A stretch of 64,000 nucleotides of DNA from Sympetrum striolatum (Eukaryota; Arthropoda; Insecta; Odonata; Libellulidae), in assembly GCA_947579665.1 (NCBI GenBank), contig OX388351.1, positions 51,220,939-51,284,938 of the forward strand. Reading direction: 5' to 3'. A model generated the notes under the pieces. It was not told where the DNA came from and ran no database searches. It saw only the letters and a list, made by a program, of their open reading frames with translations. Shown one piece after another: positions 1 to 64,000 of this stretch (positions are counted from its first letter, which is position 1; the number at the start of each line of letters is the position of its first letter). The translations under genes were made by a program, and so were the position numbers.

Positions 1-720
1 ATCATTTGTGTATGATACATTTGATGTTTTATTCTGCATCTCACTGCCTTCACGTGAATATCTAGAACTTGAAAACCATATCGAAGACGAGTAGAGGAAC
101 ATTCCGAATATCATTTTATTTGAGTAGCCGTTCTTATGCGATATATCATGGCTATTTGAATTTTCTAGCTGATGCTTATTTCTTCCGTTCTTACCGTTTA
201 TATTAAAGTGTGATTCGCGTCTTTATCGGACTTGTCGCTGTTTGTAGAAAGTAATTCATTACTGTATCAACTCAGGGACTCGTTTGAAACGGTGGAATTA
301 TTCTCGGAGGCTACGTCCCCGTTTCCCCGCGCATTGTCATCCGGAAGTCCCGCGCTCAAACCGTTGAAATTTCCCTCCTCGACAATTCTTCCCGCAATTT
401 TCCCTCCATTCCGTTTTACCCTTCTCCGGCTTCGCAAGCAACAGCATCATGCGCGCACCATCTCATCTCCCGCGTTCTTCCAATCCCACGCCGCCCAATC
501 GCATAGCACCACCGCACCCCCTCCCCGTCCGAATGCCGCCACTCAGCCGCCGAGGTGGGCGGGTCCAGCGGCAAATCCCCATTGGCCCGCACCGGGCTTC
601 TCCGTCGGCGCGGCTGGAGGGGAAGGGGTCCCTGGAAGGGGGGAAGGGGACGAAAGGGCGGTAGGGGATCGGCAGGAAGCGTCACTCGATGTTTGGAGGT
701 CGTGGAAGAAGGAGGTGGTC
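1..720 (+). other. Upstream region and 5' leader of nerfin-1
   Basis: AT-rich to about 300, then GC-rich up to the start codon. The reading frame of the zinc-finger gene is open from 232 without any stop, but it has no ATG before 721, so this part is best read as 5' leader. A TATTAAAG sequence lies at 201-208 but I cannot tell whether it is a promoter element. No splice acceptor is needed to explain the gene. Confidence 0.45.
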
Positions 721-1920
721 ATGCCCCGAGGCTTCCTCGTCAAAAGGCACTGCTCCCCTGAGGGAGGCGATCACCACGTCATGCAGGAGGAGTCCATGGG
801 ACTCGCGGCTGCCCGCATGGCCGCGAAGAAGACGCGGCTCTTAGCGGGACACCCTTACGCAGACAGCGGGATGGTTAGGGTGGCCCCTTTCGCTTTCGAC
901 TGGCCCCCACCGATGAGGCACCACGACCCGTACGCGCACATCTTCCACCGGCACCTTCCGCACTTCTCCCGGGTGCAGGAGGAGCAGCCGATGCCGCTCG
1001 CGCTCACCGCTCCCAGGGGGCGTTCGCCGCCGCACTACGAGGAGCAGGACTCGCCCGAGTCGCACGGCCTCCTTCTGGATCTTTCCATCAAGACGTCCGC
1101 ACCCATTACGCCGCCCCCAACGCCCTCACCATCGTCACCGCGAAGGGCAAAGCAGACCTCCAAGGAGGAGGAGGCGGAGGCGGAGGCGAAGAAGAAGGCT
1201 TCCAGGCAGCTGGAGTTTGAGGAGGAGATTGTGGAGGATGATGAAGGCGAAGGCTGGTTTCCGGACGACGACGAGGACATAGACATCACCTCGCCCGTTT
1301 CGGGGACTCTCATAAAGCCCTTCAAAGCGGGAGAGGCCCTCGTGGTACGTACCGGAGACATCGATCCCTCCCTAAACGTGGTCGAAGCGACGCCGGAGGC
1401 TAGGGCGGAGTTGGCCAAGATCGAGAACCGCATCGGTGCCTACGTGTGCAGACTATGCAGAAGGCAGTTCGTGGACGCTTTCGCACTGGCCCAACACAGG
1501 TGCTCTAGAATTGTGCACGTCGAGTATCGATGCCCGGAGTGTGACAAAGTTTTCAACTGCCCCGCTAACTTAGCATCGCACCGGAGGTGGCACAGGCCGC
1601 GCCCAACGGCGGCCCCAAAGGGTCCCTCGCCCACGGAGGAGTGCAGTAGGGAGGAGGGAGAGGAGGGGAGTGGAGGTGGGGTGGGTGGGGATGGAAAGCA
1701 GGCACCGTTCCCTTGTTCTATGTGTCCCAAGTCTTTCCGGAGGCAGGCGTATCTCCGCAAGCACGAGGCGACTCATAGGAAGGGTGAAGAGAAGAAGCCT
1801 ACCATCGAGAGGGTGGAGGTCCCGACCTTCCGTATGGGGCCATCTCCTCCGCTTCCAGCCCCGCCCGAGCCGACTTCCGCACCCGGATTCTTCCTTGGGA
1901 TGTCTGCAGCGGGGGACTGA
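721..1920 (+). CDS. nerfin-1: Nerfin-1/INSM-type zinc-finger transcription factor (single exon)
   Basis: Encodes 399 residues. The protein opens with [10 protein letters not shown], the SNAG repressor motif that INSM and Nerfin proteins use to recruit histone demethylase/deacetylase complexes; this fixes the start, and 721 is also the first ATG of an upstream-open frame. A CtBP-like LLLDLS motif and an acidic stretch ([12 protein letters not shown]) follow. Finger 1 (C243, C246, H259, plus C261 and H266) and finger 2 (C271, C274, H287, H291) contain [17 protein letters not shown] and NLASHRRWH, nearly invariant in the INSM family; finger 3 (C332, C335, H348, H352) contains [10 protein letters not shown]. 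Three fingers fit insect Nerfin-1 rather than five-finger vertebrate INSM1. The family acts in the nucleus of neural precursors and young neurons, in axon guidance and maintenance of neuronal fate. The downstream region carries a dense array of miR-279-family seed matches. Family assignment is firm; the choice of nerfin-1 over its paralogue nerfin-2 rests on the three fingers and the miR-279 sites. Confidence 0.95.
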
Positions 1921-2176
1921 CGCCAGCTGTCGGCGCCCGGCGCCGGATCTCCTGATCTACGGAGCCCGTTGCCTGTGTTGCTGAGGTTCTAGCGGGGGAG
2001 TGGGGGTGGCGAGGCCCCTGACGGCCAAGCTGCCCCCGTGTGGAGGCCCTGGGGGATGCCCTGAAACGGTTTTCACCCCCTTTGGACAATGAATATTGCC
2101 CGACTGTCTTTCGGAGAAGCTTCGATTCGAGATTGCCGCGCCCGTGGAAGCCGAGTGCGGCGAGAGTGGAACGTAT
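1921..2176 (+). other. Proximal 3' UTR of nerfin-1, GC-rich
   Basis: Non-coding continuation after the TGA. Composition stays GC-rich until about 2200 and then drops sharply to AT-rich sequence where the microRNA-site array begins. No splice donor or poly(A) signal is evident here, which supports transcription running on into the array. Confidence 0.5.
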
Positions 2177-4095
2177 TCTAGTCAACCCTTTGGAGGGACC
2201 TAGTCATTGAGACTCTAGTCATTTGGGCGTCTGAAGAATCTTCTGGTCGCTGCACGCACTCTGTCATTGTGGTATCTTGTGCATTTGCCCTAGAGTAACT
2301 ATCTAGTCTATGTTGGGTTATTATTATTTTTAAGTTGTTTTATTTTGCTTTGTTGAATTTTGAGTTTGTTTTTGATAATGCAGCAACTCCACTGATATCA
2401 GTAAGTTTGACTGTGACAGCAGATGAGTCTTATCTAGTCATTATCTCTAGTCATTAATGCTAATCATCACCCAATTGGATTGTCTGCGGAAACGCAATTG
2501 GTTTACCTTAGTCTAGTCATTCAATCTAGTCATTTTTTGATTGAAATTTTTCAATTAATTTTAATTTTAGTCTTGAATATTGTTTTAATTTAGTTTTTAT
2601 GAGTTTCTCCTGTTGAGACAACTCATGTTTTCCACACGGCTTCCCCGTTTTTACTCATTCGTTGTCTACTAAATAACTGGCACTATCGAATATTCCGAAT
2701 GTTTTTCTCAATTTTCAACAATATTAAGGGAAATTCTCATGATATACATCAGTTTTTGTGGCTGAGTTGTTGAATCATCTATGCTTGAGTATCTATTTTT
2801 GTATCGTTGGTCTAGTCATTATCTATGATACTTTCACAGTATCAATTCAGCATGCGGATATATAAAAGAAATTAATTGCATTTAAGGTTTTTCGATTTTC
2901 AACATGAATTTTTTGTTTCGCACTCTGATGTTTAATTCTAGTCATTCGCATCTAGTCATAGCAGAGGAAAATTATATTTTAAAATTTTTATATATTTGAG
3001 AAAGATATTTCCACTCTCCATAAATTCTTATAGTTTATTTCTAATCATTTTCTAGTCAGAATTCTAGTCATTGTTATATTAATATCGTCTAGTCTGATTT
3101 CAGTACTTTTCCAAAGTCCAAATTCTAGTCATCATTAGAAATTATTGATTTTCCATTTATCTACACCAAATTCTAGTCAATTATATGCCTAAACTTTAGT
3201 AAATTATATTGACTAAATTTATGGTCTCTGTCAGTGCGTTTTCTAGTCATTTTGCAGTATATTTGGTTCCTTTGGTTATTCATGAAAAATAATCAATTAT
3301 TTTTTAAATGATTGAACTTCAATTTAATTGCTTAACTATTTCGCATTTACAAAAACTAAGTCTCACTTCTCCAAATTTAGTCATCTATTGAGTTGTGTCT
3401 TGTCATTATTTGGTTTTATTATTCATAATCTAGTCATTCCTGGAGAGATTTTCTAGTCATGGAAGTATACGAATTGTATTAGAAATTTTAGTCATAATTT
3501 AGAAAATTTCTTGGACTTCTTAATTTGTCTAGTCATTCTTGTGAAAATTCTAGTCATTTTCATTTATTTCTAGTCATTTTCATTCAATTCTAGTCATTTT
3601 CATTTAATTCTAGTCATTTTAATTAAATAATAGTCATTTAAAATTAATTCTAGTCATTTTTTATGAATTCTAGTCACGTTTAATCAATTCTAGTCATTAT
3701 AATGAATTCTGGTCATTTTGATAAATCTTAGTCATTCTAATGAATTATAATCATTCTAATGAATTTTAGTCATTTATGTAAATTTTCTAGTCATTTAATT
3801 TGAGAATTGAATTCGTATTTAGGCACTCCAGGTGTTTTAATCAATCTGGTCCTTTGAAGAAAGTAAATTCAATTTATGCATGATTTGTCTTTCGATCTAG
3901 TCATTATTTGAAACGATCCTAGGAATTGCTTGCTAATTCAGTCATAATTTAGTTTGTAGGCATTTCTAAGGGATTTTCTAATATTCTAGTCATTGGTAAA
4001 ATTCTAGTCATTGATAAAATTCTAGTCATTACTTCAATAAATTACGTTTCAATTAGTCTAATTTCAACTCTCATCATAATTGTAAATTCTAGTCA
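2177..4095 (+). promoter_or_regulatory. Dense array of miR-279/996/286 8-mer seed matches in the nerfin-1 3' UTR
   Basis: The octamer TCTAGTCA occurs 30 times on the + strand, starting at 2177, 2214, 2433, 2446, 2512, 2525, 2811, 2937, 2951, 3051, 3063, 3124, 3172, 3242, 3429, 3452, 3528, 3549, 3569, 3589, 3609, 3649, 3669, 3689, 3786, 3896, 3985, 4003, 4021 and 4088. Seven-mers lie at 2200, 2302 and 3088, and many one-mismatch copies (TTTAGTCA, CTGGTCA) lie between. Most copies continue as TCTAGTCATT. TCTAGTC is the reverse complement of seed GACUAGA shared by insect miR-279, miR-996 and miR-286, and the trailing A makes each a canonical 8-mer. Drosophila nerfin-1 is an established miR-279 target, so position and strand both fit. 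Chance would give about 0.03 octamers in 1.9 kb. That the sites lie in the mature 3' UTR is inferred, because no transcript data are available. Confidence 0.8.
3528..3793 (+). repeat. 20-bp periodic minisatellite built from the miR-279 site
   Basis: Octamer starts at 3549, 3569, 3589, 3609, (3629 mutated), 3649, 3669 and 3689 are exactly 20 bp apart, each unit resembling AATTCTAGTCATTTTCATT. To the right, at about 3708 to 3775, the units continue with mutated octamers (TCTGGTCA, CTTAGTCA, ATAATCA, TTTAGTCA). This looks like local tandem amplification followed by decay at the right edge. Confidence 0.85.
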
Positions 4096-5683
4096 TTGGA
4101 ATCGTACTAAACTTTAAGTTTCAGAATTGTGTTATTGTCAAATAATTGGAGAATACTTTTCATAATCTCGTTTCCGTCCCTAATCAACTTTAATATTTCT
4201 AATTTAGCTTTTCATGTCTTTCATTAGGTTTATGATTTTATTTAGGTAATACGCACTAGTCAATTATGCGATTCTTCTATAGTCCAGTTTCGATTCTGCT
4301 AGTTCTTGTGTGGTGAACATGGTTTCATCTCATAGTTTACAATTAATCAGTAAACTTTTGAGTACTGGGATTGTTCACGTGCAAAGAAATTTCAGTCGCT
4401 TGCTGCGCGTCTCTGGAAACGTTTTCATCAGTGGTTAGTTGCTCGTATGTAAATATCTTTTATCATTTATTTAGGCATTCAGGGTTGTTGAATAAATTGT
4501 CAAATTATATTCGACTCTAGGAAAAGCTTGAATCGGCTATTTATGTAAAGAATTATTCGAAGAAGTTTAGCCGCATTTCATTAATGCAGCTAATGCCGGG
4601 ATTGCATGGTCAATTGTTTATCAAAGTCAATATATTTATTTCAAAGTAGAGTTATGTTATTTATATTTTTATTTTTCTAAACTGAAGAGGGTGTTTATGC
4701 ATCTCATTTTTAATATTTGGGGTGGTTCTTAGTTTGCATCAAACTTTGAGTATTTTGAGCCACATTGTTAACAAAGTATGTACTGTATCGTATTCTTAGA
4801 GCTGATTGAGCACTTCTCAACTCACGCAAGCAAAATTCCGCTGCTTATAATTACTTTCTTCCTCTTTTATAATCAAAAGAGGCAATAGAGACAGAGGCAT
4901 TTCTTTCTTTTCGTCATTTCCGCTACATTTCTTAGTTTCAATTAACAAATGTCTCCCGTGAATTCTGTCGTTGCCATATTAATTCTTAAATTTGTCTCTG
5001 ATGAATGCACAATTCGTAATGTATTTGTGCGTGCGAATTTGGTCGCTTGATATTCCGTTGGTCTGTATAAATTCAGTGATTTGCGCCGAAAGACATGCCA
5101 ATATCAACTATTCCTATTATTTCATCTGTTACTCAAGTGCCTACATGCTGTGTGTATATAATTATTTGTCCATACTTAATATTTGTATATGCTGAAGTTG
5201 CACAACTATTTCGAACGCTTGTTCTAAAACTAAAACTTCTGCGTGCCATGTTCGTCGTAGAAATTTCAACCATGTCGAATAAATTACGTCATAATGTTGT
5301 GGTAGCTTTAACATTCAAACAAAAGACGCGGTGTTTCGCGAGTGGCGACCGCGTTGACATCTTCCGGGCATTCTGTAAAACTCAACGATAGCCCGCTCTT
5401 TCAATCCTGGCTTTTTCCTGAACGTGTTGATTAGCGAAAGAAACTTTTCGTGTGCTATGTACATTAATGGGAGACCCTAATGGAAAAGTGTCATTGGGGA
5501 CTCTTTCTGGTATCAAACTTTTCAAAAGGTGCAAAATAGTGAGAATGAAGATGTGGTGAATTAACTTTTCTGGAAGCGACGTATTTTTCCAAAGTGGCCT
5601 TAAAACTTAATCTTAGAACTTATCCTATTAGTAATGTTTCATGTTGTGAGAATGCTGTTGTATAGAAATTATATGGAAAATAA
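4096..5683 (+). other. Probable distal nerfin-1 3' UTR, no gene seen
   Basis: AT-rich with no convincing coding potential. It holds one CTAGTCA 7-mer (4256-4262), AATAAA hexamers at 5278 and elsewhere, and a Pumilio-type UGUAAAUA motif at 4448-4455. A poly(A) site cannot be chosen. The lone perfect octamer at 5721 suggests that the UTR may continue to at least 5.8 kb. Confidence 0.35.
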
Positions 5684-5798
5684 CTCCCGTTCGGCCCGTG
5701 AGGCCGAGGGAATGAGTGAATCTAGTCATTTCGTAGCACTCTGGGCCTACTGATTCTTCCGTGAGAATCCGTCTACGGGCTTGATCTCAAGGCCCAGA
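5684..5798 (+). other. GC-rich stem-forming element, possible structured 3' UTR module
   Basis: In otherwise AT-rich DNA, TCGGCC (5691-5696) pairs perfectly with GGCCGA (5702-5707) around the loop CGTGA, extended by CCC/GGG across a two-base bulge. Further on TCTGGGCCT (5740-5748) pairs perfectly over 9 bp with AGGCCCAGA (5790-5798), enclosing the hairpin GATTCT/AGAATC (5752-5757 with 5764-5769). The miR-279-type site at 5721-5728 lies unpaired between the two structures. It is not a tRNA: there is no T-arm consensus and the span is too short. Function is unknown. Confidence 0.45.
5721..5728 (+). promoter_or_regulatory. Isolated 31st miR-279/996/286 8-mer match
   Basis: A TCTAGTCA followed by TT, as in most array copies, but 1.6 kb beyond the main cluster and lodged between two potential stem structures. 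Its preservation outside the repeat argues that it is a selected site rather than spill-over of the minisatellite. Confidence 0.55.
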
Positions 5799-7543
5799 TA
5801 ACCTAGTCTCCCTTACCCTCTGTAAAATTATTCCCATTGGTAAATCTTATCATATGTAAATATTTGATTGTATGTTAGTATCGGTAATAACTTGCTTGTA
5901 CCTTTATAAATGATTAATTGGTGAAAGTGAAGGATTAATACAGGGTGAATTCATTCACATTCGGAATTGCTGCGCTTAAAACAGCAGCTATTCCATTTAT
6001 ATAAGTATTTAAGAGAGTGGGTGTAAAAAGAGATTGAAATCTGTATAGACAGAATTATATATAGTTATTAGTCGACATATTCTATCTTCCTCCGATGATT
6101 TTTCAATCGTCCCGAAGGACAGCTCTACCAAATCTTGTTTATAAGCAAAAGAAATGAAATAACTGTAAAATTTATGTGTAATGTGGTAATTATTTAATGT
6201 TAATCACTCATTTGTAATTTTTTTAACATGAACAACTTGCTTGTACATTCCCTGTAACATATTTTTCACATTTACTTATATTTATATTATAATGTATGAT
6301 TTGTACTGGTAACTTTTTAAATTATTTACTTAGGCTTCATTTAGTAATTAGTAATAATAATTTTGCAGTAACTCATTCGAATGTACCTTCGAAGAATTAC
6401 TGTGTCTAATTGTATTATTTTTTCTGATAGATCATTCTTTGTATTCGATTGATAAATCGCTGGAATAAAATGTTTTGCATAATAAAACTGTTTTTCTTTT
6501 CCTCTTAACCTTTTATACGGCAGAATACTTCGCAAATAAATTGAAGGTATTTTACTTTGATGGCTGATTAATTTTCCTTCTGGAGATAGAACTATTTTTC
6601 CCATTGTATTAAAAAAATACTTCGTCATTCGTTTGAATGAAATTCTATTTTTCTCGTCAAAGTTAGGTTAATTTCAGCGCGGGAGAAATTGCCCTACCAC
6701 AGCAGCTTGACAGTTTCTAAATAAAGTGTTCTTTCAAAAATCCTCTTTAATAAATTAATTGATTCCTGAATCGATTATTTGAGGTATTTCCATCTTGTTG
6801 TCCTGAATTTTTGCCTGCTAGATTCAGTAAAATCAAGTATTAATCGGAAATGGAAAAGATATTTTTTTGTTCAAGAATCCAAGAATATCGCAGTTTATAT
6901 TTGAATGTAGAGGGAATGAGGTGCTTCTACTTGGCTTTGCAATTCCATAAAGCTAACTAGGAACAAAACAATTCTGGAAAGCACAAAATGTGATTCCCAG
7001 GACAATGGATGACACCTAGTTAATTTTATCGGATAGCTTAAACTGAAAGTGTTGACTGAATTCATCTTTGATGGATAGTTTAACTTATTATATAAAGATC
7101 ACCAAGAAAGCGAGTGCTTACCGCTGGGAAAGTCAATTTTTTCTTTGATTATTTTCCGACCTAAATACTAATAGAAGAAATAATAGTAGCAGTTTGTAAT
7201 ATTCTATAAATCAATGATAACTGTGACACAATTTCGAAGATAATTATAATTCTCGTCTTGAATGAGCGCTCTTCTGCCGCAGGTACCTCTGCACTTGAAA
7301 TCGCTATTCCATTCACATCACTGAGCCATAACTGAACGTCAATGCCCCTACCATCTAGCGAGTAAGGACAACACTAAATGCAGGAAATATAGAGATTGTT
7401 GGAGGTGTACCTCGTAGAGAGCTTAGTAGACTTCGTGAGATATTTTGGTTTAATTTTGTAATAGCAAATATCGAAAATCAACTAATTAAATATAATGTAG
7501 CCTTTGTTTAGCATATAAAGAAAATCTTACGGTTTAACTAAAT
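5799..7543. other. Intergenic region between nerfin-1 and RALGAPA1
   Basis: AT-rich, with AATAAA hexamers near 6464, 6481 and 6720 that could end the nerfin-1 transcript, and a UGUAAAUA motif at 5855-5862. A slightly GC-richer patch at about 7260-7440 precedes the RALGAPA1 start and may hold its promoter or 5' leader, but no core promoter motif is decisive. No gene is seen. Confidence 0.4.
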
Positions 7544-7649
7544 ATGTTCAGCAAAAAAATCCATGCAGATGTGAAGAAGTCAACCCAAAAGATACAAGAT
7601 CCAAAGAAAGATACTGCTACACGTTTGAGGCATATTAAGATAATCATTG
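7544..7649 (+). CDS. RALGAPA1: RALGAPA1 exon 1 (residues 1-35)
   Basis: Starts with [16 protein letters not shown], the conserved family N-terminus, so the ATG at 7544 is secure. It ends in phase 1 before GTAAGG. Intron 1 (7650-10683) is AT-rich with nothing recognisable. Confidence 0.93.
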
Positions 7650-10600
7650 GTAAGGTATATAATTGATTATAATTTTAAAATCTTTGCAGTTGAAACGTTT
7701 GTCGCTTCATAAACTGAGTGTGTTAAGAGTGACGTGTGAACCTTTATTAACTGTTTACAAATAATAGCGAACTTCATGGCATACACGTCTGTGTAGGTTT
7801 TGAATAATCAGAATAAATATTGATGGTTGATCATTTATTTGCATACTTTTTCTACGCTCATCATTGTCAGCTTCTTGATGAGTGTAATTTCATGCAGAAA
7901 ATGGTATTGCTTTCGTTTGTTCGCTTCGGATAACTTCTGACATTTTTACCCTGATTTCTTTTCTAACACCCCGATGTTTTATCTTAAACCTTAATCGGTT
8001 TCTAATACAGTGCCATGTATGGTTTTGATTCACCATTCCTAATCATTTCATTGGAATGTTAGTGGTTTATTTTCATATTTATGGATGTGCATGACATCAG
8101 AATGCTTGGTTGCTCAGATTAACTAACTGTATATTGCTATTGGCTCGTACACTGGTTGATTAACTGTATATGTTGATAGAATATTCGTTGTCTTTCTATG
8201 TAAATCTCTAGTTCTTCCTTGTAAAAGTGTGGACGTGTTACAAATTATATTTCGATAACGTCTCCAAATTTGGTTCTAAGTTAATGAATAAATTAAGAGA
8301 GATCCTTTAGACATCTGTTATATTTACTCTTCTCGCCGGTTGTAAATTTTTGTATTCGTCGTGGAACGAAGTAATTGTGTGCAGTTCCGTTCTTTTCCAA
8401 GTATGGATTTCCTTAAGAAGATCCTCAAAACAGTACCGAATTGCCTATTTTACTGTTCACTTTAAGTAATTGCTAGCAGAGTTATGCCACCTATACTTGG
8501 ATACGTTATTACGAAAGGTACTTGTAGAGTTAATGTGTATTTTTCTGCCCACGCCCTATTTTAATGTTTAGTACCATCGCATTGTCATGAAGGAAACATC
8601 AAACTTTCCTCATTATACTACAATGTGAGTGTGAAAAACTCTTAAATTAACTTCTCAAAACAAGAAGAAAGAGTGTTGGTTGTCAAAGAAAATTCGCATA
8701 TTTGAAAACTGCCATTTACTTACCTGCAATATCAAGTCTCTCAGATTTGATCACATTTTCCTTAAACATAAAAGATTTAAATTTTTTTGTACATTATAAT
8801 GAAATTACTAAACACCATAAAGGACTCAGAAATTTATGAAATGCTGGAGTTGGGTGATTTTTTCCTTTTTCTTCTACCACTCTGACAACAAACACTATCC
8901 AAATTTTCTTTACACTTCATCAATTAAGAAATACCTGCCTCTTTTCAATAACTGCCACTCCTTGAATTTTCCCCAAAATATTTTGCAATAATTTGTTTCT
9001 ATCGAATGTTAACTGGATGTTTATTAGTTGTCAGATGAAGCAGATTGGATATAGCTCTTCTTAATCAACTTGAAAGATGTATAGACATCAGTTATTTGTT
9101 TTTTAAATGTATTTTGTCCTACCCAAAACATGAATGGATTAATGTTTAATTTTTTCTTTGTTTGTTTTCAATACATTGTTATGATTTTACTGTTCCTACA
9201 TATTTTGCTTAATCCTCTGCTGATTGTATTAATTGTTAGTGTTCTTACTTTTATTTAACTCTTAGCTTAGAGGCAGTGATGTTTTAATGCTCAAAAGAAC
9301 TTGAACTCTTGTTAAAACTACATTTCAAAGTGAAGGCTTGACTTTTGATTAGTTTGTCATTAATTATTAGTAGTTATAATTTAAATGATTGTTTCAGTTT
9401 TCAAGTTGCTAAGCAGTATATGCATTTGTTTTATTTATTGTTACTATTATTATTACTTGCCTTTGTTTGACGGTTATCAGATGGCAGTCCCAACATTTGT
9501 CTAGAATGCCATACAAACATACACACAAGTACAAAAAGAAGCCTTAATTGAAACGACATCCTCCAGGACCCACTCTAATGTATATGCATCCCAGTTATTC
9601 CATAAATACTGTTACTACATTGTCATTTTATGTCATTCCTTTGCTGAGCCAGGTATCATTTTGTCTGTCAATCATTACCCATACAAATTTACAAAAATTT
9701 TGCATTCATTCCTCTATTTTACTACAAACTCCAGCACCTACATCTAAACCCCTCTTTGTTTTTCAGTAAGGATTTGAAGATGTCATCAAGCAACACATTC
9801 CATTCTTTACCTCCTTTATTTATAAATAAATACTCAGCTATATCATTTCTTTGTTTCCTTTGCTTTAATTTATGCTATGATCACCCCTTGCTTTATAATA
9901 TGCAGGGATTAATGATGACAATGTATATTAAAACTGGCTAAATCTAAGCAAAAAATGTTTTGTTGAAGTTCAGAGAACTCTAAATTTGTTGAAAGTGTGT
10001 GAGATCAAAATTTTGGTACATCTGTTACATATATGAATACCTAATTTACCCATCTCTGAGTAGATTACTTTTGTTAGGCATATGATAAGATATCATCAAC
10101 AAATATAATTTAGATTTTTTTTACTTTGTTGTTTGCATATCCTCCATGTTGAAAATATAACAAGACTGTGTTATCGCAATTATGCGTGATATATATTTTT
10201 TGCCATTCCCTTCTGTGTACCATTTAAAAAATTTGGAATTCTTAAAATTTCTCATAATACATTGCTTTTTTATCTTTGCTGTTTTTCATTGCAAAGTTTG
10301 ATACGTATTCAAATTTTGCCTGACATTTTACAAAGAAACTATAAATTTACCCCTAGGGAAATATAATTTCATCTCGATGTAGTAACCAGCTAAATTGTTT
10401 GCCGCTAGTATAGGAAAATTCATCTGATGGAGAAAATGCTGCTTAAAAAGTATAAAGAGTAAAATTTTTACTTATAAACTCATATCCTGAATTTTAGATC
10501 CAGATTTCAACAAATGATCAAAGCGTAAAAGATGTGACTTCTAAAATTAAATTCCACCAAATTTCACTTCCTACTTTTAATTTTAAGTGATTTTTAGTTC

Positions 10601-13600
10601 CTAGTCATTGCATTATTGGATCTTTTACCCTAAACAATACTGTACATTTTTCACTCATTTCAATTGAATCCTGTTTATTCTAGACAATGCTGACATTGAA
10701 GAAGCAAGGCACATTTTTGAAGCCAACTTCAGTCACATATATTTTGTCCTCTATGAAAGCTTCATCAATGCCGAGGCCACTCTCAAGCAGCGAGGTAAGT
10801 CAATTTAAAAATGATGTACTGAGATTTTTAATACCTGATAAAATTATTTCTGAATTCAATGGAAATTATTTGCTACTGCATCAAGTTTCAGGTTCCATTT
10901 CATGGCATATATCAGACTCTTTATTTTTCACGTTGTGATAGAGTTATGATTATGTTTTTTTTTTATTGTAAGGTTTATAATTTACTTGCATCTTAGTCAT
11001 CTCCATGAAGTTGTGTCAGTATCTGCATATATAATGCTTAAAATAATTCATTTTGAATAATGCTTCATTTAAGGATATTTTATGCTAACACTGAAATGAA
11101 AATATTCCTTCGAAATGTTAGTAATAGTACTAGATTTTTATGTTTTAAATGTTGGCATATTTATGTTGTGTGAATAAAGCAACATTCACTTGCCTATTTA
11201 TGGGGCATATCTTCACATCTTTGAAATTAAATTACAATCATATGTTATTAAAAAGTGCCTCATAAAAGTAGGGGCAAATGTTCTTTCTCATTTCATATTT
11301 TTAGATTGATCATCTTTAATGTACTTTAAGCATCCTACAACTTCAAGTCGTACTGCCCAATAGTTTAGAGTTTCCTCAATATTATAGTTTGGAGTAACCC
11401 TCCTTGCTCAATTTTGTTCCCGGATTTTTACTCGATATTAATCTATGAGTACAGATATAGCTCTTTTCCTAATTCCTGCTAAGCTTCAGTTGTAAAAAAT
11501 TCTGAAAAATCTAACCAAATTCTTTCCATTAAAATTCAATTACTTTTTTAATAATTTTCCCTAACTACCTTGCAGATGCTATAAAATAATTGAACCATAA
11601 AAATTTCATTAAAATATGTTATATTGTTTGTTTTGCAAAAGCAAGCAATCAAAATTTTATGATGATTTTCACTCATTTGTTTGCACCACTGCTAAACCAA
11701 AAAAAGGTCATCAGAAACTTCATCACCACCTAAGGCGCAAAAAGTAATGTGATATTAGGTTAACTCTGATGAGGAATAGAACATTTCCATCTTTGTGTGA
11801 TTCCTCACTACTCAGTTGTTATTCCCTGGCCTTGGTTTCATAGAAGTACTTAGCATTTTAGTCTATCTACACCGTTGTTCTCGGTCTGAATCGTGACTAT
11901 GGTAGGATTATTTATCATACCCCAATTTACAAATTTACCATTGAACATAAGAATATGATGAAGGATAGGTTTTTAATCGGAAATGTTCTCTCTATCACAG
12001 AGGCTACAAAATCAATTATTTATTCTGTGTACTTGTCACATGAGGACAATAATTATGAAAGTAACTGTTGTGTGATGAAACTCATATTCAAGGAGGATTG
12101 TTACATTTTGCTTACAGCATATTACCTTAAGCCAAGACCCTATTAGTAGGTTTATCTATTTATTTTGTTATAAGTTTCCCATTCAAGAAGTAAGTAGTTA
12201 TTAAAAACTCTAACTAGTAGAATATCATATTCGTTGCTCAGAAATATATGCCTTGTCTTCTGTGTTTCACACCTTAATGGTGTCTGATTGGATTGTGGAA
12301 AGGAAAAAATTCCTTGGTTCATTTTGTAAAAGCATTTTAACCATACACATTTTACTCTATACACTATTGAAGCAAGCCAAGCTCTAAAATTTATTATATT
12401 CAAGATTTTATAATTTCTTCTTACTGTGTGTTACTGTTATCAATGTTGAGTGTTATGGTTTTCTTTCATTATCATTTTATTTCTCCTTGAAACATTTCAT
12501 TGAAATTTTTTGATTTTGCTTCTTTTTAATAAAAGCTATATTTATTGAATTTAATTCTTTTAAGAAAGTAATTTGTGTAATGGGACAGTCATAGGCTGTT
12601 CATCCTCAACTAATCCCAATAGAATGAATGCAACCTGGAAAACATTTTTTTCTTTTCTAATTGCCTTTAGGATTTCTGCGTGTCTTAATTCTATAATAAC
12701 TAACAAACTGTGACAATAGTTCCAAAAGTAGAAAATGATAAATTTCATCAATTTATATTATTATTAGTAGTAGTAATTATGCTTATATTTTAATTTTTGT
12801 AATGGCCTGATGTTTCTAAGATTACATGAAACATTTGTTTATTGTGATTTATTAGGGTAGTTCCTTCTGTGTCTCAGATTGCTGCAGATCATTTTAGAGT
12901 TCATTTGTATTTCCCAATTAACTATTGTACTGGATTATTTATAGCTTTTGGCAATGGCATCTTAATTCTCATACCCTAGTGTGATACATTAATCAATTTT
13001 AATTATCTCTAAAAGCATTTTTAATAAATTTATTTGCTGCCTTGCTCCTTCTAATTTTGATCTTGTAAATGTTCTATTATATTTCAAGATAGTAATAATA
13101 GCACATAACTATGTACATAACAATGCAAAAAATTGTTGATAATCTTATTGTGATGTAAGGGCTTACATTGCCTTAGATTATGACATATTTAACTCTGAAA
13201 ACAAATAATCGTTAATATATAATACGGCACAGTGATAAATTTATCAAAAAGAGTCCAGGTAAAATATTTGAGCTACCTAAAATTTAAATAAAAAATATCT
13301 TAGAAAGGATTGAAAAATACCTAATAAACCTATAATTGACATACTTTTTTACGTTTAAGAACATACCTTGTTTTAATTGTTTTATTGATACTCAAACAAT
13401 CATAAACTATACAAATTAATGATGTACCGATTGACAGCTCACAATCTTTCTCTTGATTAATGTGTTGCATCAGCCAAAGGATCAGCAAGTGGTCACAAAA
13501 TGTACAAATTTTGTACAAGATGTATTTGTTGGTTGCCAGAACGGGTAAATGCAAAGAGCAGGATGAATAAGGGGCCTAGTTCACATTTTGTGTCACCTGA

Positions 13601-16600
13601 TTAGTGTTTGAGAAGTTTATGCTGTCAAACTTAATCCTTATAATAATTATCTTGGAAAGTTCGAATTAACCAAAAATTATTTTTCTGTTTATGGATTTGT
13701 AGTAATAATAAGAAGTCATATTTGATTCATAGTTATGTTTGCCTTTATCTTTTATGTCTGTGGTGTCACTTAATTGTCAGATTAGTTTGATTTAGTTATA
13801 TTTTTAAACAAAGCAGGTAAAGTTTACTATTTTGCAATAAAAGCAAATACTTTAAGGAGAGATATTTTAATACACTTATCTGTATCCCACCATCCTCTTT
13901 TTACTATTGGTAGAAAACTAATTATCCGATTCATCCCATTTTCTTCTTTGAATTTGTAGCTTTTATGCACTTTGAGTAGTCAGGTGAAATGAAGCAATGA
14001 ACATTCTGAAACTTAAATATAATCTATTATCTTTTTAGGCGTAGGAATTTGTCATCTTTGAATACTGCTTCTATTAAGTATCAAACAATTGTACAGTTCT
14101 TCCATTTGAATATTATCATAGACATATATGTCAGTAGTCATTCTTCTTATTTGAAATGTAAGGAAAATAGTAATTTAACTCTCTTTTCATTGGGGGTGTC
14201 GTTTGTTTACAGAGCTGCCTTTCCATCTTGGTAAGTAAAGAATTGTAGAAGGATATTTTCCATATCTTCTAATTTCAGTAGTCTTTAGTCATTATATTAA
14301 CACAGCTACCTTTAGCCCTATTTCCATAGCAGCTATATATTACAGCCTACACAGCTGGATAACATACCATTATTGCATGATAGGAATGCAAAATTGGTGA
14401 AGGGCTCTTGTGGTGAATGGTATCAATGCATTATATTTTCCATCTTTCTGTTTTAATGAAACTCATTTCTTGTAGTTACAATTCATACTGGTTTTAGGTC
14501 TTGTTCCTTTACAAGGTTGCTTGTTTAATACTCCTTAATGTGGATTAACTACCTTATTTTTCCTTATACTGCATTATGTTCTATAATTTGTAGTGTTATC
14601 CATATATTTTCACTATGGTCATTTTGGATTTTGGTTGCTAGGGCACTTCTTGCTGAATATATTTCTACCTTTTTAATTTATGAAACCCTGTTTTAACTTA
14701 AATTTACTTTAGTTATCCCTTTTTTGTTAGAACTATTGAGGAATCGTTAAAGATGTTTGCATAAACTGTATAAGTGGCCTATCGTTTAATTCTGTTATTT
14801 TATTAATAGCCATGTTATGAATGTATCCTCAAGTATATGAATATTCCAAAAAGTCATACCAAGTTTTTCTTTATTTCATACGATTTTATTGAATGCTGAC
14901 AATATCGCAAGATTACACAACATATAGCAAAATGTATGTTACTTGATATTGTTGCAGAAGAAAAGGCGAATAGAACATATTAGTAATTGATATTAGAGTT
15001 CATGCAAAACAGTTCTACTCACAAATCACTGGAATGTCTGTGCATTTCTAATCTTATTACATAAAATTGTATGATTGATTTTTATATGGATCTAGAATTT
15101 TGAGGAAGTTGTGAAACAGAGTTGGGTATTTATAATTATATATTATTGGATATTATGTAATTGGACTGAGTTTTAAAGATGTCCAAATTCTATATCATTG
15201 ATTCATTATGAGTTTAAATTTCATCTCTAGGATCTTCCATCTTTTATCTTCCATCTCGATAGGATCAATCCATAAGAATGTTGAAAAATCTAAATCATGT
15301 GGGTTACCAAAAAGCATGGAGATTCCTAATCAAACTTATTTTAATTTTAAGTATTAATTGACTATCATAATTATAAAATTCATCAGTATCACTGTCTAAA
15401 AAAAAATTAAATATGTCACTCCAAAGTGAAGTGCTTGTAAAAGAAAGTGTTTGATATTGGAATCATCTGTTATTAAGCACTAAAATTAGGCATTCCTGAT
15501 GTTCCCTGCTCTTAAATAATTCCCCTTTTTATTTACAGCTAAAATAACCACAGATTTATGTGATGCAATTTTTGACGCATTACAGTTTCTCTCTAAAATC
15601 ACGTAGTTGCATGTGTTGGATTTTGGTCAGCATGATAATTGAAAATACACACCAGACTATTTCTCATAGATGTAACTTTCCTGTAAAATTAAAAGATATA
15701 AGTTGGTTGATATTCTGTATATTTATTTATCTGTTGGATTATTTACTCAGAAATATATTCAGTCACAATTCAGGGAAAAAGTATTGATATTTACAAGTAT
15801 GTTGGTATCCAAGTATACTTTTAATAATGATGGAAAATATTTTTCTTGTTGATTTTATTGCTAGTGTAAGGTAAAATGATGTAATTAATATTTTGGAGAA
15901 AAGAGGATCATCTTGTTCCTTTCTATGTAGCTAAATCTTCATTTGGAGTAAATATTTAGCTTAACCTGTATTTAGAATAGAATTTAACTCCAAATTATTG
16001 GTGAAATTAAATTAAGTGAAAAAATACAGGTCATCCAGATTTTTTTCTTAAATTCTGGAGAATGTTAATTAAATATATGAGATGCAATGCAGTTTTTTTA
16101 TCATAAAACAGATTTCCTATTTTTACTTGGGAAGATTATATATACTACAAGTTAACAACTTTCAGTATCTGATTCAATATATTTTGTTTGCTGGTTTGAG
16201 TTATGATTCATTTGGCTAATTTACCAATTAAAAGCCTACAAAATGAATATTAGTTTACTTTTGGAGTATTCTTTTAATTGGATATCAATTAACGGAGGCA
16301 TTGGATTTTGTGGATTAATTTCAAGTTAGTCCTTCATTAATTGTTGGCTGAAATTGTAAAATGTTGTTGTAATTAGTGTGATTATTTTAATAAAGTGCTA
16401 TCATCGTCTTTTAGTATCCTGTTCTAAGAGTTGTTTCTGTAGCTATTTGATTCTCATTGAAATATTTATAGTTATTTAAACAATTAATGGATTCCTTTCT
16501 AAAGCAAATTTTATCCATTTTGAAACCTTCATTTCCATCTCGATATTTAAAATTTTGTACTTATTTATATTGTTCTATATGTTTTATTCAATATTTTCAT

Positions 16601-19600
16601 CTTTTCAGTTTTTGTACTAAATGTAATGTTTAGTTTACCATAGTTAGCGGTAGACTTTATGCTTTTTCAAAGTATGACAATGGCTATAATGTAATAAGAT
16701 TTTTTATTACTTGCTATCAATTTATTGTAGTTCCTTATTATGTATATTTACCATATAATTTCTGATAATACCAACATCATCATGTTTTTTAGGAAGCTTT
16801 TGTTGATTTATTAATTTGATTTTGGTTATTTCATTGAAGTCATGGCTATCAAATGTTAATTTAATTTTTATAATTACCTGGTCTACTTCATTTTACATTA
16901 TTCCATTTCAATTGTGAAGTTTTTTCTTTCATTAAATTGTCATGCATAAGGAAATCAAATCAGGAAAGAAAGGGATAAATTAGTTGTAAATCCTTCAATA
17001 TCTTAATGTGTTGTTCATGCTGAGCTTTTTGAATGTTTGTTAGCATGATTGAAGTGTATAAATTGGCAACATTGGTGTTTAAAGCCATGAAAAAGTGAGA
17101 TTTATTCATCCAGATTGCTTGTTGCTGGAGCTAAAACTGATCGAATATGTAGGATACTTTGCTAATAAGTTTCCTTGCCTGCTGCATCTGTGAAATCATT
17201 GAGTGGAGCTTTCTGTTTTGGTGTGTGGTTCTCCATGCAGAAAACCTTCTTCTTTCTGTTGGTGGCATTCGTGTTCATCCTTTCTCCCACTCAATGGTTT
17301 GCTTTGGGAGTTTGGGTTAGGTTAGGCCTTCATAAGTTCAATGAGCAGATGATATAAAGATTGATAATCCATTGACAGTGCACAAAGCACATCGGGAGGA
17401 GGTTGACTGTGCGCTTGCAATGCTCGAACGAGTATTTGTCCTACTTCCCGAGCTGATCGGAAGAAGATGGCAGTGCCACAGTCTGACTCGTATAATGTAC
17501 AAACTTCTGCATCCAGGGAACTCTTGGAAACTTCGTCGAGATGCTACAAGGTAAGTGTTATTCTCTTTGAAGAAGTAGTTTTATACAGTGGAATTTGTAA
17601 ATTTAACCTTGAAGGGATCAGTTAAAAAATTTAAATTATCCATAAAATTAAATTTGAGAAGTTTTCCTACAAAGGTTCATCGTTCATTATACCGAAACAA
17701 ATGCTTGTATATTTATTTTAAGTTATGTATTCATTTATTCATTCATTACAAGTAGAGCCCAGTTACAATGATTGCCTATTGTTAAAAGTATCAATAATAA
17801 TTATTATAGTGTATTTAATTAACAAAATAACATACTTATGTCACTCTTATCACAATACATCCAGTATACCTATGTATTAAGAAATATCATAATTACTATG
17901 TGCACCTGTATATATATTAAGAACCTTTATGTTTACATGTAATTCACCAACAGTTATTAAAAGATTTGTTATGTAGAAAAAAGAAATCAAATTTATATAA
18001 ATTCAACTAAAGTTAGATTATGAAAAATAAAAATAATAAATAAAACAAAACATACTAAATGATTTTTCTTAAGTCACATCCAAAGCAATTATAAGTAAAT
18101 ATCTTTCTTTGTATGTTTTATTGAAAATCAAGTCATTGTAAATTATAAAAAACGATTAAATTGTATGTTGCTACCACATTGTTAAATTAGTGAATTCAGG
18201 CAAAAACTATGTTCACAGTGTCTCTAAAATGTGGGAGATTTTTACTTGCTTCTTCTATTAAATTCTCTCTGTAAATATGTTTCATTCTGGTTGATGTTAT
18301 AAAATAGTGAAATCACTTTATCTTGGTTCTAAAAGGTCGAATTGATCAAAAATAAAATTGAATTAATCACTATTATTTCATACTTTTTGGATACACAATG
18401 CTATGGACAAGGAAAAACTTTGAATAAAAAAATATTTTAATTTATCCATGTTCAACTGTATCTGCATTTTATCTATTCAATTAATGGGTTCCTTGAAATA
18501 AATTAAATAGTGAATAAATGTGTTGTTTATTAGCTCCGTGGCAGTGCCATAATTCATCTCTTGTTGTGTCCGAGAATACAAAACAAAAAACCTGTCAGGC
18601 AGCAGAGGTTAAGTTTGCAAGAAGCATTCTATAATTGTTTATGTAAACCTGTGTGCTGCAGCACACTTTAAATAAACTTAATAATAATTATAGTATCAAA
18701 AGGTAAAATATTTAATATATTTTTTAAGTAATTCTTTGTTTGATGGTAGTTTATAATAAAAATATTTATCTTTCTGAACTCATTTCATTATATTGGAAAT
18801 TTCTAAGTCTCTGCATTCTAAGTATATTTAGTAATGGGATGGGATTTAACGGCCAAGAATGATTTTGAGTACGTGCAGTTAACATTTTGTGTTCTCTTCT
18901 AGATTATTCCTCTTGTGGTATCAGGCACTTGGGGAAAGAGCTCCAGATTCTTTGCACAACATGTTTGCCTCCCTTGTGCCAGGATTTCCTCAGTATTCTA
19001 TTGAAACTCTGAACCCATCCATGTATAGTATGGGAACTACTGATGCTACTCGAGGTAATTTCAGTATTTGTTAATGATGCCACATAATAGTATTGTCATT
19101 ACTTATTATTACATCATACATTTTATGATACATTATAATACCAAAGGTTTTTGGAGGGGTTTCCCTCACGTCCTTGGGTGAATGCCAGACAGATTGTAAT
19201 TTTATATCCCCATCAACTGTTGCCCCCTGGTATTAATACCAACTTGCAGCGTTTAGATTAAATAAATAAATATTTTTTGAAATGATTGTTGACATATCAT
19301 TGTAGATGTCGTTTCAAGGTTGAAGAAACATCCTGTAGATGTTGTTTCAAGGTTGTTCAAAATTCATATTTTACCTATAACTAATTCACAGCGCTGTGTT
19401 TTTTATAATAATACATATGTTTATTTTATATTTATTTTTTATATTTATTTATTTTTTATTTATGCATGTTTGCATTTTATGTAGTACTGTTTATTGCATC
19501 ATTGCATAGAATATTGTTTTAATTAATTCTTTTATAAGTTATCATTGCCACCTGTCTGTACAACTAACTTTGGTGATATTGTGCAATAAATAAATTCTTC

Positions 19601-22600
19601 TTTTTCTCTTAATTTCTTGTTTAAATTTTCAGGCTGTCCAGTGAGCGTGGTAGAGATACATCCCCTCCTTCCCCCTCAAAGTGGTGAGAAGCAGCCAGAT
19701 GACCTAACACGCTTCTTTCTAGATCTCCTTCTTGAATATATGGTTTCAGAGGTAAGCTATATTTTATGTTAAAAATGAAGTCCTTCTGCTGATGAATGCT
19801 AGGGAATCAATCAATAAATATCCCAAAAAAGCTAATTTTTGGCTCTGTGAAAACTGGGAGAAAGTCAAACAATTCAAATTATTGAAAAAAATATTCTGCT
19901 CTTATTTTTAATTTAAGCATGTGGTGATAAAATTATTCTTAGAGTGTGGTGTCAATACTTTGAGACAATACAATGCATAAAATGAAAACCAAACATTGAA
20001 TAACATGTGAAGTCAAAGTATAAAATTTCCAACCGTATATGTAAGGACAGAACCTCAACTAGGAACCTGAAGATCAAAACTTAAATGTCTGCCTAATACG
20101 ATTTTGGATGCTATGACCATCTTCTAAGGCAACTTGTTAGTGTCATCTCATCTGTGTGTTATGGTACACTTACTTTAATTGTGCTCATTTTATATTGGTT
20201 TACCTTGGTTCTTTGATTGTAATCGCTGCAAAGAGTTTACTAAAGCAAACAAAATTTAGTCAAGTATGAGTCAACAGTATTTAATCAATTCTTAAATTTC
20301 ATTAAGTATGGTGATAGGACTTTCAGCTAATTAAAATAAACCCTTGATATTTTTAAATGTATTCTATCTGGTAGTTTAATTGCCATTGCTTAAAATCACA
20401 CAATTTTGTATTAAAATTTAATTTTTTTGAATTCAGTAGAAGAGATGCATGAATTATATTTAGGAGAATTGCCATATATCTTGTCTGGAGTGATGATAAT
20501 TTGCTCAAGTCATTGATTCAGTGAAAGATTTCAGAACAAAATTGGAACTGGAGAGAATTTTAAAATTTGGGCTGAAGCAAACTTTGTATATGATGGATCA
20601 ATGTTTGTTGATAACTGGTCAATATTGCAGTAAATTGAGAGAGGTATTTAAATAAATTTAAGTATTACGTTGTTTGTTAAACTTCAAAAATGTTGTTTTA
20701 AATTGTGAAGTATAATAATGTGTGATATTTGTTTTATGTTTTGTTTGAATTATGCATATAATTATTGTGATATTTTATTTTGAAATTTGGTTGATATTTC
20801 CTTTGTGGCTGTGCCATTTTGTCTTTCCTGGGAAATTTTTCATTGGATTTTCAGTGAAAAACAAATATTTTGACAGGCATGTAATATTTTAAGCTGTTAA
20901 ATTAGAAATAATTGAATTTATGGTAACCTTGGCTTGATTTGTAGTAACCCTTTGTCATTCATTTAAATTTTTTGATGCCACGGAAAATATAATTCCAGAT
21001 CCTGACAAATTGTCACCCAAAATAATACAAATACATACATTTCATTGTGCGAATGATTGTCTCATACGTCTAAAAGGTTGGTTATTTAAAGTATTAAAAA
21101 TTTTAGTGTTAATTATCTCTTAGGTAGAATATGATAATAATTTTCTACATGCCTAGTTACCTATGAACAATCCATTTCAGAAATGGTCATCCTCATGTCT
21201 TCTGAAATATTTTGAAAATTAATTCTTGTTTGTTTCTTATTTCTGACAGATCACTAAAATAGAGTGGGAAGATAAAGCAAAGCAGCAACCAAAATGTTTT
21301 AGCTTCCTTTTAGAAAGGTTTAAACAGTATTATTTGCCACATATATTTCCCAAGTTTTCTCATACAACTAGCCTCTACAAACCAACTTTAGGTAAGTAAT
21401 TCACTTGAAATGTAATAGTTTTTGCATTATTAATTTGAAATATTTTGTAATTGAGTATCTTTGAAAAATTTTCACCTTTATGAAATTCATGTTGTACTTA
21501 AAAGATAAAAATAATGATACTATCATCTCCAGATACTCTAGTCAAAGACTGCACCATTAATTATTATATAGCAATGGATCTTCTTTTAAATAAGTTAACT
21601 ACTGATCATTTGTCTAATTTTAATAAGCTTTGACTGCACTCATAGCTTACAATTTCGAAGAGCTTCCTCATATATTCTATCTGCATAGAGTTGGTAGTTT
21701 TCAAATTAAATCAATCATTGCTATTGAGTTTCAATCTTGGGTTCAAGCATATGGCATAAATGATCTCGTCATCTGCAAATATCTTTACATTACTATCCAT
21801 GTGATTACAAAAGTCGTCAACATATACTAGTAAAAATGATAAAGTGCATATGGTATCCTGCAGCACATCCAAGGTCACTTTCTACTAGAGTGGAACTAAA
21901 ACCATCCAGTATTACTCATTGTTCCCTATCAGTAAAAAGTACAAAATCCATTTAATCACTTCTCCATTGATACTCTCAACTTTTATTTTCTGTGATAATT
22001 ATTGTCATATCACCTTATAAAATACTTTCTATCAAAATATATCGAATATGACATCCTCATATTTTCGTAAAACTTATCTGAAATGAATTAATTTGATTGA
22101 TGTTCTATCACAGATCTTCCAGAGTTGAGGCAAGCATCTCAGGGTCGTGTGGATGGAAAGAGGCGCCAGGATCCACTGGTGCCTTGCAGGGTGGCACTGG
22201 TGAAATGGGTGGCCAATTACACCCACATTGTGAAGAGGGAGGCTCCCTTGCATAGTAATTCTCACTCAGCAAGGAGGTATGAATTCATGTTTATAAATTC
22301 ATATATTGTAACTGGTTAGTTCAAGTTATCCTATATGGCTATGTGGACTTTTTTGCTAAATTATTTTCTTTGGAATATTATTCAAATCCATAAATGCAAC
22401 CATGCCCACACTTACTGTATGTTTATGATTATACTTTATTTTAAAATTTATTTTTTAGTAATGTCTCAATTTTTAACTATTGAGAAAACTTAATTTCTTG
22501 AGAGAAATTTACAGTATCATGAAATTGGTAGTTTTGGAATGATGTTCATCTGCCAATGCTAAAAATTTATCTTTGGACTCTAAAGGATTTTACATTGTTA

Positions 22601-25600
22601 ATTATGATATTGGCCCAAATATTTCTCATCTGACGCATAAATAGAATTAATTCAGCATGATTTTTGAAAATTTTTAGGATAGCAGCATAATATGCTTCAG
22701 TTTTATTTCTGTTTTAGAAATAATATCTCAGAGACCAGTAAGCTACTTCACAAGCTACATTTGTGTTATTTTTTCTTTATATTATAGTTTTTTTACTTAA
22801 CGTAATGGTATGCAACATCGAAAAACAAATTTTGATCTTTTTGTTCAATTCTACCTTATGTAACATTTGTTGGTAAAATGTAAGAGCACATATGCCCATA
22901 ATAAATTTCATTATTGTTATTTAAATTTAACTACAGTAGTTGTCCATTTTTTCTTAGCATCACCCCTGGTGAGGATACTGATCATTCCCCTGACACAGAG
23001 CTCAGGAGAGTGAGCGTCAGTCAGGTTGGGTCAGGAGTGGCAGTTAGCAACGCTCATGATGGCAATTCATCGTCATCTGCTGAAGGAGCCTCAAAACTGG
23101 GGAACAGATTGTTTGTGGATGGTCATATACAGGCTCCAGGGTATGCATCAATGATAATGATCCTCTGAAATACAGTTTATTATGCTCTAGATATCTTCTG
23201 CATTTTTCCTCTGTTTTGAAATTATATATATTTGACCTTCCATCAGTTGTGCTTAAATTCTGAACCCATAAACTCTCACATTTTATTCCTCTCTCTAGAT
23301 CTTTTTCTAGCCTAATGTCCAAAATAAGTTGGAATAATTTCATTCTCTTTTCTTTTCCACAGTTTTGATTTTGAAGGTGAATGACTCTCCTGTTACGAGG
23401 GTTGGTCGTAAAATAAGGTTCTCAGTGTTTTTTCACAGTGTAAAACATGTTTAATTCCATGAATGCATACATTTTTGGAAAGTTCAGACTTTTACCTATT
23501 TTTCTACATAGTCGCCACTGAGGTCAATGCATTATTGCATGCGTTGTACGAGCTTTTGAATGCCCGAGTCAAAAAATCTGCCGCCAAGCCACGCAGAAAC
23601 CTGAGAACCACTTCTTCCAGTTCTTCTCTGTTGCTGAAATGCGTTCCACCCAGGTGTTTCTTCATGTTAGGGAAGAGATGGTAGTCACTTGGGGCTAAGT
23701 CCGGGCTGTAGGGTGGGTGTTTGACAATACCCTATCCAAATTTTCCGCCATCCCTTCAACGCTCCTCATCATGGACGTCAGTACGCCCGTTCTTGTACTC
23801 TCTGCACCATTTGCGCACGTGTTGTACGCTCATACACATGTCTCCATAGATTTTGCATAGCTGGGAATGGATTTCTACCGGTGCAATGTTTTTTGGAGAC
23901 AGGAAACGGATCACCGAGCGCAGCTTACATCTGGCAGACGATGTGAGGGGGAGATCCATCACATACGGCTGCCAAGCCAAGACCGAGCACCGCAGGCAGC
24001 TCGCTAGGGAAGGGATTTGGAGTAAGGGAACCCAGATAAACTACAAAATTGCGGGAGCCACCGTAACAGCGCTTTTCAGGACTGTAGGGCCATGGGAACC
24101 TTATTTTACGGACAACCCTCGTATGTTATATCATTGCATTCATAGAAATCAAAGATAATTAAATTGGAAAATTTGTTGCATAATTTTATTTTGTGTACTT
24201 ATAATCTGTGAGGATTCAGCTAATGTAGAGGATAGTCTTTGGTCGAAGTTATTTACTACAAATTAGCTTTTAGAATCGGTTTTATTATTTATAAATATTT
24301 CAAAATAAATGTTTTAAATATTAGTGGTACTGGAAAATGAAAAGGGAAGGTAATTCAACAAGATTTTATCAATTTTTTTGCATCATTATTTATTGATCCA
24401 AGCTGGTATCAAATCATATCAATCCGGTAAAGTATGTATTGATGCAAAAGTTGAAGTTGAAGTTGAAGCCAGTAGAGTTAGATTCTTAAAATTCATTCAG
24501 TTTTTTGGAAATGCTTCATTTCAGTAATTGTAAGATTCAATGTGATCCTTTTTCAAATGAAGCATTTAAGGCACAAAGATGTTCTTAACATGAAGGCATC
24601 TTTCTAAGTCCTAAGGAAAAATGAAATGTCTTACAGAAGTTAATTCAGGTCTTATATTTCCTTGGAATTTTTCTTGTGTAAAGATACCCTAACCCTTTTC
24701 CTTAGCTTTGTAATATCTTTGTTTTTGAATTGTTCTCCTTTATCTGGAATGCTTATTCCTCATATTTAGGGATTCATAATTAAAGAGATGTTTCTTTTTT
24801 TGGTTTTTCAACTTTTAGAATGGAAGATCCATCTACCATTGGTGCAAGGATTGTGCGGGAAGTGCTGTATGGAAGTCGTAAAAACGTGAACTTTGTGCAT
24901 GAAGTGTATAGGCAAGCCTTCCTCTTAAATTTCACCCATTCTCCAGCAATCAGAAGGGCTATTGCTGTTTACAAGGATTGGATACAAATGAATGTACGTT
25001 CTATTTAAGATCTGAATCTTTTCATTTGTTTTATTTCATAAGTTATGTATTTATTATTAGTGTTGGAAATTTGTGATTTTTTTTTACCTGTGTTTGAATA
25101 TAAAAGACTGCCTTAATGGATTCTCTTAATGCTTAAATTTATCCTGTCTGTTTTCTCTTCGGGTATTGAATTCATTCTTTTATGAGTGTTATAAGAACTA
25201 GTACAGAAGTCAGTATAAAAAGTCATAAAATGATCCATATCTTAATTATAATACATCATGTGAACCATTTTTGTGACCATGTGGTATAAAAATACATAAC
25301 AATTGTTTACAATCTTCAGTACTTCTGCATCTGCAAACATTTGCTTTAATTACTACAAATTTTTTTTCTGTCGTAAATATTGTTCCTTGAGTTTTTTCTC
25401 CTTTTTGTTTCAACAATTATCAATGATTATCATTGCAGGTTGCTGAGGTTCCACCATTTATGCTTGAGCCCCCACCTGGTCACAGGGAAGACCAAAGCCT
25501 TTCATCATCAGAAGGATCTGGAGAAGTAATTACTTACATTAGGAATCTTAAGAATATATTATTGTGGCTTATTACTGAATTAGTTTTAATGTGAAAATGA

Positions 25601-28600
25601 TTAAGATAGAATATATTTTTACAAATTAAGGCTAACCTGGTTAGCTCAAAGCGAAGTGTGGTAGTTTTAAATGAATTGTGGCTCAATAAAACCAAGATTT
25701 CTATTCCCCAATTGATCTTACATTTGACATTAAACTATAATTTGGTATTTATCTATGACATATTTGTGCACTCTTGCAACTGATGACTTCTTTGTGTTGT
25801 AGGATCATAAGGAAAATGGTAGAATGCTGCATTCCAAAGGTGATCATAAGCAGGAGAATTTGTCAGTTTATGCAGGATCTCAGGTTTGTACATTCACAGT
25901 GTTAATATCCATTCCCAGATTTTTATGTTTATTTCCTTGAATTTGGCTTGGATATAACTCTTTTGTTCCTTTTTAAAATATCATCCTACTGTTTACAGTG
26001 TGTACTTCAAGTGTTCGTGACACATGCTGCTAATGTTTTCCTCTTAGAAGTCAGCCCAGATTATCCTCTTCTATTGGAGGAACAGGTTGATACTTGTAAA
26101 AGGGTCCTTAACATTTATCGCTACATGGTCATGCACACTAGAATGGAATCTGCCACTTGGTATGTATCTCTCCCTCATCTATTCCATCCCTTGCAGTTTA
26201 GTTTATTATCGTGTTATCATGTATGTATTAGCATATATTCGGTGCCACCTGGTAATCACGTTGCCAACTAGTAATCTTACTAAATTGCAGCATATACATT
26301 AAATAAATAAATAAATATTGTGACTGCTACTTCAGTGGAGAAATAGAAGTTCATGTGATGTTTTATTTATTCATAGCAGTGCGTGCGTGTGTGTGTGCGT
26401 GTGTGTGTGTGTGTGTGCGCGCGTGCGTGTGTGTGTGTGCGCGTGCGTGTGCGTGTGTGTTTGCGTGTGTGCGCGCGTGTGTGCGTGCGTATGTGCGTGT
26501 GTGCGTGTGCGCGCGCGCGCGCGCTAGTGGGCGCTCTAACGTGAAAACTATTGATGGTATCAATACCAAACTTCATATTTAGTACTCTTTTGTGTGCTGT
26601 CAGAGTTGATTAGTTTTTGGAGTAAATCAGTTTACCGGAAGTCGAGCTTCATTCAACAAAGCTCATTTCCGGTTTTCAAAATATCTCCCTAAATATGATA
26701 TATACGTATATTGTATTACTTATAAAAGTTTTAGATAATATAATTTACTATAACTTTTGTATTTAACATATTTTTGTATCACCGGTTGATTAGGAGATAT
26801 TCGTGAAATACCGATAAACCGGAAGTAGCTGATATGTACTTTGTGGGCGCTCTAACATGAAAACCATTCATTGTATCAACACCAAATTTCATATATAGTA
26901 TTTTGGTTGGTGTCGTTAGAGTTGATTAGTTTTTGGAGTAAATCAGTTAACCGGAAGTTGAGCTTCATTCTTCAAAGCTCATTTCCGGTTTTCAAAATAT
27001 CTCCATAAATATGATATTTAGGTATATACTATTAATTACAAAGGTTTTAGAAAATGTAATTTACTATAATTTTTGTTTGAAACATATTTTTGTATCACTG
27101 ATTGTTTAGGAGGTATTCAAGAAATACTGATAAACCGGAAGTTGCTGATTATGTACTTTGTGGGCGCTCTGGGCTCTATGGGCGAAAGGCCAATTCCATC
27201 GTTTTTCATCGATCGTGCCCCGAAAAACATTATTTATAATGTTTTTGGTGTCAAAGATAATAATATATATATTAATCACTCATCTTCCAAGTTTAGATGG
27301 AATATAGAGTTCGAAATTACTGTCGTAGATAAATATTTACATCTTATATATGGAGAAAGTCATGTGCTGGCCACATCAGATTTTTTAAAAATAATTTGGG
27401 TATAAGCTTCATTTTACAGATTGGTATGCGGGTATTTGTTTATTGAAGTGTAAAAAAACTAAAGGTTGGACAACTCTCAAATATTTGCTCAAAATCACTG
27501 TGTAAATTGATGAATAAATATATATTTTTTTACTCCTTTGATTGCTAGATATGCTTTCATCATAAATATCCTTTATGATGTTCAGTTAATCTTTCACCAC
27601 TTGTCAAAAGGTTTCCACGATTCATTTCTGCTCACCTTAACATACTCTCTATCTTTGCTCTTTAATGATGGATTTATTTCTTTATGGATGGAGCTATGGA
27701 TATTCCATGTACACTCCTGGCCAAAATTAACACAGCACCTCCCTAGCGATCCTTACGGCCGGTGCTGCGTTAATTTTGGCCAGGAGTGTACATAACATAA
27801 AGTGGGATTGTTGTTTCATAAATTGATTTTGTTTTGAATAGTATGTTTTACAGTTTTTGCTGGGGTATCCAAATTATTTCACATACCTGACGAACTTTAA
27901 TCAGTAGTTTTACCATATATTTGTCTGTTTGAGGTACCCTTTTACCCAAAAAAAACTTTGGTGCTCAAATGTACCTTGCAAAAATGTTATCACCATTTAA
28001 TATGTAGTTGATATACCGTATTACATTTGTCATCATGGCTGAAGGAGACCAATGAAAGATGGGTAGATTAAAATAATCTATCTGTAAACTAAGAGACTAA
28101 TTTCCTTCTGTAAGTTTCATGAGAAATTGGTCTTTCAAATTGACCTGTTATTGATATTGAAGACCTAAATGTAACTACAATAGGTTAAATGGAGCTTAAG
28201 AGAATATTGGATGTCCATGGACATAATTTAAGAAATAAATAAAAGAATGCTATTACATGTTGCAATACAGATTTGAAAGAGTCTCATTTCCGATGGAAGT
28301 CCAGTGAGATAATGAGCATTTCTCTTTACAAATAATGACATTTTAATGTACTTATCTTTTACTAGTCTCCATCCCTGTGCTCTAAGATTTCAATTTTCTG
28401 ATTATGCCTTCTCAGTCATGGTAATGAATAATCTTTGAAGCTATGATGTGTTGAAGTCATATAAAGCGAATTATTAAACTTAAATGAATATCTTTGCTTT
28501 TGCAATGGTTTAAATGGAAGCCAAGGGTATTTTCATGATCCTTGGAATCAAAACTTCAAATCTCTGTATCATTTCAGGATTAATGAGTGATAAAATCATG

Positions 28601-31600
28601 TTATTTTCACAGCGTTGTTTCTATCTTACTATAATTTTGTCGTTTGCTTTTTCTGAAATCTTGTATAATTTTACTTTCCAGGGAACAGTTGCTTTTAGTG
28701 CTTCTTCAGATAACATCCCTCATCCTGAGTAAAACCCCACCTTCACGGAAGGAAGATACCCTAGGGGGAAAGTTAGCTCCAGCTATCTTTCAGGCAAGTA
28801 GGCTCATTTTCTTCACATAAGTAAATATCATATTTGACAGTATATAAGATGCCTTTTTCCCAAAATTATAACTCAAAAAATCACCTTGCATCTCATACGT
28901 GAAGGTTGATGTTCAATAGTGAATGCTAGTTTTACCCCTAATACTCTGTACCTATTTTCATTACATTATATTTGTATCAATTAAATTTACTCTTTTATGT
29001 AATTTTTATTATTCAATTGAAGAATTTTGGTTTCTAAAGATACATCAATACACTTTCACTTTATTATACATATCTCCTCTTTTTACTCTTATGTATTCAT
29101 TACATCATTGTACCTTACATATTACATTCTATACATAACTATAAAAATATACCCATGTATAATAAACAACTTCTTACATAAAGAATTTTAAACAGTACAT
29201 TTATATTCTAATTATTTACATAAATGCATGAAATTGCACAATTTTATTTACACAAAGCACTAACTCATTTACAAAATTAAAGTTTACATGAAGTTAACTA
29301 AAGAAAAAATAAAATAGGCAGAGAAGTGGTACTTAGTCTTTTATTGAGCAATTACATTTTTAAATCAAAATTATTTTCAATTCTTGCAAATACCCCAAAA
29401 GTTTGCCACTAAAATTTTCCTTCAGTTAAAGTAGGAAATTGTTTAATTTTTATTCCTGTTTACATCAGGCAATATTTTTATAATTTTCCCTTGTTTATAG
29501 GGTAAATCATGAAATATTTTTTCTCATATCATGATGTAGGTGTGGTATGTTAATTTTTTTAATTTTTGTTGTTTAAATTTGTCAAATTCCTGTGCGCTTT
29601 ATTCAAGGATAAATGCATATTTTAATAATATCAAGCTATGATCTTCCTTACAGACTCTTATTGTTACCTGGATTAAAGCAAACTTAAATGTTGTGATATC
29701 TGCTGATCTCTGGGACCGCTTTCTGCATGTCCTATCATCTCTAAACCAATGGGAGGAACTTGTACGGGAATGGGCGGTAAGATACACTTTAATTTGTTCA
29801 AATTCTCAATTAAATATAAGCTGTAGAACTAGTCTTCTCCTGACTAAGTTTTTTCATATTGATAATTCATATCTGCCCATTATTATCACATTATAGGTCT
29901 TTCGTTTTAATTTCCAGTAGGCTATCACGATGAAAAATAATTTCTTGCCCCATCAAAAATTAAATTATCTCTAATTCTGCAAAATTTTTCCGTTAATAAT
30001 ATTCTTGTGTAAGTAATCATACTGCTGCTACATGGTTATGGCAGAATACGATAAAAAAATCCCTTCTGTGATATTCTACTACCATCTTAAATATGAAAAT
30101 ACTTTCTTTAAGGGCTCCCGGTTAAGTAAGTAGGCTGTGCATTTGCCTTTGGTGAAAGCATTCCTGGGTTCAATTCCTGGTGGAAACCCATAACCAAAAT
30201 GACCTTAGCTGCCAAAGCACTTTTAATTATACAACTTTAACTATACTACTAAAATACTCTCAAAGAAACAATACTTTTTATCATAAGGTTTGATCAAACC
30301 TCTTTTGCAATTTCTTTCCTGTGGATAGTGGTAAATGTTTAAGCAATTTATATTAAGACAATGGATGTCATTTTCTGCTACTTGTAAATGTTTACAAAAA
30401 AATTAATTTCCTAGTTATATCAAGTGAAAAATTAGGAGATCATTGCATACCTGTACCAAATGTCATCTTAAGTGTAACTCGTGAGACACCTTTTGAGAAT
30501 TAGTGGTATAGATTCAAGAATGATATCCTAAAATAGTGTTCATTGCAGACATGCTCGTTATTGTAGTATGTTAATGTATTTCTGTTTCTTTTGTTAAGAA
30601 AACTTTGGAAACCTTGACTAGAGTTCTGGCAAGGCACGTTTATGGGCTGGATCTCACAGACTTGCCCTTGGACCGGCTAAGTGAGCAGAAAGCAAAGAAG
30701 AAGCGTGGTGGGGATGGGAGCTCTAGGTGGGCTGGGGGAGCTGATGGGGGCAACAATAGCAGCAGTTCTGCTAGGCAGAGGCGTAGAAGGAGCTCTGTTG
30801 AGGCTACTTCAAGTCAAGCATCATCCTCAATCCCTGCTCAGAATCTTTCAAGTATTCGACGCACTGAGGAAGAGGGTACCATCCCAGAAGATGTCTTCCC
30901 TGGTAATTCAAGTTAACGTTTTGCACTTTAAAAAGCACAAAATACACATTTAGAAGGGAATGGATGGTTAAATGTCCAGCTGATATTATCGTATTGTTTG
31001 TCGTCTTTAAAATATTGACATAATTTGAATTGAATTAATCCTATAAGTTAGTATAGATGAATACGGTAATACTAGTGAACTCTTTAACATCTCTTATTCT
31101 ATTTTCATTTAGTTTGGTAGTTATTTACTCATTTTTTTTTGTGATCTTATCTCTTGCTTTCCCTGATGTTCTTTACTTTTACACTAACATTTGTATTGAT
31201 TTATGTATGTGAATATGTATCTGTGTTGTTTTTGTTTACTTTTAAAATCTTTCTTAACCTGCTTTACTGTGTAAATTTAATTAACTATTTGTAGGTTTCA
31301 CACGTTTTTCACCCTTCTTGGGGGTGTTTTCCTACTGCAGTGAATATTTTTTCCTAAGCGATAACTCGGGTTTTTAAACCTGCAATGTAGTCTTCTTCAT
31401 TGTACTCTTTTTTCAAGCTATCTCTTTCTTTAAAATTTATATGACAAAGGGTTAGATTTAAGAAGAGACTTATTAGTCTCAATCTTACTCTAATAAAAGA
31501 CATATTTATTATTATTATGATATGCTTCTTTGTAAGGCATTTTACCTAAAGGTATTTCTATCAACACTCATTTGTGAAAGATTTTGAACAAAGACTAAAT

Positions 31601-34600
31601 ATTTGTATACAGATATAGATGTGCATTTTTTAGGCTTTTTTTGCGCCAATTTTGAAAGAATATCAGTGATAATAGATGCTGCTGGATGATTCTATGTTGT
31701 AAATGTTGTATCTATTTTTCCTTCATCTTAAATTTTAAAGTAAGAAAAATAGTTGTTTTCTCCTTCATTTTCATCTTCGAATACTTATTTACCAGGTTTG
31801 ATATAATATTATAATGAAAGTAGTGCAAAATTAATCTCTCGATCCACCATTGCCTTTAGGATTGTTAGTTTGTTCATAATTTGCAGTACCTGGAGAAGTT
31901 TTGAATCCATTCCCTGCAAATGAAAAGGCACTCAAGAGAAAACTTAGTGTAATCTAATAAATGTATTGAAGTTAATTAGTGAACAGTAATGGTAATGTTA
32001 TGATAGTGAACAGCAGTGAGGTAATATTACCATATATGCTGGTGTATAAGTCGACCTTTGAAGCCTAAAAAAATCTCTCAAAAACCAGGGGTCGACTTAT
32101 ACGCCGAACATAAAATTTAACCCTTTACCACTGAGGGGTAAATAGGTGATACTGCCTGCTTTATACTCGTACACAAATTCTCAATTCTCACCACAATTAT
32201 TTCTTTTGAAACTAATTTTTGGCAAGTCTACCATAGCTAATGTAGATATCACATAAAGCAAATTTCATTACGAAATACAATTGTGGCCAAGTAAAGTATG
32301 TTATGGTATGATATGTTTTCATAATAAAAGAGTTAAACTAATAAACCATTTTCATATCTTTAGCAAAATTTGACTCATATTTATTCTTTGCAAATTATAT
32401 TAATTTCTTCACATGCATTTTTATTTTATAAATATTTAATATATATTTTGATGTTTTCTTTTTACAAATGGAGATCAATAAGCACATCATGGTTTGTTTT
32501 TGTTTATATAATTGTTATGATTCAACTTTGCGTTAGGAGTTAATGGAAGCTGTTTTAACAGTGTTGTGATTTGATATTACCACGCTATATTACCATTATT
32601 TCCATAATAAATTTTTAATAACATTGTGCTTCTGTTTCGTAAAGCATTTTTATTTGTAAAGACTGAGTGATACCAATGAAAGAAACTTGTATAATAGCAG
32701 AGGCGAGAAGTTGACATTCCAGCTGAAAGAAACAATTCTAGCATCTTAATCTTATGTGGTAAATATTCCTTATGCTATCATGCATTTATGGATACTGCAG
32801 TTTTAATTCCCATAAAATAGAGCTGGGGAAGTGGTGTTACCTTATTTTTTGGGTAGACATATACACCGGCATATATGGTATACGAATAAATTAACTGATC
32901 ACTGAGTGTTGAATGAGTGATGGAAAATATAAAATGATTAGTATTATTTTTTTGCTTTTTGATGCTTTTTTACTATTGATGATTTTTGGTTTTCAATAAT
33001 GTATTTTATTTTATTATTTGCCCTCTCCTGTTTTGTCATATCTATTCATTACTTGTACATGTTATGACCATTGTGTTTGAGTTCCATTTATTCTAACTCT
33101 GCCACCTAGTGCATACCTATCCGCAGATTCATGTATGAATAATTTAATTTTACCTGCATACCAAACGGCTGATGAGTGTGTTTATTTCCTCCAGATGGCA
33201 GTCCGCCGTCTCTAATCCAAGAGAGCTCCCGTCGTCGCAGTGGCAGTGGCTCTGGCATTCTAACCCTCAGTCAGCTCGGCCAAAGTGTTGGTGGTGGCAG
33301 CCCACACCTCCAACATCCCATGCGCTATTCTCATAGTAGGGCTGCCATTTCTCATTCTTCTGTCCGACCACGTAGTGCAAGTGAGGGAGATGTTTCCTCT
33401 TTGCGCAGCAATAGTTCCTCTAGCAGATCGAGGCCATCTCCGTCCACCCTAACCACTGTACCAGGTTTGTCTATATAGTCATCTGGTGTGATTATGTTGT
33501 CAGAATTTAATTACTATAGTAATGGTATTATATTGATCAAATTGACCTTAACTCTGTGGAACTTCATCTTCAAATCTTTAAAATTTTGATGAACAACTTT
33601 GCCTTTGTTTCACAAATAATGTAACACACTACTGGTTTTGACATCTCCTTGTTAGATGTATATATATTTTCTTAATACCAGATATTTACTGGCTCAAACA
33701 TTCTGATAGCCAATCCTCTTATGTCAGTCAGACTGGCCGAAATTTAGTCACAAAAATAAAAGAATGCAAGAGGTGCCTTAAAAATGGTAACACAATATTC
33801 AAGTTGCATTTTGTAGAACATCTCCTAGCTCACTATTCCGATTATTTCCGACTGTTTTGTTTTTCAAAGGAAAAGGCAAGAGACTTGACTATCTAGAGAA
33901 ATACGAAGTTGCTAAAGAAAGGTTTGAATCACTCTTCAATAGTGCTCAAGCATCTTTTTCCTCATTCATGCTGTCCGGTCCACTACCCTAAGACTTATTG
34001 ATTTTAACCCTTTCTTGTTCTTTCCTCTCCCAATTCTTTTCCATCCTCCATATATTCTCTTTGCTTCCTTAATTTTTTATACCTGAAAATAATGTGAAGT
34101 CAAAATCTATTGTGAGCTTTATTATTTCTGGAATGAAAAATAAGTTAACCAATAATTGAATTAAAACTTATGGGTTTTGTCAATGCCATTTCAGCTGAGA
34201 CAACTTCCCAACCAAAGATGGGTAAGGTATGTACCAGAGACGAAAAATTCCTAAAAACCATGAAAAGTGATAGAGCCAAACCTCCATCAAGATACGATAA
34301 AAACTTAAAACCTTCTGCGTACTTTAACTGCAAGTCTATCATCCTGTCAAGTTGAGACAAGGGGTTGATTTCTGTTTCATTGGGAACTAGGCAAAGTTGT
34401 TTATCAATCTTGTTTCGTGATAGTGTGGTATATTTTCTACTCTTCTAGTAATGTTCAATTTTAAAGCGAATTTTTACGTTACAAGTTTTTACATTAGTAA
34501 AAATATATTCCATTGTAAGATATGGCCTAGGCAGGCAATGTTTGTCATGGTTGACTTGTGGTTTACACATTGGCTAACTAACTTCCCCAGCTGCTACCTC

Positions 34601-37600
34601 TTGCAAAATCAAATGCATTACTCATTTCACTAGCCAGGGACTGAATAACAAGTATTAATATACAGTCAATGCTAATCTAACCCCATTTGATGGCAATAAT
34701 ACCAGGGTGATTTTCTCATTGTCGTTACATAAAAATACATGGGCGTATCTCAACCAAATTATCTAAGTAATCACTAAGTAATTATTGTCACCAAAATAAT
34801 TAAATCTTTTAGGCAAAATCTAAATCATCTGCAACTTCGAAATTACTAATATAAAAAAATAAATATCCATTAGAGAGGCAAATTCTTAGAACATTTGCTC
34901 AGTTCAAGGGTTTATTGCCTCATTAATGCATTCATTTTTGGAAAGTAAATGCTTCTGGGTAAAATTCCCATTGGAAGCCATGATTTTGACCCAATGTTAA
35001 AAATTATGAAGCTACCCAAACCTATTGGTTTGGATTCCAGCAGTCCAGGAAAGCCAAAATAATTATAGATCAACTATTAATGTTACTGCTCGGCTAGGTG
35101 ATAGCTCTACCGGTTATTGACTATGAATTTATTTATTTTATGGTATTCAACATCGACATTCTTGCAAATGGAAATGAATCAAAGGAACAAAGAGCAGAGT
35201 AATCCTAGATATGCAAACAAATATTACCAACTTTCTCAAGTTCAGTCTCTAAGTTAACAGCAACTTTATGTATAATATTAAATAAAAATATTAAGTAATA
35301 ATATTTACTACTGTCTCTAGAGGTATTATGATATCATTCAATTTTAATACTTCTTAAATGTAGGCTTTGAAGACTGTAGAGCATTGCTGGACATGAGAAA
35401 CTTAATGTGTCTCCTTGATTTAACCACAAATCTCATTCCTGAACTATAACTTACACTAATAAGCATGTAAAATACCACAAATCAAATTAGTAATTTAGAA
35501 AATGGCAATTATATGGTGGCATTGATATACCTTAATCTTTTCTTTTTCAAGTACTACCTTCTTCTGTTGAACGGGAGGTAGAAAGAATATTAGCCTGCCC
35601 TCAATCTGCTTCAAATCATATTCCAAATGCACAACTGCTGAATAGGAAATCTCATTCGTTGGATTCTTTGCTTGGCCCCAGAGGTGAGTTTTGTATTATT
35701 AGAGTCGCTGAGCTTATTAAAACAAAAGTAATCTAATGAATGATGGTTTTATCATCAATACTTATGTGTATTGAAGAGTTTATTCTTTGATATTCTTATC
35801 ATAAAATTCACACTTTGAAAGTATTATTGTTCATTGTTATTCTCCTTAAACAGATAAAATTAAAAAATTGAATTGAAACATTATATAATTCAAAGGAGTT
35901 ATTAAACACATTGAAGTAGCTATCTCTATATCAATATATAAGGTGACCTTTTGGAAAACTTGATGTACTAATTAGTTGTATGTTTTCATATAAGTTAATT
36001 TTGTTTAAGTAATACTCTGGTTTGGCTCGAGGAACCTTTCAAATCTTAATTAAAAAGCCTCATTATCATGTATTCGTAAATGAATAATCACAAAAGATAT
36101 TTTCAGTGATTTGAACCTGCTCATTGGATCTAATTTTAATGTCTCTCTAATTCTTTTAATTTATTTTAACTTTTGGGTTCTCATGTAGCCAATGTCAGTG
36201 TTTTTGCATAGAAAAAGCATTAGCTAACAGCTGTCAATTTGTAGGGAAAACTTGAAGGGTAAAAGAAGGTTGTTGTGATCCATAACTCAATTGCTTTTTG
36301 ATTTTCAGCTGGAACTCCTCTTCGTTTCTGTGAATCTGAAGGTCCGACAAGGTCTCCATCTCCCTCTCCTTCAAGTGGAATAGAAAGTAATTCAATCAAA
36401 GATTCCCCAATGCAAATTGATGTTGTGGGAGCTGATGCCACCAGCACAGGTAAAACTAATCATTCATTTTATACACTTCGTTTTCTTATTATTACTCAAA
36501 AATAACGTACCATCTAATGTAATGCACACCCCAAAATTTGAGTGTCGGAAATAGAAAAATTATATCACCAACCTAAAGACTTGTGGTCACCCCATTCACA
36601 GCACTGTATACGTGTTTATTATACACATATATGGTGCCATATATAGTCACATACATACATTGTATATATATACATACTTGCACTGTATATATTTACATAT
36701 GTACACTGTATACAATATGATGTTAGTCATCTATGCCAAAAGTCCTACTTAAATGCACTTGTTAAACAATTCAAAATCGATTTAAAAAGTTTGCTGGGTT
36801 AGCTGATTCCATCTCAATTATAAATGATCGACCAACAGTTTAGTCTGTAGTCTTTTGGGGTCTTACAGTGAAAACAAAAGTTCCACCACCACCATTCCAC
36901 CAAAAACATTGGTGGAATGTTTGACGAGTTACCTGGAACCGTGGTGAGCCAACGATGTAGCAGGCCTTGCACTACAGTTCCTGTGCAGGAGTAGTATTGT
37001 GCCTGAATCTATATCACTGTCTAATTTCGAGCTGAAAAATACCCAAAAGGGTGCATGTTATTTTTGAGTGGATACGGTATGTGTTATTCTAAATACAAGC
37101 CTTGGAGTACTGTCCATATTTCCTTGCTCATAAGTCACACTATTTTGACTCCAAATGTGGTCTCTAATTGGCCTACATCTCATGGGCCAAGAGTAAGCAA
37201 GTCCTTTGAAATTCAAGTAGACTCTCTGGGAAACATCCTATGTTCAATTTGAGTATGCTGCATTCAAACTAACAAACTTAGGAAACACACCCAATTTAGG
37301 ACATATATGAGGCTTGTACAGAAAGTAAGTGTACTGAATTTTTGAAGGTTACAAAAATTTTTATTTGAAGAAAATAATTACCTGGTTACATTAGTACATA
37401 TGTAAGCTATTATTCAACATAGTCGCCATTCCTCTCAATGCAGATGGTAAACCGGGGTATTAATCTTTTGATGCCTTTCTTGAAGAAGTTTCCCGCCAAA
37501 CCCTTCGTCTACTTCTCCACCTCCCCCTTCACCTCCTCGTCTGTTGAAAACCTTTTTCCACCCATGTGCAGCTTCATGGAGGTAAAGAGATAGTAATCTG

Positions 37601-40600
37601 AAGGTGCTAGGTCAGGGGAATAGGCGGGATGGTTCAGGACACCCCATTTAAACGAGGCGAGCAGTTCCTTCGCACGGCCCGGGCTCTACTCGATTTGACT
37701 TGAGTTGGTCTGTCAGCTGTTTTGGGACCCACCTCGCACACAGTTTCTGATATCCGAGGGTTTCTGTGATGGTTTTGTGTAGCAGAGATCTGGAGATTTG
37801 TGGAAACATAGCTGAAAGTTCATCCACAGTCAATCTGTGACCGTCACGGAGCGCATTTTCTGTTTTTTCCTCAATTTTGTCAGTCACAATTGAAGGTCTT
37901 CCGCTCCTCTGATCATCATGCACAGACGTACGACCGTTTTTAAAATTGCAAAATCACTTGAACACACTAGTATGATTCATAACTTTATCACTATATACAG
38001 TTTTTACCTCATTATAAACCTGAAACGGAGTTTTTCCCTTCAATACAAGGTAACGGATGACGCCGCGTATTTCGCACTTGGCGGGAGATTGGGCTGACAT
38101 TTTTCACTAAACTTATTGTCGCGTCGACAATTCTCAACGTACTGACATTGAACTAGTCTTTTGTGGAGGGTAGGAATTAGGCTACACGGCAGAATAGCCA
38201 ACATGTCCAAAAAAAATCCCTCTGGCCATGAGAGCCTCAGTACACTTACTTTCTGGACATCCCTCGTATTTATGTCATAAATGTTCATGGATACAGTGCA
38301 GAATCTGATACTGTATTTCTGGTATATTTTGGTATATTGCCATACTAGGGTTACAAATGTAATTAATGTGATTTGAATGTACTTGGTGGAATGCCATTTA
38401 CTAAATGAGAAACCAAATTTTTTGCTAGATTGTTGATTTTAATAAGGCATCCTCAAATTTAACAAATGACCTCACCTTTGCCAATCCTTTATCTCATGGT
38501 TCTCCAACCTCTCCCCTCCTCAACTTATCCTCAAAACTAGCTGTTAGGGTATAAATTATTTCTGTTTTCCTCTGAGTGTACCTAATCATTGTTACATAGC
38601 CTAAACCAGTCATTATTACAATTCTTTTGGAAAATGTAGCTTTCATTTTCTTTTGTCCCAGTCTTGATCATGGCTGTAATTAAATGAAAGCTACTGAGGT
38701 ATGAGTGAATAATTGCATTAATCAAGGTCTCTCCTTACGGAATGCCAAGAATAGAGATATTCATAAAGTCATTGTGCTTCACTTGCATGGATATGTTCCG
38801 CTTATAGCATTCTGGCTCAGTGAGGAAAGCAATGGCAAACTACCTCACTCCTCATCCTGCCTAGTGAACCTCATTCCTCTCTGCAATCTCTTAGCACAGG
38901 CAAGTTCAAAGAAAATGCCACAGTGGCAACCGCCTGCCACCGCTCTCATAGCCGTGGCAAACTCGGTTGTGCGGTAGTGTGGAGGGGGGAATCTGAGCCA
39001 CAGCACGGTCGAATGTGGCTTTGCCATTATTATTGAAACCAATAACTCGGGCAACTACAAAATTTACTTAATATTTGTGTTCATGCCTATGCTTTTTACA
39101 AGAGTAGTATGACAATATTTACGAAGCTTTAATAGCCTAGTTACAAAGGTTCCAAGGCCGAAACCCTTTTTGCCAGGGTGCTATTCAACTAGAAAAGACT
39201 GAATGACTGCATAGGCCTAGTCTAGCGTGAAAGAGAAGGTTGTCTCTCTCACGAACCAAGGTTGTGGTAGCGAGTGAGGGAATCAACTCGCAGCGGTTGA
39301 GGTAGTGGTAGGGGAGGTAGTTTGCCACAGGCCGAGTCCTGTGGCATTCCCTGGCGCCACAGCCACTGTGGCAGCATTTGTGCATGCCTGCCTTAGTAGC
39401 TTATGCCAGAGGGTATGAGGTACCAACAGGCCTTTGGGCTGAATACCTTACAGACAGGTTCTATTTATTCCCTACCGAATCTTTGTTTTGAATGTATCCT
39501 TGGTATACGTACTTGTAAGAATCTATATATGAGATGGTGGAATCACTCTTACCTTTGTTGGACAGATCTTCCAGATGGGTCTTGTGGCTCAGCTTTAGCT
39601 GGAGGAGTGAGTAGTAGTTCTGGTGATGAACCTGGACGAATCTCTGTGATGAGTGGTGGAACTATCCGTGGATGGCTCCCAGATGTGGCTGTGGTGCTTT
39701 GGAGGAGAATGCTTGGTGCTCTAGGAGATGTTAATGCCTTAAAGGATCCAGTATTACATGCCCGAGTTTTTGACCATTTTGTAGAATTATGTGAAACGTT
39801 AGTAAAAGTGAGTATACTCCAGTGTCATACAATCTCAAATATTGAACAATAATTATCATGTGCATCTCTTTTCGTGTGCTCTTTGGCCATATGCTACTTT
39901 GAGTTGTCAATTTTTTTATGTTTCTACTCCTGATAACTCCCTTTTCTCTGTAAAGTCATCTTTTTTTTAAACCAACTTCTATGACACCCAAATTTTCATT
40001 TATTCACCCTTTTTGACCATGTGCTCTTCTGAGATTGTATCCCATGTAATCAACTTTTACATTATTTGTAAGTGAAACACTCCAATATTTTAAAATGATT
40101 TTTCTCTCCAGATTTTTTAATGTTAGCAATCTTTTCTGACAGTTTTTCTGCTAAATTATATTCCCACTTATTCTTAATTTGGACCAAGCATTAAAAGAAT
40201 TTAGGTGTGAGATATTTTTTCAGAGTAGTGATTATCTCTGCTCCATTCTTTGCAGTACCCTTGATTAGTTTTTTTTATCTTTGTGTGGTTTTCATTTATA
40301 TTGCTCTTAAATTGAATGTCATTGTAACCTTAACTATTCCAGAGCTATATATTTTTGCTGATCTAATTTCAAATAATGAATTATTTGCAATGAGGATAAA
40401 ATGTAATAAATTTTCCTTTTACTTTGTTGTTGTTGGCTTTTATAATTTCCTTATATGCCTCATTTTTCTCTTACAGTATTTAGATACATTTTCCCCCTTC
40501 AATCAACGTAAAATATTACTTTATTTCTGTTTACTATGTATTTTAATAAAGTTAACTTATAAATAGTAAACAATATGTGTGATTAAATAAATGTTGGCTT

Positions 40601-43600
40601 GAAAATGATTTCATAAATGCTTATAGCTATATCTCTTAGATATTATTAATAAAAAAGCAAAATCTCAAACAGAAAAAAATTCCTCTGATGTCATGAAATT
40701 CCATTCATGTATTTTTCTTTTCTTTCCAGATTCGTCTGAACCAAGGGGTGTCTGGTGATAATCAAACAACGCCTCCTCCCCCAGAACTCGTCCCTCCAAT
40801 TGGAATTGTTGCTCCTTGGTGTTTTGAGGTGAAGTATATCTTTTCAGTTTTTCTAGGTTTGGCCATTACATTCTAACATTTAAAGATAGCTATGTAATGT
40901 TCAAACCCCTAAGATAATATTTTATGCCTTAACTTGGATATATCCCTGAATGAGTTTCTATATAATATTATCTATATTTGTTCATTAACAGAGATTTTTT
41001 TTATTTCATACAATCTTTGTTTTTTTAATTCATCTCTTCTGCCTTAAGGATTAATGGGTTCATGAATTTTCTTAAATTTCAGTATGTTTCAATTTTGGTG
41101 TTCGGGAATTTATTTTTCTAAAGTGAATCTTATCTCTCTTTTCCTTTTTCTCTGATTTTATAATAATCTCAACTTAATTTGGTATCTTCTTTATCATCCA
41201 AAATACTTTAAGGAAGGTGTACTTTTTCATTAACTTCTCTCCTTAACTTTCAAATAACTTTAACCTGTGCAACATATTCCAGATTAACTTACCAGTAAAT
41301 CATGTTAAGGTATGTTAATCATGTTTCCTCAATGAGTTGATGGGTTTTCATGTTTGATATTATGCAAGACCATTTGCATGAACCCTAGGAAAGTTAAATT
41401 TTATTTTGTACATCAATTTTGCTCAAGTTTCACCTCTGTTGAGGTAAGCATTCATGTATGGAAATTTATATGGCTATCACAAACTCAAAATTAATGATAG
41501 AAATGCACATACTGACAGTTTTTTCTCTTACAGGCTCTTAAACTCCCTGACACGCATAAGAAAGGAAAGCTTTGTGCATATAGGCTTCTTTGCAGTATAA
41601 CTGTAACACCGCAAGACATTCCTCCTCCTAGGGACTATTTAATTGAATTTTATAGGGTATTGCACAAAGGACTCACTTGTGATGATCAGGTTAGTATATC
41701 TCTATGTTCTCCAGCACACTTCATTTTGATGGTCTGTAGGAAAAATGATAAAATAAGTCATTGAATGTTTTGAGGTTATGTTAAATTAATTACCGTATTG
41801 TTTACAATTTTCAGGCTGTAATAAATACACTTATTCGCTATTGCGGACCAAGGTTTTTCTCTATGGCACTTTCTGGTTCTTCTATTTTGCTTCTGGATTT
41901 TATCCATGCCGCTAGAGAGGTTGCTTCAACTTCAGATATCAAAGGGGTTTGTATAAAGTTTTCAGTTTTCATTAGAGTAATTTTTAAGACATTTAGAATT
42001 AAAATAATTTTTGTCTACGGTTATTACTGTGAGGTGTCCTTTAAAATTGTGCTATTTTAGTGTTAAGGGTCATAGTAATAGGTCATGAAGACCAATTTTG
42101 CTATCTAAGGCCTGATTTAATGAAAAAAACTTGTATTTTAAAGCCCTTTTTGTTGAATTTACCATATTTGCACCAATTTATGATGAAACCAATTCTTATA
42201 TTATCTTGTTATATAGAAATACTCAAGTAAAATCATTTTTAATATTAATCAATGACAACAACAAAAATAAAATACTTTCCGATTGAGTTTACTAACAATG
42301 TATGGACAGATACAGAAAATAATGAAACGTTAAGTTCAAGGTAAATTCAAACATTTAAGTTCTATTCACTGTTTGCTACTTTGTTGTATAGCTCTAAAAA
42401 TTTCAGCATGATACAATTTAATTTGGGAATTCAATGGAGAACAAGATGATTTAGTTTTTTTGTTTACCTTCAAATTCTTACTCTACACTCTCATTTGAGG
42501 GAAATAATTCCATCATGTAGATAGAATCTTTAAAAAATGGCCAAACTAGTTTGATTTCTGTTCCTGTTGTTTAATTTTAATTTAATTGAGAAACCTAGGT
42601 AGGTTGTAGACTTCTATCCAAGGGAAAGGAGATATTATTAATTGCATTTAACATGTAGCCTGTGGTTTAATATTTTGAAAATAAAGCAGTGGAACTAAAA
42701 TTGTTACCTACCATTTCCAGCATGTAAAAGCTACTATTAGTGATGCCAAATCCTTCTGAATCCATCTTAATAGTTTCTGTACTCACTTATAACTAGTGAA
42801 TCCTCTTTGCAAGAATTTTTTTCCATCAATTTTTTTTTATTTTGACATTAAATTTGCTAGATAACACCTCAAAATGTTAATTTCATAATCTGCTCTCAAA
42901 CATTCTTGTTTGTCACTATCTCTCTGGGGTATTAAAATTACATTCTTCTCCGACTATGTATTTTGATCATGATCAACTTACATAAAAATGCAATATCTTC
43001 TCCTCAGTAGTGTTCCTTTGTGGTATAATTGCTTCAGCTTCAATTGAGGGTGATAGTTTTAAAGAATTAACTGCCCAAAAAAATGTGGCACATATCATTG
43101 CATAATTTACTACAACTTCAGATCTTATACTGGCTGCAATCCACCACTGTGCATTAGGGTGGGTAGAAATAATTTTTTAACTAGAATTTTTAGCAATTTT
43201 AACGTTTCTTGGTAAAATTTTGAATCTTTGAGGTAAAAATTCTCACAAAAGATAGTATTTGATTTGGAAAGAAAATTATATCTGTACTGCGGGTGTGCCA
43301 CTTTTGCCAGGCATTACATTTCTATAAGGAAAAAGACAAAACAACCCACCCTACTGTCGAACCAACATCCGTAACATTTCTGTATATTTTGAGTATTTTG
43401 ACGAATTTTGGCAAACTGTGAAACCATTTTCCTTGATTCAAACGTTCTAAATCTTTAATATTAAGCAAAAACCAAGCAATATATGTACTTCTTTGCCATT
43501 AAATCACTTCTGAAATATTGAGAAACCATCAGGAAAAAATGCAAATATTTGAAATTTTTTGCAAAAATATAAAATTTTGACTAAAATTCGCAGCCTCAGG

Positions 43601-46600
43601 ACACAATCCGATCGAGTTGAATTTTTTTATATGTTTTAAGGATCACAAACCTTAAGCACTAGTACATACCTTACTGTACATACATTTGGATATTATCTAA
43701 GTTGGTTTTCATATTGAAACATTTCCTTTGTGTTAATAGGCACCCAGGACAGAAGCTTGCTCAATCTTAGGTGGCCTCCTTTGTTACTGTGATGCTGTAG
43801 CTGATGCAGCAGTTCTGCGGCCTGAGCACGGACAGTTTACAATGACTCTTTCCACTGGAGCCAAGGTTAGGATGGTTTTAATAATGTTAATAGATCTACT
43901 GACAATTCTTTCTAAAGAGCCAAATCGAGGATAAATTAGAATATTCTTCCTTCTTGCCCTTTTTCAAGCACTTAGTATTGCTAAAGATATGCTATAAAAA
44001 TATAGATTGCTAAAAGATGACTGTGAAAAAGAAATCATTAAGACGAAGACTTATTTTAACCCTTTTACTGCAAATGGGCAAACTATTGGCCTGATATATT
44101 AGAAAGGTGGATATCAGAAATTTTTATTTATCCTAGTGGAGAAAATATAGAATTTTATTTTTCATTTTATACCCATAAATTTATTATATTTATATAAAAA
44201 TTGATCCTAGAAAGTTATAATAAAAGCTACTACAATTTGTTTTGCAAAAGAATTGCTTTTTTGCTGAATATATCATTTTATAGTTGAGATCATTTTGGTC
44301 AGAAACGGACTTAAGAAAATATATAAGAGGAGAGAATGTAGAAATCTACGAGTTTCAGATTACTTATCTCTTCCAGAATTTAAGCCTGTCCTTGCTTCAT
44401 TTTACCATCTTGCCATTGGTTGTCTAACAGTTCTTTTAGCTATGGGTTTCTATTTCAAAACATGCATTGGAAACCATATTCTTTCCACCTTTTTTGTATC
44501 TATAATTTTTTATCAGCTGAGAAGACATATTACTTTGTTATGAATTGATTCTTTAATTTATCTTTGTTAATCAATCATTATCTCTTTCATTGATCAAAGA
44601 AATTTTGTTTCTTATAATTCTATTTGTCTGAGGTTCTTTTGTATTGTTGCCAAACATTGAAACCAATTTAACACTGTTGGAATTAGAATGAAGAAAAAGT
44701 GAAAATATCATGCTTTAGTTGCAGTTTGTTATAGTGCTGCTAAATAAAATTCCCTTCACTCATGCTAACCATTTATTTCAAACTAAGATGGTAACAAAAC
44801 CTCTTAACTTCTTTCTAAATTAGATTTTTCTCAATGTGAATTAATTAAGAAGAAAGCACACACTGCTTAATTAAATTTTGGTATCATTATTGCCATCTCA
44901 TTTCAAACTTGAAGTATGGTGCTTTGGTACAGAAAGGGAAAAAATAACATATATATAAATGTAAGTATAAATATTAACAAGGAAGACATGGAATGTAATT
45001 CATTGATTAATCATGGAAGATTTGTTCCAAGTGGAATCCATCTTCTCTCATTGTTTTGTAGACTTGGATACTTTTTCTGTCATTGTAAAGTTAAAGGTAC
45101 AACATCATTAGAACATATTCCATTAATATATTTTTTCATCAGGATCTCGTACTGGATGCACTGCTACAATGTGGGAGATGTGAACCAACTGGAATAGCTC
45201 GTTGTATTGCCCTCTCTGGTTTAGGCATTTTCTTGCAAGGAGAGCTGACCTCTTCACCGTCAATGGACAGTCATTTTCATGGACCTCATCCTCGTGTGAA
45301 GGAGGCCACCAATGTTCTGTTGCTTGCTCTTGGGGTATTTTTTTATCTATTCATTTTTTTAAGGTTTATAGGTTGCTGCCTATATATTGGTTTTCCCTGC
45401 TCTCTACTTATGTAAGAAAAAGAGCAGAACTGAATAACTAATCACAGAGTAATCTTAAATGCTCAGTTTGAATTAAAACTCATATAACTTAAGTTACCTT
45501 TCATTGAATTATAACTATACTCTTTTTATCAACAATTAAACATCTTTATTCTCTCATCGCCAAAAACTTTTTCTGATTATACTTTCTTCAAAATCCACAC
45601 AAAAGAAAAACATCCAATTTTGCTAAATGCAAGAGTAACTTATGCGATGTTATTTCTAAGGTAGACTTTATAAACCAGAAACGAGTTATAAAGCTTCACA
45701 TTCTTTATTTGGAAAAAAAGGAAAGATTTGTTTCTGTTTTTAAGCGTACTTGTAAAAGAGGATGCAAATATTTATTGTATTTGTTGAATGTAGCTAAGAA
45801 TTCATCCCATGCCTAATATTAGAGTATTGTATCTTCTGTATGATCATTGTTGAAAATGTCAATCTTTGTTTCAATTAAAAGAAAATTTTTGATTCAGAAA
45901 TAACAAAAGATGGTCATTCTTCCATGATTTTAGTTTTTTGAATTAAATCAATATAAGAAATTTGTTCATGTTAGTAAGTTTGAGAGGTAGAGAAAAAAGA
46001 ATGTGCATATAATTTTGATGTAATTTAATTTGAATTAAGTTTGAACCTCTAATTATTGTCAGTACATCTTAACTCAAAACTCCCTAGACCTGTACAAGGA
46101 TAATATGTTACCTTGAATGTTTCTAAATCTCAGAGTTAGGGATATCTTGTAAATTTGATTTCTATATATTGAAGCAGTTAGTTGTGTAATGTTATGCCTC
46201 AATTATTTCATGTATGATATTTTCAGCTTCTCTTTTCTCTCTAAATCAACTTAATGATATTTTAAAGCAATATTTTAACACCTCTAAAAATTTATGTTAA
46301 AAAATAATTAGGATATCTGACAGCATATGAAACCCTTTTTTCCAAAGTTAATGCTCAGAAAATACTGTTGCATCCAATCTGCAAAGCTTCAGACATTGTT
46401 ATATATTTAATGGCCTTTATCAATTGGAGTGTATGAACATAACAAAATGCATAGGAAACTGAAACTTAAAAACTAAACAAATATTACTCAAGTTTTAATA
46501 GTGCTGTTAAAAATTTTTCTCAAGTTTTCCTTACTGAAATGGGGGTGTATCTTACATGCCATTGAATATGGTGCTAATTTGTTAAATTTCTCCAAGCTAT

Positions 46601-49600
46601 TCAATTTTCAGTATACTATGTGTGTACATTATTTGAAATTTTTTAATCTTAAAGAAAAAAAGCCTCTAATTGTTGGATCAAATTTCAGTTCAACTGCAAT
46701 ATGGTGGGCCAAGTGGCATCAGACATTCTGTTTATGCTGTGTGACCATGCTGATAAATTGATGGAAAGTTTTCCAGACATTCCTCCAAGGATTGTTGAGG
46801 TATGCTTTTTGATGGGTTCATTTTCAGTGGCTATATTGAATGAATTCATCCAGCACTCTGCAACAATACTAGATAAACAAACAAAGAAGTTGTCCTTATA
46901 CAATACTTTCTAACAGTGCATTAAATATGGTAATCAACTAGCTGTAAGAAATAGCAAAATTAACATAAAAACCATCTCGGAATCAATGATTTAACGTCCT
47001 CAAACACAATAATCTAGATACAAGGCAATAATTAAACATTAAGTTAGAATATGACAAGTTTTATAACACTACATACGTTGAATTTTAATGAAATATGATA
47101 GCAAACTAATTAGAAATTCAAAATGAGTTAACTTCATGAAAGTTCATGTGTACAATGAAGCCAATGAATAGCAAAGTCTTACAAAATTCACCTTCAGGAA
47201 TATCATTATAAATGCTTTCATAGCTTAATTACCATCACAGAAGTCTTGTCTTATTGTGCTCAGAAAAGTTCCAATCGGCTGATCAAGCTCTTTGAAAAAA
47301 CTAGCAAGATCCTGCGGTAGTCTCGCAAAACTACAGTCATTTGTAGGGGGAGAGAGGGGGTCGCGAGATCTGAACACAGTAGCGCACCCAATGGAAAAAG
47401 GTTTTCTTGGGTAAAAGCTTCTGCTGGAACGAGTCAACTCACTCAAAGTCATATTCTTCCACAATGCACTTTATAAGGATCCCACCATCTGTGTGCATTT
47501 TGCTAGGCATTTCTAGAGGCTTTACCCGGAGATTCTAAAAGGGGTGACATTATTGCTGCATTACTCAAAGTACTTTCAAACTGGAAAATTGGGACATTTT
47601 CATTAAAAATCTGCCTCAACTCTTTGTGAATTAGCTATTGATGCTGCATACAGAACTTTAACTCTTACCTTAAGGTTAGGTGAATAGGCACCCATCTTAG
47701 GCCTTACCTCACCAAATAAATGGTCAATTACACCCTAATATAATTGTTAGATATCTGGATTGCATTGATCATACCATTTTATTGTAGTTTGCTAGTAGCA
47801 GGGCAGTTTCTGAAGAAGTAGCTGATGCTTTTATTAATCAAAATGAAATTTACAGTTTTAATCATTGAAAATTTCATGATTTTAAATAATTATTTTATAT
47901 GTAATAGTTAACATTATATGGCTGCTCTTTACGTGTGTGTTGGTAAATTATTAGCTGCAATATTTCATTTAATTGTGGCTCTGGGTTATCCATATGCTTC
48001 TAAGATCCTTTTAACTCATAATAATTGCATAAATTATAGTGTTGAACTGTAAATTTGTCTTATAATGTAATAATATGAATGTGTAAATTATATATTTTTA
48101 TAATGATAAATATTTTAGGCATTAGCAAGGAATAAATATAGATAGAGTAACAATTATGTGTACAGAAAATGTGAATAATTTATTTGTTTGAGCAATAAAA
48201 TATGTCATTTCCCTCTTAAATAAAAATGGAATGTATTATCAGTAGTAGATTCAGTTCAATTAATCAGGATTTCCCTCACAGATTACTTAAATTGGAGAAT
48301 TCATATTTGATAGATATGTAGTAAGCAATGAAAAGGTTCAGATTTGTAAAGCTCATTGTTGGTAAATACAATAAAAAGGTTAGAGAACCATATTATTTCT
48401 CCTTGATAAGATCCCAACTGGAATATGCAGCAAGCATATAATATTAGGCTGATGGAATGTGTTCCCACAAACTCGAGGAAGTGCAGTGCAAGGTGATAGG
48501 TTATGCTAAAAAAAGATCAAATAAAAACTGTTACAAAATAAAATAGAGTAAAATAAAAATTCTCTCATATTCAAGTTAGGAATCATTATATGAAAAGAGA
48601 TTAGAAGCTGGGCTATAATTATTATTTATTTGTTCCTCATGTAAGCTCATTCATAAATATTACAAAAATTGAAATGAGGAACTAGCTTAGTATAATATCC
48701 TGCTTGTGGTAACTGACTTTATTTTTCAAAACATTATTCACAAAACTTTGCTGCGAAATTGCTAATCTCTTTATTGTTTTATATTTGTATACAAAAATAA
48801 AATTAATAAATCAACGGGGAAAAAACATTTAGTACCATAGCAATACAAAATAACATATATCATAATTCTATACAAACAAAATTTATGATCGTTACTCAAT
48901 TCTTTTGTAAGAAAATTCCACCTCCTTGTTCTTGATTAAACATGGAATCTTTTGCCGATCTTTTCTTTATCTTGGCTTTTAACTTTTTGTTTTCCTACCT
49001 TGAGTATAACAATCTTATTGTTAGCTCTTAGAGTATTGCTTGACAAATTTAGGTGTATTACATTAAAAAGTGCATTTGCAGAAGACAGCCGGCATCATTC
49101 AACACCCTTGCTACTTCAGTCAATCAAATAATGAGCATAAATTGAAAAAAAGTTGATACTATGACAAAAAGGCTTGGTTTTAAAAAGCTAAACTTGCCAT
49201 GATTGATGCACAGTAATAAAAGACTAAAATAGTAGTTCAAGTGTGTGGTGTTCATACTCTTACCACACACCGAAAGGAAGCTTTTATGGTATAAATGTAG
49301 ATTTCAATCATTTGATTTTTTTCTTCAGGTGTTGGTGCTGACATTGGAAAATCTCTCTAACAGCTGTGGTGCTGGGGTGGTAGAAGAGGAGCATCGTCGC
49401 TTGATGACGTCTCTTCTCTTCTGCATGGGGGAATGGTGCATGCGCCTTCCTCTCTCATGCCTCTTAGCGCCTCCACCCTCCAAATCATTCCTTCCAAAAA
49501 CTGGAGATGCATACCCAGGTGGATCTTCCCTCCTTCGTATCATATTTGAGGTCAGTAAGAATTGAAAATATCAGATTCACTTCTCGCATTGTCATTTATA

Positions 49601-52600
49601 AGTATATCTTACCCCAAGTCCAGCTCCATAGATCGATTAATTCATCATTGCAAAATCATTATAAGATTCTCCCTAAAATATGTTCTACATTTCAACCCTA
49701 TGCTATTTGATGACTTAAGAGAAAGTATGCAAATTGCAATTACTTTTAGATAAGTAGTATGCTAATAAACTTGGCAAATTTACTGTGTTGTACTGCACGT
49801 ACAACGCAGTAAATTTGTTAAAAAAGCTATGATAAAATTTTTTTAACATTCCTCTTATTTAAGGGAATCTTTAAAATAATTAAGATTAGGTTTAAGTTAT
49901 GATTATTGAATAAAATCAGAGGAACTACATTTGCGGAAAAGGTCACTGGTATTATGCTTCTACTACATTGTCCAATTCAATAATGAGCATAAAATTAGAG
50001 AAATAGATGCTTGGGCAGTAAGTTTAAAAAATATTCCTTCTGATTATACTATGCAATAGTAAATACCTAAGTATACCTAGGAAGCATTTCACATGCCATG
50101 CTTTTCCAATTGAGATTGCTATCAGAGTTTCAAAGCAGTTGGAACATCTGGTTTGGAGTTCTAGTTCCAATAAGCCCTTTTCATATCCATTCCTGCTCAA
50201 CAATTTTTGTAGGTGAATGCTTCAATGTGTAAAATTACCTTACACTCTTATCCTTCTGTAATTTGAAGGCACTCAAAATTAGTATCATAATCTTTGCAAA
50301 GTCTTAACTTCCTCATTAATAAATATGGCCCACCAGAGAGTAAGTTTCTGTACCAATGCCAATCTTTATATTCTTCTGATTGTTAACTAGAAGGTGCATG
50401 AACTGCAATCTGAGTTCTTCTCGTCCCAATCCCAATTTCACGCTTTTTGCATTTGGTTTTGCAGGTGTTAGATGCGATTGTGGCAGGAGATGTTGAAATG
50501 AAGAGAGTTGAAGGAGAGGATGGTTGGGCAGGGGTGAAGAAGAGAGGAAGGTGGCCTGCTGGAATATTTGAGGACAGTGAGATTGATGCCTTCTATCCAG
50601 ACTTGATCCTTGACAATCTTCGTGTGGGTGGAATGGGCAGTCCTCCTGGTACTCCAGCAAAGAAATTTGCCTCATCTACTCCTCCCATCAATACACCTGA
50701 TAGTGGAGAATCATCCCCTTCTTCCAATGGTCTTGGGAACAGAGTTAAACTAGCAGCAAGAATGGTGAGGTCACTCATTGTTATTTAGATGTTTTCTGGA
50801 TGCTCCTTTGGCCTCCTCTCATAAGGTTGTCCTAAACTTAACTGTAAAACCTTCCTTAATTCCAAATCAGGTTAATATAAAATATGTTTGCATTTGAAGT
50901 CATGAGTAGTTATTACAATACAGGTTGTTTCAAAATTAATATTAGGGTTTCAAGTCTTCATAGTATATATTACATTTCACTTACAATTATAAATAATACA
51001 TCAAATGAAAGAACAATTCAAACACTCATTCTTTTAAGTACTCAATGTGTTTAAATGAAGTGGGTGTAAAAAACTTAGGTATTATCTTTGGAAAAAAGAT
51101 TCACTATAGAAAGTTTTTGTTGTAAATTATTTGAGAAGTAAACGAGAGAAGAAAAATGTCTGCCATGTAGCTGAGAGCAACAGTTCAGCCTGTGATTGAT
51201 CCAAATTTTCTGTCCTGGCTGCTTTTTTCTTTTTTGATTCATTCTTCCAATATCACGCAATTGCCTTCTCCAAAGACAATGTGTAATTTGATATCTCCTA
51301 TCATGCTATATGTTTGAGTGTTTTCCTTATTTTTATACCCATCTTCTATTATTCTATCCAAGTGATTGAGCATAGACAGAAGAAGTGGGTGGGTCAAATA
51401 TTGAGGGGAGAGGGATTGGTGAAGACTGTAATTTAGGGCAGAATTCAGGGAAAAACAGAGGGGAAAGCAAAGAAGAAAGATGTTAGATGACATAAGGGGT
51501 GGGGTTAACGATAAGAAAATGAAGGAGATGGCACTTAATAAGGATTTTTGAGTACACATGAACCAACCGAAAGGTAGAAAATTCAAGTATGTACTCTTAT
51601 TCCAACATATTTTTAGTATCCATTGCTCACTGCTATGAGGAATTGTAATTAAATGTAATGAAAGCAATTTCTTAAGCGTAAATTATTTCTTGTTGCTCTA
51701 AACACCAACCTAATCATATAAAATGTTGCAGGAATTTCCAAATGGGAAAAGAGGAAATGTTTGTGTACAGTACTCACAGATTTCTGTTTTGGCTGCACTT
51801 TCATTTATGTATTGAAAATGCCTTTCTTAAATATACATCATAGATAAACTTTCTATAACTATTATATTCTATTATCTGTGTTTCTCAAATATACATGAAT
51901 AACTTCCTATAACTATTGTCTATGCATACTTAGTCTCAGTTATAAATACAGTACAGTATTGTAGTTCACTCTTGAATAACAATATTGAATCTCAATCACT
52001 TCTGTTTTAATCCTTTTATTTCTCTGTTAGGTGAGAGCCCATTTGGTCAATCACATCGGCCATTTTCCAATGTCAGCAGATGGTGCTGCTTGGCTTCCCT
52101 CATTGGTTGTGGAGCATGATGATGTACCAGGACTGCCTGCTGATGAGCTCAGTGCACAGGTGTTTTCTGCTCCTAATGTCCAGGTGTGAAAAATAACAAT
52201 ATTTCCTATCGTCAATAGCTTAAAATTTTTAATCTATGAAAGAAATTATTTTTTATTTAAAGGTTTAAAAATGTGTAATGATTGATAACAACTGTGCAAA
52301 ATATTAATCACTTAAAAAAATAATTAATAAAGATTGAAGGACTGCTTGCTGTATTTGATTATGAGAAACTGTTTATTGTTATTCATTGATTTACTGATGC
52401 TTGATTTAATTACTAATTTTTCCATGGAATATGATGCTATATTTTTTCATTTATGTATATATATTTGTGGTATAAGATATAAAAATACTGCATTTACTAT
52501 CTAACTCGTAAGGATAAGTTTTGATATCATTTTTGGAATATTAGTCACTTACCAATTTTGTGAGCATTATCAGCCTAATACAATTTTCCTGTTCACTGTA

Positions 52601-55600
52601 ATAAATTATTTATCATAAATTTATTCAGTTTAATTTTAATGCTTGAATATACAGATATTTTTGACAATATTCCAACTTTCAAGATTCTTAGAGCTTCAAG
52701 TTCCTCGTATTCTATATGCAGTATCTTGAGAGTAATATTTTGCTCCTGCTTAAGTTAGTTATCAATGTAAATTTACTTAAAATTTATTTGCCGCATCTAT
52801 TTTACTGTTTCAGCTTTTCGTTATGAGTGGAACTTATCAGTTAATGTCACTAGTAGAGCTGGAAGCCCTTGGTCAGGCTAGAGCAGATGATTTGGTCCCT
52901 GGATCATCTGAAGTCCGTGTCTTGCTAAGGGGCATTGGTGGAAAAGCCTGCTGGGACGTGTCTATTCTACACTGTGCCAACTCAGATTCTCCGTATATGG
53001 ATGAAGATAGCTCTCAGAAAGACGTTCCATGGGCTGATGTTTCAGAAAGCAGAGACTTGAACATCTCTTTGGATGGAGGTATATACTGCATTCCATATTT
53101 CTTAGCAATACAGTAAAAGTCCATTACAGTAGAACCCCGGTAATCCGGACACTCGCTAATCCGGAACCCTCGGTAATCCGGACGGTCCATTGGGAGTTAT
53201 GCAAACCCGCAACTTCTTCTTGTGAACATACATTCTCGCATATTAGTAACAAGAAACGAGAGGTGGACAGACTATTTGAAAAATGTCTACATTGGCTGCA
53301 ATGATGTGATGGAGAGCGAAGTATTTCACTTATTCTGATAACACATCTAAGTTGTGATACTTTTCTGAGACAGCATTTTTCCATTACAGGAATGCTTAAT
53401 ATGTGCGAGACTAAACAATTTCGAAAGACAATAATTTTTCAGTTGCAGCTGGGTATCACTTCTCAAAACATTACGTTCATTAAAAAGCTATGGGGAAGAA
53501 GCGTAAAAAACAATCCTTCCCTTATTTGATATACGTCAAATGAGGATGACCATGCATGGAATATAGAGTTGTTTTTTATAAGCGAGAAAAGCTAAACAAT
53601 TTTAAGCTTTAATGGCCGTGACAGAGTGGTGAGCTAAGCTCAAGTTAAAACCTCAAATGAGTAGGATATAAATTAGGTCCATTTTTCCAGTGCTATAACA
53701 ATTTTTCCGAGAGAGACGGCTGGTCACGTGAAAAGATGCGGTACGATCCAATCCCTCAGTATAACTTGGTTCTTTCGATTCTCTATGTCTCCGTTTAGTT
53801 TACGCCGGTTTTTTTAAAAATAAAGTGACGTCCTTTTCCGTCCGTGGCAGAAGATGATGATGACGACGACGATGACCACCCTGTAGACTCCGTCAAAATT
53901 TCTCATTCTGAGGCTTTGGCGGCACTCAATACATCATTAAAGTGGGCCGAGGAGCAAACTTTTTAGAATCACATGAGATTATGCTCTTTAGACGTTTTAG
54001 AAACCGCGCACTTTATTTAAAAATAAGAATGGTCGTGCAAAAGAAAAGAACTGACTTTTTTGCTCGTTGATAATATTCATTCACTTAATATGTTGTAATA
54101 CCTTATGCAATATATACATGCATTATCTATACAATATAATTTTTGAGAAAAAATGATTTTTACGTTATTTTTTAAAACCTCGCTAATCCGGAAACCCCGC
54201 TAATCCGGACGCCTATGTGCCTGAATTCGTCCGGATTACCGGGGTTCTACTGTATAATGAGAGCTGTCAAAAATTGGAAAAGTACTCGTAATAAAGGGTA
54301 GTCATTATAGTAGATCTCTAAGATTATATGTCAGTCTTCTTGAATCCAACGGCAGCGAGGTGGCAGATTGGAACTGAAGGGTTTTTAATCCTTACGCAAA
54401 TGCTTCAGAATGTTTTAAAAAGTACGTTTGCGTCAAAAATATTATTTCATTAATTCATTAACTGTGACCAAATTATATCCTCTAATATAAAATATGGAAG
54501 ATTATTGCTTAATAATTGTTGAAAAGTAATGGTATATCATTAGATAATTCTAATTCATATCAAATTGCTTTCTCTTGATATTTTTCTTTCACACACTTCA
54601 TTACCAATGACTGTTTCATGAGGGAGGGGGATAGGTTACCCTTCGATGATGCTGATGATAGCGATATTTTTTCCCTGCCAGGGAAAATTGTTTCTCCCCT
54701 CTCTTACTTTTATCAACTACTGATTACTTGTACTAGTCTGTGCAAAGGGGGCGTATCCCCTTAAATTGCAGTCTTTCACGAGATCTTTCAATATCCTAAC
54801 AGAGGAAATGTTATTTATTTTGATATAAGTGCGGAAAGCAGATTGGCTTAATATTTCTCCCCCCTCAACAAGAAGCTTGATTCACACACTGAGTAAAAGT
54901 TACTGTGGTTTATGCAGGCTCACAATGAATTAACTCTACTAGTAATCTACTTGAAATTTCCAACTCTTGCACCTTTGATACTTTTTGAATGGCTGTGTTT
55001 ATTATGAATTTATAATTCCGTTCTTTAATTCACTACAGGTGATATAATCGTTGGGGGAAAATTCCAGACACCAACAAGGAGACCAATATCAATGGCTGAT
55101 GAATCCCAGCAGTCTTTGCTATCTATTCCCTCCTCTCGGTTGCACTCTTTAGCACGCTTAAGCGGCACTCCTCCTCAACACACCATGCGTCATCGGCCTC
55201 CAGATCTCCTGCCAACATGGAACAATGCAGCTGAAGATATGGACAACTTGGATGATGTGAGTTTTTTATATGTAAAGTTTGAAAAAGGGAGTGGTAAGAA
55301 CAAGATTTGGTGTTTATTGAGAGTTTTACTCTCCCAAATTCGTTTCCAAAGCTAAAAGTATGGTTCTTAATCCTCTATTACTTGCGCGAGTTTTAATTGT
55401 ACCAATGGTCATTGGCGGTAGTGCTTGAAACTTGTTATAATATTGGAAAGCATTTTTATTTTATCACCAAACAGTATATTAATATTCTTTAAAACAAATT
55501 TGATCTATTGTATAATATTTATTTATTAACATTGTTTCAGATAATAATAATAATAATAACTTCTCTAATGGAAACAGGAACATCCCAATTACATCCATTT

Positions 55601-58600
55601 CAATAATTATTACTATTTACAAAGACACACATCCATCCCCCAGCCAGAAAAATCTGACTAGCTTGAACTTGGGACCGTGAAGTTGGAGCAATAACGTGCA
55701 AGCACGCTAACCACTGGGCCACCATGGCCGGTGATGAAACAGTAATATTTCACACACAAATTAATCTAAATCAAAATATTTGAATCTATAGAGATGAATA
55801 CAGACTCTTGTTTAGCTCAACACTGTTCTCAAGAAAAATGTTGGCATGAAACTAAAAATTTCTGCATGTAAATCATGGATACACATGTCCTTACAGCTAC
55901 ATGAAAAGCTGGGCGGAATAAAATAAGATAGAGATACAAACATCTTTTTACAAAATTGGCTGCATTGGGTAGAGATGTACCCTGTATGTCTAACAGATAG
56001 TTAAGAGATTGACTAGAAACAAGTAGTTCTATTTGCAATAAATCATATGTCTATGTAAGGTGGTAGTGTAGGTACTCCATGTTAAATTATTTGTGAGAGT
56101 TACTCCAGGATATTTCACCATTTCTACTGTCATTATGTTTATCCCTTGGAGGCTGAACAAATAATCATTTATTATAGATTTTTTTCTAAGAAATTAACTA
56201 CTGAATGCTTGTCTACCATTTCGTAATTCTATTTAAGTCATTCAAAAGGGTTATTCTATCCTCTAAACTCTCTCTTTCCCTGTAAATGACAGTGTCATCC
56301 AAGACTATCCTAACTTCGCTGACATTGTGAGTAACTTGTAATTAGATAATTATTTGTTTTATTTATTTCTTTAGTTGCTTCAGTACATTGGTCATACAAG
56401 CCCAGAGTGTTTGGATGTGCTCGATGGATCTCTGAATGTCCCTGCACAACCACCCCCGCAATTGGTGCCAGGTGCTCAAGAAGATGCCATTTCTGCCCTC
56501 CTTGGACAACGACATGCAGAGCGTGAACATCTGTTGAGTCAAAGCACTTTGAGGTATGTGCAATGTTCAGAAAGGAAGAGATGAGGATTCTGAAGTAATA
56601 ACATTACTAAATATTGTTCTCATAGAGAGAACCACAGTTTCCATTCTGTTTTTAGTCAATTTATATCTCTGTGGAAACCTTTACCTTCCTTTCAAGCATT
56701 AAACTTAAGGATAAGGGTACAAAGAAAGGGGGCTAGGTAGGTAGTCAGTAAGCACAGAAAAGCAGAGAGTGTAACTAAAATGCTAGCCCACTTGAAATAG
56801 GAATCATTAGATTCGAGAAGGAAAATCCTTAGATTGCCGGAATGTACAAAGCATGGAATTACGCGGAGGGCTGGGGTGAACTCAATGCCAGGTTTAAACT
56901 TCCTTTTATATTGGACGAGGCAACCATAGCTAAAAGATCAAAGAACACAAACAGAAAACAGGCATTGCAAAGTATTCATTCGTCAATAGGGGAATTAGAG
57001 AATGGAACGACCTACCCGGAGATTTCCTCTTTCCAATGTCAAAAATATGTAAAAACTTTTAAAACTAAGCTTAAATCTATTTGTACTTTCTAAATTTTTT
57101 AAATGTTTATGTTATGTTATCTATTGTTTATGTATATATGAAAGTGATTCATTGCCCATGGGAGGTTTTTGGAGGGGTTTTCCTCCTGTCTTTGGGCGAA
57201 TGCCAGGTAATCCTTTGTAATTTAGTACATCCCCCTCCACCACTGCCACCAGGCCTAATCGCAGCGTTATTTGAAAATAAATAAATTAGAAATTAAACAT
57301 GAGACATGCACGTATCACATTACCACATCCCATCACAAAGTATTATATAGTTGTGCATGATTTATAACATGAGCCGCTCCTATTGAAAATTTCATTGCAA
57401 TTTTTTCGTAGTTTGAAATTACATTTTTCAAAATATTTTTGTCATAAGTCACGACATTTTTAAGTCGGGGAGCATCTGGATGTACAAATGAAATGGTTAA
57501 AAAAGTTTGGAAAGAAATGGACTAGGGAGTAAAGAAAGAAAATTTGGAACACAGCTGTTAATGAATCAGAGGTTTAAAATCTTTAATAGCCATCTTTGTC
57601 TGCGTCCATCTTCTCATTCACCAGTATTCTGAGAAAACAAGAATGTTCACCACACTTTTTGAGAGCACTCGATGCGTATTTTGAACATGTGACAAAGAAT
57701 GCATCGCATTCAAAACATGCATTGAGTGCAGGGTCCTTTCTTGTTTTCTTGGAATACTGGTGAATGAGAAGAGGAACGCTGACAAAAATGGCCATTGGAG
57801 ATTTAAAACCTCTAAACTCTAACAATGAGGTAAGTTACCAAGAAACAAAAGAATTGGTGTTGATAAGGGAATATTGAGGCAGGTGAATTTTTAAAAGGTA
57901 GAACACTCATGAATGTGTATTTCTTTGGCTTTTAGGATTGATGAGGAGGAATTCTCTTCAATGTCTCAGAGTGGCCTTAGCCATCCCTCCCCTCCTAAAT
58001 CCTTAGCTCCTTTCCAACATGCAAGACTTCTGTTTTCGCGGCTCGGACTTGCTGGTTGGGAAAGACGACCCCATTTACATCTTCTCAACAAGGGAGAGAA
58101 ACTGTTGAGGGAGCTAAGAAATTTGGATTCACAGGTTAGTCAGTTTCGCAAATTTTCATTAGTTAATTTTGGTATATCAAATTCATTTAATATATTCAAT
58201 TAATATATTAGTTAATTTGGTATTTCAAGCCATATATCATGAGATTTGATTTCTTTTTAGTTTGTTTCTTAATTCTTCCGCAATTTCTAAATCCGAGAAT
58301 TTGTTTGGATAATGTAAAATTTACAGTTACCTTTTGTTCCCAAAACTATAAACCACTGAGTGGATGATGATCAATAAATAATAAGGTTTAAGCCGAGATT
58401 AATTTTTATTTTGCACAGCTGGAGAAAGTTCATTTTACTGATATATACTCATTCGATTGTATATACTGATTTATAATGTGACCATGCTGGAAAATTGAAA
58501 AAAATTATCTCTTAAATCTTGTATGTTCTTTGTTAGGTCTTGTTCTTGTATGAACTTTTAAAACGGCCTTAGTTTACTGTGTCTTGTATACTTATTGGCC

Positions 58601-61600
58601 TGCTCTATCTCTTTTCTTTTGGACTTTTTTCTTTGATTAACATATTTGTTAAACACGTTTTTCTTTAGCGATGCCGTGAAACACACAAAATTGCTGTGAT
58701 ATATGTAGCAGATGGGCAGGAAGACAAGAACTCAATATTGTCCAACACTAGTGGAAGTCAGGCTTATGAGGAGTTCATCGCTGGTTTAGCATGGGAGGTA
58801 TGTTTCAGGAATTTGATCAATTCCTTCATGTTTATCGATTATAGATAGGATTCTAGGGGATCATCTATAATTTTTTTATCAGTAAGAAGTGTATCACTTC
58901 CAGGGTTAGTTATAAATATTAAGGGGCAAATATGAAATAAGAGGGCAACAGGTGGATTATATTCTGTCCTTGCAAGAAATTTTATCCAGTTTCCTGCATA
59001 ATACTTGATTTTTTGTGTTGTAGCTTTGTAATGGTATTTAGATATACTGGAGTTGTAGTGTAATATCTATAAGATATATACTGGAAGGAGATTTGCTCTG
59101 AAATTTTTCGTCGTATTTTTTGTTTTAAATTACTTCAATACATTGAATCAATATCTGATTTAAAGTAGTTTTTAGATTCTCTCAATTCTATGATGCATTC
59201 AAATTAGACCTTTTCAATTACTTCTTAAGATTTCTGCATATTTTATGCATTTTTATAGGTGAAACACCATTAGATCATCAAGGAAGACGGTTCTCTACTT
59301 CATTAAAATCATGAGGCTAGCTCAAAGTATTCCTATGTAATACATAGGTATTATTTGTCTCTTTTTATATATGTAGTATCTTCTACAGAAAAGTAGAAAT
59401 TCAGTTTTTGTAGCAATGTATTTTGATGAAATCCACCTTTAATTGTTAATTTTATCATTATCACTGAATTATATTTTTCCTATATGTAATTTTTCTCATT
59501 TCCCTCTTAATTTTATTCAATTTATGTGCATTGGTATAACCCACTCAATTCATAATTCAGCAAATTGGTTCCTGATACAAAAGTTATTTTATTTCATAGT
59601 TTTCTATTGTTTAAACATATAGAAACTTATTTAGATTAAACTGAAGAATAAATAAAACAATTTCAGCAAAAAATCCATATTAAGTGGATTAAAAAATTAG
59701 TAAACAATTAATAATCAGGTCTAATTATTAATTTATTTAGTTAACTCTACTTAATGTAATGGTTTCCCCTTTTGAATCATGGTGTCATGGTCGTATACCA
59801 AAGCATCATTCATTACTTGTAGATGATATTAGCTATAAAATCTCCTAGAAGTCTTGTTATGAAGAAATTGTGCTACAAAAACCTTTTTTTTACTCTTTCT
59901 TCGATCTCTAATTTTGAACTTTGCTTTGGTTCTTGTCTATTTGTAACTAAAAATCTTCCTGTATCTTTCTGCTAGGTTGAATTGGAGAGCCATACTGGTT
60001 TTCTGGGAGGATTGCAAAGGAACAGAAGCACAGGAGAAACAGCTCCATATTATGCAACTTCTTTTCTAGAATGCATGTTCCATGTAGCGACTCGCATGCC
60101 TTCATCCAGCCAAGAATCCTTGTTACAGAAGGTAATGAAAACCTCCTGCTAAGAGAACCGAATGATATTACACATCTTTGTAACTAACCCGTCCTAATCT
60201 TCTTAATTTCTTTCAGATGCGCCATCTGGGAAATGATGAAGTCCACATCGTTTGGTCCGAGCACGTCAGAGACTATCGCCGTGGTATTCTGCCTACTGAA
60301 TTCTGTGATGTTCTAATAGTTATTTATCCACTTCCGAATGGGCTATTCAGAATACATGTGTCTAGAAAAAAAGAGGTATGACTCCTTCCTTTTGTGAGGT
60401 ATAGTCATTATGCTCCCTATAAGTATACTTTTCCTTACATTTGTAACTGATGATGTCAATAGGCATCATCCTTGCCCAACACTGGATGTAAGCTGACATC
60501 AATTGGTATCTAATGCTGCTGATTCTTACATTCTGATGTGCTAATATTTCGTTCATCTGATTTAATCAATTGACATTTAAAAATGGAAATTGATAAGATT
60601 TAAACTTTAAACTAAAAAATATTTGATCATAAATTTAAAGTAAAAAATATTTAAAAAATAAATACTATATTTATCTGTTTGCAACACCCGCCTTTATACC
60701 AAATATTTAGGCATAAAATTTCCATTGCATTTTATACATGTATATTACATTTTTTATTTAAATGTGATTAAATATAAAACATTGCATTCATTCATTTTAA
60801 TCCAGTTTAAAATATCTTGTTTAGGTATTTCACATTATTCATTTGAAAAATGTCTCATCTCCTGAAAAGAACTGTTTATAATTCTTTTTAAAATTATATG
60901 GTCAATGCTCTAATTTGTACTAATTTTCACACATTTAACATCACATTTTTCCCAACTATGTACACTCCTGGCCAAAATTAACGCAGCACCTTCCTAGCGA
61001 TCCTTACGGCCGGTGCTGCATTAATTTTGGCCAGGAGTGTACGTACATTTGATTAAATACTTAATAATTATGGTCAATTGTGGAAACAACAAGCATAGAG
61101 AAACAAACATATGACTACCTAATAATTTCTTTTTTATGCTTGACCAGATGCATGGCACAAATATACTACTAATTGAATTCAATCTTTGTTATAGAAATAA
61201 CTTAATTTGATTTTTTCCATTTTTATCCCCTTTTTCTTAGTAAATCAGTATAATAGGCTAGCATTTATAATTGTTTGCAACTGCCCAGCAGAGTGCATTG
61301 TGTCGTGATCCTTCCAATTGATTTATTTTTAATTTAAATTTTTTAATTCAAATTTCCCTATTCAATCATGGTGGATATGGTAACATGGTGTGTGTTATGC
61401 TTGCTGGCATTTGAAAGAGATGATAATACATTCATAATCACGATGATGCATGTTTATGCTGATAAATATGGTATATCTGAAAGAAAAATATGATTCACAT
61501 ATAATAACTAAGATAGGTAAAGCTTTTATATTACAGCATGCATGTTATACAATGATACATGTTATTCATCTATAAATACAGAACTTAGGCTCAGATTGAG

Positions 61601-63101
61601 AGTTGTAACAAGAACCTCAGGTTTAAGATTAGTATATATTTGTCTTATTTGTTTGATTCCATATTGGCTCTATTTAGTTTCAGCTACAGTAGAACTCTCC
61701 AAGATTCAATTCCCTTGATTTAGATCATTAAAAATTGACTCTCTCTTCATTAAGGATAATTGCTTACCAAAATGTATTCAGTGAAGAAAATTAGGTTAAT
61801 GGAAGGTTTCTGGGGGTTTTTCCTTTACTTTTCTTCAGGTAGAAATTTGGAGGGTCTCCGACCCATAGCTCGCCTTCGCAGCTACTTGGTAGATCAGGAG
61901 GGACCATTAAAAAAACTGTGTGGAATACGATTTAAAAAGTTATAAATAATTCAAATGAGCAACAATTTATTATCTTTGTCGTCTCACTCGTCCAAAGAGA
62001 TATACAAGCATCTTTTGATCGACGTTCTACAATGAAAATCAAGATTCTTCATGATTTTGCTAGAAATGACCCGTTGACACATGGCAACATTGCTCAGTCA
62101 GATAGGCGGGTGTTTTGAATAGCTCACTGGCCACTTGGTTTGGTTAGCTGTCTTATTATCAACTAGCTGTTGAATCTCAATGGGGGTTGGGTTGGGTTGG
62201 GGGTGGGAATTTCTAGATTTCTAGATTTTTGCTAGAAATCCCCCCCCACAAACCCAACTCAACCACGGGGATTTTGCTGTGTGTCAACGGGTCATTTCTA
62301 GCAAAATCACGAAAAATCTTGATTTTCATTGTAGAACGTCTATCAAAAGATGCTTGTATATCTCATTGGATGAGTGAGATGACTAAGATCATGAATTGTT
62401 TATAACTTTTTGAATTGTATTCCACGCGGTCAGTTTTTTTATGGTCCCCCCTGATGGGAGGGTCGGGCAGTCAGTAGCTGCAAAGGCGAGCTAAGGGTCC
62501 AGGATGGAGACCCTCCTAATTTCTACCTGAGAAAAGTAACGGTAATACCCCCAGATACCTTCCATTAACCGAAAATTATAAATGTGATATTTTTAGAAGG
62601 ACTTGATTATTTTATCCTTTACTACTCCAGGTTCCTCACTTTGGTCCACTGTTTAATGAAGCAATAGTTGACCACAAGGTTCTTCCTGGCCTAGTGAGAA
62701 CGACAGCTCTTAGTGCTTCCAGAGCAAAGAGGAGCATGTTACCTTACTACCAAAACTAGTGAGTTTATTTATAAAAACTATGTCTATGAAAGTTTTTTTG
62801 TAAGGGAAGCTTCAAGTTATAATTTTCCGACGTCAGCAGATAAATGAAGTATTTTTGTCCTTCACAATGAAGTCTATTCTAGGAACTTTAAATGGAATTT
62901 TAAGTGTATATATTTAGAGTTATCGTTTGTATTTTTCCTTCAAAAATGTTGTTTCTTTCAGCTATGAAGAGCGGGCAAAAGCTTTGGAGACTGTTGTTCA
63001 AAATCACAAAGAGTCGTCGACTTTTGAAGACTTCATAGCTCAAGTCTATGCACCAGTCATAGGTTCCTCTCCTTTTGGACAGGGTTCCATCAGGTCTTCA
63101 G
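7544..63101 (+). CDS. RALGAPA1: Ral GTPase-activating protein subunit alpha (37 coding exons in window, 3' end outside)
   Basis: The catalytic subunit of the RalGAP complex (with a beta subunit), which stimulates GTP hydrolysis on RalA/RalB. I joined 37 exons whose phases all agree: 6,040 nt, 2,013 codons, against about 2,035 residues in human RALGAPA1. The N-terminus [16 protein letters not shown] matches the family start. An alpha-helical repeat region fills much of residues 1-630, a Ser-rich linker residues 660-930, and a second conserved block residues 930-1490. The Rap/Ran-GAP domain lies at about residues 1775-2000, with the catalytic Asn thumb in [13 protein letters not shown] at about residue 1877. 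Ser695 in RRRRSSVE fits an Akt consensus (RxRxxS), in the region where vertebrate RalGAP alpha is Akt-regulated. All introns are GT-AG except the GC-AG intron after exon 13. The last exon ends in phase 1 at 63101, so the final part of the protein lies beyond the window. Insects normally have one alpha gene (Drosophila CG5521). Confidence 0.95.
10684..10794 (+). CDS. RALGAPA1: RALGAPA1 exon 2 (residues 36-72)
   Basis: Reads [20 protein letters not shown] and [17 protein letters not shown], matching the conserved HIYYVFFENF-type block. It begins after TTCTAG and ends in phase 1 before GTAAGT. Intron 2 (10795-17378) is the longest at 6.6 kb. It is AT-rich and holds no gene or element that I can identify. 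Confidence 0.93.
17379..17550 (+). CDS. RALGAPA1: RALGAPA1 exon 3 (residues 73-129)
   Basis: Reads [19 protein letters not shown] and [15 protein letters not shown], then [16 protein letters not shown], matching the family's helical N-terminal region. It ends in phase 2 before GTAAGT. Intron 3 (17551-18902) is AT-rich without recognisable content. Confidence 0.93.
18903..19054 (+). CDS. RALGAPA1: RALGAPA1 exon 4 (residues 130-180)
   Basis: Encodes [15 protein letters not shown] and [13 protein letters not shown], conserved with vertebrate LFLLWLQAL and LIPGF. It begins after CTTCTAG and ends in phase 1 before GTAATT. The next intron (19055-19632) carries a LINE 3' tail. Confidence 0.92.
19144..19272 (+). 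mobile_element. LINE 3'-end fragment (copy 1)
   Basis: Begins GGTTTTTGGAGGGGTTTCCC, continues GGGTGAATGCCAG, a variable section and GCAGCGTT, and ends in AATAAATAAATA. The same order of blocks occurs at 57160-57286 downstream of a recognisable LINE ORF end, so this is the 5'-truncated 3' UTR of the same family. Confidence 0.65.
19633..19751 (+). CDS. RALGAPA1: RALGAPA1 exon 5 (residues 181-220)
   Basis: Encodes [20 protein letters not shown], matching vertebrate ITPLVPPQSGDK. It ends in phase 0 before GTAAGC. Intron 5 (19752-21249) is AT-rich with nothing identified. Confidence 0.92.
21250..21391 (+). CDS. RALGAPA1: RALGAPA1 exon 6 (residues 221-267)
   Basis: Encodes ITKIEWEDK, then [20 protein letters not shown], close to vertebrate FSFLFSHFKKYYLPYIFP. 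It starts after CTGACAG and ends in phase 1 before GTAAGT. Confidence 0.93.
21690..22050 (-). pseudogene. Decayed LINE reverse-transcriptase fragment, antisense in intron 6
   Basis: On the minus strand, broken frames read IKWILYFL, then LDGF, then LLVYVDDF and [12 protein letters not shown]. This is the order seen in jockey/CR1-type reverse transcriptases, including the catalytic F-A-D-D box. Several stops and frameshifts show that it is dead. The subfamily cannot be named. Confidence 0.55.
22114..22276 (+). CDS. RALGAPA1: RALGAPA1 exon 7 (residues 268-321)
   Basis: Encodes [18 protein letters not shown], then [20 protein letters not shown], corresponding to the vertebrate ARVIVIRWLVSF block. 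It ends in phase 2 before GTATGA. Intron 7 (22277-22957) is AT-rich, nothing identified. Confidence 0.9.
22958..23140 (+). CDS. RALGAPA1: RALGAPA1 exon 8 (residues 322-382)
   Basis: A poorly conserved, Ser- and acid-rich linker ([27 protein letters not shown]). It is accepted because acceptor TTCTTAG and donor GGTATG join in phase with exons 7 and 9. Intron 8 (23141-24818) contains a mariner element. Confidence 0.85.
23396..24121 (-). mobile_element. Internally deleted mariner element 1 (726 bp)
   Basis: Flanked by TA on both sides (23394-23395 and 24122-24123). The inverted ends start CGAGGGTTG and agree over about 25 bp with two mismatches. The minus strand encodes a transposase N-terminus ([35 protein letters not shown]) and then, at once, the C-terminus with [20 protein letters not shown]. 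The central catalytic part is missing, so it can move only with a helper transposase. Confidence 0.88.
23430..23980 (-). pseudogene. Truncated mariner transposase (element 1)
   Basis: The N-terminal helix-turn-helix part (23756-23980) ends in DVHDEER. After a deletion junction near 23735-23755 the C-terminal part, with the third catalytic Asp in APSDY and then [13 protein letters not shown], follows at about 23480-23735. The first two catalytic Asp residues are lost with the deleted centre. Confidence 0.85.
24819..24993 (+). CDS. RALGAPA1: RALGAPA1 exon 9 (residues 383-441)
   Basis: Encodes [20 protein letters not shown], then [16 protein letters not shown] and IAVYKDWIQ, matching vertebrate SNVNFVTEIFRQAFLLP and VKVYQEWIQ. 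It ends in phase 0 before GTACGT. Intron 9 (24994-25438) holds nothing recognisable. Confidence 0.94.
25439..25525 (+). CDS. RALGAPA1: RALGAPA1 exon 10 (residues 442-470)
   Basis: Encodes [15 protein letters not shown], matching vertebrate PLFMQEPE, then a Ser-rich tail. It is phase 0 at both ends (CATTGCAG, GTAATT). Being a multiple of three, it could be skipped without frameshift. Confidence 0.88.
25803..25883 (+). CDS. RALGAPA1: RALGAPA1 exon 11 (residues 471-497)
   Basis: A small 27-codon phase-0 exon ([16 protein letters not shown]) in the variable linker, between acceptor TGTTGTAG and donor GTTTGT. It is less conserved but has good splice sites and an open phase. Confidence 0.75.
25999..26159 (+). 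CDS. RALGAPA1: RALGAPA1 exon 12 (residues 498-550)
   Basis: Encodes [17 protein letters not shown], then [20 protein letters not shown], almost identical to the vertebrate VLQVFMINSSNVFLLE block. It ends in phase 2 (TG of a Trp codon) before GTATGT. Intron 12 (26160-28681) is rich in repeats. Confidence 0.95.
26379..26524 (+). repeat. GT/GC microsatellite, about 146 bp
   Basis: An almost pure alternating purine-pyrimidine tract of GT and GC dinucleotides ending in a (GC) run, with only a TA or TT interruption. Such tracts can form left-handed Z-DNA. Long frames across it on both strands are artefacts of the repeat. Confidence 0.95.
26527..27170 (+). repeat. 317-bp tandem duplication with a partial third copy
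   Basis: Units start with GTGGGCGCTCT at 26527, 26843 and 27160. The first two units (316 and 317 bp) align over their whole length, sharing GAGTTGATTAGTTTTTGGAG, AACCGGAAGT and GCTCATTTCCGG. The third start diverges after 11 bp. The copies differ at many positions, so the duplication is not recent. The origin is unknown. Confidence 0.9.
27710..27790. mobile_element. 81-bp palindromic Tc1-like MITE (copy 1)
   Basis: Begins TACACTCCTGGCCAAAATTA and ends with its reverse complement. The arms are about 30 bp with one mismatch around a loop of about 20 bases. TA at both ends is the expected Tc1/mariner target duplication. A near-identical copy lies at 60961-61041. Confidence 0.88.
28682..28793 (+). 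CDS. RALGAPA1: RALGAPA1 exon 13 (residues 551-588), GC donor
   Basis: Completes TGG and encodes [15 protein letters not shown], then [11 protein letters not shown], matching vertebrate TWEQMLLVLLRITESVL and LAGRLLQ. The exon must stop after CAG at 28793 to join exon 14 in phase, so the donor is CAG|GCAAGT, a typical GC-AG splice site. Intron 13 (28794-29653) is AT-rich without recognisable elements. Confidence 0.92.
29654..29776 (+). CDS. RALGAPA1: RALGAPA1 exon 14 (residues 589-629)
   Basis: Encodes [20 protein letters not shown], then [17 protein letters not shown], near-identical to the vertebrate [12 protein letters not shown] and LSSLTYWEELATEW block. It is phase 0 at both ends. Intron 14 (29777-30598) carries a SINE remnant. 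Confidence 0.95.
30111..30195 (+). mobile_element. tRNA-derived SINE remnant
   Basis: A tRNA-like stretch with a weak A-box region (TTAAGTAAGTAGG) and a clear B box (GGTTCAATTCC) spaced as in a pol III promoter, followed by non-tRNA sequence. It lacks an intact tRNA fold, so it is a SINE head rather than a working tRNA gene. Confidence 0.5.
30599..30902 (+). CDS. RALGAPA1: RALGAPA1 exon 15 (residues 630-730)
   Basis: Starts [19 protein letters not shown] and continues [17 protein letters not shown], near-identical to vertebrate LDLSDLPLDKLSEQK. A low-complexity Gly/Ser/Arg stretch follows, with RRRRSSVE (Ser695 fits RxRxxS). It ends in phase 1 before GTAATT. Intron 15 (30903-33194) holds a TIR element. 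Confidence 0.94.
32030..32878. mobile_element. Non-autonomous DNA transposon, 849 bp, TA-flanked
   Basis: The ends are inverted: CCATATATGCTGGTGTATAA on the left and, read from the right, CCATATATGCCGGTGTATAT, both continuing GTC(G/T)ACC and flanked by TA. A second internal GGGGTCGACTTATACGCC near 32085-32102 mirrors the left end, forming a nested hairpin. No transposase frame is visible. TA flanks point to the Tc1/mariner/pogo group, but the family is not identified. Confidence 0.7.
33195..33464 (+). CDS. RALGAPA1: RALGAPA1 exon 16 (residues 731-820)
   Basis: A Ser-rich linker ([37 protein letters not shown]) of low conservation. Strong acceptor TTTCCTCCAG and donor GTTTGT keep phase with both neighbours. 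Several basic/Ser clusters could be phosphorylation or 14-3-3 sites. Confidence 0.88.
33690..33991 (+). pseudogene. Penelope-like element C-terminal (GIY-YIG) remnant
   Basis: One frame reads [20 protein letters not shown], the signature of the GIY-YIG endonuclease of Penelope-like elements (family consensus: xYIGQTGRxLxTRxKEH). About 100 bp on, in another frame, [18 protein letters not shown] runs to a TAA at 33989-33991, like the tail of these proteins. No reverse-transcriptase part remains. The family call is an inference from motif pattern. Confidence 0.55.
34195..34221 (+). CDS. Possible 27-nt cassette microexon of RALGAPA1
   Basis: CCATTTCAG and G|GTAAGG bound 27 nt that would insert AETTSQPKM between exons 16 and 17 without changing phase. 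Good splice sites and phase agreement support it; the lack of known conservation and its position beside a transposon remnant argue for caution. Confidence 0.25.
35552..35683 (+). CDS. RALGAPA1: RALGAPA1 exon 17 (residues 821-864)
   Basis: Encodes [18 protein letters not shown], then [14 protein letters not shown], in the linker region. It begins after TTTTTCAAG and ends in phase 1 before GTGAGT. Intron 17 (35684-36308) is AT-rich, nothing identified. Confidence 0.88.
36309..36449 (+). CDS. RALGAPA1: RALGAPA1 exon 18 (residues 865-911)
   Basis: Encodes [20 protein letters not shown], corresponding by position to the vertebrate SRSQTPSPS linker. Phase 1 at both ends, after GATTTTCAG and before GTAAAA. 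Intron 18 (36450-39565) holds a TA-rich stretch (36600-36720), a mariner element and a GC-rich patch. Confidence 0.88.
37308..38266 (-). mobile_element. Internally deleted mariner element 2 (959 bp)
   Basis: TA-flanked (37306-37307 and 38267-38268). The inverted ends share CAGAAAGTAAGTGTACTG beside GAGG. The minus strand carries both transposase ends but not the middle. It belongs to a different mariner lineage from element 1, as its ends and protein differ. Confidence 0.88.
37510..38100 (-). pseudogene. Truncated mariner transposase (element 2)
   Basis: Starts at 38100 (minus) with [19 protein letters not shown]. After a stop or frame break it continues [29 protein letters not shown] and [15 protein letters not shown]. 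In another frame it then ends with [20 protein letters not shown]. The catalytic centre between the two parts is deleted. Confidence 0.85.
38822..39385. repeat. GC-rich patch with inverted shared motifs, unidentified repeat
   Basis: Unlike its AT-rich surroundings, this segment is GC-rich. GGCAAACTACCTC near 38832 recurs inverted near 39316-39328, and the palindrome-like GCCAC(N)GTGGC occurs near 38918 and 39360. This suggests two inverted pieces of one repeat family. No coding content is convincing. Confidence 0.35.
39566..39807 (+). CDS. RALGAPA1: RALGAPA1 exon 19 (residues 912-992)
   Basis: Encodes [19 protein letters not shown], then [13 protein letters not shown] and [16 protein letters not shown], near-identical to the vertebrate VMAGGTLTGWHADVATVMW block. 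It begins after TTGGACAG and ends in phase 0 before GTGAGT. Intron 19 (39808-40729) is AT-rich, with only spurious hydrophobic frames. Confidence 0.95.
40730..40828 (+). CDS. RALGAPA1: RALGAPA1 exon 20 (residues 993-1025)
   Basis: Encodes [11 protein letters not shown], then [19 protein letters not shown], matching vertebrate PPVLIPPLRILTPWLF. Phase 0 at both ends. Intron 20 (40829-41533) holds nothing identified. Confidence 0.93.
41534..41689 (+). CDS. RALGAPA1: RALGAPA1 exon 21 (residues 1026-1077)
   Basis: Encodes [16 protein letters not shown], then [18 protein letters not shown], matching vertebrate YKQGKLHAYKLICNTM and DFLTHFYNIMHCGL. Phase 0 at both ends. The following intron is only 125 bp. 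Confidence 0.95.
41815..41946 (+). CDS. RALGAPA1: RALGAPA1 exon 22 (residues 1078-1121)
   Basis: Encodes [20 protein letters not shown], then [18 protein letters not shown], matching vertebrate [20 protein letters not shown]. Phase 0 before GTTTGT. Intron 22 (41947-43739) is AT-rich and includes a possible small inverted-end repeat. Confidence 0.94.
43156..43352. repeat. Possible small element with AGGGTGGGT inverted ends
   Basis: AGGGTGGGT at 43156-43164 is mirrored by ACCCACCCT at 43344-43352. The match is only 9 bp and I see no clear target duplication, so this is a weak call for a MITE-like insertion. Confidence 0.3.
43740..43865 (+). CDS. RALGAPA1: RALGAPA1 exon 23 (residues 1122-1163)
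   Basis: Encodes [20 protein letters not shown], matching vertebrate APRVEAQVLLGSLVCFPNL, then [13 protein letters not shown]. Phase 0 before GTTAGG. Intron 23 (43866-45142) is AT-rich, nothing identified. Confidence 0.94.
45143..45334 (+). CDS. RALGAPA1: RALGAPA1 exon 24 (residues 1164-1227)
   Basis: Encodes [20 protein letters not shown], then [15 protein letters not shown] and [13 protein letters not shown], matching vertebrate GPARCVALCSLGIWICEEL. Phase 0 before GTATTT. Intron 24 (45335-46688) is AT-rich, nothing identified. Confidence 0.94.
46689..46799 (+). CDS. RALGAPA1: RALGAPA1 exon 25 (residues 1228-1264)
   Basis: Encodes [20 protein letters not shown], then [11 protein letters not shown], corresponding to vertebrate FTNKTVAHVACNMLHML. 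Phase 0 at both ends. Intron 25 (46800-49328) holds a GC-richer patch of unknown origin (47225-47580) and a LINE remnant. Confidence 0.93.
48340..48510 (+). pseudogene. LINE reverse-transcriptase C-terminal remnant
   Basis: A frame reads [16 protein letters not shown] and shortly after [14 protein letters not shown], the usual order in non-LTR reverse transcriptases (LVRPxLEYASxVW followed by LExVQRxAxRF). Short and interrupted by stops, so a fossil. Confidence 0.45.
49329..49550 (+). CDS. RALGAPA1: RALGAPA1 exon 26 (residues 1265-1338)
   Basis: Encodes [16 protein letters not shown], then [20 protein letters not shown], matching vertebrate [20 protein letters not shown]. Phase 0 before GTCAGT. 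Confidence 0.94.
49775..49817. repeat. 43-bp near-perfect palindrome in intron 26
   Basis: CAAATTTACTGTGTTGTAC (49775-49793) pairs with 49799-49817 over 19 bp, with a single mismatch that is a G-U wobble in RNA, around a 5-base loop. The rest of intron 26 (49551-50464) shows nothing. Confidence 0.8.
50465..50764 (+). CDS. RALGAPA1: RALGAPA1 exon 27 (residues 1339-1438)
   Basis: Starts [18 protein letters not shown], corresponding to vertebrate VLNCIYKVLHGCVYG, then a Pro/Ser-rich section ([16 protein letters not shown]) and VKLAARM. Phase 0 before GTGAGG. Intron 27 (50765-52030) holds nothing identified. Confidence 0.92.
52031..52183 (+). CDS. RALGAPA1: RALGAPA1 exon 28 (residues 1439-1489)
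   Basis: Encodes [20 protein letters not shown], then QVFSAPNVQ, matching vertebrate VITHLVNHLGHYPMSGGPA and LFESPNIQ. Phase 0 before GTGTGA. Intron 28 (52184-52813) holds nothing identified. Confidence 0.95.
52814..53078 (+). CDS. RALGAPA1: RALGAPA1 exon 29 (residues 1490-1577)
   Basis: Encodes [17 protein letters not shown], then [20 protein letters not shown], matching vertebrate FFVLNNTTLVS and VRIIVRDLSGKYSWDSAIL. It ends in phase 1 before GTATAT. Intron 29 (53079-55038) carries a Tigger-like element. Confidence 0.94.
53127..54252 (+). mobile_element. Pogo/Tigger-like element, 1,126 bp, internally decayed
   Basis: TA-flanked ends CAGTAGAACCCCGGTAATCC and the reverse complement at the right, typical of pogo/Tigger elements. 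Subterminal repeats of GCTAATCCGGA occur at both ends. A transposase C-terminus remains inside. Confidence 0.85.
53848..53966 (+). pseudogene. Tigger/jerky-type transposase C-terminal remnant
   Basis: Reads an Asp run, then [20 protein letters not shown] and WAEEQTF before TAG, like the C-terminus of Tigger/jerky transposases (xISHSEALxALexxLxxxEQQ). The DDE core is not recognisable upstream. Confidence 0.6.
55039..55256 (+). CDS. RALGAPA1: RALGAPA1 exon 30 (residues 1578-1650)
   Basis: Encodes a linker ([20 protein letters not shown]) ending [17 protein letters not shown], corresponding to vertebrate VPTWDTIRDEEDVLDE. Phase 1 in, phase 0 out before GTGAGT. Intron 30 (55257-56374) carries a SINE. 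Confidence 0.92.
55541..55732 (-). mobile_element. tRNA-derived SINE with (ATT)n tail
   Basis: On the minus strand the head reads GGCCATGGTGGCCCAGTGG, then TTAGCGTGCTTGC (A-box region), and a B-box-like GGTCCCAAGTTCAAGC. A non-tRNA body follows, and the element ends in an ATT microsatellite at 55541-55560. That is the standard order of a tRNA SINE. Confidence 0.7.
56375..56553 (+). CDS. RALGAPA1: RALGAPA1 exon 31 (residues 1651-1709)
   Basis: Starts [20 protein letters not shown], matching vertebrate [20 protein letters not shown], then [19 protein letters not shown]. It ends in phase 2 before GTATGT. Intron 31 (56554-57935) holds a LINE fragment and a foldback. Confidence 0.95.
56830..57286 (+). 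mobile_element. LINE 3'-end fragment (copy 2) with ORF2 C-terminus
   Basis: A frame reads [20 protein letters not shown] ending at TAA, the hallmark C-terminus of non-LTR reverse-transcriptase ORFs (FFxRxIxxWNxLP). Its 3' UTR (57160-57286) repeats the blocks found at 19144-19272 and ends AATAAATAAATTA. Confidence 0.75.
57568..57813. repeat. 246-bp foldback (long inverted repeat)
   Basis: The two halves are reverse complements along almost their whole length: AGAGGTTT(T)AAA at both ends, then TCTTCTCATTCACCAGTATT and AGAAAACAAGAA shared, and GCACTCGATGCGTATTTTGA mirrored near the centre. It is probably a MITE; no flanking duplication is certain. Confidence 0.85.
57936..58134 (+). CDS. RALGAPA1: RALGAPA1 exon 32 (residues 1710-1776)
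   Basis: Encodes [20 protein letters not shown], then [19 protein letters not shown], matching vertebrate [19 protein letters not shown] at the start of the GAP domain. It ends in phase 0 before GTTAGT. Intron 32 (58135-58668) holds nothing identified. Confidence 0.95.
58669..58797 (+). CDS. RALGAPA1: RALGAPA1 exon 33 (residues 1777-1819), Rap-GAP domain
   Basis: Encodes [20 protein letters not shown], then [16 protein letters not shown], near-identical to vertebrate [18 protein letters not shown]. Phase 0 at both ends. Intron 33 (58798-59975) is AT-rich, nothing identified. Confidence 0.96.
59976..60131 (+). CDS. RALGAPA1: RALGAPA1 exon 34 (residues 1820-1871), Rap-GAP domain
   Basis: Encodes [20 protein letters not shown], then [18 protein letters not shown], matching vertebrate [20 protein letters not shown] and FHVSTRMPS. 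Phase 0. The next intron is only 85 bp. Confidence 0.96.
60217..60375 (+). CDS. RALGAPA1: RALGAPA1 exon 35 (residues 1872-1924), catalytic Asn thumb
   Basis: Encodes [20 protein letters not shown], then [19 protein letters not shown]. The Asn of LGND (about residue 1877) corresponds to the Asn thumb that completes the active site in Rap/Ral GAPs, and it is intact. Phase 0. Intron 35 (60376-62630) holds a MITE and a large foldback. Confidence 0.97.
60961..61041. mobile_element. 81-bp palindromic Tc1-like MITE (copy 2)
   Basis: The same length, ends (TACACTCCTGGCCAAAATTA) and central loop as the copy at 27710-27790, differing at only a few positions. TA at both ends. Confidence 0.88.
61794..62570. 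repeat. 777-bp foldback element with arms of about 290 bp
   Basis: The left arm starts GGTTAATGGAAGG and the right arm ends CCTTCCATTAACC. Shared inverted blocks include CAGGTAGAAATT, TGTAGAACGTC, AGATGCTTGTATAT and AAATGACCCGTTGACAC. The arms are imperfect, and no transposase frame is convincing. It is probably a foldback or MITE-type DNA element. Confidence 0.85.
62182..62207 (+). other. G-quadruplex-forming run in the foldback centre
   Basis: Five G-runs (GGGGG, GGG, GGG, GGGGG, GGG) are separated by one or two bases, fitting the G-quadruplex rule. A C-rich partial complement (CCCCCCCC, CCCAACTCAACC) follows at about 62240-62265, so quadruplex and hairpin would compete. Confidence 0.6.
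62631..62758 (+). CDS. RALGAPA1: RALGAPA1 exon 36 (residues 1925-1966), Rap-GAP domain
   Basis: Encodes [20 protein letters not shown], then [20 protein letters not shown], matching vertebrate VPFFGPLFDGAIVNGKVLP and [20 protein letters not shown]. It ends in phase 2 (TA of Tyr) before GTGAGT. Intron 36 is 203 bp. Confidence 0.96.
62962..63101 (+). CDS. RALGAPA1: RALGAPA1 exon 37 (residues 1967-2013), 3' end outside window
   Basis: Encodes [20 protein letters not shown], then [13 protein letters not shown], matching vertebrate YEERARYLQTIVQHH and TFEDFAAQVFSPA at the end of the GAP domain. It ends in phase 1 before GTACAA. At least one further exon should follow beyond 64000. Confidence 0.94.
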
Positions 63102-64000
63102 GTACAACTATTTTTATTTTTTTTATTGTTTATACTTTCTCACAAAGATTTTTTGAAGGTAGATAGATATTTACTTTTCCACAGGTTTATTTAAAAATAA
63201 AATCGCCTCCTTCGATTTTATTTTAGAAGCTAAAAGATTTTTTTTCTCACAAAGTCATTCACATTTAAACACATGTCATGTATAGCTTAATATATTCTTA
63301 AACTGAGAATATTATGAAGCATGACAGATAATAGCTTTCCATGAGAGAAATTTCCATGATGAAAATTTGGAATTAATTGGTTGTGTTGATGAATACTATT
63401 TGAACGATAGTTCCAAATTTCATGAAAATACACAGATATACTTGGTGATCCTTTCTGGTTATGGAAACATAATATTTTAAGTGTAATTCCCCAATGCCAA
63501 AAATATTAATGATTGTAATTCTTTTGATTTGAATTTCCTTGGGTCAGTCCTACTCGAATTTAGTCTCAAAAAATATTTCTTAAGTATTCAGTCACTCTTC
63601 ATTCCTTTTAGTAATCTTTTAAGCTGCTCAGCATGAGATATCTAGTTAAGTCGTAATTGATTATCTTTCTGAGAAATAATGGTTCTATAACCCATTACTC
63701 AGACTCAGAAAATCAGCATGTAATGAAAAGAAATTTACCCTATTCTTTGTAAATGTTTTTTTATTATAATATTGAGCAATATTACTTGAAAACATTCTCA
63801 AAAATATTTAAAGAAAAGCATCTGCATTGAATTTTTCAATTCATTGCTCTGATTATATTGCTTGGGTTGGGTTTTTTCCTGATTTTATGAAAAAGTCCAG
63901 AGTTTAAAATGGCCATCCTTAAGAAAGCAGTGAGTCTTGCTTGGCACCCATGCTTGATATTTTAGGAAAACTGAAAAAGGGCTGAAATAACTAAAATATA
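63102..64000 (+). other. Part of RALGAPA1 intron 37
   Basis: AT-rich, with no in-phase continuation of the family C-terminus that I can recognise. Reading through the donor would add only a hydrophobic tail to a stop at 63164-63166, which is unlike the family. Confidence 0.5.

Follow-up and report, generated by a model that had tools for sequence, protein, structure and literature searches.

For any one microRNA, an animal mRNA typically has a single site or a few. The established dense arrangements compared here are found on circular RNAs or in repeat-rich coding sequence: CDR1as (ciRS-7), a circular antisense RNA, carries 71 sites for miR-7, ZNF91, a member of a repeat-rich zinc-finger family, has 24 sites for miR-23 (19 of the 24 in circZNF91 being 8-nucleotide sites), and Sry has 16 sites for miR-138 (passages of PMC4165365). 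In humans, 3673 clusters have been predicted as sponge candidates, some of them in protein-coding genes (e.g. 54 miR-4310 sites at TUBGCP6); these were called by binding energy and are candidates only (passages of PMC6108476). Engineered sponges are likewise built from repeated 3' UTR sites, 20 of them in the fly miR-279/996 version (passages of PMC12064045). TDMD triggers, among them Cyrano, NREP and fly AGO1, zfh1, h, Kah and wgn, combine a seed match with 3' pairing around an unpaired centre, and none is described as lying inside an array of seed sites in passages of PMC10899785 and PMC10102002.

By gene and by seed, the system to compare is Drosophila nerfin-1 with miR-279 and miR-996. In fly heads, nerfin-1 is a key miR-279 target and is strongly derepressed in mir-279/996 mutants (passages of PMC4456407), and a nerfin-1 3' UTR reporter decays via CCR4-NOT when miR-279 is present (passages of PMC3510486), in agreement with the original prediction, which had named fly nerfin-1 as a miR-279 target. 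Fly miR-279/996 are found in glia and neuroblasts and are almost absent from neurons, and Nerfin-1 acts in young neurons (passages of PMC12064045).

Here, we will describe a locus of the dragonfly Sympetrum striolatum in which the same seed is matched to the same type of target gene, with 31 8-mers in about 3.5 kb. The stretch of DNA analysed, referred to as the window, is 64,000 nucleotides long and corresponds to C47:51220939-51284938 of the 1.35-Gb assembly. Its relevant features, in window positions, are as follows:

721-1920, + strand: nerfin-1/INSM1-type C2H2 zinc-finger ORF, uninterrupted, 399 amino acids from the ATG at 721
1921-6490, + strand: predicted 3' UTR, from the stop codon to the AATAAA doublet
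2177-4095, + strand: main array, 30 exact TCTAGTCA 8-mers (exact-match count)
2421-2440, + strand: extended pairing of site 2433, seed followed by 7-8 contiguous pairs to microRNA nt 14-20/21
3168-3221: weak tandem row without a second octamer, with site 3172 at its edge
3546-3797, + strand: tandem block, period 20 changing to 19, with 8 exact sites besides several degenerate units
3979-4030, + strand: tandem block with 3 exact sites, period 18
5684-5816, + strand: GC-richer structured island holding site 5721 (fold and GC)
5712-5728, + strand: extended pairing of site 5721, seed followed by 7 contiguous pairs to microRNA nt 13-19
5721, + strand: isolated 31st exact TCTAGTCA (exact-match count)
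6464-6486, + strand: predicted distal polyadenylation signals, two AATAAA (6464 and 6481)

Like CDR1as, this array has seed-type sites in dozens, all for the same microRNA, and like ZNF91 and Sry it holds many sites for a single one. It differs from CDR1as in lying in the predicted 3' UTR of a linear mRNA, and from ZNF91 in that 19 of the 30 array sites fall outside the octamer-bearing tandem blocks and none in the ORF. It follows a transcription-factor-type gene. The human clusters rest on binding energy, whereas the dragonfly sites are exact 8-mers; unlike engineered sponges, the array occurs naturally, has irregular spacing, for the most part lacks 3' pairing and sits on a gene of the miR-279 target type. 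The pairing of TDMD triggers is resembled at 2 of the 31 dragonfly sites, which would be candidate triggers. In the light of CDR1as, circZNF91 and Sry (passages of PMC4165365) and of the 3673 human predictions (passages of PMC6108476), the view that the locus would be a new kind of regulatory arrangement proves too strong; as far as a partial literature search shows, 31 exact 8-mers in the natural 3' region of a target-family gene, mostly outside tandem repeats, are an extreme case of a known kind and not a new category. In that partial search, no paper was found on miR-279 and dragonflies together, and the literature on Odonata, microRNAs and Ladona fulva yielded one paper, by its title on another subject.

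The upstream gene had been identified as nerfin-1, and this is borne out at the level of the nerfin-1/INSM1 type. Its start codon is inferred, within a stop-to-stop frame that runs from 214. The ORF matches the zf-C2H2 domain, INSM1 structures also support the type, and the closest protein, from Ladona fulva, has 94% identity over 100% of the query; identity is 61% over 77-78% of the ORF in the damselflies Hetaerina and Ischnura, and 56% over 177 amino acids for a Drosophila pandora protein. The matches to Odonata point to a dragonfly host, probably within or close to Libellulidae. From its predicted product the gene is of nerfin-1/INSM1 type and a candidate orthologue of nerfin-1 or nerfin-2. 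Further along the window, an exon-like ORF at 25906-26271 (+ strand) matches Pfam RALGAPB_N at 26.6 bits, just below the cut-off of 27, and as a predicted exon is likely to be part of a downstream gene. At 26527-27170, a 316-base unit is duplicated in tandem (two copies, 87% matches) and adjoins a GT/GC-rich repeat.

The nerfin-1-type stop codon occupies 1918-1920, the first octamer begins 257 bases downstream, and the array would lie in the 3' UTR predicted for this mRNA. After the stop, AATAAA occurs at 4036, 4491, 5278, 6464 and 6481, the first ATTAAA at 3622, and the weaker poly(A)-like hexamers TATAAA, CATAAA and AGTAAA at 2861, 3019 and 3198. Upstream of the first AATAAA lie 29 of the 31 sites, upstream of any AATAAA or ATTAAA 21, and upstream of all eight hexamers scanned 7. 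No ATG ORF of at least 60 amino acids was found between 2204 and 5000, and the idea that the array is a protein-coding repeat was rejected on this ground; three such ORFs overlap 2204-6500, two small ones on the + strand at 5001-5391 and one on the - strand at 6341-6628.

On both strands of the window, TCTAGTCA occurs exactly 34 times, with 30 copies in the main array, one each at 5721 and 21537 on the + strand and two on the - strand; 1921-6500 holds 31 on the + strand and 0 on the - strand. The count agrees fully with the 30 perfect sense-strand 8-mers that had been claimed for 2177-4095, and the octamer is, as also claimed, the canonical 8-mer match to the miR-279 seed, all 31 sites pairing with nt 2-8 and placing an A opposite nt 1. 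Dinucleotide shuffles of the whole window (n=100) give an expectation of 1.87 copies and a largest value of 6, and shuffles of 1921-6500 (n=1000) a mean of 0.11 and a maximum of 2, with any 8-mer reaching at most 13 copies; an order-2 model expects 0.51 copies in 1921-6500. Sites for one microRNA are thus far above chance in this region, as would be expected of a sponge. Weaker miR-279 sites are also found, namely 7mer-m8 sites at 2302 and 3088, 7mer-A1 sites at 2199 and 4255, a 6-mer at 5802 and four G:U variants after the nerfin-1-type stop. When 59 insect microRNA seeds, with the best 30 of 59 listed, were compared with 1921-6500, the miR-279 family had 31 8-mers and each other seed at most one. 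No miR-9 7- or 8-mer is present in 1921-6500, whereas in flies nerfin-1 is targeted by miR-9 as well and is predicted to have miR-1 sites (passages of PMC12064045).

The octamer is not a common satellite of the genome, a possibility that had been raised against the array. The 10-mer TCTAGTCATT occurs 1313+1338 = 2651 times genome-wide and its reversed control 1383+1403 = 2786 times; being no commoner than the control, the word is not spread through the genome. Octamer pairs 4-34 bases apart number 42 (control 39), and 15 of the 42 lie within the nerfin-1 array; a dispersed satellite was rejected on these counts. Nine octamer triples were found and the reversed control, with 16, has more; seven (overlapping) of the nine are the nerfin-1 array, and the other two are a simple repeat and a minisatellite of three copies. 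Since arbitrary octamers form triples elsewhere too, the array is distinguished by its 30 copies in 1.9 kb, most with unrelated flanks, and no comparable cluster was found elsewhere in the genome at spacings up to 34 bases. No DNA related to the window was found in viral_contigs. A macrosatellite on contig C1 (about 5598731-5669342), made of repeats nested at offsets of about 2.3 and 4.2 kb, with a likeness of some 88-97% over kilobases, contains 12 TGACTAGA on one strand per 10-kb stretch (two stretches, 20 kb read); transcription of its opposite strand would give an RNA with many miR-279 8-mers. Like the commoner triples of the control, it counts against the response-element reading given below.

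The organism is also predicted to encode a microRNA with the seed GACUAGA, as the proposal of a miR-279 target array had demanded. Three host strings lie within two mismatches of fly miR-279 (reversed control: none), and a search of the genome with the Rfam mir-279 profile gave six matches at five places, three of them above the cut-off of 56 bits:

C47:21623273-21623680: mir-279 two-hairpin cluster, 77.3 and 61.4 bits
C46:66013596: mir-279-family hairpin, 56.5 bits
C11:76833034: mir-279-family hairpin, 54.6 bits, just below the cut-off
C46:64684951: mir-279-family match, 40.5 bits, below the cut-off

The 77.3-bit hairpin was also matched on the opposite strand (43.7 bits), and the predicted mir-279-family hairpins of the host number four, perhaps five. 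The cluster of two hairpins shares its contig with nerfin-1, at a distance of about 29.6 Mb. All five matches carry TGACTAGA, four share CACTCATC at nt 13-20, and from the hairpin arms the predicted host miR-279s are UGACUAGA microRNAs. Among the matches listed (20 of 27 papers), fly miR-279 is printed as UGACUAGAUCCACACUCAUUAA in thrips, mosquito and other papers, and its first 19 letters also appear in mite and mollusc papers. Within the window itself, Rfam gave six matches at E values up to 1, none of them to mir-279, and the array as an antisense source of miR-279-like hairpins was rejected for this reason.

The reading we favour, with a probability of roughly 0.62, is that the 31 8-mers form an oversized miR-279 response element that would keep the mRNA silent at very low levels of miR-279. 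In the proposed model, Argonaute loaded with miR-279 would bind sites of the array and recruit GW182 and CCR4-NOT, which would then clear the nerfin-1 message. A low threshold is suggested by the number of sites because, by arithmetic only, for the level of free complex and with independent binding assumed, half of the mRNAs would be bound by one Argonaute or more at 0.023 Kd if they have 31 sites, compared with 0.26 Kd with three and 1 Kd with one. Since 3' pairing with each of the three host miR-279s stays below 7 contiguous pairs at 29 of the 31 sites, slicing is not expected. In a dragonfly, a sharper version of the fly boundary between cells with miR-279 and neurons with nerfin-1 would be expected. 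Several points count against such an off-switch: 31 sites exceed what repression needs, and the hexamers at 2861-3198 together with the signals at 3622 and 4036 could remove many of the sites. Predicted accessibility is no better at the sites than in the controls (mean 0.116 versus 0.153 and 0.136), and no common 3' supplementary motif was found, contiguous 3' pairing to fly miR-279 averaging 3.19 at the sites and 3.19 at random places. The spacing of the dispersed sites shows no excess at 12-40 (6/18, P 0.30) and a weak excess at 14 or less (4 versus 1.3, P 0.03). Argonaute is reported to bind a seed site more tightly when AU dinucleotides adjoin it (passages of PMC10899785), and one is present on at least one side at 31 of 31 sites, a count without control, the region being AU-rich.

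The same sites might act in the opposite direction, with the nerfin-1 mRNA titrating miR-279 by holding up to 31 Argonaute per molecule and derepressing other targets in young neurons. Such a sink is conceivable because the number of sites exceeds the 20 of the engineered fly miR-279/996 sponge (passages of PMC12064045); it is also above those of circZNF91 (24) and Sry (16) (passages of PMC4165365), and the lack of 7 contiguous 3' pairs at 29 of the 31 sites, with no slicing expected, speaks in its favour. Binding of miR-279 should, however, destroy the predicted linear nerfin-1 mRNA, and we regard titration as rather unlikely.

We consider it quite unlikely that sites 2433 and 5721 trigger the destruction of miR-279, with the 29 others serving as landing places, so that nerfin-1 and miR-279 would clear each other. 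Both sites combine a seed match, 7-8 contiguous pairs on the 3' side and a centre in which 4 or 3 bases of the microRNA stay unpaired, in line with known trigger geometry (passages of PMC10899785); the base opposite nt 9 pairs as well for two of the three host miR-279s. Pairing was scored against the three host miR-279s, and the threshold of 7 pairs, reached at 2 of the 31 sites, was chosen after looking. Shuffled tails yield at least two such sites among 31 in 6, 19 and 18 of 4000 cases; for random place sets the figures are 86, 74 and 111 of 20000 from the window and 122, 132 and 145 of 20000 from 1945-6480, so that the controls range over 0.15-0.73%. A single such site is, on the other hand, no rarity, turning up with shuffled tails in 58, 103 and 135 of 1000 cases. 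With the host microRNAs in place of fly miR-279, site 2433 rises from 6 pairs to 7-8, but site 5721 falls from 8 to 7. The latter sits in the structured island, where the fold of 5660-5830 has a z of -2.77 (2/200 shuffles equally stable) and GC is 0.40 and 0.51 in two 100-base steps, within an otherwise AT-rich 3' region; 5600-5900 had no Rfam match near any cut-off. Against a trigger stand the 29 of 31 sites that lack such pairing and the published screen for fly triggers, whose text has 0 mentions of miR-279, although the same-seed miR-996 rose there in one trigger knockout (PMC10102002). A degradation role for a seed-only array may nevertheless stand, because the decay of worm miR-35 is seed-dependent and independent of the 3' region, according to review passages (PMC10899785).

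How the array arose bears on whether the octamers are there by neutral growth of a minisatellite whose unit merely happens to contain the octamer, a reading we hold to be improbable. The array did grow partly by local duplication, as judged from its repeats: the two octamer-bearing tandem blocks hold 11 of the 30 sites, in decayed units of period 18-20 that share their flanks, as whole minisatellite units would; these blocks had gone unmentioned in the original prediction. There is also a weaker likeness among other parts of the array, and the 16 triples of the reversed control indicate that short octamer repeats are not rare. The remaining 19 sites do not share whole units and keep exact octamers despite unrelated flanks and irregular spacing, and the microRNA whose seed the octamer matches is known to regulate nerfin-1 in flies. 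Ungapped, the flanks of these dispersed sites have an identity of 0.291 versus 0.300 at random positions (95% range 0.271-0.330), and gapped a score of 19.9 versus 19.9. Over the 1594 start positions of 2177-4095 outside the two blocks, exact, one-mismatch and two-mismatch copies number 19, 7 and 15, against 0.1, 1.6 and 12.3 expected, so that outside the blocks the octamer is mostly either exact or gone. Because 19 sites retain the exact octamer while their surroundings show no likeness, the sequence suggests that selection holds the octamer itself, whatever process made the copies.

The dispersed sites are, however, not all independent, since they share a following T, some dispersed parts show a likeness of 71-80% to tandem ones, and the weak tandem row includes site 3172. 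A T follows the octamer at 16 of the 19 dispersed sites versus 36 of 87 other CA (p 0.0008), and TT at 13 of 19 versus 19 of 87 (p 0.0002); the base directly upstream carries 0.02 bits. The T goes beyond what seed pairing alone needs and thus counts against the oversized response element that we favour. That a neural RNA-binding protein, for example a UAG-binding one of the Musashi or hnRNP-A type, recognises the word in place of miR-279 is very improbable: the single orientation of the sites fits RNA and the common TT exceeds the seed match, but the preferred words of such proteins are shorter than the octamer, and the shared word starts opposite microRNA nt 8 and includes the A opposite nt 1. 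The TT also fits the raised affinity of Argonaute for AU-flanked sites (passages of PMC10899785).

The combination of the same seed with the same type of target in dragonfly and fly suggests that the link between nerfin-1 and miR-279 is older than flies. One natural locus makes it testable how repression depends on the number of sites and whether a coding mRNA is able to deplete the microRNA that represses it, and could show whether arrays of seed sites cooperate with degradation-type sites. Beyond silencing at a low threshold, the 31-site nerfin-1 array may form a two-way switch that senses traces of miR-279 and also removes it, by mass binding, by the two degradation sites or by both, a possibility that we put forward tentatively and consider unlikely. 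If it is true, neurons would settle sharply into either a nerfin-1-on or a miR-279-on state.
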